A stretch of DNA of 34,862 bases, from positions 1-34,862 of the IMG/VR virus record IMGVR_UViG_3300032323_003609, one strand, 5' to 3'. Each line of letters opens with the position of its first letter. The first letter of the stretch is position 1. This stretch comes from a virus. The position numbers and the translations under genes are program-made. Positions 1 through 34,862 of this stretch are shown piece after piece. The notes beneath the pieces are model-generated. The model had not been told where the DNA came from and ran no database searches. It saw nothing but the letters and a program-made list of their open reading frames with translations.

Positions 1-1272
1 ATGTCTGCACCAATAATAATCTCGTATTATGGACAATTAAAAACGTTTACATATGAAGAATTATACAATGGTACATTTGACATATGGATGAATAATACTT
101 ATAATCAGTATAAAACTACCTCTCCTTGTCAAGGTGCTGTAGCTACTACTACTACAACTAATTCTTCAAATCAGGTTTCTAATATAATATCTAATGTTAC
201 TAATTTAATTAACTTAGATTTTTCAGGACTTGGAGGAGTAAGTGTAAATGTAGGAGGTACAACATCATCAGGAACTAATATATCAACAAATAATAAAAAA
301 GATGGAAATAATAGTAGTAACAATTCTGGGGGCAACAGTAATGATAATAGATCTCCTGATTCAAAGACAGAGGGACAAACAGGACAAAATGGAGGAAATC
401 CACCAGAAAATCAAGGTGGGGATGGATCCTCAGGACAAGGAGGAGTAAATGGAAATAATAGTTCAGGCAATAGCAGTAATTCTTCTAATAGTTCTTCTGG
501 GGGTGGGGGTAGCGGCAAAAGTGAAGGAACCACAACCAAAGAAGAAACCCCAACCGACAAAACTGAGCAGCAAGCAGAAGTTAATAATTCTCAAAATACT
601 GGTTCAGCAAAGACAGCTGCAAAAGCAAAGGCAGAAGTCCAAAAACCAGCAATCCTAGTTACAGGTGATATTGTTGGTATTCAAACAAGATCTGATGGAT
701 CTCAGGATGCTAGAGGTACTATGTCCTTTACTCGTGTAAAAGGAGATGGCACAGCATCAATAGGTTTTTCAGCAGATTATATGTTTAATGCTAGAATAGG
801 TAATCTTACTGCTGTTAAATCTTGGATTGGGGTAAACCCAAAAGGACATAAACATATTAATGTAGTTTCTGTTGGTGCAAGTTTATTACCTAAATCTTTT
901 ACAAGTACTGGAATGTTTGTAAGAGTTAATTCAATTAAAGCATTTACAGCTATATATGGTGCTGCTGGTACTTATGGTTCTTTATTTGAAGAGGAAATTA
1001 TTTCTACAATGGTAATTGGGGGATTTATGTATAAGGGAAATTTAACAAAATCATTACACGCAACTATAATTGCTGCTGGTGTTTATACACCTTATCAAAA
1101 GTTTTATACCGAATCACTATTTGAAAGCAAACCAGTTGTCATTCCTTTTTTAAATCTTAATTATAAACTAACTAAAACGTTTGGTGTAGGATTAACTGCT
1201 GGGGGGACTTATATAGCAGGTGAAGATGTATTAAATTATCAAGTATTAATGGGCGCAAAATTATTATTATGA
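1..1272 (+). CDS. Beta-barrel-like surface protein with Ser/Gly/Asn-rich linker, probably 5'-truncated
   Basis: I do not recognise the family with certainty. The reading frame is open from the first base, so the Met at base 1 may be internal and the N-terminus (perhaps a signal peptide) may lie upstream. Visible parts are a roughly 70-residue N-terminal segment rich in Tyr, Asn and Thr, a low-complexity Ser/Gly/Asn/Glu linker at about residues 75-215, and a C-terminal region at about 218-423. The C-terminal region alternates short hydrophobic and Gly/Thr-rich strands and ends in leucines, as in outer-membrane beta-barrels of Bacteroidota. The stop overlaps the start of the next gene by 4 bases (ATGA), so the two are probably co-translated. 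The neighbour carries a signal peptide, which favours a surface role. It could instead be a virion fibre protein. Family uncertain, gene certain. Confidence 0.6.
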   Translation: MSAPIIISYYGQLKTFTYEELYNGTFDIWMNNTYNQYKTTSPCQGAVATTTTTNSSNQVSNIISNVTNLINLDFSGLGGVSVNVGGTTSSGTNISTNNKKDGNNSSNNSGGNSNDNRSPDSKTEGQTGQNGGNPPENQGGDGSSGQGGVNGNNSSGNSSNSSNSSSGGGGSGKSEGTTTKEETPTDKTEQQAEVNNSQNTGSAKTAAKAKAEVQKPAILVTGDIVGIQTRSDGSQDARGTMSFTRVKGDGTASIGFSADYMFNARIGNLTAVKSWIGVNPKGHKHINVVSVGASLLPKSFTSTGMFVRVNSIKAFTAIYGAAGTYGSLFEEEIISTMVIGGFMYKGNLTKSLHATIIAAGVYTPYQKFYTESLFESKPVVIPFLNLNYKLTKTFGVGLTAGGTYIAGEDVLNYQVLMGAKLLL

Positions 1273-2345
1273 GGTGGTTAATTTTTACAATATTATTATT
1301 ACTTGAAATTAAAATTTATGCTCAATCTCCTTTATGTGCTAGTAGACCAACTAGTTTTTGTTGTGAATATGTTAATAGCGTCACTATAAATGGAAAAACA
1401 TTTCAAGGTAGTACAGGATTTACAGCAGCATCAGGAGGCAGTCCTGCTGGGTATTATGACTACACATACACAAAAGATACAATACCTAGAATTAAAGCAG
1501 GACAATCAATAAGTATTTCATATACAGGAGTTACTAACGGTAACTATATGCAATATTTTAAATTATGGATTGACTTCAATGGAAATGGGATATTAACAGA
1601 TGCTGGTGAGTTAGTTCATGCTCAAAACCAATCTTGGACAGGAACAAGAACAATGACAGCAACTTTTACAGTTCCAACATCAGTTTACAATGGAGAAGTA
1701 TATATGAGATTTGTAATGCAATTTTCTGGTTCACCTGTTATTTGTGGAACTTATTCTTATGGAAATACATTTGATTTTAGAACTAGAATAGTAGGAGCAA
1801 CAGATCCATTTAGTTATTCTGGATTTATTTATAACTCAGAAGGAACAGGTATACAAAATATTCCAATAAAATTTTACTCTAAACTAAAATCAAGTAGTAC
1901 CTATACTTTAGAATCAACTATAAACACAGATGCTACAGGAAAATACACTATTTCAAGTACTAAAGATGCTACTGTTTACAATTTTCAAATTGAAATTAGT
2001 AATTTAACTATTTCATCTCCAATATCAAGTGATGCTCAGTTCTTTAATACTAAAGTATTATCTCAATCTTTTGTTTCTAAAGATTATTATAGAATGGATG
2101 CAAATGGAAATAATAGTTTAACTATTACTGATGTTTATTTAATATATGCTAGAATAGTAGGAAGAGGTTGGAGAAGTGGAGTACCTGCTTATAGAATATT
2201 TACACCCACAGAATGGACAGTAATAAATTCTTCAACATCTAATTTAAAATCAACTTACTCAGGAGTTCAAACTATTACCCTTAGTGGAATTGTAAATAAA
2301 GGTAGTTCAAATTATTATTTAGTTCGCACAGGATATCGAAATTAA
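1269..2345 (+). CDS. Exported GEVED-domain protein with dockerin-like C-terminal motif
   Basis: The start gives a classic signal peptide: Met-Arg, a hydrophobic stretch and a Y-A-Q-S junction around residue 18, typical of Bacteroidota. The mature part has a Cys cluster (C23, C31, C32), GYYDYT at 61-66 and IDFNGNGILTDAGELV at 101-116. The D-x-N-x-N-G...D..E pattern there is the hallmark of the GEVED domain, an Ig-like domain of secreted Bacteroidota proteins. About residues 185-260 resemble a CNA-B or carboxypeptidase-regulatory-like beta domain. MDANGNNSLTITDVYLIYAR at 276-295 resembles one dockerin or EF-hand calcium loop. No catalytic domain is visible. The likely role is binding or surface display after export from the infected cell. 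A gene of host origin kept by the phage is plausible. Confidence 0.75.
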   Translation: MRWLIFTILLLLEIKIYAQSPLCASRPTSFCCEYVNSVTINGKTFQGSTGFTAASGGSPAGYYDYTYTKDTIPRIKAGQSISISYTGVTNGNYMQYFKLWIDFNGNGILTDAGELVHAQNQSWTGTRTMTATFTVPTSVYNGEVYMRFVMQFSGSPVICGTYSYGNTFDFRTRIVGATDPFSYSGFIYNSEGTGIQNIPIKFYSKLKSSSTYTLESTINTDATGKYTISSTKDATVYNFQIEISNLTISSPISSDAQFFNTKVLSQSFVSKDYYRMDANGNNSLTITDVYLIYARIVGRGWRSGVPAYRIFTPTEWTVINSSTSNLKSTYSGVQTITLSGIVNKGSSNYYLVRTGYRN

Positions 2346-2361
2346 TATATTTATAACAAAT
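2342..2361 (+). promoter_or_regulatory. Phage promoter-like element, copy 1 (ATATTTATAACAAA)
   Basis: TTAATATATTTATAACAAAT lies directly before the start codon at 2360. The same 20 bases occur exactly at 18154-18173, again before a start codon. The core TATATTTA resembles the Bacteroidota -7 element TAnnTTTG except for the last base. The core ends only a few bases from the ATG, so a transcript starting downstream of it would be leaderless or would begin inside the gene. A translation signal is therefore also possible. Confidence 0.45.
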
Positions 2362-2815
2362 GTTAAACGTTTTATTACCAATATTGTTTGCTCTAAATCC
2401 AGGTGATCCTATTAAAGTTCATGTTTCTGAAAATGATACTAAAATAGAATCTAGAAGTGTTAATTTTGGAGTAAAAGAAACTGTAGAAGAATTATTAGCT
2501 AATCAAGGATATACTCCTGTAGATGATACTGCTGTTGGAATGGATGTTTGGGTTAGTGTTGATACTTTTTATTCACCACAGCAAATATTAAATATTTTTG
2601 GTATGAAATGGTTACGAAAAGATTATGTTGTTGAAACTTCTATCTGTATAGGATCAGGTTGTTTCAGTGGTAAAGGCGAAAGAAGAACTTACGTATTTGC
2701 CATGTTTTTGGATGTAGAAAATAATGAGGTTCCTTTGAACCGAAAAGCATTTTCTAAGGCACTAGAGGCCAGTTTACGAGAAACCGTAAAATTTAAAAAC
2801 AAAAAACAACAATAA
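2360..2815 (+). CDS. Conserved-type hypothetical protein, possibly exported
   Basis: The 151-residue product is not recognised. The first 12 residues are strongly hydrophobic but lack the usual basic start, so export is possible but not shown. The rest is mixed alpha/beta with a repeated pattern of Val/Asp-rich strands, two Cys close together (I-G-S-G-C) and a very basic C-terminus. It stands between the surface-protein pair upstream and the putative holin one base downstream. Its start follows one of the recurrent ATATTTATAA elements directly, suggesting it opens a transcription unit that continues into the lysis genes. A role in lysis (spanin-like) was considered, but no lipobox or transmembrane helix supports it. 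Confidence 0.55.
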   Translation: MLNVLLPILFALNPGDPIKVHVSENDTKIESRSVNFGVKETVEELLANQGYTPVDDTAVGMDVWVSVDTFYSPQQILNIFGMKWLRKDYVVETSICIGSGCFSGKGERRTYVFAMFLDVENNEVPLNRKAFSKALEASLRETVKFKNKKQQ

Positions 2816-2816
2816 T

Positions 2817-3083
2817 ATGAAAAAATTTTTAAAAAATCTGTTTGATGACAACAACACTATTAACGAAAAAGCCGTAGTTGGTTTTATCGCTTTTATGTGT
2901 TTAGTTTTAGCTTTGCTTGTTGACCTTGTAACTGGTTATATGGGTACTGCTTTGGTAATTAATGAATTCATTTTTGATGGATTTATGGTAATTATTTTAG
3001 GTTCATTTGGTATCGCTTCGGTTGATAAGTTTATGAACAAGAAAAAAGATAAAGAAGAAAAATCTGAAGAAGAGGAAGGTTAA
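2817..3083 (+). CDS. Putative holin (two membrane spans, charged tail)
   Basis: The 88-residue protein has predicted membrane spans at about residues 19-40 and 51-69. A basic amphipathic N-terminus precedes them and a highly charged Lys/Glu tail follows from about 72. Size, two spans and a charged C-terminus fit class II holins, which permeabilise the inner membrane and release the endolysin. The assignment depends largely on position, three bases upstream of the endolysin, because holins lack a common sequence signature. It begins one base after the previous stop, so translation is probably coupled. It could alternatively be another small membrane protein. Confidence 0.6.
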   Translation: MKKFLKNLFDDNNTINEKAVVGFIAFMCLVLALLVDLVTGYMGTALVINEFIFDGFMVIILGSFGIASVDKFMNKKKDKEEKSEEEEG

Positions 3084-3085
3084 TT

Positions 3086-3913
3086 ATGCTATTAAAAAAA
3101 GGTGATAATAATGAACAGGTAAAACAACTACAAGTTAAATTAGGTGTTGATCCTGTGGGTAATTTTGGCCCTAAAACAGAAGAGGCTGTAAAAAAATTCC
3201 AAGCAGCTAATGGTTTAACTGCTGATGGGATTGTAGGTCCTGCTACTTGGGATAAAATTATGGGTACAGCACCTGCTGCCCCTGCTCCTACTCCTGTAGC
3301 TGTTCCTCCTAGTTCATTTAAATTAGATAAATTAAAAGGACATATCCCAGATTCAGTATTAGCTCAAATTCCTGATACTGCTGCTAAATTTAATATTACT
3401 AATCCTTTAAGATTAGCTCATTTTTTAGCACAATGTGGTCATGAATCTGGAGGTTGGAAAGCAACTTCTGAAAATTTAAATTACTCTTCTAAAGGTTTAA
3501 TGGGTATCTTTCCAAGATATTTTACTCCTGCTTTAGCAGAACAATATGCTCGTAAACCAATTGCAATTGCATCTCGTGTTTATGGGGGTAGAATGGGTAA
3601 TGGTGCTGAACCAACTCAAGAAGGATATAAATTTAGAGGTAGAGGATATATTCAATTAACTGGAAAAGATAATTATAAAGCATTTGATGGATTTGTTCCT
3701 GAGGATATTTTATCTAATCCGGATTTAGTAGCAACTAAATATCCTTTAATGTCAGCTGCTTGGTTCTTTAATAAAAATGGTCTTTGGGCTATTTGTGATA
3801 AAGGATCTAGTGAAGCTACAGTTACAGCTGTAACTAAAAGAGTAAATGGTGGAACAATCGGTTTACCAGATCGTATTAAACATTTTAACGAGTATTATAA
3901 TTTATTAAAGTAA
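3086..3913 (+). CDS. Endolysin: peptidoglycan-binding domain plus GH19 glycosidase
   Basis: The enzyme should hydrolyse the glycan strands of host peptidoglycan at the end of infection. Residues 1-60 form a PG_binding_1 domain (K-Q-L-Q..L, F-G-P-K-T-E-E-A-V-K-K-F-Q, D-G-I-V-G-P-A-T-W). A Pro/Ala-rich linker runs from about 61 to 78. Residues 84-275 form a chitinase-like GH19 lysozyme domain with FLAQCGHESGGW (likely catalytic E120), the ENLNYSS motif (E129) and FRGRGYIQLTGKDNY at 183-197. There is no signal peptide, so access to the wall should need the holin encoded just upstream. Length and domain order match known modular GH19 endolysins. The stop overlaps the next start as TAATG. Confidence 0.93.
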   Translation: MLLKKGDNNEQVKQLQVKLGVDPVGNFGPKTEEAVKKFQAANGLTADGIVGPATWDKIMGTAPAAPAPTPVAVPPSSFKLDKLKGHIPDSVLAQIPDTAAKFNITNPLRLAHFLAQCGHESGGWKATSENLNYSSKGLMGIFPRYFTPALAEQYARKPIAIASRVYGGRMGNGAEPTQEGYKFRGRGYIQLTGKDNYKAFDGFVPEDILSNPDLVATKYPLMSAAWFFNKNGLWAICDKGSSEATVTAVTKRVNGGTIGLPDRIKHFNEYYNLLK

Positions 3914-4290
3914 TGAGTGAATTTCAATTAAAAGAAGGACAAGGATATATCTACGTTGGAGAATATTTTCACAAATTTGGAAAATCAGTTCCTGCAGAAA
4001 AAAAGATTGGTAAAGTGAATTCTTTATTAAGTATACCTCAAATTGATGACTATGCTTTTAGTTTAGATTTTATTGCATCAGATATCTATTTAGTTGATGA
4101 TGTAGAAAAAATGTATAAAGCTTTAACTCATGTTTTAGATCATGACCAATTAAAAGAAGATTGGTTTGAAGATACTGATGGTGATTTAAAAGATAGAGTA
4201 GCTAAATTTATGGAAGCTTTTGGTTATACTGAAATTGCAGATGTTGATGGAGATGGTATTCCTGATCATTTAGATGACCATATTGGTTAA
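3913..4290 (+). CDS. T5orf172/MUG113-like GIY-YIG protein with calcium-loop tail
   Basis: The N-terminus has a short GYIYV strand, then FHKFGKSVPAEKKIGKV. Further on is S-D-I-Y-L-V-D-D-V-E-K-M-Y-K-A-L-T-H followed by EDWFE. This series resembles T5orf172-type GIY-YIG domains (Y-x-Y, K-I-G-K, a catalytic Glu in the later helix, and EWF). These domains are nuclease-like and frequent in phages, often without proven activity. The last 15 residues, DVDGDGIPDHLDDH, form a thrombospondin-3-like calcium-binding loop, which is unusual for an intracellular nuclease. It is coupled to the endolysin gene by TAATG and is followed by a hairpin, so it probably ends the lysis transcript. Confidence 0.55.
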   Translation: MSEFQLKEGQGYIYVGEYFHKFGKSVPAEKKIGKVNSLLSIPQIDDYAFSLDFIASDIYLVDDVEKMYKALTHVLDHDQLKEDWFEDTDGDLKDRVAKFMEAFGYTEIADVDGDGIPDHLDDHIG

Positions 4291-4327
4291 TTTCGACACC
4301 TTCCGCGAAAATATTAAAATAATGCAT

Positions 4328-4361
4328 TATAGGCGCTATAAAAAAGTATATGGCGCCTATA
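4328..4361 (+). terminator. Stem-loop between lysis and downstream genes
   Basis: Bases 4328-4340 pair with 4349-4361 through TATAGGCGC/GCGCCTATA plus four inner pairs, one of them G-U, leaving an 8-base loop. It is the strongest hairpin in the longest gene-free gap (4291-4372). No U-run follows, so it is not a canonical intrinsic terminator. It may end or stabilise the upstream mRNA or act as an operator. Its near symmetry allows either strand. Confidence 0.5.
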
Positions 4362-4372
4362 TGTATTGATGT

Positions 4373-4801
4373 ATGGACGTTAATAAGATATTTGGCTTAT
4401 TTGGTTCTGGTTCTGAAGATAAAGAAATAAAGGAAGAAAAAGCAGTATTAATTGATTTTAAAGATCATCCTGCTTATTGGTTAGGTATGTTTAAAAAACT
4501 TATCCTTAACCATAAACTCTTCAGCAATAAAATCATTTACTTTTTAGAACAAGTAGACCCAGAAATGAATACCTCAGAAATGAAAGAATCTGGGGATCAT
4601 ATAGCCTATGAAAGAGCTTGGCATTATATAAAAAAATTTAATATAAACGAGGAATCTCATAAGGAATCTATTAACTTGGTGATTGACGAAAACCTAGTTA
4701 AAACTATGGATTATGCCATATTACATTTCCAGGAATTAGAACTTTATGAAAGATGTGCGCACATTAAAAAAATTTCCGACGAGATTAAAAAACTTTTTTA
4801 A
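4373..4801 (+). CDS. Hypothetical protein with UVR-like C-terminal helix
   Basis: The 142-residue product is mostly helical and I do not recognise it. The final 27 residues contain FQELELYERCAHIKKISDEI. This resembles the UVR motif of UvrB, UvrC and bacterial McsA-type proteins (E-x-x-x-Y-E-x-A-x-x-x-x-x-x-I), a short helical hairpin for protein contacts. The middle part has a repeated pattern of charged helices. The gene follows the hairpin at 4328-4361 and so may start a transcript. An upstream ATG at 4361 is in frame with an immediate stop, so 4373 is the natural start. Function unknown. Confidence 0.55.
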   Translation: MDVNKIFGLFGSGSEDKEIKEEKAVLIDFKDHPAYWLGMFKKLILNHKLFSNKIIYFLEQVDPEMNTSEMKESGDHIAYERAWHYIKKFNINEESHKESINLVIDENLVKTMDYAILHFQELELYERCAHIKKISDEIKKLF

Positions 4802-4861
4802 CTAAGCTTGGAGGCACATCTCTATAATATTATATTCCAATCACGGGGTTAAAAAGAAAAT

Positions 4862-5059
4862 ATGAAAAATAGAGATATAATAACGAGGAGGTTGGAGAAA
4901 ATGGAGGGTAATATCGAGAAGATGTACTTCATCCTACAACGCCAAGGTACTAGAGAACAATTTGAAGAAAATCTTCAAGAATTAAGAGAGTTAGTTTCGG
5001 AAACAAAAATGTTTATTGATCAAGAACCATTCTCTCCTAATGAATTTAATCCATCTTAA
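4862..5059 (+). CDS. Small helical hypothetical protein
   Basis: The 65-residue product is almost entirely helical and likely coiled-coil over residues 5-50, with a Pro/Asn-rich end. I do not recognise a family. It follows a 60-base gap holding an SD-like GGAGG at about 4810 that is too far upstream to serve this start, and the palindrome TATAATATTATA at about 4823. A Lys-rich A-tract (AAAAAGAAAAT) directly before the ATG fits A-rich Bacteroidota initiation regions. The HD-hydrolase gene begins three bases after its stop, suggesting shared expression. Confidence 0.5.
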   Translation: MKNRDIITRRLEKMEGNIEKMYFILQRQGTREQFEENLQELRELVSETKMFIDQEPFSPNEFNPS

Positions 5060-5062
5060 TAT

Positions 5063-5851
5063 ATGAATTTAACAGCAGAACAAATCCAAAAGAATTGGTT
5101 ACGTTTAATGGGTTTTATTGAGGATCATATTTCTGAACCTCGTAAAGCTAAATTAATGGAATTTTATGAGAAATATTCTGAGCGTTTGATGTTAATGCCT
5201 GCTGCTCATAAAAAAGAATATCATAATGCTTTTCCTGGAGGTTATATAGAACATGTTAATCGTGTTATTACCTGCGCTCTTCATTTACATGAATTATGGG
5301 CTACAATGGGAGCTGATACTACTACTTATACAAAAGAAGAATTAGTATTTTCGGCTTTAAATCATGACCTGGGTAAAATGGGTGATGAAGAACATGATTC
5401 ATATATTCCTCAAACTGATAATTGGAGACGTGAAAAATTAGGAGAAGATTATATGTTTAATACCAAACTTCCATTTGCTTCAGTTCCAGATAGAGGATTA
5501 TTTTTACTTCAGTCTCATGGTATTCAGTATACTTTTAACGAAATGATTACTATCCAAACACATGATGGTTTATATGATGAGGCAAATAAAAAATATTTAA
5601 TGACTTATCTCCCAGAACAAAAACCACGTACAGCATTACCTTTCATTGTACATCAAGCTGATTTGATGGCTGCTCGTATTGAGTTTGAAAGGGAATGGTT
5701 ACCTAAATTACAGGGTAGCGTGGATACCCAAAAGAAATCATTTACATTGGACACTAATAAAAAATCATCTCCAGCTGTTTCAGATAAAAAAGGTAAAGCT
5801 CTAAACAGTATGAAAAGTGAGGGATTAAAAAATTTATTAGATAATCTATGA
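5063..5851 (+). CDS. HD-domain phosphohydrolase
   Basis: The metal-binding pattern of HD-superfamily hydrolases is visible: H64 in GGYIEHVNRV, H101-D102 in LNHDLGKMGDEEHD, and D200 in FIVHQADLMAARIE. Helices lie between these elements as in the family. HD proteins remove phosphate from nucleotides or cleave cyclic nucleotides. The substrate cannot be read here. After about residue 215 a Lys/Ser-rich tail follows, ending in a short helix. The stop overlaps the next gene (ATGA). In phages such enzymes are usually linked to nucleotide metabolism, or to removing host signalling nucleotides. That last possibility is inference. Confidence 0.8.
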   Translation: MNLTAEQIQKNWLRLMGFIEDHISEPRKAKLMEFYEKYSERLMLMPAAHKKEYHNAFPGGYIEHVNRVITCALHLHELWATMGADTTTYTKEELVFSALNHDLGKMGDEEHDSYIPQTDNWRREKLGEDYMFNTKLPFASVPDRGLFLLQSHGIQYTFNEMITIQTHDGLYDEANKKYLMTYLPEQKPRTALPFIVHQADLMAARIEFEREWLPKLQGSVDTQKKSFTLDTNKKSSPAVSDKKGKALNSMKSEGLKNLLDNL

Positions 5852-6123
5852 TAACAATAATTGTACTCCTTTCAATAACGGTCGTAGTCCTTGGATTTAC
5901 GACCTTTAACCTCTTACGTAAGAATGAAAAACAGGAAGATATTTTAGCTTCTTATTTAACATATCTTAACAAAATATCAGATATTATTGATATATCAGAT
6001 AAAAAAATCAATGAAATTGACCTTAAAGGTTCATTTAAAAGTGATGATGAAATAGGTTTCTTTTTTACTAACATTAAGATGATTCAAGATGTTTTGAATC
6101 AATTTAGAATTAAAAATTTATGA
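5848..6123 (+). CDS. Small membrane-anchored protein of T4-like phages
   Basis: The 91-residue protein has one N-terminal membrane span (about residues 2-22), followed by basic residues and a helical, acidic cytoplasmic part containing FKSDDEIGFFFTNIK. Small proteins with this layout (one span, then a D-D-E-x-G-F/I motif and amphipathic helix) are, from memory, common beside the late sigma gene in T4-like marine phages. Their role is unknown. Both ends overlap neighbours by 4 bases (ATGA), so it is translated with the HD hydrolase and the sigma factor. Confidence 0.65.
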   Translation: MITIIVLLSITVVVLGFTTFNLLRKNEKQEDILASYLTYLNKISDIIDISDKKINEIDLKGSFKSDDEIGFFFTNIKMIQDVLNQFRIKNL

Positions 6124-6836
6124 GTGAGATAGTAGAAACTAAACCTAAAAAGAAAAAAGGAGTACAATATTTTACTCAAGAAACTGAAAATGCTATTATA
6201 GAATATAATAATGCTACTACGTTTGATGAAAAGAATAAAATATATCATGAACGTATTCATTATGCTTTTTTTAAGTTAACTGAAAATATTATTCACACTT
6301 TTAAATTTTATTATACTGAGGTAGATAATATTGAAGATTTACAATTTGAAGTCATTTCATTTTTATTATCTAAAATCCACTTATTTAATCCAGCAAAAGG
6401 AGCTAAAGCATATTCTTATTTTGGTACAATTGCAAAACGATATTTAATTTTATCAAATCAGAAAAATTATAAAAAGAGAGTAGAAACAGCACCAGTTTCA
6501 ATTTTAGAAGAAGATGAAAATCATTCTTACGAAATTGGTGATGATCATCCAATCGAAAAACTATCAGCGTATATTGATGAATATGCTGAATATTGTACTG
6601 AAAATATATTTGAATTATTTCCAAAAGGTGAAGATGCTCAAATAGCAGATGCAATATTAGAGTTATTTCGTAAAAGAGAACATTTAGATGTTTTTAATAA
6701 AAAAGCACTTTACATTTATATCCGTGAAATAATAGATGTTAAAACTCCAAAAATCACCAAAATAGCAAACCAACTCTATGACATTTTTAAAGAAGGATAT
6801 GTATTTTATTTAGAACACGGATATACAAAGTTTTGA
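6120..6836 (+). CDS. Late-transcription RNA polymerase sigma factor (gp55-like)
   Basis: The protein should bind host RNA polymerase core and direct it to phage late promoters. A conserved stretch at about residues 40-125 includes HYAFFKLTENIIHTFKFYY, ISFLLSKIHLFNP and AYSYFGTIAKRYLI followed by a basic helix. This corresponds to the sigma region-2-like part of T4 gp55 and its relatives in marine T4-like phages. A Lys-rich N-terminus precedes it. The C-terminal 100 residues are helical and more variable. At 238 residues it is somewhat longer than T4 gp55 (about 185). It lies just before the baseplate genes that a late factor would be expected to control. The recurrent ATATTTATAA element downstream at 6841 is a candidate target. 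Confidence 0.85.
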   Translation: MSEIVETKPKKKKGVQYFTQETENAIIEYNNATTFDEKNKIYHERIHYAFFKLTENIIHTFKFYYTEVDNIEDLQFEVISFLLSKIHLFNPAKGAKAYSYFGTIAKRYLILSNQKNYKKRVETAPVSILEEDENHSYEIGDDHPIEKLSAYIDEYAEYCTENIFELFPKGEDAQIADAILELFRKREHLDVFNKKALYIYIREIIDVKTPKITKIANQLYDIFKEGYVFYLEHGYTKF

Positions 6837-6840
6837 TTTT

Positions 6841-6856
6841 CATATTTATAATCAAA
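6841..6856 (+). promoter_or_regulatory. Phage promoter-like element, copy 2
   Basis: CATATTTATAATCAAA sits in the 27-base gap between the sigma factor and the baseplate operon. The TATTTATA core ends 13 bases before the ATG at 6864. It could drive the coupled genes from 6864 to 9282. Confidence 0.45.
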
Positions 6857-6863
6857 TACTAGT

Positions 6864-7202
6864 ATGAGTCTAGATCAAGTCATATTTAAAAAGAAAAAAT
6901 TTTCTGATATTTTAGAAGAGATTTACGAGAATCAAAAGAAAAAAGAAGCACAAATTTCTGCTTTGATTGGAGAATTAAAACCACTTATCAATGATATAGG
7001 TGATGCTACTCTTGTAGTTCCATTAATTAAAGAATATATGGAAATAGGAGTAAAAAATGATGAACAATTAATTAAAATGGCTACAATTGTTCAACGTGCT
7101 TTACAAGTACAAGCACAAACAGGAGCTAATGAGTTGTCATTCTCAGATGAAGAAAAAGCTCAATTATTTGATTTAGCTAAAAGCGTAACGGACAAAAAGT
7201 AA
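6864..7202 (+). CDS. Conserved small helical protein next to late sigma gene
   Basis: The 112-residue, all-helical product begins S-L-D-Q-V-I-F-K-K-K-K-F-S-D-I-L-E-E-I. It includes E-L-K-P-L-I, P-L-I-K-E-Y-M-E-I-G-V-K-N-D and a C-terminal acidic helix. I recognise it as a type conserved in T4-like marine phages between the gp55-like and gp5-like genes, without a proven function. The size and position match T4 gp33, the late-transcription co-activator, but I see no sequence match to gp33, so that remains a guess. A baseplate chaperone role is equally possible. It is coupled to the spike gene by TAATG. Confidence 0.65.
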   Translation: MSLDQVIFKKKKFSDILEEIYENQKKKEAQISALIGELKPLINDIGDATLVVPLIKEYMEIGVKNDEQLIKMATIVQRALQVQAQTGANELSFSDEEKAQLFDLAKSVTDKK

Positions 7203-8341
7203 TGACATTTGAAACAGCAATAGTTGATGAAATTGTATTAGACGATACCAATAAATATTTTGGTAATGTTGGTGGTTATAATGGAATAGGTACTGTTGCT
7301 TTTCGAAAAATAAAAGGTAATTATAAATCAAGAGGATTTGCTAAACCTTATTTTTCTAATTTTGTTAATTATCCTTTAAAAAATGAATTAATTTATATTT
7401 TTGAACTACCTTCTCCTAATGTTCAAGAAAATAATTTTCAATCAAATTACTATTATATATCACCTATTAATGTATGGAATAGTAATCACCATAATGGTCT
7501 CCCAAATATTTTTGAAAACAATGATCTTCCAGACTCTCAAAAAAGAGATTATCAACAAACATCCTTAGGTTCAGTAAGAAGAGTACAAGACGGAAGTTCA
7601 GATATCGATTTAGGACAAACTTTTATTGAAAAATCAAATATAAAACCTACTAAAAAATTTGAAGGTGATGTTATAATTGAGGGGAGATTTGGTAATTCTG
7701 TTAGATTTGGTTCTACTGTTTTAAATGGAACTACTCCCTTAAATAATTGGTCTAAAAATTCCCCAAATGGAAGTCCTATTATTATTATTAGAAATGGTCA
7801 AGCTCCTTCATCTGGAAATGTTGGGTTTGTTCCAACAGAAGAAAATATAAATGATGATTTATCTTCTATTTATTTAACATCTAATCAACAATTGCCTATT
7901 GATCCGGCTTCTGTAAATTATTATTCATATGAAGAAGCACCTCAATTACCAAAAGATTATTTAGGAAATCAAATTATTATATCATCAGGAAGATTATTAT
8001 TTAATTCATCTAATGATCATTTATTATTAAGTTCTGCTAAAAGTATTAGTTTAAGTTCTAATTTATCTGTAAATATTGATACTCCACAGATAATAATGCA
8101 GTCTGAAAATATTTATTTAGGATCTAAAAATGCATCAGAACCTTTAGTATTAGGAGATACTACAGCTGATTTGTTAAATGAGGTTATTTCTATTTTAAAA
8201 GAATTAGTTAATGCTTCTGCTCTTGCAGCTAATGGAGGAGGTCCTATACCAAGTTTACAACAAGTAGCACCTGGATTATTAACTAGAATTTTAAGTCTTG
8301 ATACAAATCAGATTAAATCTAAATATAATTATACTGTATAA
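7202..8341 (+). CDS. Baseplate hub/spike protein (gp5-like, no lysozyme domain)
   Basis: This is probably the central spike of the contractile tail. Residues 1-130 are beta-rich with a Gly-rich start and P-L-K-N-E-L-I-Y-I-F-E-L-P, as in the OB-fold of gp5 and VgrG-type proteins. Residues 150-330 are short repetitive strands ending in ISLSSNLSVNI, IIMQSENIYLGSK and EPLVLGDT. This is typical of the beta-helical needle and its cap in gp5/gpV-like spikes. A helix follows. Unlike T4 gp5, no lysozyme domain (no E-8-D-5-T motif) interrupts it, so wall digestion during entry must come from elsewhere. It is linked to both neighbours by TAATG overlaps. Confidence 0.75.
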   Translation: MTFETAIVDEIVLDDTNKYFGNVGGYNGIGTVAFRKIKGNYKSRGFAKPYFSNFVNYPLKNELIYIFELPSPNVQENNFQSNYYYISPINVWNSNHHNGLPNIFENNDLPDSQKRDYQQTSLGSVRRVQDGSSDIDLGQTFIEKSNIKPTKKFEGDVIIEGRFGNSVRFGSTVLNGTTPLNNWSKNSPNGSPIIIIRNGQAPSSGNVGFVPTEENINDDLSSIYLTSNQQLPIDPASVNYYSYEEAPQLPKDYLGNQIIISSGRLLFNSSNDHLLLSSAKSISLSSNLSVNIDTPQIIMQSENIYLGSKNASEPLVLGDTTADLLNEVISILKELVNASALAANGGGPIPSLQQVAPGLLTRILSLDTNQIKSKYNYTV

Positions 8342-9282
8342 TGAGTCCTGAAGAATTAGAAAAACAAAGAAAGCAAGAAGATGATGCTAAAAAAGCATAT
8401 AGAAGAAAACTTGCTCTTCAAGCAGGGCTTGCTGTTGGAATAGGAGTAGCTTCTCAATTGCCTGCTGTTGATAGAATTAATAAATCTGTTTTAGATAAAG
8501 TTGAAAGTCTTAAAGGTAAATTTTTATCACAAGTATTTCCAATAGCCGAAAAATTAGGAATTGAGGGAATTGAAACTGGAAATCCTAAGTTACCTAATTT
8601 ATGTCCTCCTCAACCAGTATTAGATCAAGTTTATGAAATAAGACAATTACTAGGAGGAGATATAGAAAATACTTTAACTTATCTTTCTATTATTAATATA
8701 TCTCTTAACATATTATCAAGTCTAATAAATGGACAAACAGATAGTATAACAGCTTTAAATACAATTAAAACAGCAACCTCATTAACCTCTAAATTCATAC
8801 CTTCACCTCCAGGAGTACCAGGTATTTTAACTTCAACTTTAAGTGATGTTGATGATTTAAGAACATTAATAACTTTTACTTCAGATGGTCAGCCTAAAAT
8901 ACCAAAATCAAAACAATCTTTAGAAATTGGTATTCAAAATATACAAACAGCATCCCAAATATTACTTAAAATTGTAACTATTTTAGCTATAATAGATAAA
9001 GTATTAGATAAATGTGGAAAAAAAGTTAATCCTATTGAAAATACTTTATTAACCTCTGCCCAACAAGGTAATAATTCTGTTTTAGAAACAACATACAGAG
9101 GATTTATTTTTGAAATAATTGAAAAACCATTTAATCAAACATTAAATCAAAAAATAGCAGTAGCAAAAAATTCCCAAGGAATTGTTTTATTACAATCTGA
9201 ACCTTCATTTACTGATAATCCACAAATATTGATAAATGAATTAAAACTTATAATTGACCGAGATAATCTAAAAGCTAATTAA
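8341..9282 (+). CDS. Virion structural protein, baseplate region
   Basis: The 313-residue protein starts with a strongly basic and acidic helix (residues 1-25), followed by an Ala/Gly-rich hydrophobic segment (about 26-42). Long helices rich in Leu, Ile and Ser lie around 95-150 and 195-225. A short beta-rich end (TYRGFIFEIIEK) resembles the tail of many phage hub proteins. The family is not recognised. It is coupled by TAATG to the gp5-like spike, and gp25/gp6-like wedge genes follow, so a hub or tail-tube-linked role is likely. The hydrophobic segments might reflect packing inside the tail or interaction with the host membrane. Confidence 0.6.
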   Translation: MSPEELEKQRKQEDDAKKAYRRKLALQAGLAVGIGVASQLPAVDRINKSVLDKVESLKGKFLSQVFPIAEKLGIEGIETGNPKLPNLCPPQPVLDQVYEIRQLLGGDIENTLTYLSIINISLNILSSLINGQTDSITALNTIKTATSLTSKFIPSPPGVPGILTSTLSDVDDLRTLITFTSDGQPKIPKSKQSLEIGIQNIQTASQILLKIVTILAIIDKVLDKCGKKVNPIENTLLTSAQQGNNSVLETTYRGFIFEIIEKPFNQTLNQKIAVAKNSQGIVLLQSEPSFTDNPQILINELKLIIDRDNLKAN

Positions 9283-9285
9283 TTT

Positions 9286-9299
9286 AATATTTATTAAAA
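9286..9299 (+). promoter_or_regulatory. Phage promoter-like element, copy 3
   Basis: AATATTTATTAAAA fills most of the 17-base gap before the start at 9300. The TATTTATT core ends 4 bases before the ATG, so the same leaderless issue as at copy 1 applies. Confidence 0.35.
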
Positions 9300-9671
9300 A
9301 TGAAACCATCCGAATTTAAAACTTTAATTAAGGAAGCCGTAAAAGAAGCTTTTCAAGAAGAATTAAAAGAAATTCTTTTAGAAGCTGTTAAAGCTCCTAA
9401 AGGTACACCTATTGGGAATGGAGGTTATGGTACTGTAACAGAATCACAAGGTACTTACGCTCAACCTCATATTAACAATCCTAAACAATTAACAGCATCA
9501 GAACGTAGAAATATGTTTGCTGGAATGATAGAAGAAATGCAAAATGGAGGAGTAGCAAATACTGCTTACCAAGGTACTGTTAATCCAATGCAACCTGTAG
9601 ATACTATAAATGGTGCTTTACCTGAAGGGCAAGTTGGATTAGATATGATAATGAACTTAATGAAAAAATAA
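9300..9671 (+). CDS. Small virion-region protein with N-terminal amphipathic helix
   Basis: The first 33 residues form a strongly amphipathic Lys/Glu/Leu helix (F-K-T-L-I-K-E-A-V-K-E-A-F-Q-E-E-L), followed by a Gly/Asn/Pro-rich middle and a short helix at the end (L-D-M-I-M-N-L-M-K-K). The helix resembles the N-terminal helices of many accessory proteins at 23-34.8 kb and contains an I-K-E triplet at 10-12. Function unknown. The gp25-like gene follows through a TAATG overlap, suggesting a baseplate assembly or cargo role. The sequence FAGMIEEMQNGGVANTAY is a possible binding segment. Confidence 0.55.
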   Translation: MKPSEFKTLIKEAVKEAFQEELKEILLEAVKAPKGTPIGNGGYGTVTESQGTYAQPHINNPKQLTASERRNMFAGMIEEMQNGGVANTAYQGTVNPMQPVDTINGALPEGQVGLDMIMNLMKK

Positions 9672-10081
9672 TGGCTTTTGGAGCAGTAAAAAAATATCCT
9701 ATTGATTTAAACGCTAGAAAAGCGGTTGGGGTATCTCTTCCTTTTAATGGAAATGCTGTTTTCAAATCCACTTTTACTACTAAAGATGCCATTAGAAATA
9801 ATTTAATCAATTTTCTATTAACAAATCCAGGAGAAAGAGTATTTAGTAGTGATTATGGTGCTGGATTAAGAAGATATATATTTGAAAATATTTCAAAAGG
9901 TACAATATCTGATATACAAAATTATGTTGAAAGTGTAATATCAAAATACTTTCCTAATATTGAAGGAGAAGCATTAATAAGTTCTAATCCTGATTTTAAT
10001 ATAATTTACCTTACAATAAATTATTCAATAATAAACACTGGAATAAATGATAATATTCAAATAAGTTTAACTAATGGCTGA
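9671..10081 (+). CDS. Baseplate wedge protein, gp25-like (GPW_gp25 family)
   Basis: The 136-residue length fits the gp25/GpW family. The family core is seen in D-A-I-R-N-N-L-I-N-F-L-L-T-N-P-G-E-R-V-F and the Y-G-A-G-L-R-R-Y-I-F-E segment. The N-P-G-E-R...G-x-G motif is the family signature. The protein joins baseplate wedges to the tail sheath start and is conserved across contractile tails. It overlaps the next gene by 8 bases, which is tight coupling to its wedge partner gp6. Confidence 0.88.
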   Translation: MAFGAVKKYPIDLNARKAVGVSLPFNGNAVFKSTFTTKDAIRNNLINFLLTNPGERVFSSDYGAGLRRYIFENISKGTISDIQNYVESVISKYFPNIEGEALISSNPDFNIIYLTINYSIINTGINDNIQISLTNG

Positions 10082-11930
10082 AAATAGAGATATAAAATAT
10101 TTTAATAGGGATTTTACTGGTTTAAAAAATTTACTAGTAGATTATACTAAAACCTATTTCCCTAACACTTACAATGACTTTAGTCCCTCCTCTCCAGGAA
10201 CAATGTTTATGGAGATGGCTGCGTATGTAGGTGATGTTATGTCTTTTTATTTGGATAATCAAATCCAAGAAACCTTTTTACAGTATGCTCGTCAAACAGA
10301 AAATATATATAATTTAGCATATATGTTAGGTTACAAACCAAAAGTAACCAAAGCATCCACAGCTGAAATTGATATATATCAACAAATTCCAGCAAAACTT
10401 TCAGGTTCAGTTTATGTTCCTGATTTTGATTATGCTTTATATTTTCCAGAAAATGTACAAGTTAAATCTTCCGTAAGTTCAACTTATTTCTTAATTCAAG
10501 ACAATATTGATTTTTCAGTATCTAATTCTTTAGATCCTACTGAAACTACAGTATATCAAATATCAGCAGGTAATCCACAATATTTCCTTTTAAAGAAAAA
10601 AAGAAAAGCAATATCAGGTCAAATCCAAACCCAAACCTTTAGTTTTGGAGCACCAACCTCATTTTCTACTGCATTAATTGAGGATACAGATATTATTCAA
10701 ATTTTAGATATAACAGATTCAGATGGAAATGTTTGGTATGAAGTACCTTATTTAGGTCAAGAAATGGTATATAAATCTATAAAAAATACCAATCCAAATG
10801 ATCCTAATAGTTATCAAAATACTGATGCTCCTTACTTACTTCAATTAGAAAAAATAGCAAGAAGATTTGTTACTCGTTTTAGAACAAATGGTGATTTAGA
10901 AATTCAATTCGGTTCAGGAATAACATCTGATGTTGATGAACAAATTACTCCAAATATGGATAATGTTGGTTTAGGATTACCTTATGAACAATCAAAATTA
11001 ACAACAGCATTTGATCCAACAAATTTCTTATACACAGATACTTATGGTATTGCACCTTCTAATACTACATTAACAGTAAGATATTTAACTGGAGGAGGGG
11101 TAACATCAAATGTTGATGCTAATACTTTAACTGTATTACCTAATACAGCTAATATTAAATTTTTAAATAGTAATTTAAATTCTTCTACTGCAAACTATAT
11201 ATTTTCTACTATAGCTTTAAATAATATTACAGCAGCTACAGGTGGAGCAGATGGAGATACATTAGAGGAAATTAGACAAAACACATTAGCAACTTTTCAA
11301 TCTCAATTAAGAAGCGTTACGGCTGAGGATTATTTAGTAAGAGCATTATCAATGCCTTCTAATTATGGCTCAATTGCTAAAGCTTATATTGAACCAGTAA
11401 AAGCATCTAATATAACATCAGGAGAAATTCCAGCAGTATTAGATTTATATGTTTTAGGATATGATAATAGTAAAAAATTAACAAATGTTTCTTCTACTAT
11501 TAAACAGAATTTATCAACTTATTTATCTCAATATAGAGTAATAGGAGATTCTATTAATATTAAAGATGGGTTTGTAATTAATATTGGAGTTAATTTTGAA
11601 ATTATAGTATTGCCTAATTATAATAATAATGAGGTATTATTTAATTGTATTGAAACTTTAAAAACATTTTTTAATACCCAAAACTGGCAAATTAATCAAC
11701 CAATTATATTAAGAGATATTTATACCGCTTTAGATGCTGTAAAAGGTATCCAAACAGTAAAAAATATAGAAATAGTTAACAAATCAGGAGTTTCATTAGG
11801 ATATTCCCAATATTCTTATGATGTAAAAGGAGCAACATTAAATAATGTTGTATATCCTTCATTAGACCCTATGATTTTTGAAGTTAAATATCCTGATGTA
11901 GATATTCAAGGAAGAGTAGTACCTTTATAA
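10074..11930 (+). CDS. Baseplate wedge protein, gp6-like (baseplate J family)
   Basis: The 618-residue protein has an N-terminal region with FTGLKNLLVDYTKTYFPNTY and a P-G-T-M-F-M-E-M-A-A-Y-V-G-D motif, as in T4-like wedge proteins. The C-terminal half carries the baseplate-J signature GGADGDTLEEIRQNTLATFQ, then VTAEDYLVRALSMP (about residues 390-430). Beyond this come alternating strands and helices, as in gpJ/gp6. Gp6 dimers form the inner ring of the baseplate and drive the sheath-contraction switch. It directly follows gp25, the typical order of contractile tail operons, and ends one base before the next start. Confidence 0.88.
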   Translation: MAENRDIKYFNRDFTGLKNLLVDYTKTYFPNTYNDFSPSSPGTMFMEMAAYVGDVMSFYLDNQIQETFLQYARQTENIYNLAYMLGYKPKVTKASTAEIDIYQQIPAKLSGSVYVPDFDYALYFPENVQVKSSVSSTYFLIQDNIDFSVSNSLDPTETTVYQISAGNPQYFLLKKKRKAISGQIQTQTFSFGAPTSFSTALIEDTDIIQILDITDSDGNVWYEVPYLGQEMVYKSIKNTNPNDPNSYQNTDAPYLLQLEKIARRFVTRFRTNGDLEIQFGSGITSDVDEQITPNMDNVGLGLPYEQSKLTTAFDPTNFLYTDTYGIAPSNTTLTVRYLTGGGVTSNVDANTLTVLPNTANIKFLNSNLNSSTANYIFSTIALNNITAATGGADGDTLEEIRQNTLATFQSQLRSVTAEDYLVRALSMPSNYGSIAKAYIEPVKASNITSGEIPAVLDLYVLGYDNSKKLTNVSSTIKQNLSTYLSQYRVIGDSINIKDGFVINIGVNFEIIVLPNYNNNEVLFNCIETLKTFFNTQNWQINQPIILRDIYTALDAVKGIQTVKNIEIVNKSGVSLGYSQYSYDVKGATLNNVVYPSLDPMIFEVKYPDVDIQGRVVPL

Positions 11931-11931
11931 G

Positions 11932-13044
11932 ATGGCAGTATATAAAATTTTTCCAACCCAAGACGCTACCGTATATTCAGCTTATCCTTCTTTAAATACA
12001 GGATTAGATGAAATATTAGAAGTAACAACAACCACAGAGGGTGCCTTTGATCCTAACCCTCAAGTATCAAGATTTTTAGTTCAATTTTCAACCACTGAAA
12101 TAAATGATATTTTAATAAATAGAATTAGAACATCTTCTTGGGCCTCTACTTTAAAAGTTTTTTTAGCTGAAGCTGAAGGTGTTACTGCAACAACTACTTT
12201 AGAATGTTTTCCTATATCTAGCTCATGGGCTATGGGTACTGGAAAATATACATCAGACCCAGCTGTAGAAAATGGAGTATGTTGGACCTACAGAAACGGT
12301 TCAGGATCTGTTTATTGGAAATTTTCAGCTTTTGGTCCTTATGTAACTGGATCTTGGTCAGGAAGTAATTCTGGGGGTGGTAACTGGTATACTGGTTCCT
12401 CTATAAGTGGTTTAAATGTAAGATCAACTCAATCATTTTCATTTTATGATGATAAGGATATTACTTTAAATGTTACTGATACTATTAAAGCATGGTATAG
12501 TGGAGCATTTGAAAATAATGGTTTTATAATCAAACAAACCCCTGAATTCAATTCAGTAAATAATACTGAACTAAAATATTTCTCAAGAGATACTCATACT
12601 ATTTATCCTCCTCAATTAGAACTTAAATGGAATGATTTTACATATTCAACAGGTAGTTTAACAGTATTAAACACTCTTCCAGCTTATGTAAATATCGAAG
12701 AAAATCCAGGAGTATTTTATAGTCAAAGTGTAAATATTTTTAGAGTTAATTCAAGACCTCAATATCCTTTAAGAACATGGATTACTAGTTCTTGGTATAC
12801 TCAAAATTATGCTTTGCCTTCTTCTTCATATTATGCGATAAAAGATTTAGATACGGATGAGTATGTGATTGACTTTGATCCTGTTTATACTAAAATAAGC
12901 TGCGACAATAGTGGAAGTTATTTTACAATGTATATGAATGGATTAGAGCCTGAAAGATATTACAAAATTTTAATCCAAACAGTAGTTAAAGGAAATACTT
13001 TAGTATTTGATAACAATTATACTTTTAAAGTAGTTAATGGATAA
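11932..13044 (+). CDS. Tail/baseplate structural protein with DNRLRE-like domain
   Basis: Residues 1-215 resemble the DNRLRE/CBM96-like beta-sandwich of surface proteins. It opens with QDATVYSAYPSLNTGLDEIL and later has L-N-V-T-D-T-I-K-A-W-Y-S-G-A-F-E-N-N-G-F-I-I-K. Both are family-like: a D-A-x-V..P..N-x-G opening and a T..I..W..G...N-x-G closing. The C-terminal 130 residues look like a fibronectin or Ig-type domain (YYKILIQTVVKGN). The protein is rich in Trp, Tyr and Ser, as tail tip proteins often are. It follows gp6, where T4 has gp7/gp8, so it may build the outer wedge and contact host surface sugars. That role is inference. Confidence 0.6.
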   Translation: MAVYKIFPTQDATVYSAYPSLNTGLDEILEVTTTTEGAFDPNPQVSRFLVQFSTTEINDILINRIRTSSWASTLKVFLAEAEGVTATTTLECFPISSSWAMGTGKYTSDPAVENGVCWTYRNGSGSVYWKFSAFGPYVTGSWSGSNSGGGNWYTGSSISGLNVRSTQSFSFYDDKDITLNVTDTIKAWYSGAFENNGFIIKQTPEFNSVNNTELKYFSRDTHTIYPPQLELKWNDFTYSTGSLTVLNTLPAYVNIEENPGVFYSQSVNIFRVNSRPQYPLRTWITSSWYTQNYALPSSSYYAIKDLDTDEYVIDFDPVYTKISCDNSGSYFTMYMNGLEPERYYKILIQTVVKGNTLVFDNNYTFKVVNG

Positions 13045-13391
13045 TGGCAGAAATTATAAATATAGAGGTAACTTCTTACAATAAAAAACAGTTAGATCAA
13101 GCAGTAAATACTCAATTTACTCAACTTGGTGTTACAACTGCTGGTACAGCTGCTGTTCAAACTATTTCTGTTGATGAATTTTTTACAGCTTATGAGGATT
13201 TATTTTACCAAATTCCAAAATTAGGAGAAACTAATTCTCATGAATATTTAGTTAAAAAAAGTAGTGAATATATAGGTGCTGTTTCTACAAATGATGAAGT
13301 ACAAGCTTTACTACAAGAAATAACTCAACTTAGACAGGAAAACTTGGATTTGCAAAAAACTATTCTTACCATATCAACACCTACTAGCTAA
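13044..13391 (+). CDS. Small structural-operon protein with C-terminal coiled coil
   Basis: The 115-residue protein is unknown. Residues 1-45 are mixed, 46-80 are helical (FFTAYEDLFYQIPKLG), and 85-108 form a coiled coil (LLQEITQLRQENLDLQKTIL). It is coupled by TAATG on both sides to large baseplate genes, so it is probably a minor baseplate component or an assembly chaperone. It could correspond in position to a small T4 wedge protein such as gp53, but no sequence similarity is evident. Confidence 0.5.
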   Translation: MAEIINIEVTSYNKKQLDQAVNTQFTQLGVTTAGTAAVQTISVDEFFTAYEDLFYQIPKLGETNSHEYLVKKSSEYIGAVSTNDEVQALLQEITQLRQENLDLQKTILTISTPTS

Positions 13392-16300
13392 TGGCGACAT
13401 CTATAGTAACACCTATACCACCAATTAATAATCAAGAATTAAATAATTCTGATGCTGTCTTAGTTTCTAGTATTTCTCAAGAAAATTTTTTTAATCCTGA
13501 AACAGATTTTATCAGAGCATTTGTTTATGATATAAATAATGTTTTAATAAGAGGTATTAATACTAATTATACTGTATTAAATACTAAAGTTAAAAATGAA
13601 AACATAAAAGAAATACAGTTAGATCCAGCTCAGGATTTATCTTCAAATTTATACAATACAGGAACATATAATATAAATTATAATTTCCTAACTAATCCTA
13701 TTCCAAATTCATTTTTTTATATATCAGAAATTTCAACTGATAGAACTGAATTAAGAATAGATGATACTAATTTATCTTCTGAACAAAAATTAGAAGTTTT
13801 TAACAAATTAAATACCTTATTAAATAGTGGAGAATTATTTAAGGGTATTTATGTTAATTTTAATGATGATTCATTTTTATTAATAGTTAATATTGCTTAT
13901 GATAATAATACTATTTTATTAAAAACATATCAACCATTACCAACTCAGTTTAATGTAAAACAAACATTAAATATTTTTGAAAAAGTATCAGAACCACAAG
14001 CTTATCAAGTAGAATGGTTACAAGAAGAAGTACCTTTTGATGATAGAGTATTTTTAAAAGGTCCTAACTTTACTTTAAATGTAAAAAATCAAGTAAATAA
14101 TTCAACTGAATATAAAACTTTTGATACAATTTATACTTCTTCTTTAACAACTTTAACCAGTCAATTAGGAAGTATTTTAGTAGAAAGAAGAGCAGAATTA
14201 AATACTGATTATACTGACTATAATAATTTTGTATTCTTTAGTTCAGCAGAACAAAGATTAGCTAATTTTTATTATAAAGCATCACTAATAGAAGATTATA
14301 ATAATCAAATAAGTGTTTTAAATGCTTTAACAACAACCCCACAAGTATCATCAAGTATTGCTGTATATCAATCAAAAATAAATGATATTATAGTAAATTT
14401 TGATGGGTATGATTATTTTTTATATTTTGATTCTGGTTCAAAATCTTGGCCAAAATCTAATTCAACACCTACTTATACATTATATTCAACAGGATCATCT
14501 CAAGTAATAAATTGGTATGCAGCTCAATCTTTATCTGCATCATTATTTGATGGTGAAAATTCAAACTATATATACAACATTTTTCCTACATTTATAACCG
14601 AAGATTCAGACAATAACCAATTCCAGTTATTTACGGAAATGGCTGCTCAAATGTTTGATGAAATTTGGTTATATACTCAAGCTATTAAAAATAGACAAGA
14701 TGGAGATAATAGTTTAGAAGGAGGTATTTCAAAGGATTTAGTAGCAGATGCTTTAAGATCTTATGGTTTAACTCTGTATCAAAGTAGTTTTACTGATAGT
14801 GATTTATTTACCTCTTTATTAGGTATAGATCAAGCAGGTAATACTTTACCTCCAACAGGAAGTGAATTAATTACTAATTATATAACATCATCAGCAGAAA
14901 CTACTCCGTTTGATGATGCTCAAAAATTAATATATAAAAGATTATACCACAATCTTCCAGTATTACTTAAGAAAAAAGGTACAACAGCAGGTTTAAGAAT
15001 ATTATTATCTTGTTTTGGTATTCCTGAAACTCTAATAAGAATTTCTGAATTTGGTGGTAAAGATAAGAATTTTAATACTTGGGATTATTGGAATGATCAA
15101 TTTAATTATTCTTATAAGTCAACCGGTTCTTATTATTTATCTTCTTCTTTTTCTTTAAATTCAACTTGGGGTGCACCTAATAATGTTCCTGGAGCTGTAG
15201 AATTTAGATTTAAAGCAGAATCTGTACCTCCAACTAATTATTCTCAAAGTTTATGGTTTACTGAAGATGGATTAGGAGTATTTTTAGAATACACAGGTTC
15301 AGGATTATTAACAGGTTCTTATTCAGCATCAGTAGTAAACCCTAACTATCAATATGGTACCCTAAAATTCATTTCAGGAACCGATTCAGCTAGTGTTTAT
15401 TTACCTTTCTTTAATGATGGATGGTGGTCTGTATTAGTAAATAGTTCAAGTGCAGGATATACATTATATGCTAAAAATAGTATATACAGTGGTGAAGATG
15501 GTAATACTTTAGGTTTTCAAGCATCATCTTCATTAAATGTTTCTACTTTATGGAGTGCAAGTACACAAATATTCTTTGCTAGCTCATCAGCAACTCATAA
15601 AGGACTTTCAGGTTCATTACAAGAAATAAGATATTATACTCAACCAATTACAGAGGAAAGTTTTAATGCTTATGTAATGAATCCTTCCTCTATTGAACAA
15701 AGTCAATACTTAGCTTTTAGAGCAGCTTTAGGAAACGAATTATATACATCATCTGTTTCTATTCATCCTAAAGTAACAGGATCTTGGGTCTCAACTTCTT
15801 CATTTACAGGAACAAGTAATTTTTATGTTAGTTCTACTCCTGTTTATTTAACAAATGATGAGTATTTCTTTTATGATCAACCTAATGTAGGTTTAAAAAA
15901 TAGAGTAAGTAATAAAATTAAACAATCAAATTTAGTTTTACCTTCAACTAGATCTACATTACCAACCAATACTGTTTTATCTTCATTAACAAGAGTTCAA
16001 CAACAACTTCCAATTAGTCAAAGTTATACTTCTGATTTAAATTTAGTTGAAATTGCTTATTCACCTCAAAATGAAATAAATGATGATATTAATAGTTCTT
16101 TAGGTTATTTTAATATTGGAGATTATTTAGATATTAGAACAACAGGTTCTTCATATCAAGCATTAAATACTTTAAGAAATGAGTATTTTGAAAAATATAA
16201 ATCTAGCTATGATTATAAAGATTATACTAGATTAGTAAAATATTTTGATAATGCTTTATTTAAAATGATTAAAGATTACGTACCTGCTCGTTCAAGTATA

Positions 16301-18142
16301 TCAACAGGTATAGTAATTAAACAACATATTTTAGAAAGAAACAAATACTCTGAACCAACAGCTACTTTTACCCAATCATTATATACAGGATCTATTGATA
16401 TGTATACTATTACAGGTAGTGATGGGGGTGTATTTGAAAATTCAATTGTAACTCAATCATGGTCTGGTTCTTATATTACTCCAAGTGGATCAGTTCCTTA
16501 TATTCATTCAACAGAAGATGAATTCTTTAATGGAGAATTTAGTGGTTCTATAATTGATATTCCTGAACCACATCTTTGCACTATTGATTTTGCAGGTATT
16601 TATTATACAGGAAGTTTTGGAGTAGATGCTAGCGTATTATCTGTTTCGTCTTTATGGGCAAAACCAAATTATGATTTTGATTATGATAAAGATTATTTTT
16701 TACAATTTACTATAAATAATCATCCTGATGCTGCAGGAAGTGGTTCTGTTTATATCTTAAATGGAGATACTAGTAACTACGTTTATATTAGTTCTGATGT
16801 AGCACCTGGAGGTTCAACAGATGTTTTAGTAGAAATTAAAAATGTGATTTCTCCTCTTTACTTTTTAGCAGTAAATCAAGCTTTTTTAAGCCCTGCTAGT
16901 ATGAGTATTGCAAACTTTACTGCTTCTGTATTTCAATTAGAAGATGATGATTGTGATCCTTTAAACAATAATGCTAGTTCATATCCTCTTTCCCAATATT
17001 ACATGAAAGTGGATTATAATAGTGGCCAATTAATACCAACTAATTTTAATCCAATTATTTCAGGATCATCAACAAGAGCGGCAGTTAAGGATTATTATTA
17101 TACTTTAAGAAGACAAATATTACCAAGATATAATGGTTCAAGATTACAAGCTTACCAAATTAATGCTTTTACTTCTTCTACAGATATTAGTTATGGTAAA
17201 TCTCCTGTAATTGAAAGATACTCTGATTTCTTTATATATTTTGATTGGATTGGAGGAGCTAATCCTCAATATCCTGGTGGAGGTAATTTACATGGGATTT
17301 ATTTAATTGATATTGAGGGTAATTCTGTTCCTTTAACTACTGATAATTTAAATTTAGGTAGAATAGAGAATATATTTAAAAAAGGAACAACAGCAAATAT
17401 ATTACCTGCTGTTTATTCTGCAGGAAGTACTCCTACAAAAGTAGAAATTGTTGAAGGAGGTGCCTTATATGAAACCATTTTTGCCAACTCAGGATCAACA
17501 TCAGGATTATTAGCTGGTGGATATGCTGCTTATATTGAAAGTGGAGTATCACCAGGAATGATAGTAACCGTACCTTATGATGTAACTACTTTAAGAACTC
17601 AAAGTGCTTATCCTAATACTTTATTCGACAGTGGAAGTGGATGGTTAAAATATATGTTAACGGGTAGTGGAATTGGAACAGATTTAAATATAAAATACAT
17701 TCAACCTTTAGCAACCAATTTTCAATTATATAATAAAAGAACAGGACAATATGCTTCTTTAAATGAATTAGTACCTTACGAAGATACTTTCTTTCCTTTA
17801 AAATATGGAGATATGATTCGTTTTGGTATTAACACAGCTGGTCAAACTGGATCTTTAGATTATAATTATTTTAATTTAGGAATTTCAACAATTGTATCAA
17901 ACTCATTAGATAATACTTCTGCTTTAACAACTAGCTCTTTATTTGTAGATAAAATTAATTCTCAATTTCCAATTAATTATACTTTACAAAACATAAGAGT
18001 TATGAGAAGAGTTCCTAATGAATCCTTTATTTTAATCAAAGAAAATCCATCATATGGAGACCCCGGTTTCTTAATACCTGGTGACTTTAATCCAAATTAT
18101 GATGTATATGAATTAGCTAGAAAAGCAGGAGTAATTACATAA
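13391..18142 (+). CDS. Giant baseplate/tail protein with tail-protein-I-like and LamG-like parts
   Basis: At 1583 residues this is the largest gene in the window. The first 400 residues are beta-rich with no clear family. Residues about 415-550 are helical and include LFTEMAAQMFDEIW and LYHNLPVLLKKKGTTAGLRI...LLSCFGIP. These resemble tail protein I of P2-like phages (the K-x-K-G-T-x-x-x-L/V....L-F-G-I pattern). Residues about 578-757 look like a concanavalin A/LamG beta-sandwich, with V-E-F-R-F-K-A-E-S, G-W-W-S-V-L-V-N and G-S-L-Q-E-I-R-Y-Y. Further Ser/Tyr/Gly-rich beta domains follow. Position after gp6 suggests the outer wedge (T4 gp7/gp10-like) carrying receptor-binding modules. Confidence 0.7.
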   Translation: MATSIVTPIPPINNQELNNSDAVLVSSISQENFFNPETDFIRAFVYDINNVLIRGINTNYTVLNTKVKNENIKEIQLDPAQDLSSNLYNTGTYNINYNFLTNPIPNSFFYISEISTDRTELRIDDTNLSSEQKLEVFNKLNTLLNSGELFKGIYVNFNDDSFLLIVNIAYDNNTILLKTYQPLPTQFNVKQTLNIFEKVSEPQAYQVEWLQEEVPFDDRVFLKGPNFTLNVKNQVNNSTEYKTFDTIYTSSLTTLTSQLGSILVERRAELNTDYTDYNNFVFFSSAEQRLANFYYKASLIEDYNNQISVLNALTTTPQVSSSIAVYQSKINDIIVNFDGYDYFLYFDSGSKSWPKSNSTPTYTLYSTGSSQVINWYAAQSLSASLFDGENSNYIYNIFPTFITEDSDNNQFQLFTEMAAQMFDEIWLYTQAIKNRQDGDNSLEGGISKDLVADALRSYGLTLYQSSFTDSDLFTSLLGIDQAGNTLPPTGSELITNYITSSAETTPFDDAQKLIYKRLYHNLPVLLKKKGTTAGLRILLSCFGIPETLIRISEFGGKDKNFNTWDYWNDQFNYSYKSTGSYYLSSSFSLNSTWGAPNNVPGAVEFRFKAESVPPTNYSQSLWFTEDGLGVFLEYTGSGLLTGSYSASVVNPNYQYGTLKFISGTDSASVYLPFFNDGWWSVLVNSSSAGYTLYAKNSIYSGEDGNTLGFQASSSLNVSTLWSASTQIFFASSSATHKGLSGSLQEIRYYTQPITEESFNAYVMNPSSIEQSQYLAFRAALGNELYTSSVSIHPKVTGSWVSTSSFTGTSNFYVSSTPVYLTNDEYFFYDQPNVGLKNRVSNKIKQSNLVLPSTRSTLPTNTVLSSLTRVQQQLPISQSYTSDLNLVEIAYSPQNEINDDINSSLGYFNIGDYLDIRTTGSSYQALNTLRNEYFEKYKSSYDYKDYTRLVKYFDNALFKMIKDYVPARSSISTGIVIKQHILERNKYSEPTATFTQSLYTGSIDMYTITGSDGGVFENSIVTQSWSGSYITPSGSVPYIHSTEDEFFNGEFSGSIIDIPEPHLCTIDFAGIYYTGSFGVDASVLSVSSLWAKPNYDFDYDKDYFLQFTINNHPDAAGSGSVYILNGDTSNYVYISSDVAPGGSTDVLVEIKNVISPLYFLAVNQAFLSPASMSIANFTASVFQLEDDDCDPLNNNASSYPLSQYYMKVDYNSGQLIPTNFNPIISGSSTRAAVKDYYYTLRRQILPRYNGSRLQAYQINAFTSSTDISYGKSPVIERYSDFFIYFDWIGGANPQYPGGGNLHGIYLIDIEGNSVPLTTDNLNLGRIENIFKKGTTANILPAVYSAGSTPTKVEIVEGGALYETIFANSGSTSGLLAGGYAAYIESGVSPGMIVTVPYDVTTLRTQSAYPNTLFDSGSGWLKYMLTGSGIGTDLNIKYIQPLATNFQLYNKRTGQYASLNELVPYEDTFFPLKYGDMIRFGINTAGQTGSLDYNYFNLGISTIVSNSLDNTSALTTSSLFVDKINSQFPINYTLQNIRVMRRVPNESFILIKENPSYGDPGFLIPGDFNPNYDVYELARKAGVIT

Positions 18143-18153
18143 AAAACTAAACT

Positions 18154-18173
18154 TTAATATATTTATAACAAAT
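18154..18173 (+). promoter_or_regulatory. Phage promoter-like element, copy 4
   Basis: TTAATATATTTATAACAAAT is identical over 20 bases to 2342-2361. The core TATTTATA ends 8 bases before the ATG at 18176. It lies in the 33-base gap after the giant baseplate gene and probably starts expression of the next three structural genes. Confidence 0.5.
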
Positions 18174-18175
18174 CT

Positions 18176-18832
18176 ATGGGATATTTAAATAATTCAGTAG
18201 TAACAATTGATGCTATTTTGACCAAAAAAGGTCGTGAACTATTAGCACGTAGTGATGGTTCTTTTAGAATCACTCAATTTTCATTAGCCGATGATGAAAT
18301 TGATTACACTCTATATAATCCAAATCATCCATCAGGATCTGCTTTTTATGGTGAGGCAATTGAAAATATGCCTTTATTAGAAGCATTCCCTGATGAAACA
18401 CAAATTATGAAATACAAATTGGTTACTTTACCAAGAGGTACTTCTAAAATGCCTGTGTTGGATTTGGGATATTCTGCTATTACTTTAAAACAAGGTTCTT
18501 CTTTATCTATTACTCCTCAAACTTTAAATTATTTAGGTAATAATCAAGTTTTTGAAACTAATGGATACACAGCAACAGTTTCAGATGTTCGTGTGTTGAA
18601 TAATTTTACAGGTACAGGTATTAATACTCCTGAAGCTGCTGCTTTAAATTCAACTACAACTATTGGAACTAATGTATCTAAAACTGTTGTTGGAACTACT
18701 ATTTCGTTAACAGCAACAACATTAAATACTTTATTTAGTACCAATATTGCATTATATGCAAGTTTAACAGTAATAGGTAGAGATTCAGGTGCTCGTGTAA
18801 CAATTCCTTTAACAATTACTAAAACTCAATAA
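18176..18832 (+). CDS. Virion structural protein (tail/fibre region)
   Basis: The first 110 residues have a strong, apparently conserved pattern (GYLNNSVVTIDAILTKKGRE, then ARSDGSFRITQFSLADDEIDY) that I recall in structural genes of related marine phages. The rest is Thr/Ser/Asn-rich beta repeats, including an Ig-like T-I-S-L-T-A-T-T-L-N-T-L segment. No enzymatic domain is visible. It is likely a baseplate-attached or fibre-proximal protein. The start is set by the promoter-like element directly upstream and the absence of any earlier ATG in frame within the gap. Confidence 0.6.
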   Translation: MGYLNNSVVTIDAILTKKGRELLARSDGSFRITQFSLADDEIDYTLYNPNHPSGSAFYGEAIENMPLLEAFPDETQIMKYKLVTLPRGTSKMPVLDLGYSAITLKQGSSLSITPQTLNYLGNNQVFETNGYTATVSDVRVLNNFTGTGINTPEAAALNSTTTIGTNVSKTVVGTTISLTATTLNTLFSTNIALYASLTVIGRDSGARVTIPLTITKTQ

Positions 18833-18834
18833 TA

Positions 18835-19863
18835 ATGTCATTTAAAAGATTAGAAGCTGACGATTTTGTAATAAGTGCTGATAGTATAACAGCGGCCCTT
18901 TGGTCAGGTAATCAACCTACTTTAATTCAATTTTTTACTTCTTCAATTCAAGCAGCCTCAACCTCAGGTAATTATTATTTGAGTGTTTACCAAACAGGAT
19001 CCACATTAACAGGATCTGAAGTTCAATTTGATATTGCTTATGGTAATAAAAATGGTTCAGGAAGTGCTTATTTTAATGCTGCTGTAACCGGTGTTTCTCC
19101 AACTAAAACAGTTTATGGACAATATCGTTCATTAGTATTAGGAGATGAAAATGCTGCTTTTATATTTGGAAACGTTACTGCTTCTGATTTTTGGGCTTTA
19201 TCTGTAAATCGTTCAAGATATAAAGAATCTTTGTTCCCTGGTTCCTTAACTTTAGAATTAAGTGGTGCTTTAGGAGTTATTACTTTAACCGATGATTCAA
19301 AATTAACATCTACTATTACTTATAAAGATGCCGGTAGAGTATTTAACCTAATTTCAGGTTCAGCAGGTACTTTAAGTGCTGGTGCTTTGAATTCAAATGG
19401 TTGGAGTTCTGCTTCTGGATCTTATGGTTGGGTATTACCTGATATTGGAGTAATTTTATTAAACCCTGATGCATTATCAGGAAGTATAGCCTCAGGTGGT
19501 GTTGGATTAAATGTAAGTAGAAGTTTAAATGCCCCTGGTGATAATAATGGAAGATTATTCAGAGCAGTTTCAGGATCTACAGCTGCTACCTTTACCTTAA
19601 ATTCTCAAGAAACAGTAACAGCTGATTATATATTTGTAAGACCAAGAAGTTCAGAATTTAACTATTCAGAAAATCCATCTTATATTTCAGGTTCAACTGG
19701 TGAAGTTTTATATAGTTCGTTTGTTAATAATCCTCAAACATATATTACAACTGTTGGCTTGTATAATGATTCAAATGAATTGTTAGCAGTAGCTAAACTT
19801 TCAAGACCATTATTAAAAGATTTTACTAAAGAAGCTTTAGTAAGAGTTAAGTTAGACTTCTAA
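18835..19863 (+). CDS. Virion structural protein, shares C-terminal domain with next gene
   Basis: The 342-residue, Ser/Gly/Ala-rich beta protein has no recognised family. The last 75 residues (FNYSENPSYISGSTGEV..., then TTVGLYNDSNELLAVAKLSRP) match the end of the following protein closely. This suggests duplicated proteins docking to the same partner. The first part (KRLEADDFVISADSITAALW) resembles N-terminal attachment segments of tail proteins. It begins two bases after the previous stop and its own stop is followed by TAATGAATG. The ATG at 19863 is in a different frame, so 19867 starts the next gene. Confidence 0.6.
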   Translation: MSFKRLEADDFVISADSITAALWSGNQPTLIQFFTSSIQAASTSGNYYLSVYQTGSTLTGSEVQFDIAYGNKNGSGSAYFNAAVTGVSPTKTVYGQYRSLVLGDENAAFIFGNVTASDFWALSVNRSRYKESLFPGSLTLELSGALGVITLTDDSKLTSTITYKDAGRVFNLISGSAGTLSAGALNSNGWSSASGSYGWVLPDIGVILLNPDALSGSIASGGVGLNVSRSLNAPGDNNGRLFRAVSGSTAATFTLNSQETVTADYIFVRPRSSEFNYSENPSYISGSTGEVLYSSFVNNPQTYITTVGLYNDSNELLAVAKLSRPLLKDFTKEALVRVKLDF

Positions 19864-19866
19864 TGA

Positions 19867-20823
19867 ATGAGTGTATTCAAATCACTTTTAGCCCAAGACA
19901 TTATTGTAACCCCTTTCGAGGTTAACAAGGGTTACAGATTTGAAGGTGCAGCTCAATTAACTGGATCTTATATAGATAGATTTTTAGGTAAAAACCTTAC
20001 TTCATCTTTATTTGTTTCCTCTAGTGATCCAACTACAGGTCAAATTTCTTCACAGTACCAAAAATTAATATACAATTCTGTTAAAGAATTATATTACTCT
20101 AATTACTTATCTTCTAGCTACGGAGACTCGGCTTATCAAACTATTATAGTAAATGGTCAAATAATTAGTGAAAGTTACCACCAACCACAATATTTTAATT
20201 ACCCTCAAACAACATTAGCTTATCCAAAAGAATTTCCAACTTCTTCTGATGCTATTGTAGGAGTTATTTCTGTTCCAAAATCTTTATATGGAGATAGTAT
20301 TCAACCAAATACTTTTATTTTAAAAGCAGAAAGTGGTTCAATACTTGATGATGGGGAAGGTAATTTAATTATATCCGGAAGTACTCAAATTTGTGGTAAT
20401 ATAATTTATTCTCATGGTTTAGCTATTTTAGTTAGTGATGGTTTGGTTGGAGCTGATACTTATGGAACAGCCATTTATGGCACCTCATTATATGGATCCT
20501 CAGACTTAACTTTTGTAACTAATTTTATAACTTCCTCAAATATATCCTGTTCATTTTCAAGTTCATATACACTACATGAAACTCAATATAAATGTACTTT
20601 AAATGAAAATGAATTCAACTTTAGTCTAAACCCATCCCTAATTTCAGGTTCAACTGAAGGAATAGTATATGATTTTGTAACAGGTTCTAATTTTACTCCA
20701 TATGTAACAACAATAGGATTGTATGATGATAATCAAAATTTACTGGCTGTAGGAAAATTAGCACAACCAGTACCTACATCTCGTACAACAGATATGACTT
20801 TTTATATTAATTTAGATAGATAA
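19867..20823 (+). CDS. Virion structural protein, paralogue by C-terminal domain
   Basis: The 318-residue protein begins SVFKSLLAQDIIVTPFEVNKGY. Its middle contains repeated G-S-x-Y and TYGTAIYGTSLYGSSD segments typical of tail proteins. The C-terminal 70 residues (FNFSLNPSLISGSTEGIVY, TTIGLYDDNQNLLAVGKLAQP) correspond position by position to the end of the previous protein. The differing N-terminal parts suggest two proteins sharing one anchoring or trimerising module. It is the last structural gene before the DNA-handling genes. Confidence 0.6.
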   Translation: MSVFKSLLAQDIIVTPFEVNKGYRFEGAAQLTGSYIDRFLGKNLTSSLFVSSSDPTTGQISSQYQKLIYNSVKELYYSNYLSSSYGDSAYQTIIVNGQIISESYHQPQYFNYPQTTLAYPKEFPTSSDAIVGVISVPKSLYGDSIQPNTFILKAESGSILDDGEGNLIISGSTQICGNIIYSHGLAILVSDGLVGADTYGTAIYGTSLYGSSDLTFVTNFITSSNISCSFSSSYTLHETQYKCTLNENEFNFSLNPSLISGSTEGIVYDFVTGSNFTPYVTTIGLYDDNQNLLAVGKLAQPVPTSRTTDMTFYINLDR

Positions 20824-20826
20824 TTT

Positions 20827-21300
20827 ATGAACGAATGGTTTTCTCAAACAGACAGCGACAGCGGGTTATTAACAAAAAAAGTTTATTCTTCAATTGAAGA
20901 TTTTCCCGAAAACACTTTTGGTTTTATTTATATAGTAAAACATAGACCAACAGGCAAAGCTTATATTGGAAAAAAAGTTCTTTACCACAACGTAAAGAAA
21001 AAATTAACAAAAAAGGAAATAGCAGAACAAACAGGACCAGGCAGGAAGTCAGCCACAAAGGTGGTAGCAAAAGAATCGGACTGGAAAACCTATTACGGAT
21101 CTGCTAAACCAATTTTAGCACTCATTAAGGACGGTAAACAAGAGGAATTTACCCGTGAGATATTACAATTGGTTCCTAATAAAAAACTTCTTACTTACTA
21201 TGAATGTAAGTATTTATTTGAATATGGAGTATTAGAAAATTCTAAAGGTTATTTTAACGATAATATTTTAGGTAAATTTTTTACTAAAGATTTTGCTTAA
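20827..21300 (+). CDS. GIY-YIG nuclease (Seg-like)
   Basis: The GIY-YIG fold is visible: FIYIV at 33-37, then AYIGKK at 45-50, and the catalytic-type Glu at E126 in YYECKYLFEYG. Between them is a Lys-rich insert with SDWKTYYGSAKP (85-95), a segment I recall in Seg-like phage endonucleases. Such enzymes nick or cut DNA and may act as homing endonucleases or in genome processing. The usual Arg soon after Y-I-G appears replaced by Lys residues, so activity is not certain. It is freestanding, sits between structural and replication genes, and is followed by a small hairpin. Confidence 0.78.
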   Translation: MNEWFSQTDSDSGLLTKKVYSSIEDFPENTFGFIYIVKHRPTGKAYIGKKVLYHNVKKKLTKKEIAEQTGPGRKSATKVVAKESDWKTYYGSAKPILALIKDGKQEEFTREILQLVPNKKLLTYYECKYLFEYGVLENSKGYFNDNILGKFFTKDFA

Positions 21301-21301
21301 C

Positions 21302-21324
21302 TTGGTAACCTAAAAGGTTATTAG
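21302..21324 (+). other. Small stem-loop between nuclease and primase genes
   Basis: TAACC (21306-21310) pairs with GGTTA (21316-21320) around a 5-base loop. G-U pairs extend the stem on the outside. It fills the 30-base gap before the primase gene. It may be a weak terminator or an mRNA processing site, but it is short and could be chance. Confidence 0.25.
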
Positions 21325-21330
21325 TACATT

Positions 21331-22266
21331 ATGGTTATGCTGAATCAACCTTTGATAGCATTATCTAATTCGGTTTTAGGAACCGGAAAACAAACCGCAA
21401 GAGGTAACTATGCTTATCACTGTCCTTTCTGTAATCACCATAAACCTAAATTAGAAATTAACTTTACCGAAAACAAAAAAGGAGAAAACCCTTGGCATTG
21501 TTGGGTTTGTGATAAACGTGGTAAAAGATTATCTCAAATATTTAAACAAGTTAGTGCCTCTCCTAAAGCAATGGAGGAACTAAGAGCGCTTGTTAAAACT
21601 GAAACAGCAGATAAAGAGGTAGCTGTAACCGAGGCCATAAATTTACCTAAAGAATTTAAAACATTTAAAAGTATTACCTCCTCAAATATTATAGGAAGAC
21701 ATGCCTTAGCATATCTAAAATCTAGAAATATTACAGAAGAAGATATTTTAAAATATAATATTGGTTATTGTGAATCAGGACCATACAAAAATATGGTTAT
21801 AATTCCTTCGTATGATGCAGATGGAAGACTAAATTATTTTACAGGTCGTTCATTTGAAAAAGAAGCTAAAATAAAATATAAAAATCCATCTGTATCTCGC
21901 GACATCATACCATTTGAATTGTTTATAAATTGGGATATACCGTTTATATTATGCGAAGGACCATTTGACGCAATAGCCATCAAAAGAAATGTTATCCCGT
22001 TATTAGGCAAAAATATACAAACAAAATTAATGAAGAAGATAGTAATGTCTTCAGTTGATAAAATATATATAGCTCTTGACAGAGATGCTCAAAAACAAGC
22101 TTTATCTTTTTGTGAACAATTAATGAATGAAGGTAAAGAAGTATATCTTGTAGATATGAAAGATAAAGACCCAAGTGAAATGGGCTTTGATAATTTTATC
22201 AATTTAATTACAGACACCAACCCTATAACATTCTCAGGTTTACTTGAGAAAAAACTATTTTTATGA
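21331..22266 (+). CDS. DNA primase, gp61-like (zinc finger plus Toprim)
   Basis: The enzyme should make RNA primers for lagging-strand synthesis. The N-terminus holds a zinc ribbon with C31-x2-C34 and C57-x2-C60 (HCWVCDKRGK), as in CHC2-type primases. The Toprim domain at about 204-285 has E209-G-P-F-D213 and the metal-binding D250-R-D252, followed by D-K-D-P-S-E, the expected signature. The 311-residue length is near T4 gp61 (342). No helicase domain is fused, so a separate gp41-like helicase must be elsewhere. The start at 21331 gives M-V-M-L; the Met two codons later is possible. The end overlaps the nuclease gene by 4 bases. Confidence 0.9.
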   Translation: MVMLNQPLIALSNSVLGTGKQTARGNYAYHCPFCNHHKPKLEINFTENKKGENPWHCWVCDKRGKRLSQIFKQVSASPKAMEELRALVKTETADKEVAVTEAINLPKEFKTFKSITSSNIIGRHALAYLKSRNITEEDILKYNIGYCESGPYKNMVIIPSYDADGRLNYFTGRSFEKEAKIKYKNPSVSRDIIPFELFINWDIPFILCEGPFDAIAIKRNVIPLLGKNIQTKLMKKIVMSSVDKIYIALDRDAQKQALSFCEQLMNEGKEVYLVDMKDKDPSEMGFDNFINLITDTNPITFSGLLEKKLFL

Positions 22267-23036
22267 GTAAAATCAAACACACCTACAATCGAATTTTAGA
22301 AATTTCAGATGACCACAAACAAGTAACACTACCAGATGCTCGTTATTACAGACGAAACGGCCAGTACTATCCTTCAATAACTTATGTTTTAGGTTATTAT
22401 CCTAAAGGAAAACAATTTGAAGATTGGCTTAAAAATATGGGTCGCTCTGCTGACTATATTGTTAAAAAAGCAGCCGAAAATGGAACTAAAGTTCATGAAA
22501 TGGTAGAAAAATATTTGAATGGAGAAGAATTAAGTTTTCTAGACAAATATGACAATCCAAAATATGATGTAGACATTTGGCAAATGTTTTTACGTTTCGT
22601 TGAATTTTGGGAAACATACAAACCTAAATTAATTGAAACCGAAGTACATTTATTTTCTGATGAACTAAAAGTAGCTGGTACCTGTGATTTGATTTGTGAG
22701 ATTGATGGTAAAATTTGGTTATTAGATGTCAAAACTTCCAACATGATGCACAACACTTATCCATTACAAACAGCAGTTTATGGGTATTGCTACAAAGAAT
22801 GTTATGGTGTTGATGTAGATAACTTTGGTATTTTATGGTTAAAATCTACTAAACGTAGACTTAATGTAGAAAAAATGAGTGGTAAGGGATGGGAAGTAGT
22901 ATTACCTGAACGTACACAAGAAGAAAATATTGAAATATTCAGAATGGTTAAACGTTTGTTTGATATTGAAAACCCTCAAGATGCTCCTACATTTACTGAA
23001 TTTAAGACCACGATAAAAAGAGATTTGGAATCCTAA
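22263..23036 (+). CDS. PD-(D/E)XK exonuclease, RecB-like
   Basis: All elements of the RecB/Cas4-type nuclease core are present in order: G74-T-K-V-H78-E79, E127 in IETEVHLF, G139-T-C-D142-L, D155-V-K157 (LLDVKTS), and the Q169-T-A-V-Y173 motif. The protein should degrade or process DNA ends with two metal ions. A short N-terminal beta part (YYRRNGQYYPSITYVLG) is typical of phage members. Position directly after the primase suggests a role in replication, recombination or host DNA breakdown. No helicase is fused. The family call is strong; the biological role is open. Confidence 0.9.
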   Translation: MSKIKHTYNRILEISDDHKQVTLPDARYYRRNGQYYPSITYVLGYYPKGKQFEDWLKNMGRSADYIVKKAAENGTKVHEMVEKYLNGEELSFLDKYDNPKYDVDIWQMFLRFVEFWETYKPKLIETEVHLFSDELKVAGTCDLICEIDGKIWLLDVKTSNMMHNTYPLQTAVYGYCYKECYGVDVDNFGILWLKSTKRRLNVEKMSGKGWEVVLPERTQEENIEIFRMVKRLFDIENPQDAPTFTEFKTTIKRDLES

Positions 23037-23046
23037 TTTATTTTTG

Positions 23047-23064
23047 TTATATTTATGACAAAAT
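23047..23064 (+). promoter_or_regulatory. Phage promoter-like element, copy 5
   Basis: TTATATTTATGACAAAAT lies in the 34-base gap before the kinase gene at 23071, with the core ending 13 bases before the ATG. A TTTG at 23024-23027 lies about 20 bases upstream of TATATTTA, which fits the spacing of Bacteroidota -33/-7 promoters. It is the best promoter candidate of the set. Confidence 0.5.
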
Positions 23065-23070
23065 ACTTCC

Positions 23071-23832
23071 ATGATTGGACTGGTCTCTTTATTAAAAGAA
23101 ATACAAGGTAAACCCAAAGCCATTTTTATGGCAGGTCCAGCAGGGTCAGGAAAGTCTTATATATCCTCTAAATTAGTCCCCTCAAACTTTATTACAATAA
23201 ACGTAGATGATACCTATGAGGAATTACTTAAATCCTCAGGCATTGGTATGAAATTAGCTCAAATGTCACCTGATGAATTAAAAAAAGCAGGTGAGTTAAT
23301 GGGTCAAGCTAGAAAAACTACTGATACAAAATATAAAGATACTCTTAAAGATGCTAAAAATATATTGATTGATAGCGTTGGAGGTTCCTCTAAAACATTA
23401 CTTAAGAAAAAACAAGAATTAGAAGATTTAGGTTATGAAACAATGATGATAATGACTTATGTTTCGCCTATTACCTCACTAGAGCGTAATATGAAGCGAG
23501 ACAGATCATTATTACCAAGCATCGTGATTCGTTCTTGGCGCGATGTAAATAAAAATATAGACGTATATAAACAAACTTTTGGTGATAATTTTACTTTAGT
23601 AAATTTAGATCCTGAGGATGCTAAAAAAGATTTTGACCAAGAATATATTTACCAAACCTTTATTAAACCTTTAGGACAAGTAGGTAAAGAAAAATCACCT
23701 GAGGAAATAGAAAAATCAAAAAAAGAAACCCAACAAATCTATTCAGACATAAAATCAGCTTTACAAAACCAACCTGATTTTGATACTGAAGAACAAGCAA
23801 AAACTAAAATCACAAACTTTATACAATCATGA
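23071..23832 (+). CDS. P-loop kinase, zeta-toxin/polynucleotide-kinase-like
   Basis: A Walker A motif GPAGSGKS lies at residues 22-29, with D46-D47 after the next strand, a Walker-B-like ILIDSVGG (D101) and an Arg-rich lid (NMKRDRSLLPS, about 140-150). This is the order of zeta-toxin and polynucleotide-kinase type enzymes, which phosphorylate nucleic-acid ends, nucleotides or UDP-sugars; the substrate is not evident. Residues 1-14 (MIGLVSLLKEIQGK) are an amphipathic tag with an L-K-E triplet, like those of following proteins. A charged helical tail follows about residue 205. It overlaps the next gene by 4 bases. No antitoxin gene is adjacent. Confidence 0.75.
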   Translation: MIGLVSLLKEIQGKPKAIFMAGPAGSGKSYISSKLVPSNFITINVDDTYEELLKSSGIGMKLAQMSPDELKKAGELMGQARKTTDTKYKDTLKDAKNILIDSVGGSSKTLLKKKQELEDLGYETMMIMTYVSPITSLERNMKRDRSLLPSIVIRSWRDVNKNIDVYKQTFGDNFTLVNLDPEDAKKDFDQEYIYQTFIKPLGQVGKEKSPEEIEKSKKETQQIYSDIKSALQNQPDFDTEEQAKTKITNFIQS

Positions 23833-24191
23833 AATTACTAGATTTACTTAATGAAGTAGAAAAAAATGAAGTATTACAACCTGTTAAGGAGGAAGCTCCT
23901 GAGGTTGTTAATGAAATAGGAAAATTCTTTGTAGTTAAAAAACCTAAAAAAGGTATGACTAAAGAAGATATTATGTACGAAGCTACCGTATTTGACGAAA
24001 TTGTAATGGATGAAGTCAAAGGTGTTTATAAACAAAAATCAGATGCTTCTAGAATTGCTACTGAAGCTCTTAAAGCATACGAAGCTCAATTAAAAGAAAT
24101 GGAAGACGCTATGAATGAATTCCGTTCTGCTAAAAAAGATATTGAGGAAAAGAAAAAAGCAGCAAAAGATAAAATCAAAGCTTTACAATAA
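23829..24191 (+). CDS. Coiled-coil protein with N-terminal tag helix
   Basis: The 120-residue protein starts with the tag-like MKLLDLLNEVEKNE (L-N-E at 7-9), followed by a Pro/Glu-rich segment, a basic FVVKKPKKGMTKEDIMYEA stretch and a long charged coiled coil from about 75 to the end. No family is recognised. It is coupled to the kinase gene by a 4-base overlap and to the adenylyltransferase-protease fusion by TAATG. It could be a scaffold-like or internal head protein, judged only by composition. Confidence 0.55.
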   Translation: MKLLDLLNEVEKNEVLQPVKEEAPEVVNEIGKFFVVKKPKKGMTKEDIMYEATVFDEIVMDEVKGVYKQKSDASRIATEALKAYEAQLKEMEDAMNEFRSAKKDIEEKKKAAKDKIKALQ

Positions 24192-25507
24192 TGTCTGAAG
24201 TAACAGAATCTTTAATAAAAGAACTGTTAGAGGAACCTATAACAGTAGCCATTTATGGTGGTGGTTTTAAACCTCCTACCAAAGGTCATTTTACTGTAGT
24301 TGAAAAAGCTCTACAAGAATATCCTGAAATAGATGAATTAAAAATATTTGTTGGTGGAGGAGTTAGAGATGGTATTACTCAAGATGAATCTATTAAAGTA
24401 TGGAACATTTACAAACCCTATCTTTCAGATAAAATAGATGTTGAACCATCAGTAGCTCCAGTTAAATCTGTTTTAGGATATGCTAAAGATCATCCTGATG
24501 AAAAAGTTTATTGGATTTTAGGTGCTCGTGAAGGTGATGAAGATGATTTAAAAGATATAGAAAATAGAACTAAATCTTTAGACAAATATCCAAATATTGA
24601 AGTAAAAGTTATTACTACAGCAGGTGGTGTTAGTGGAACTAAAACAAGAGCCGCTATTGCCTCTGATAATAAAGAACAGTTTTTTCACTTAATTCCTGAT
24701 GTGAAAGAGAAAGAAGAAATTTGGAGCATTTTATCCCCAATTGTAAAAGAAGGTTTAATAGATAATGTTAAATCTAAATTTAATAACTTTGTTACATCTG
24801 TAAAACAAGAGGGAAAAGAAACAAAACAAGCCCTTAGTTTATTGATTAAAGCCGCTAAAGGAGAAATTGAATTATCAGACAATGATAAAAATTATATAGG
24901 TGAACAATTAAAAGATGTTTTAAAATTAGTAGGTTTAACAGCAATTGCTACTTTACCTGGTGGATTTATTGCTGGTGCTTTATTAAAATTATTTAAAGCA
25001 GAATTTTTAATTACACCTTCATCATTTACAAACGAATCAAATAAACAACCAATAGTAGATAATAAATCAAAAGATCCATTTGGTTTAAATGCTTATGCTA
25101 ATGAATTAGTAAAAGAAACTTTTGAAGAAACTTGGAATCCCAAGGATTCATTCGTATCTTTAGCTGTATTTATGAGAGACAATGGAATGAATATAACACC
25201 ATTGCCTAAAATTAAGGTTATATCAGACGACAAAGAAAATGCGTCTCGTCTTTTGGGTAAGACTGCTTACTACAGTCCATCAGATAAGTCAATTACTCTA
25301 TATACCTTTGGAAGGCACCCAAAAGACGTATTGCGTTCTTTTGCACATGAAATGGTTCACCACGAACAAAATCTAAACGGAACTTTAGGAAATATAGGTA
25401 CTACTAATACAAATGAGGATGGTAGTTTAGATAAGATTGAAAGAGAAGCATATGAAAAAGGTAACATTATGTTACGTAACTGGGAAGATAGTATAAAAAA
25501 TGTATAA
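24191..25507 (+). CDS. Adenylyltransferase-like domain fused to HExxH zincin protease domain
   Basis: Residues 1-15 are a tag-like helix (LIKELLEE). Residues 17-185 form a nucleotidyltransferase: AIYGGGFKPPTKGHFTVVEK contains the TxGH version (T30-K-G-H33) of the HxGH motif, and GVSGTKTRAA at about 146-155 matches the ISxTxxR motif of NMNAT and cytidylyltransferase enzymes. Residues about 215-280 contain a hydrophobic ATLPGGFIAGALLKLFK...ITPSSF stretch resembling part of LETM1-type domains. Residues 295-438 hold FAHEMVHHEQN (H386-E387-x-x-H390) with Glu residues at E418 and E422, fitting a zinc metalloprotease with a distal Glu ligand. This combination is unusual. It overlaps the HAD gene by 8 bases. 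Confidence 0.82.
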   Translation: MSEVTESLIKELLEEPITVAIYGGGFKPPTKGHFTVVEKALQEYPEIDELKIFVGGGVRDGITQDESIKVWNIYKPYLSDKIDVEPSVAPVKSVLGYAKDHPDEKVYWILGAREGDEDDLKDIENRTKSLDKYPNIEVKVITTAGGVSGTKTRAAIASDNKEQFFHLIPDVKEKEEIWSILSPIVKEGLIDNVKSKFNNFVTSVKQEGKETKQALSLLIKAAKGEIELSDNDKNYIGEQLKDVLKLVGLTAIATLPGGFIAGALLKLFKAEFLITPSSFTNESNKQPIVDNKSKDPFGLNAYANELVKETFEETWNPKDSFVSLAVFMRDNGMNITPLPKIKVISDDKENASRLLGKTAYYSPSDKSITLYTFGRHPKDVLRSFAHEMVHHEQNLNGTLGNIGTTNTNEDGSLDKIEREAYEKGNIMLRNWEDSIKNV

Positions 25508-26042
25508 ACTAAAATTAACCGATCTATACAGGCAAATCAAAGAACAAGAAACAGAGCCTGAAGAACAAAAGTATCAAATCTTTTGTGACATGGATGGAGT
25601 GTTGTGTGATTTCGATGCTCGCTTTAAAAGTATAAATCCTGAAAAATTATCTCCTACTCAATATACTACAAAATATGGAACTGATAAATTTTGGGCAACT
25701 ATTGATGCTGAGGGAGTAGGATTTTGGGTTGGGATAAAATGGATGCCTGATGGTAAACAATTATGGGAATATATTTCAAAATATAACCCTACATTATTAT
25801 CAGCTCCTTCAAGACAACCATCTTCTCGTTTAGGAAAAAGATTGTGGGTTAAAAACAATATTCCTGGAGCTAAATTAGTTTTAGCATCAGCAGAAAAAAA
25901 ACAAAATTATTCTGGTACAAATAAAATACTTATCGATGACCGCCCTGATAATATTGATCAATGGAGATCAAAAGGTGGTATAGGAATATTACACGTAAAT
26001 ACAGCAGATACAATTAAACAACTACAAAATATAGGACTATAA
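25500..26042 (+). CDS. HAD-family phosphatase (nucleotidase-like)
   Basis: HAD motif I, FCDMDGVLCDFD, gives the nucleophile D30 and acid/base D32. Motif II is LLSAPSR (S101), and motif IV is ILIDDRPDNIDQW (D146, D147). The small cap and length resemble 5'(3')-deoxyribonucleotidases or polynucleotide phosphatase domains. Residues 1-19 form an amphipathic tag-like helix (YKLKLTDLYRQIKEQ) separated by a Glu/Pro-rich linker. It lies in one operon with a P-loop kinase and an adenylyltransferase, so it may work on nucleotide or nucleic-acid ends with them. That is inference. It is coupled by TAATG to the next gene. Confidence 0.82.
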   Translation: MYKLKLTDLYRQIKEQETEPEEQKYQIFCDMDGVLCDFDARFKSINPEKLSPTQYTTKYGTDKFWATIDAEGVGFWVGIKWMPDGKQLWEYISKYNPTLLSAPSRQPSSRLGKRLWVKNNIPGAKLVLASAEKKQNYSGTNKILIDDRPDNIDQWRSKGGIGILHVNTADTIKQLQNIGL

Positions 26043-26839
26043 TGGCAGCACCAATAACATACAAAAGACTAGTTTTATCAGGAGATAAAGCAAAAGAAAC
26101 AGCCGATGAGGTTAAAGCAAAAATGTCTAAAGATTGGAAAAAAGATTTTCCTGATGGTAAATTAGATATCAAATCAGGTGTTGAAGGCAAAATGGTAATT
26201 GATGTTACCACAAAAGAATCATCAGCAGCCTCTTTAGCATCTAAAATTAAAGACATTGCTACTCGTAATAAAGTAACTACTGTTACTAAAGATAAACCAA
26301 CTTTAAAGGCTGTTAAAGAAAACGATACCAAAAAACCAGAAATGTCTGATGAGGAATTAATGAAAAAAATTAAATCATCTTTAACATTTCAAGTTACTGG
26401 TGGTAAAAAAGGTAAACCTGGTTTAAAAGAGGCTTTAGATAAAAGAATAGCTACTATATTTCTTAAATACAAAGGCAAATCATTTCCAATGGATTACAAA
26501 CCAGGATCTATGTTTGCTAAATTTGTAGATGATTTAGAAAGATCAGGAGCTTTTAGCAGTGATGATGAAGTTTCTGATTTTATGTCAAGTGAAGAATTTG
26601 ATATGTACGCTAACAAATTTGGAGTAGAAATTGATTATGCTGATTATGACCCCACTCCTTTAGAATTAGCTCCTAAAGAACCAGTTAATCCACAAGATAT
26701 GATTCCTGGTAGAGCACCTCAAGATTTTATTAGCGCTGATTTACCTCATAGAGTAACTGATTTACTAGAAAAATTAAAGAAAACAGGTAAACTAAAAAAG
26801 TCCGAATTAAAAGAAATTATCAAATACACTAAAAAATAA
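26042..26839 (+). CDS. Hypothetical modular protein
   Basis: I do not recognise the 265-residue product. Residues 1-90 form an alpha/beta domain rich in Lys (RLVLSGDKAKETADEVKAKM and later VIDVTTKESSAASLASKIKD). Residues 100-190 contain helices followed by KGKSFPMDYKPGSMFAKFVD. The C-terminus (KKTGKLKKSELKEIIKYTKK) is a basic helix resembling the tag helices of neighbours but at the opposite end. It is coupled by TAATG on both sides. It could be an internal virion protein, judged only from context. Confidence 0.5.
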   Translation: MAAPITYKRLVLSGDKAKETADEVKAKMSKDWKKDFPDGKLDIKSGVEGKMVIDVTTKESSAASLASKIKDIATRNKVTTVTKDKPTLKAVKENDTKKPEMSDEELMKKIKSSLTFQVTGGKKGKPGLKEALDKRIATIFLKYKGKSFPMDYKPGSMFAKFVDDLERSGAFSSDDEVSDFMSSEEFDMYANKFGVEIDYADYDPTPLELAPKEPVNPQDMIPGRAPQDFISADLPHRVTDLLEKLKKTGKLKKSELKEIIKYTKK

Positions 26840-27408
26840 TGAAAAATAATTCGGTTTTAAAAAAAGAGTTCAAACAACGTGATGTTGAACGCCTACGTAA
26901 CCTTGTAAAAGGTAAGTATGGTGAACGCACTACGATGGGAACTGGTTATACTAAAGCAAAAGAATTTCATAATGAAGGTGATGTTTGGGAAGAAAATGGT
27001 CGTCAATGGACTATTAAAAATGGTATAAAACAAAATATTACTAAATTAGATAAAGCAAAAGAAGGTATAATTGTACCTTTATTTTGTCCTTCATGTAGTG
27101 GAGTAATGAAACCGAATAGAGATAAAATGTGGTATATTTTAAATAACCACTGTTTTAACTGTCAGGTAGATTATGAACATAAACTTCGTTTAGAAGGTAA
27201 ATTAGAACAAGTAGAAAAACAGGTTGGAAATGATTTTATTGATGGTGTGACTCAAGATTTTGAAGTTTGGTTTGAAGATATGATTAATTCTAAAGAACAA
27301 TTTGTAACTGAGGCCGGAGATATTGAAAAATGGGATGGTTCTGGTAAAGAACAATTGTTAAAACAAAAAGAGGAAGCACTTAAATATTTACAATCACTTA
27401 AAAAATAA
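26839..27408 (+). CDS. Zinc-ribbon protein
   Basis: Two Cys pairs (FCPSCSG at about 88-94 and HCFNCQVD at about 114-121) enclose a short strand segment, KMWYILNNHCFNC, and probably bind one zinc. The N-terminal 70 residues are basic and contain EFHNEGDVWEENGRQWTIKN, a pattern I recall in conserved phage proteins of unknown function. The C-terminal 60 residues are an acidic helix. Nucleic-acid or protein binding is likely. It begins in a TAATG overlap and ends in one with the membrane GAF-like gene. Confidence 0.6.
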   Translation: MKNNSVLKKEFKQRDVERLRNLVKGKYGERTTMGTGYTKAKEFHNEGDVWEENGRQWTIKNGIKQNITKLDKAKEGIIVPLFCPSCSGVMKPNRDKMWYILNNHCFNCQVDYEHKLRLEGKLEQVEKQVGNDFIDGVTQDFEVWFEDMINSKEQFVTEAGDIEKWDGSGKEQLLKQKEEALKYLQSLKK

Positions 27409-28022
27409 TGGAAACAGCAATCACAACAATAGCCGTAGCTTTTATAACAGCCGTATTAGGACCTATTTTAATAGAATGGGTAAGAGCTAAATTAGCTAAA
27501 AAAGAAAATAAATTATCTACTGTTAAAGAAGCAATTGATTTAAATGAATTAGTTGATAGTCAATTAGAACAATTGATGGACGGTTTAGAGTGTGATAGAA
27601 TTTGGATTGGACAATTTCATAATGGTGGTCATTTTTATCCAACAGGAAAATCAATCCAAAAGTTTTCTATTTTCTACGAGAAATTAACTCCAGATACAAA
27701 TACTATACAACACGTATTTCAACAAATCCCAGTTTCATTATTTCCTAAAGCATTATCTAAATTATATAAAGACGGGGAATTAGCTATTGTAAATTATAAA
27801 ACTGATGAAAATTACGATTTAAGTATGTTTTCTAAGGATTATGGTACTAAATCTTTTTATATGTTAGCAATTGATGATTTAGATGGACATTTTATTGGTG
27901 TAATGGGAATTGCATACAACGAAAAAGAACATAAATTATCTAAAGAAGAATGGATATTTATAAGACAGAAAGTGGGTGCCATTGGTTCCCTTTTAACAGA
28001 CTATTTATATAAGAAAAAATGA
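27408..28022 (+). CDS. Membrane-anchored GAF-like domain protein
   Basis: Residues about 5-25 form a single membrane span (AITTIAVAFITAVLGPILIEW) followed by a basic, helical linker. Residues about 45-200 look like a GAF domain: CDRIWIGQFHNGGHFYPTGK, then SIFYEKLTP, and the end strands HFIGVMGIAYNEKEH plus a final helix. GAF domains bind small molecules and sense nucleotides or redox state. No output domain (kinase, cyclase or nuclease) is attached. The protein may sense conditions at the inner membrane or sequester a signal molecule. That role is speculation. It overlaps the next gene by 4 bases. Confidence 0.65.
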   Translation: METAITTIAVAFITAVLGPILIEWVRAKLAKKENKLSTVKEAIDLNELVDSQLEQLMDGLECDRIWIGQFHNGGHFYPTGKSIQKFSIFYEKLTPDTNTIQHVFQQIPVSLFPKALSKLYKDGELAIVNYKTDENYDLSMFSKDYGTKSFYMLAIDDLDGHFIGVMGIAYNEKEHKLSKEEWIFIRQKVGAIGSLLTDYLYKKK

Positions 28023-29590
28023 ACGATATTCAAAAAATAAAAGAATTTTTCTCAAAATCTTTAAACGAAGAATCAACTACATTTAAAGTAGGAGACAAAG
28101 TAACCTATTTAGGACACCCTGCTGAAATTACAGCGGTTAATAAAGAAATGACTGGTGATATTACATACAGTGTAGCTTATAATAAAGGATACGGTAGAAC
28201 TAAAGCTTCAAATATTCATCCTAAAAGTGGTGCTATTAAACCTTTAGAAGAAGTAGATATTAATGATCCTGTCTTAATGAAGGCAAGAGCAGCAGCTTTT
28301 CAAAGAACCCAACCTAAACCAGAACCTGTAAAAACAATTAATCCTAATTATAAGGCTGTTAAGAATGCTGATAAAATTAAAGCTCTTAAAATGCGTCGTG
28401 CTCAATTGATGCGCGATATGGAACAAGAAGCTGAACCAGAAGGTGGTCCGATTGCTGATAGATACGGACGTGAATTAAATAAAATTGATAAAGCAATTGC
28501 TATGTTAAGTGAAGCTAAAAAAGAAACAGGTGTTGACATGGCTAAAAAACGATTAGATGCTTTAGGTGTTAAATATGAAATGTCTGCTACTGATAAAGTT
28601 AGACCATTCAAAGTAATTTACAAACCAGTTAATAAATCAGATAAATTTTACGATGAATTTGAAGACATTGTTGATTTATTTAACTTAAAAGGTTTTGTAA
28701 AAACATCAATGGATGAAGCCAAATTTATGTCAGGAATGTTTTCAGCTAAAGACTTTATTAATGCTAAATTAAAAAACTATCCTAAAGCTCAAGCTAAAGT
28801 TAATCAATTAATTGGTATGATTGGTGAATCTAAATTCACACAGGAAATGGCTGAATGGATTTGGGATTTCTTTAACAATGCATCTTTTGAAAGCCCAGTA
28901 TACGAAGCTTCTAAAGATGAAGAAACTAAATTTCATAAAAAATTAGATAAATTAGTTCATAGCACTTTCGGTAAAAGAAAAGATGAATTAGAAGAAGCAG
29001 TTAACTTAAAAGCATCTAAATTATCATCAGCTGAATATCAAAAAGCTAAAAAATTAAAAGATTTTAAAGCAAGTGATTGGAAATGGAATGCTGATGAGGA
29101 TTTATATACTAAAATAAATGAAGAAGAATTAACTGAAGCTTATGTTCCTTCAAATATTAAAGAATTTGCTAAAAGAAAAGGTGTATCTTCTTTAGTAAAT
29201 AAAGTAGCAGGTTGGGCTGAAAAAGTAGGTGCAGGTATTAGAGGTGGAACAGCAATTGGAATGAATTACTCTACCCTTATCTTAGACATGACTTACCAAG
29301 GTTCAGAAATTCGTATCAATACAGACAACGATACTGTTACATTATATGATGAACCCGTAAATTCATTCAACCAATTCCAACGTGTTTATCTTGAAAATAA
29401 AGAAGAAGATAATGGTTTAGAGGAAAGAATTCATGAAGCATTAAATAAAATTAATGAAGAATTATGTCCTGCTGGTAAAGCATATATTAAAAGAAGAAAA
29501 GCAGCCGGTGAAAAATCATCTGCTTACCTTTCAGGTCGTGCTGTAAAAGTATGTAAAGGCCAAATGTCAGGTAAATCAAAGAAAAAATAA
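28019..29590 (+). CDS. Large modular accessory protein with N-terminal tag
   Basis: The 523-residue protein is built of short modules. Residues 1-18 are a tag-like helix (IKEFFSKSLNEE, with L-N-E at 15-17). A small SH3/KOW-like beta domain follows at about 22-65 (FKVGDKVTYLGHPAEITAV). Basic helices lie at 115-165, an alpha/beta piece at about 170-230, and a module at about 380-465 with GGTAIGMNYSTLILDMTYQG. The C-terminal basic piece, CPAGKAYIKRRKAAGEKSSA, has two Cys and is repeated in style by the next gene. I do not recognise an enzyme. The modular build and tag fit a DNA-associated or packaged protein. Confidence 0.55.
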   Translation: MNDIQKIKEFFSKSLNEESTTFKVGDKVTYLGHPAEITAVNKEMTGDITYSVAYNKGYGRTKASNIHPKSGAIKPLEEVDINDPVLMKARAAAFQRTQPKPEPVKTINPNYKAVKNADKIKALKMRRAQLMRDMEQEAEPEGGPIADRYGRELNKIDKAIAMLSEAKKETGVDMAKKRLDALGVKYEMSATDKVRPFKVIYKPVNKSDKFYDEFEDIVDLFNLKGFVKTSMDEAKFMSGMFSAKDFINAKLKNYPKAQAKVNQLIGMIGESKFTQEMAEWIWDFFNNASFESPVYEASKDEETKFHKKLDKLVHSTFGKRKDELEEAVNLKASKLSSAEYQKAKKLKDFKASDWKWNADEDLYTKINEEELTEAYVPSNIKEFAKRKGVSSLVNKVAGWAEKVGAGIRGGTAIGMNYSTLILDMTYQGSEIRINTDNDTVTLYDEPVNSFNQFQRVYLENKEEDNGLEERIHEALNKINEELCPAGKAYIKRRKAAGEKSSAYLSGRAVKVCKGQMSGKSKKK

Positions 29591-29880
29591 TGGATTTAAG
29601 TAAACTACAAGAATTAGTATCTGAATCATTACGTGACTGGTTTAAAAAAGAAGACTGGGTGCGTATTGATACTCAAGGTAATATTACTGGTCCTTGTGGT
29701 ACAATGAAAAAAGGTGGAGCAACAACTCGTTGTTTACCTCGTAAAAAAGCTCAATCATTATCTAAGGCAGAAAGAGCTAAAACCTCTAAGAAAAAAGCTG
29801 CTGCTTCTCGTAAAGGAAAGCAATTTGTAAAGAACACAGAAAAAGCAGAATACAAAAAAGGTACATATCATAAAAAATAA
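29590..29880 (+). CDS. Small very basic protein with N-terminal tag
   Basis: The 96-residue protein starts with the tag-like MDLSKLQELVSESLRDW, followed by a short beta part with GPCGTMKKGGATTRCLP (two Cys). A strongly basic tail (KAQSLSKAERAKTSKKKAA and further Lys/Arg runs) makes up half the protein. I recall similar GPCG...CLP...A-x-S-L-S-K-A-E-R-A-x-T pieces in large DNA viruses and phages, with no known function. The composition suggests DNA binding. It follows the modular protein by TAATG, and the promoter-like element at 29881 comes right after it. Confidence 0.6.
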   Translation: MDLSKLQELVSESLRDWFKKEDWVRIDTQGNITGPCGTMKKGGATTRCLPRKKAQSLSKAERAKTSKKKAAASRKGKQFVKNTEKAEYKKGTYHKK

Positions 29881-29898
29881 CATATTTATTAACATATA
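29881..29898 (+). promoter_or_regulatory. Phage promoter-like element, copy 6
   Basis: CATATTTATTAACATATA lies in the 20-base gap before the start at 29901. Its TATTTATT core ends 10 bases before the ATG. Confidence 0.4.
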
Positions 29899-29900
29899 TT

Positions 29901-30992
29901 ATGGCAAAATTTAACTTAAAAGAACATATAGCAAAGAATAAAGCTACTTTCTTTGGTTCATTAACTGAAGGTCAATTTTCTTGGATGACCCAAGATACAG
30001 GCCAACAAATTGGTTCCCAAGAAGGAAATACAATTCCTGTATACATGTTTGATAACACAGGTAAATACTGGTTTGAAAAAGAATATGAAGGATATGGTGT
30101 ATTTGGTGGTAAAGATTATTACGAATTACTAGACCAAATGAATGGTGGTATAGGTGATAGAAGTGAAGGTGTTAGAAAAGCATTTGATCCAACATTAGAA
30201 GGTAAATTATTATTTCCTGCATTAGTTGTTGGTGCTAGTAATTTTAATTATAAAACTCATGATTTTACTCAAGAAGCAGAAACTGATCCTAATCAATCTT
30301 GGTTATCTCCTGAAGAAGAGGAAGATTATGATATGGATAGAGAAGAAGATTATGATTATTCTGATTATGATTATTCTGATGGAGAAGAATTAGAAGAAGG
30401 TAAAGCTGCTTATGAATACGAAAAAGGTAAAGAAGCAGGTGAAAAAATAGAAAAGAAAAAAATGAAAAAATCTGAATTAAAAGCTAAAATCAAAGAAATG
30501 ATTGTAGCCGAAATGGATGGTCCAGCTGAGGTAGCAAAAGAATATGACTTTTTAGCTGAATTAGAAAGCATGTTAGAAGCTGATGAAGAAGCTGATGCTG
30601 AAGCAACTGATGAAGTAGCTCCAGAAGAAGTAGATACTACAGTAGATGTTACTACAGATGAAGTAGATCCTAATGTTAAAGATGTACAAGATGCTTTAAC
30701 ACAAGCTCAAGCAGCCGCTCAAAAATTAGGCGATCCTAAATTAACAGATCAAATTGGTAATACAATTACTTTCTTTACTCGTTCACACGTAGTTGAAAAA
30801 CCAACAGGTGCTGTAACTGAAGCAGATGAAATTGAAGCAGGCAATATGCAATATGTGTTAGATTGGTGGGAAGAATTACCATTTGAAACTAAAAAAGAAA
30901 TATTTCATCAATATCAAGAGGCTGGAGATGTCGCTAACAGATATAAAATGAACGAATCAATGTTCCCAATATTAAAGAAAATTTTAAAATAA
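29901..30992 (+). CDS. Modular acidic accessory protein
   Basis: Residues 1-24 form a short helical segment (FNLKEHIAKNKATFFGSLTE) with L-K-E and L-T-E triplets. Residues 44-115 form a compact domain, PVYMFDNTGKYWFEKEYEGY, then GVFGGKDYYELLDQMNGG and G-K-L-L-F-P-A-L-V. I recall this as a recurring module of large phages and viruses, function unknown. A highly acidic Asp/Glu/Tyr linker spans about 128-168. A second tag-like helix (KSELKAKIKEMIVAEM) lies at about 190-205. Another acidic Ala/Thr/Val-rich linker and a helical end follow. The acid-basic patchwork suggests an internal or DNA-mimic-like protein. No enzyme motif is visible. Confidence 0.55.
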   Translation: MAKFNLKEHIAKNKATFFGSLTEGQFSWMTQDTGQQIGSQEGNTIPVYMFDNTGKYWFEKEYEGYGVFGGKDYYELLDQMNGGIGDRSEGVRKAFDPTLEGKLLFPALVVGASNFNYKTHDFTQEAETDPNQSWLSPEEEEDYDMDREEDYDYSDYDYSDGEELEEGKAAYEYEKGKEAGEKIEKKKMKKSELKAKIKEMIVAEMDGPAEVAKEYDFLAELESMLEADEEADAEATDEVAPEEVDTTVDVTTDEVDPNVKDVQDALTQAQAAAQKLGDPKLTDQIGNTITFFTRSHVVEKPTGAVTEADEIEAGNMQYVLDWWEELPFETKKEIFHQYQEAGDVANRYKMNESMFPILKKILK

Positions 30993-30998
30993 AAGTAT

Positions 30999-31169
30999 AT
31001 GAACACACAAGAAATTTTTGAAAAAATCGAATTGTTATTTGAAGAATTTAAGACCGAACATGCTAAAACTACAAAAGCAGCTCATGGTCGTGCTAGAAAA
31101 GCTTTAGGTGAAATCAAGAAATTGGTTACCGAATACAGAAAAGCATCAATCGACGAAGATAAAAAATAA
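30999..31169 (+). CDS. Hc1-like histone H1-like small protein
   Basis: This 56-residue gene lies in the gap between 30992 and 31175. The product reads MNTQEIFEKIELLFEEFKTE, then HAKTTKAAHGRARKALGEIK and KLVTEYRKASIDEDKK. It matches the pattern of Bacteroidota Hc1/histone-H1-like proteins: an acidic helix, then K-x-x-K-A-A-x-G-R-A-R-K-A, then L-x-x-L-x-x-E-Y/F-R-K-x-S. Such proteins bind and compact DNA. A phage copy could condense its genome in the head or alter the host nucleoid. It is next to two other basic or AT-hook-like proteins. The start is the only ATG that keeps the whole family pattern. Confidence 0.82.
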   Translation: MNTQEIFEKIELLFEEFKTEHAKTTKAAHGRARKALGEIKKLVTEYRKASIDEDKK

Positions 31170-31174
31170 TAACT

Positions 31175-31435
31175 ATGACTTATTTGAAACGCTTTTGGAA
31201 TTGGTTATTAGGTAAAACCTCAGTCGACGAAAAAGTAGTAGAAACCTATCATAAGGTAGAAGACAAAGTTGAGGAAGTTGTTGACAACGTAAAAGAAACT
31301 GTTGAAACAGTAACTGAAGAAGTTAAAGATGTTAAAGAAGCAGTTAAAGAAGTTGTTAAACAATCTAAAGACGTTGTTGAAGCTACTAAAGGTAAAAAAA
31401 GACAAGGACGCCCTAAAAAAACAACTAAAAAATAA
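31175..31435 (+). CDS. Amphipathic helix-repeat protein with AT-hook-like tail
   Basis: The 86-residue protein has an aromatic basic start (MTYLKRFWNWLLGK) that may attach to membranes or DNA. Val/Glu/Lys heptad-like repeats follow at about 22-62 (VEEVVDNVKETVETV and similar), as in LEA-like or apolipoprotein-like helices. The tail GKKRQGRPKKTTKK contains Q-G-R-P, close to the AT-hook core R-G-R-P. It is encoded right after the Hc1-like gene and coupled by TAATG to the next gene. A DNA-organising role together with the neighbour is plausible but not shown. Confidence 0.6.
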   Translation: MTYLKRFWNWLLGKTSVDEKVVETYHKVEDKVEEVVDNVKETVETVTEEVKDVKEAVKEVVKQSKDVVEATKGKKRQGRPKKTTKK

Positions 31436-32949
31436 TGCTTAACGAACGCGAACTTACCAAAGCCGAATTAGAAAAACGTGAAGACGTTTTAAAGGATTTA
31501 AAAAAACGTAAAAAAGAATTAGTAAAACGTTATGGTAAGGACGCTGAGTCTGTTATGTATGGTCGTGCAACCAATATTGCCAAAAAACAAGCAGAATCAA
31601 TGAACAAAGAAAAAATCAAAGAACTAGTTAAAAAAACTTTAATGCAAGAAGATAATAATGAATCATCATCATTATTTAATGACCTTGAACAAAAATTAAA
31701 ATCACATGATTGGTTTTACATGATGTCAGATGACAATAGAGCTTATACAAATGGTTCAGCTCAACAATCTGAGATTCGTAAAATAATTAAAGATTTAGAA
31801 AGTATGGGTAAAGGTCAAGAAGCTAAAGATTTATATAACAAATATGCTCCTTATACTCCAGGTGGTTCTGATTTAAGAATGAAAGAAGAGAAAAAATTCC
31901 CTGATTTAACAGGTGATGGTAAGGTAACTAAAGCTGATATCTTAAAAGGTAGAGGAGTTGAATTAAAAGAAGACTGGGGTGGTTCAGATCAATATGCAAT
32001 GAATCAATCAATTCATAAAGATTTAGGTGAACCTACAGAATTTCCTTCACCATTTGATTCTAAATTTAGTTCAGCGGTTGAATCAGCTGTAGATTTCTTT
32101 TGGGATGATTGGGAAGAATATAGAACTGATAGAGAAGGTCTTGTAAATAAAGCAATGATGTCTTACTATAGAGCTTTCTTTCCTGAAAAACTTGAAGGGT
32201 TTATGAAAATGTTTGGTGAAAACCTAAATGAAGATCTAGATTTAGGTCATCAAGATAATGAACCACATATGCTAAAAGGTGATTTATATCGTATTGGAAA
32301 ATATGCTATGGAATTATACCAAATGGTAGATGAGTTTGAAGGTAAAGGTGAGGTTGATTTTCCACATTGGTGGCAAGCTAAAATTATTAAGGCAAAAGAT
32401 TGTTTAGTAGGTGCTAAACATTATTTAGATTTTGAAGTTAAAGAACCATCTATTGATGCTATGGTAGGTGTTGCTTCTGATGAAAAAATACTTGATGATG
32501 AAGCTCCAATGATGGAAGCTGAAGGAACCCTAAACCAAGTTAGAAATGAATTATTAGGTTTATTTCAACCATTTGGTGATTTTCAAATTTTAGATATGAC
32601 TATGAAAGGTCAAAACATAGGAACAGAATTTCGTTTATATTCTAAATCAAAAGGTGCTAATTGGAAAGGTTTAGAAAATTTTATGAGAAATAATCCTGAT
32701 TTTACTATCAAACATATTTCAAAACAAACCTTTGATAATCCAAAATCAATAGATTTTTCTTATAAAAAATCACCAATGATGGAAGGTGAAGTAACTAAAG
32801 TAGACAAATTAGCAGCTAAAATTGCCAAAGCACTTAAAAATCCAGAAAATAAATCACCTGAAGATCAAAATAATATCAAACAAGCTAGAAAAGCTATGAA
32901 CAAAGGTGATATTAAAACTGCTGAAAAAATCGTTAAACCTTACAATTAA
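31435..32949 (+). CDS. Large modular accessory protein with EF-hand-like loop
   Basis: In the 504-residue protein, residues 1-55 form a basic helical module with KRYGKDAESVMYGRATNIAKK, recurrent in related phage proteins. A tag-like helix (MNKEKIKELVKKTLMQED) sits at about 56-73. DLTGDGKVTKAD at 157-168 forms a calcium-binding EF-hand/dockerin-like loop, with D157, T159, D161 and D168 suitably placed. A module at about 275-345 includes GHQDNEPHMLKGDLYRIGKY and HWWQAKIIKAKDCLVGAKHY, which I recall in other large phages. The C-terminus is basic helices. It is coupled by TAATG on both sides. No enzyme motif is seen. It may be a structural or internal protein. Confidence 0.55.
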   Translation: MLNERELTKAELEKREDVLKDLKKRKKELVKRYGKDAESVMYGRATNIAKKQAESMNKEKIKELVKKTLMQEDNNESSSLFNDLEQKLKSHDWFYMMSDDNRAYTNGSAQQSEIRKIIKDLESMGKGQEAKDLYNKYAPYTPGGSDLRMKEEKKFPDLTGDGKVTKADILKGRGVELKEDWGGSDQYAMNQSIHKDLGEPTEFPSPFDSKFSSAVESAVDFFWDDWEEYRTDREGLVNKAMMSYYRAFFPEKLEGFMKMFGENLNEDLDLGHQDNEPHMLKGDLYRIGKYAMELYQMVDEFEGKGEVDFPHWWQAKIIKAKDCLVGAKHYLDFEVKEPSIDAMVGVASDEKILDDEAPMMEAEGTLNQVRNELLGLFQPFGDFQILDMTMKGQNIGTEFRLYSKSKGANWKGLENFMRNNPDFTIKHISKQTFDNPKSIDFSYKKSPMMEGEVTKVDKLAAKIAKALKNPENKSPEDQNNIKQARKAMNKGDIKTAEKIVKPYN

Positions 32950-33458
32950 TGACTGCTTCTGAATTAAGAGAAAAAATCAAAATGCTTGCAAAACAAGTGT
33001 ATACTAAAGATACACCTGTTAATGTAGATTCTCCCTCAGAAATTAGTCTAGATATAGAGGAAACATTTCCTGTATTAGGAAAATTTCCTGACCTAAAAAA
33101 AGTTATTGTAGATTTATTTACAATACAGTACGAATTATTTATTGAAGATATTCAGTGGGTTGCCCCTCGTCCTACTACTTTTAGAATATTATTAGCCAAT
33201 GGTGAGTCGTTTTTCTTACATTACACTCCAAGAAGCTGGGTTGCTACTATTGAGGGAAAGAAATATTATCTTGCCAACCTCGGTGAGGAAGAGCAAGCAG
33301 TTCAAACTTTAGCAAGAATTTTATCCTATGGCCAAAAAACAGAAACCACAGCAGAAGGCGGCGACGAAGCAGCAGCCGAAACCGGCGCCGAAGAAACAGG
33401 GCAAGAAGAAGTAGCACCTGAAGAACCAGCAGCTGAAACACCAGCAGAAGAAGCTTAA
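32949..33458 (+). CDS. Conserved phage protein with Ala/Glu-rich tail
   Basis: Residues 1-20 are a tag-like helix (ASELREKIKMLAKQVYT, with L-R-E at 6-8). Residues 40-130 form a compact alpha/beta domain, FEDIQWVAPRPTTFRILLANG in style, continuing F-F-L-H-Y-T-P-R-S-W-V-A and KKYYLANLGEEEQAVQTLAR. I recall this from T4-like marine phages without a function. The last 35 residues are only Ala, Glu, Gly, Thr, Pro and a few others. That tail is encoded by unusually GC-rich DNA (about 33350-33455) compared with the AT-rich surroundings. Confidence 0.6.
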   Translation: MTASELREKIKMLAKQVYTKDTPVNVDSPSEISLDIEETFPVLGKFPDLKKVIVDLFTIQYELFIEDIQWVAPRPTTFRILLANGESFFLHYTPRSWVATIEGKKYYLANLGEEEQAVQTLARILSYGQKTETTAEGGDEAAAETGAEETGQEEVAPEEPAAETPAEEA

Positions 33459-33460
33459 TT

Positions 33461-34579
33461 ATGGACGCGTTAGATTTATTTTTAAAAAAATATAGTTATA
33501 AATTTCCAAAAGGATATCCTGACTTAGGTAACAAAAGTGATATGATATTACTTGAATCATTATTAAATGAAATTCTTGATGAAAAAGTTACCTTAATTAG
33601 AGAAGGTGATGCTGAAGAAGCTATTGATCTTCTTAAAAAAGAACTTAACTTAAAAGATGAAGATTTTGTAAAACAATCTTCTGTAAGATATAAACTTTTA
33701 GTTCCTAGAGCTGAAAGATATAGTTATGTAGAAAAAATAACTAAAATTCCTGGATTTACTTATGATGCTAATTTATCTGGATCTTCTATTGGAGGTTTAA
33801 AATATAAAGGAGCTACATTTTTACTAAAACCATCAGGTGCTCAAGGTAGAGCATCAGCTGGTACTGAAAATGAAGATATTGTTGTTAATGAAATAAATAA
33901 GTATATTGAAGAAGGAGCTAAAAATGTAATATTTGATGCCCCTAATAAAGACTTAACTATTAACAACGTTAAAAAAGCTAAAACTGTAGGATACGATGTT
34001 GCTGGAGGTAAAAAAGCAGATATCATTGTTGAAGCAGATAAAGATTATCCTATTTCAATTAAAAAAGATAATGCTGGTTTCTGGGAAAGCTCAGACACAA
34101 GATATAAAGATGTAGTTAATACATTATCTAAAAAAATAAAAGATGGTAAGTTTGCTCCTGAATTAGTATTTGTACCTTTTAAAGATAAATTAGGCAATAC
34201 TAAAGAAGGAATCAATATAATGTATAACGAAAAAACCAAACAAAAAATATCTGGTGTTTTAGTTACAGATCTTCCATCTAAAGAAGAAGAATCAATTATA
34301 TTTGGTTCAGATAAAGTAGTTGTAGTGTATAGAAGTTTTTCACCTAATGACTTTAGATTAGAAGGTGATACTTTATATGTTGAAATTTCTAAAATTATAG
34401 AAGATATGTCTGATGTAGAAGAGTTTAATTTAGAACCAGTATTAAACATTAGACACGATTCAACAAGAACAGCCACTGGTGGTTTAAGAGCCACAGTACA
34501 ACCTAAAAACAAGGTTTACAAAGACGAAGAAGCCACAGGTAATAAAATTGAATTATCTTATAATCAAATAATGTCCTAA
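33461..34579 (+). CDS. Putative PD-(D/E)XK-like nuclease with N-terminal tag module
   Basis: Residues 5-48 contain KKYSYKFPKGYPDLGN and then a helix, LLESLLNEILDE, with [L/I]-x-E triplets. I recall this module attached to various proteins of large phages. Residues about 110-205 show a nuclease-like order: TENEDIVVNEINKYI (E136/E138), KKADIIV (D187) and YPISIKKDNAGFWES (K201/K202). This fits E...D...x-x-K of PD-(D/E)XK enzymes, but the usual spacing of D and E-x-K is loose, so activity is uncertain. The C-terminal 150 residues are beta-rich and not recognised. It begins two bases after the previous stop and ends before a promoter-like element. Confidence 0.55.
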   Translation: MDALDLFLKKYSYKFPKGYPDLGNKSDMILLESLLNEILDEKVTLIREGDAEEAIDLLKKELNLKDEDFVKQSSVRYKLLVPRAERYSYVEKITKIPGFTYDANLSGSSIGGLKYKGATFLLKPSGAQGRASAGTENEDIVVNEINKYIEEGAKNVIFDAPNKDLTINNVKKAKTVGYDVAGGKKADIIVEADKDYPISIKKDNAGFWESSDTRYKDVVNTLSKKIKDGKFAPELVFVPFKDKLGNTKEGINIMYNEKTKQKISGVLVTDLPSKEEESIIFGSDKVVVVYRSFSPNDFRLEGDTLYVEISKIIEDMSDVEEFNLEPVLNIRHDSTRTATGGLRATVQPKNKVYKDEEATGNKIELSYNQIMS

Positions 34580-34590
34580 TATTTATAATT
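34577..34590 (+). promoter_or_regulatory. Phage promoter-like element, copy 7
   Basis: TAATATTTATAATT fills the 11-base gap and the previous stop codon, ending directly at the ATG at 34591. The core TATTTATA ends 3 bases from the start codon. Confidence 0.35.
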
Positions 34591-34862
34591 ATGGATTTAA
34601 ATAAATTAATAAAAGAGGTGTTATATGGTGATTGCTGCAAGGCAATTAAGCCAACTAAAGCGCCTATATTAAATGAAAATCTAGCTCCGCGTGAGATATT
34701 GTCTGAGGGATTACAATATCATATAGACAATAAAAAACCGCTTACTGAGCATGTTTATCGTGCTGGTTCAACTAATTATTTCCACTTATGGGCTGAAGCA
34801 AGAACTTTATATTCTCGTGGTATTCTAGACTTCTCAGGTGATGACTTAGCAATATTAACTGA
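34591..34862 (+). CDS. Hypothetical protein with N-terminal tag, runs off the window end
   Basis: The frame from 34591 stays open to the last base, giving about 90 residues. It begins MDLNKLIKEVLYGDCCKAIK, with the tag-like LIKEVL (I-K-E at 7-9). It continues P-T-K-A-P-I-L-N-E-N-L-A, a helix G-L-Q-Y-H-I-D-N-K-K-P-L-T-E-H-V, and F-H-L-W-A-E-A-R-T-L-Y-S-R-G. I recall similar proteins in related phages, function unknown. The tag directly followed by a Cys pair is unusual. The end of the protein is missing. Confidence 0.6.
   Translation, partial: MDLNKLIKEVLYGDCCKAIKPTKAPILNENLAPREILSEGLQYHIDNKKPLTEHVYRAGSTNYFHLWAEARTLYSRGILDFSGDDLAILT

Follow-up and report, generated by a model that had tools for sequence, protein, structure and literature searches.

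One end of a viral DNA fragment encodes a run of proteins that begin with similar amphipathic helices, and the locus raises the question of whether these N-termini are exchangeable signals that sort unrelated proteins into the phage head. The fragment is the 34.9 kb record IMGVR_UViG_3300032323_003609, part of a T4-like myophage; we refer to the whole stretch of 34,862 nt as the window. An earlier note had listed 13 of its proteins as carriers of a signal akin to the capsid-targeting sequence (CTS) of T4, and all of the listed ORFs are present with the starts given there. In T4, the CTS of the internal proteins and Alt is reportedly cleaved by gp21, as described by Mullaney and Black.

Genomic setting of the window

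The nearest cultured relative of the window in the phage collection was Flavobacterium phage immuto (NC_055915), with 49% identity in the baseplate wedge protein and 31% in the adenylyltransferase. Gene order is conserved between immuto and seven long IMG/VR relatives, running from primase and exonuclease through a variable island to terminase, portal, prohead protease, scaffold and capsid protein; an eighth relative (G009) matches it over the stretch that starts with terminase and ends with the capsid protein. The window proteins at 23071-34862 correspond to this variable island. A further relative, G015, is 87% identical in DNA to the final 1.9 kb of the window and continues into the terminase, portal, S77 protease, scaffold and capsid genes, with the protease at 15.0 kb, about 11.5 kb beyond the window end. 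A search of the window itself with PF03420 gave no match, in keeping with a fragment that stops short of the head genes; the prohead protease, on whose presence the earlier note had made its proposal depend, is encoded in the relatives.

Immuto has all three of the tag classes described below, together with the protease and the syntenic island. When cultured phages were searched with tag B or C peptides, only immuto records were found, in a search whose sensitivity is limited by the short queries. Tagged genes are also dispersed outside the head region, and the tagged repertoire varies between phages.

Tagged proteins of the window

Most of the listed proteins retained their assignment as N-terminally tagged (Table 1), and the bodies behind the tags are indeed unrelated. 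Within the ortholog families of eight window proteins, the final glutamate was 57-100% conserved.

Table 1. Putative N-terminal tags in the window, with positions in nucleotides; a slash marks the predicted cut
Protein	Tag	Strand	Class	Tag sequence	Remarks
23071-23832	23071..23100	+	A	MIGLVSLLKE/	P-loop kinase / zeta-toxin-like ATPase
23829-24191	23829..23855	+	A	MKLLDLLNE/	Coiled-coil protein; LxE 87% conserved
24191-25507	24191..24235	+	A	MSEVTESLIKELLEE	Tag in most relatives, register shifts
25500-26042	25500..25544	+	A	MYKLKLTDLYRQIKE	IKE 72% conserved
28019-29590	28019..28069	+	A	MNDIQKIKEFFSKSLNE	LNE 100% conserved in 5 aligned orthologs
29590-29880	29590..29625	+	A	MDLSKLQELVSE	E 88-100% conserved
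29901-30992	29901..29969	+	B	MAKFNLKEHIAKNKATFFGSLTE	Class B family; LTE 100% conserved, 12 orthologs
30999-31169	30999..31043	+	A-like helix with LFE		56-residue protein; E and L 89-96% conserved
34591-34862	34591..34617	+	A	MDLNKLIKE	Gene truncated at the window end; tag shared with G002, G005, G006 and G015

In the protein at 23071, the final E and the preceding L were kept in 56/56 orthologs, and the body matched PF06414 (2e-9). In the coiled-coil protein at 23829, conservation was lowest just after the tag (0.54, compared with 0.80 in the tag and 0.74 in the body). The final E of the protein at 24191 was 35-50% conserved in orthologs, with a shifting register; its body combines a domain resembling cytidylyl/NMN-adenylyltransferases with a metallopeptidase-like HEMVHHE (HExxH) end, both with weak family matches. 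This C-terminal end also bears a weak likeness to M91 metallopeptidases (E 0.06; 0.006 for the immuto protein). The body at 25500 is a 5'-3' deoxyribonucleotidase (phrog_2643, 5.8e-23), and the gene at 29590 encodes a small basic, histone-like protein that matched phrog_23735 (1.1e-11), a family of unknown function. The class B protein at 29901-30992 additionally has an A-like copy (KKSELKAKIKEMIVAE) in its interior. The assignment at 30999 is ambiguous, as most of this protein looks helical. At 34591 the final E was 57% conserved; the body has other N-termini in G001, G003, G014 and immuto, the tag being missing or substituted in other phages.

Four of the listed proteins were rejected as tagged. 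Each literally contains the [L/I]-x-E triplet that the earlier note had ascribed to every one of its proteins, but the triplet is not conserved in them. The helix at the start of 32949-33458 (32949..33002, + strand) is kept among orthologs and the glutamate of its LxE is only 42% conserved, which does not fit a cleavable tag. The protein at 9300..9671 (+ strand) belongs to the tail cluster and has a fixed amphipathic N-terminus: its orthologs show the same helix of about 30 residues at the same tail-cluster position in every relative. The helices at 31435 and 33461 lie within the proteins or belong to their folds.

The protein at 33461-34579, which lies in the island without a convincing tag, gave a confident AlphaFold model (pLDDT 85.8). 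Foldseek with this model found no significant match, the best hits being restriction-type nucleases (E 0.3). Model residues 135-349 weakly resemble HinP1I/HhaI, and a comparison with HinP1I gave a VIA Z of 6.0 over 163 residues, a range that may reflect a common arrangement only; residues ~47-132 weakly resemble nucleotidyltransferases. D187, K201 and K202 are invariant. Sequence searches of the PDB with the proteins at 33461, 24191 and 25500 yielded no significant match.

Statistical support for the N-terminal pattern

The [LI]xE triplet occurred at residues 2-25 in 12 of the 16 proteins from 23071 onward, compared with 6.4 expected from shuffling the N-termini (p=0.001) and 3.9 for internal stretches drawn at random. 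The remaining 25 window proteins were at chance level (9 with the triplet, 6.3 expected). In 8 of 9 genomes, a stricter h..hh.E pattern was enriched in the exonuclease-to-capsid island relative to the remainder of that genome, with odds ratios from 2.9 to infinite (p=4e-6 in immuto); the enrichment in G004 was not significant.

We then consider a profile built from nine window tags, in the building of which T4 had no part. Applied to the 256 ORFs of T4, it ranked gp24 first, gp22 third and Alt fifth, all three being gp21 substrates (PMC9026906), and thus gave independent support for the likeness of the helices. The T4 internal proteins, with their MKTYQEFIAE tags, ranked only 118-175 of 256 and have the same h..hh.E pattern; the resemblance is therefore one of pattern and not of the MKTYQEFIAE sequence, and direct homology is not claimed. 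Among sequence segments matched in composition and moment, those at the N-terminus passed the profile threshold 8- to 67-fold more often than internal ones, a ratio inflated by homologs of the profile-training proteins. The N-terminal helices are thus more alike than matched internal ones, partly by descent, in line with the earlier note. As a separator of island from the rest of the genome, the AUC was only 0.58-0.75, and class A is short, weakly patterned and low in information. As to conservation relative to coding drift, pN/pS was 0.39 for tags and 0.41 for bodies, indicating that the tags are constrained, but no more than the bodies.

Three tag classes on unrelated bodies

Across the window and its relatives, the tags fall into three classes, each ending in a hydrophobic residue followed by [L/I]-x-E and each found on unrelated bodies. 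Class A, which corresponds to the helix described in the earlier note, has the form ...hxxLLxE, with MIKLxDILNE as its cleanest version in the relatives. Class B reads MDNFDLKKYLxE, extended to MDNFDLKKYLxE(G/N)KLLKE, and class C reads MKKQILSEEFxRMQKLAGIITE, with the extended form MKKQILSEEFxRMQKLAGIITE(S/G).

When at least 8 of 14 positions had to match, class B was N-terminal in 42 proteins that represent 25 different bodies; a single match was internal, and shuffling predicted 0.15. Scanning 2.9 million viral contigs of IMG/VR for DNA encoding NFDLKKYL identified at least 126 ORFs. Among the matches listed, the exact peptide was N-terminal in 119/126 ORFs, at residue 3 in 112 of them, and a glutamate stood at the predicted P1 place after KKYLx in 119/128; at least 79 distinct bodies carry it. 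Class C was found as 13 N-terminal copies on 13 bodies, and looser matching added further ones.

A few tags lie inside longer proteins. Tag B occurs mid-ORF in the long ORFs L323 and L286, with a class A tag directly after it in L323, and an A-like LAE helix separates two domains of immuto gp088 (L003:7131-9854). These three are possibly cleavable polyproteins.

Tag exchange on shared bodies

Comparison of homologous bodies establishes, at the level of sequence, that the tag classes replace one another. The bodies of G015_4491 and G001_44251 are 82% identical over 172 residues and carry tag C and tag B, respectively, and a distant immuto homolog of this body has tag A. In three further body families (CPxPTQ, EGRGEGA and YMYSPVGFGC), tag A is present in some phages and tag B in others. 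Within G004, four tandem genes share 87-96% identity over the 54 nt of the tag, after which identity drops to 23-38%; most of the 12 nt upstream of the tag are also common. This abrupt fall suggests that the tag moved as a DNA cassette.

Scaffold tail and prohead protease

The head module of the relatives is T4-like, with a gp23-type capsid protein, a gp20-type portal, an S77 protease and a scaffold gene between protease and capsid gene. In 8/8 scaffold genes checked at this position, the class C core forms the extreme C-terminus of the protein, which ends in ARWQKLAGIK or a close variant. In the contig scan, the core was at the very C-terminus of 60/81 ORFs, mostly scaffold homologs. The triplet [LIV]xE followed 37/37 non-terminal copies of class C but only 1/25 terminal copies, where the ORF ends, and it is kept despite indels that change the spacing (GITES, GIQLNEN, GIKKLNEN). 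In an hhalign comparison of cargo tags with scaffold tails, both sets had been chosen by the core motif, which makes that comparison partly circular. Class A also has counterparts among the head proteins: the N-termini of the scaffold (NRDLLKEA) and of the capsid protein (SQVQQLLES) are class A-like. Many scaffold tails have I-x-E or V-I-x-E just upstream of RMQKLAGI, so that the protease could release the tail itself.

An S77 protease is encoded in all eight long relatives, immuto and G015. This gp21-family protease lies just downstream in ten relatives, in the head operon adjoining the island, and the same protease was present in 6/6 contigs of at least 159 kb picked solely for holding a tag. 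The immuto protease matched PF03420 (9e-35) and its Gp23 capsid protein PF07068 (6e-84). His85 and Ser140 of T4 gp21, which we take to be its active-site residues, are kept in the protease of the relatives, which starts with QVLIE/T where the T4 counterpart has QLLIE/T. The capsid protein has an invariant E and a V at P3 where T4 has LTE/A (10/10), so the specificity is not identical to that of T4. In addition to its head-operon protease, the 268.7 kb record G005 (that of L018) holds a second S77-type protease at 233476-233922.

Proposed loading mechanism and alternative explanations

The central proposal of the earlier note, that the N-termini act as exchangeable sorting signals like those of the T4 CTS/gp21 system, is strongly supported by these comparisons: the same bodies bear different tags, one tag serves at least 79 bodies, near-identical tag DNA precedes unrelated bodies in G004, the triplet is conserved, the neighbouring head operon encodes a gp21-family protease, and class C is identical to the tail of the scaffold. 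We consider it very likely that unrelated, partly enzymatic proteins are loaded into the prohead core by interchangeable terminal tags, which a gp21-family (S77) protease then removes. For the docking partner, cleavage, retention in the head and delivery, we reason by analogy with T4. By mimicking a scaffold contact, the tag would attach its cargo to the scaffold core or inner shell; the S77 protease would cut behind the [L/I/V]-x-E glutamate as the head matures, and the freed proteins would remain in the head and pass into the host along with the DNA. Candidate cargo in the window includes the P-loop kinase/zeta-toxin-like, adenylyltransferase/metallopeptidase-like and deoxyribonucleotidase proteins, together with small basic and other proteins. 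A more specific version is an evenly balanced proposition: the tags may form a natural modular code of terminal peptides copied from the scaffold. Class C would derive from the scaffold's C-terminal tail and class A from its N-terminal end, the cargo copies would each bear a protease site, and phages would exchange the tags between cargo genes as DNA cassettes of ~54 nt.

The strongest competitor, in our view still unlikely, is that the tagged proteins are core or scaffold components that aid head assembly, are cleaved and leave, rather than being delivered. Several of them are small or coiled-coil, as this would predict; several bodies, however, retain enzyme motifs (P-loop, deoxyribonucleotidase, nucleotidyltransferase), and the set of tagged proteins varies between phages, as accessory cargo does. 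Amphipathic helices can bind membranes, and the tags might accordingly dock proteins on a membrane, a replication compartment, the tail or another phage structure, with the L-x-E being incidental. We regard this as improbable given that class C coincides with the tail of the scaffold itself, that class A is similar to the N-termini of the scaffold and the capsid protein, that the tagged island adjoins the head operon, that T4 gp24, gp22 and Alt score so highly with the window profile and that [L/I]xE is the motif of S77 proteases (PMC9026906).

Descent from one duplicated ancestor, whose copies kept a common N-terminus while their bodies diverged beyond recognition, would also explain the tag DNA common to the four tandem G004 genes without any exchange. 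This is very improbable, because identity in G004 falls to chance at a single point, close bodies carry different tags and tags differ within four body families. Least probable is coincidence, by which AT-rich Bacteroidota phages would have K/E/L-rich and A-rich protein starts that contain L-x-E by composition. Both the low information of class A and the triplets near the start of the 9 unrelated window proteins mentioned above are compatible with it, but shuffled N-termini reach half the observed count, the enrichment is specific to the island next to the head genes, within class B and within class C the sequences are nearly the same on dozens of bodies and the E is kept through indels, so that chance is largely refuted as the origin of the helices.

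Comparison with known loading systems

That a single leader can precede unrelated proteins is an established feature of T4-type internal proteins (PMC12373910), and the CTS of T4 IPI-III and Alt is cleaved by gp21 (PMC9026906, PMC12373910). Its first ten residues suffice for targeting, and an aspartate at position 10 permits targeting and blocks processing (PMC9026906). The tags described here share with this system an N-terminal propeptide of 10-20 residues with the hydrophobic-[L/I]-x-E ending, unrelated bodies behind one leader, an S77 protease and a variable set of accessory genes. They differ from T4 in forming three classes in place of the MKTYQEFIAE type and in replacing one another on one body; class C also coincides with the C-terminus of the scaffold, the number of bodies is far greater and the genes abut the head operon. 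These sequence-predicted tags are best read as functionally CTS-like, scaffold-mimicking and protease-removed, with new interchangeable sequences and a much wider cargo.

Other systems share single features. The ejection proteins of SPN3US and phiKZ likewise have N-terminal propeptides on head proteins that are removed by a gp21-related protease (PMC5694885, PMC10052503), and SPN3US gp53 and gp54 start with 15 identical residues (PMC5694885). These propeptides are, however, mostly long (>100 residues) with another motif, and dozens of bodies do not stand behind one short tag. Loading by scaffold fusion in P22 also uses the coat-binding end of the scaffold to carry cargo in (PMC9962691), but it is engineered and works without a phage protease step, whereas the tags here are natural and mostly N-terminal, and their cargo copies bear an additional cleavage triplet.

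We found no paper on these tags in the open-licence literature, and a literature search for virion proteomics of immuto found none. The tag sequences, the existence of several interchangeable classes, the scale, the identity with the scaffold tail and the spread among uncultured relatives of a Flavobacterium phage appear to be new. If the proposed reading is true, injected proteins would be predictable from sequence alone for a large environmental group of T4-like phages, and several non-T4 loading tags, one of them common to the scaffold tail, would become available for packaging proteins in phage heads. The question of the CTS binding partner would also become a direct one, namely whether the class C tag and the scaffold C-terminus share the same partner. 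Immuto, a cultured phage with a cultured host, is suited to such a test.

The tags are present in the immuto record, where they are not annotated as tags. The region L001:18607-37015 of immuto is annotated with QueC/D/E/F, FolE and DpdA, which probably serve 7-deazaguanine DNA modification, and also with GroEL/GroES.
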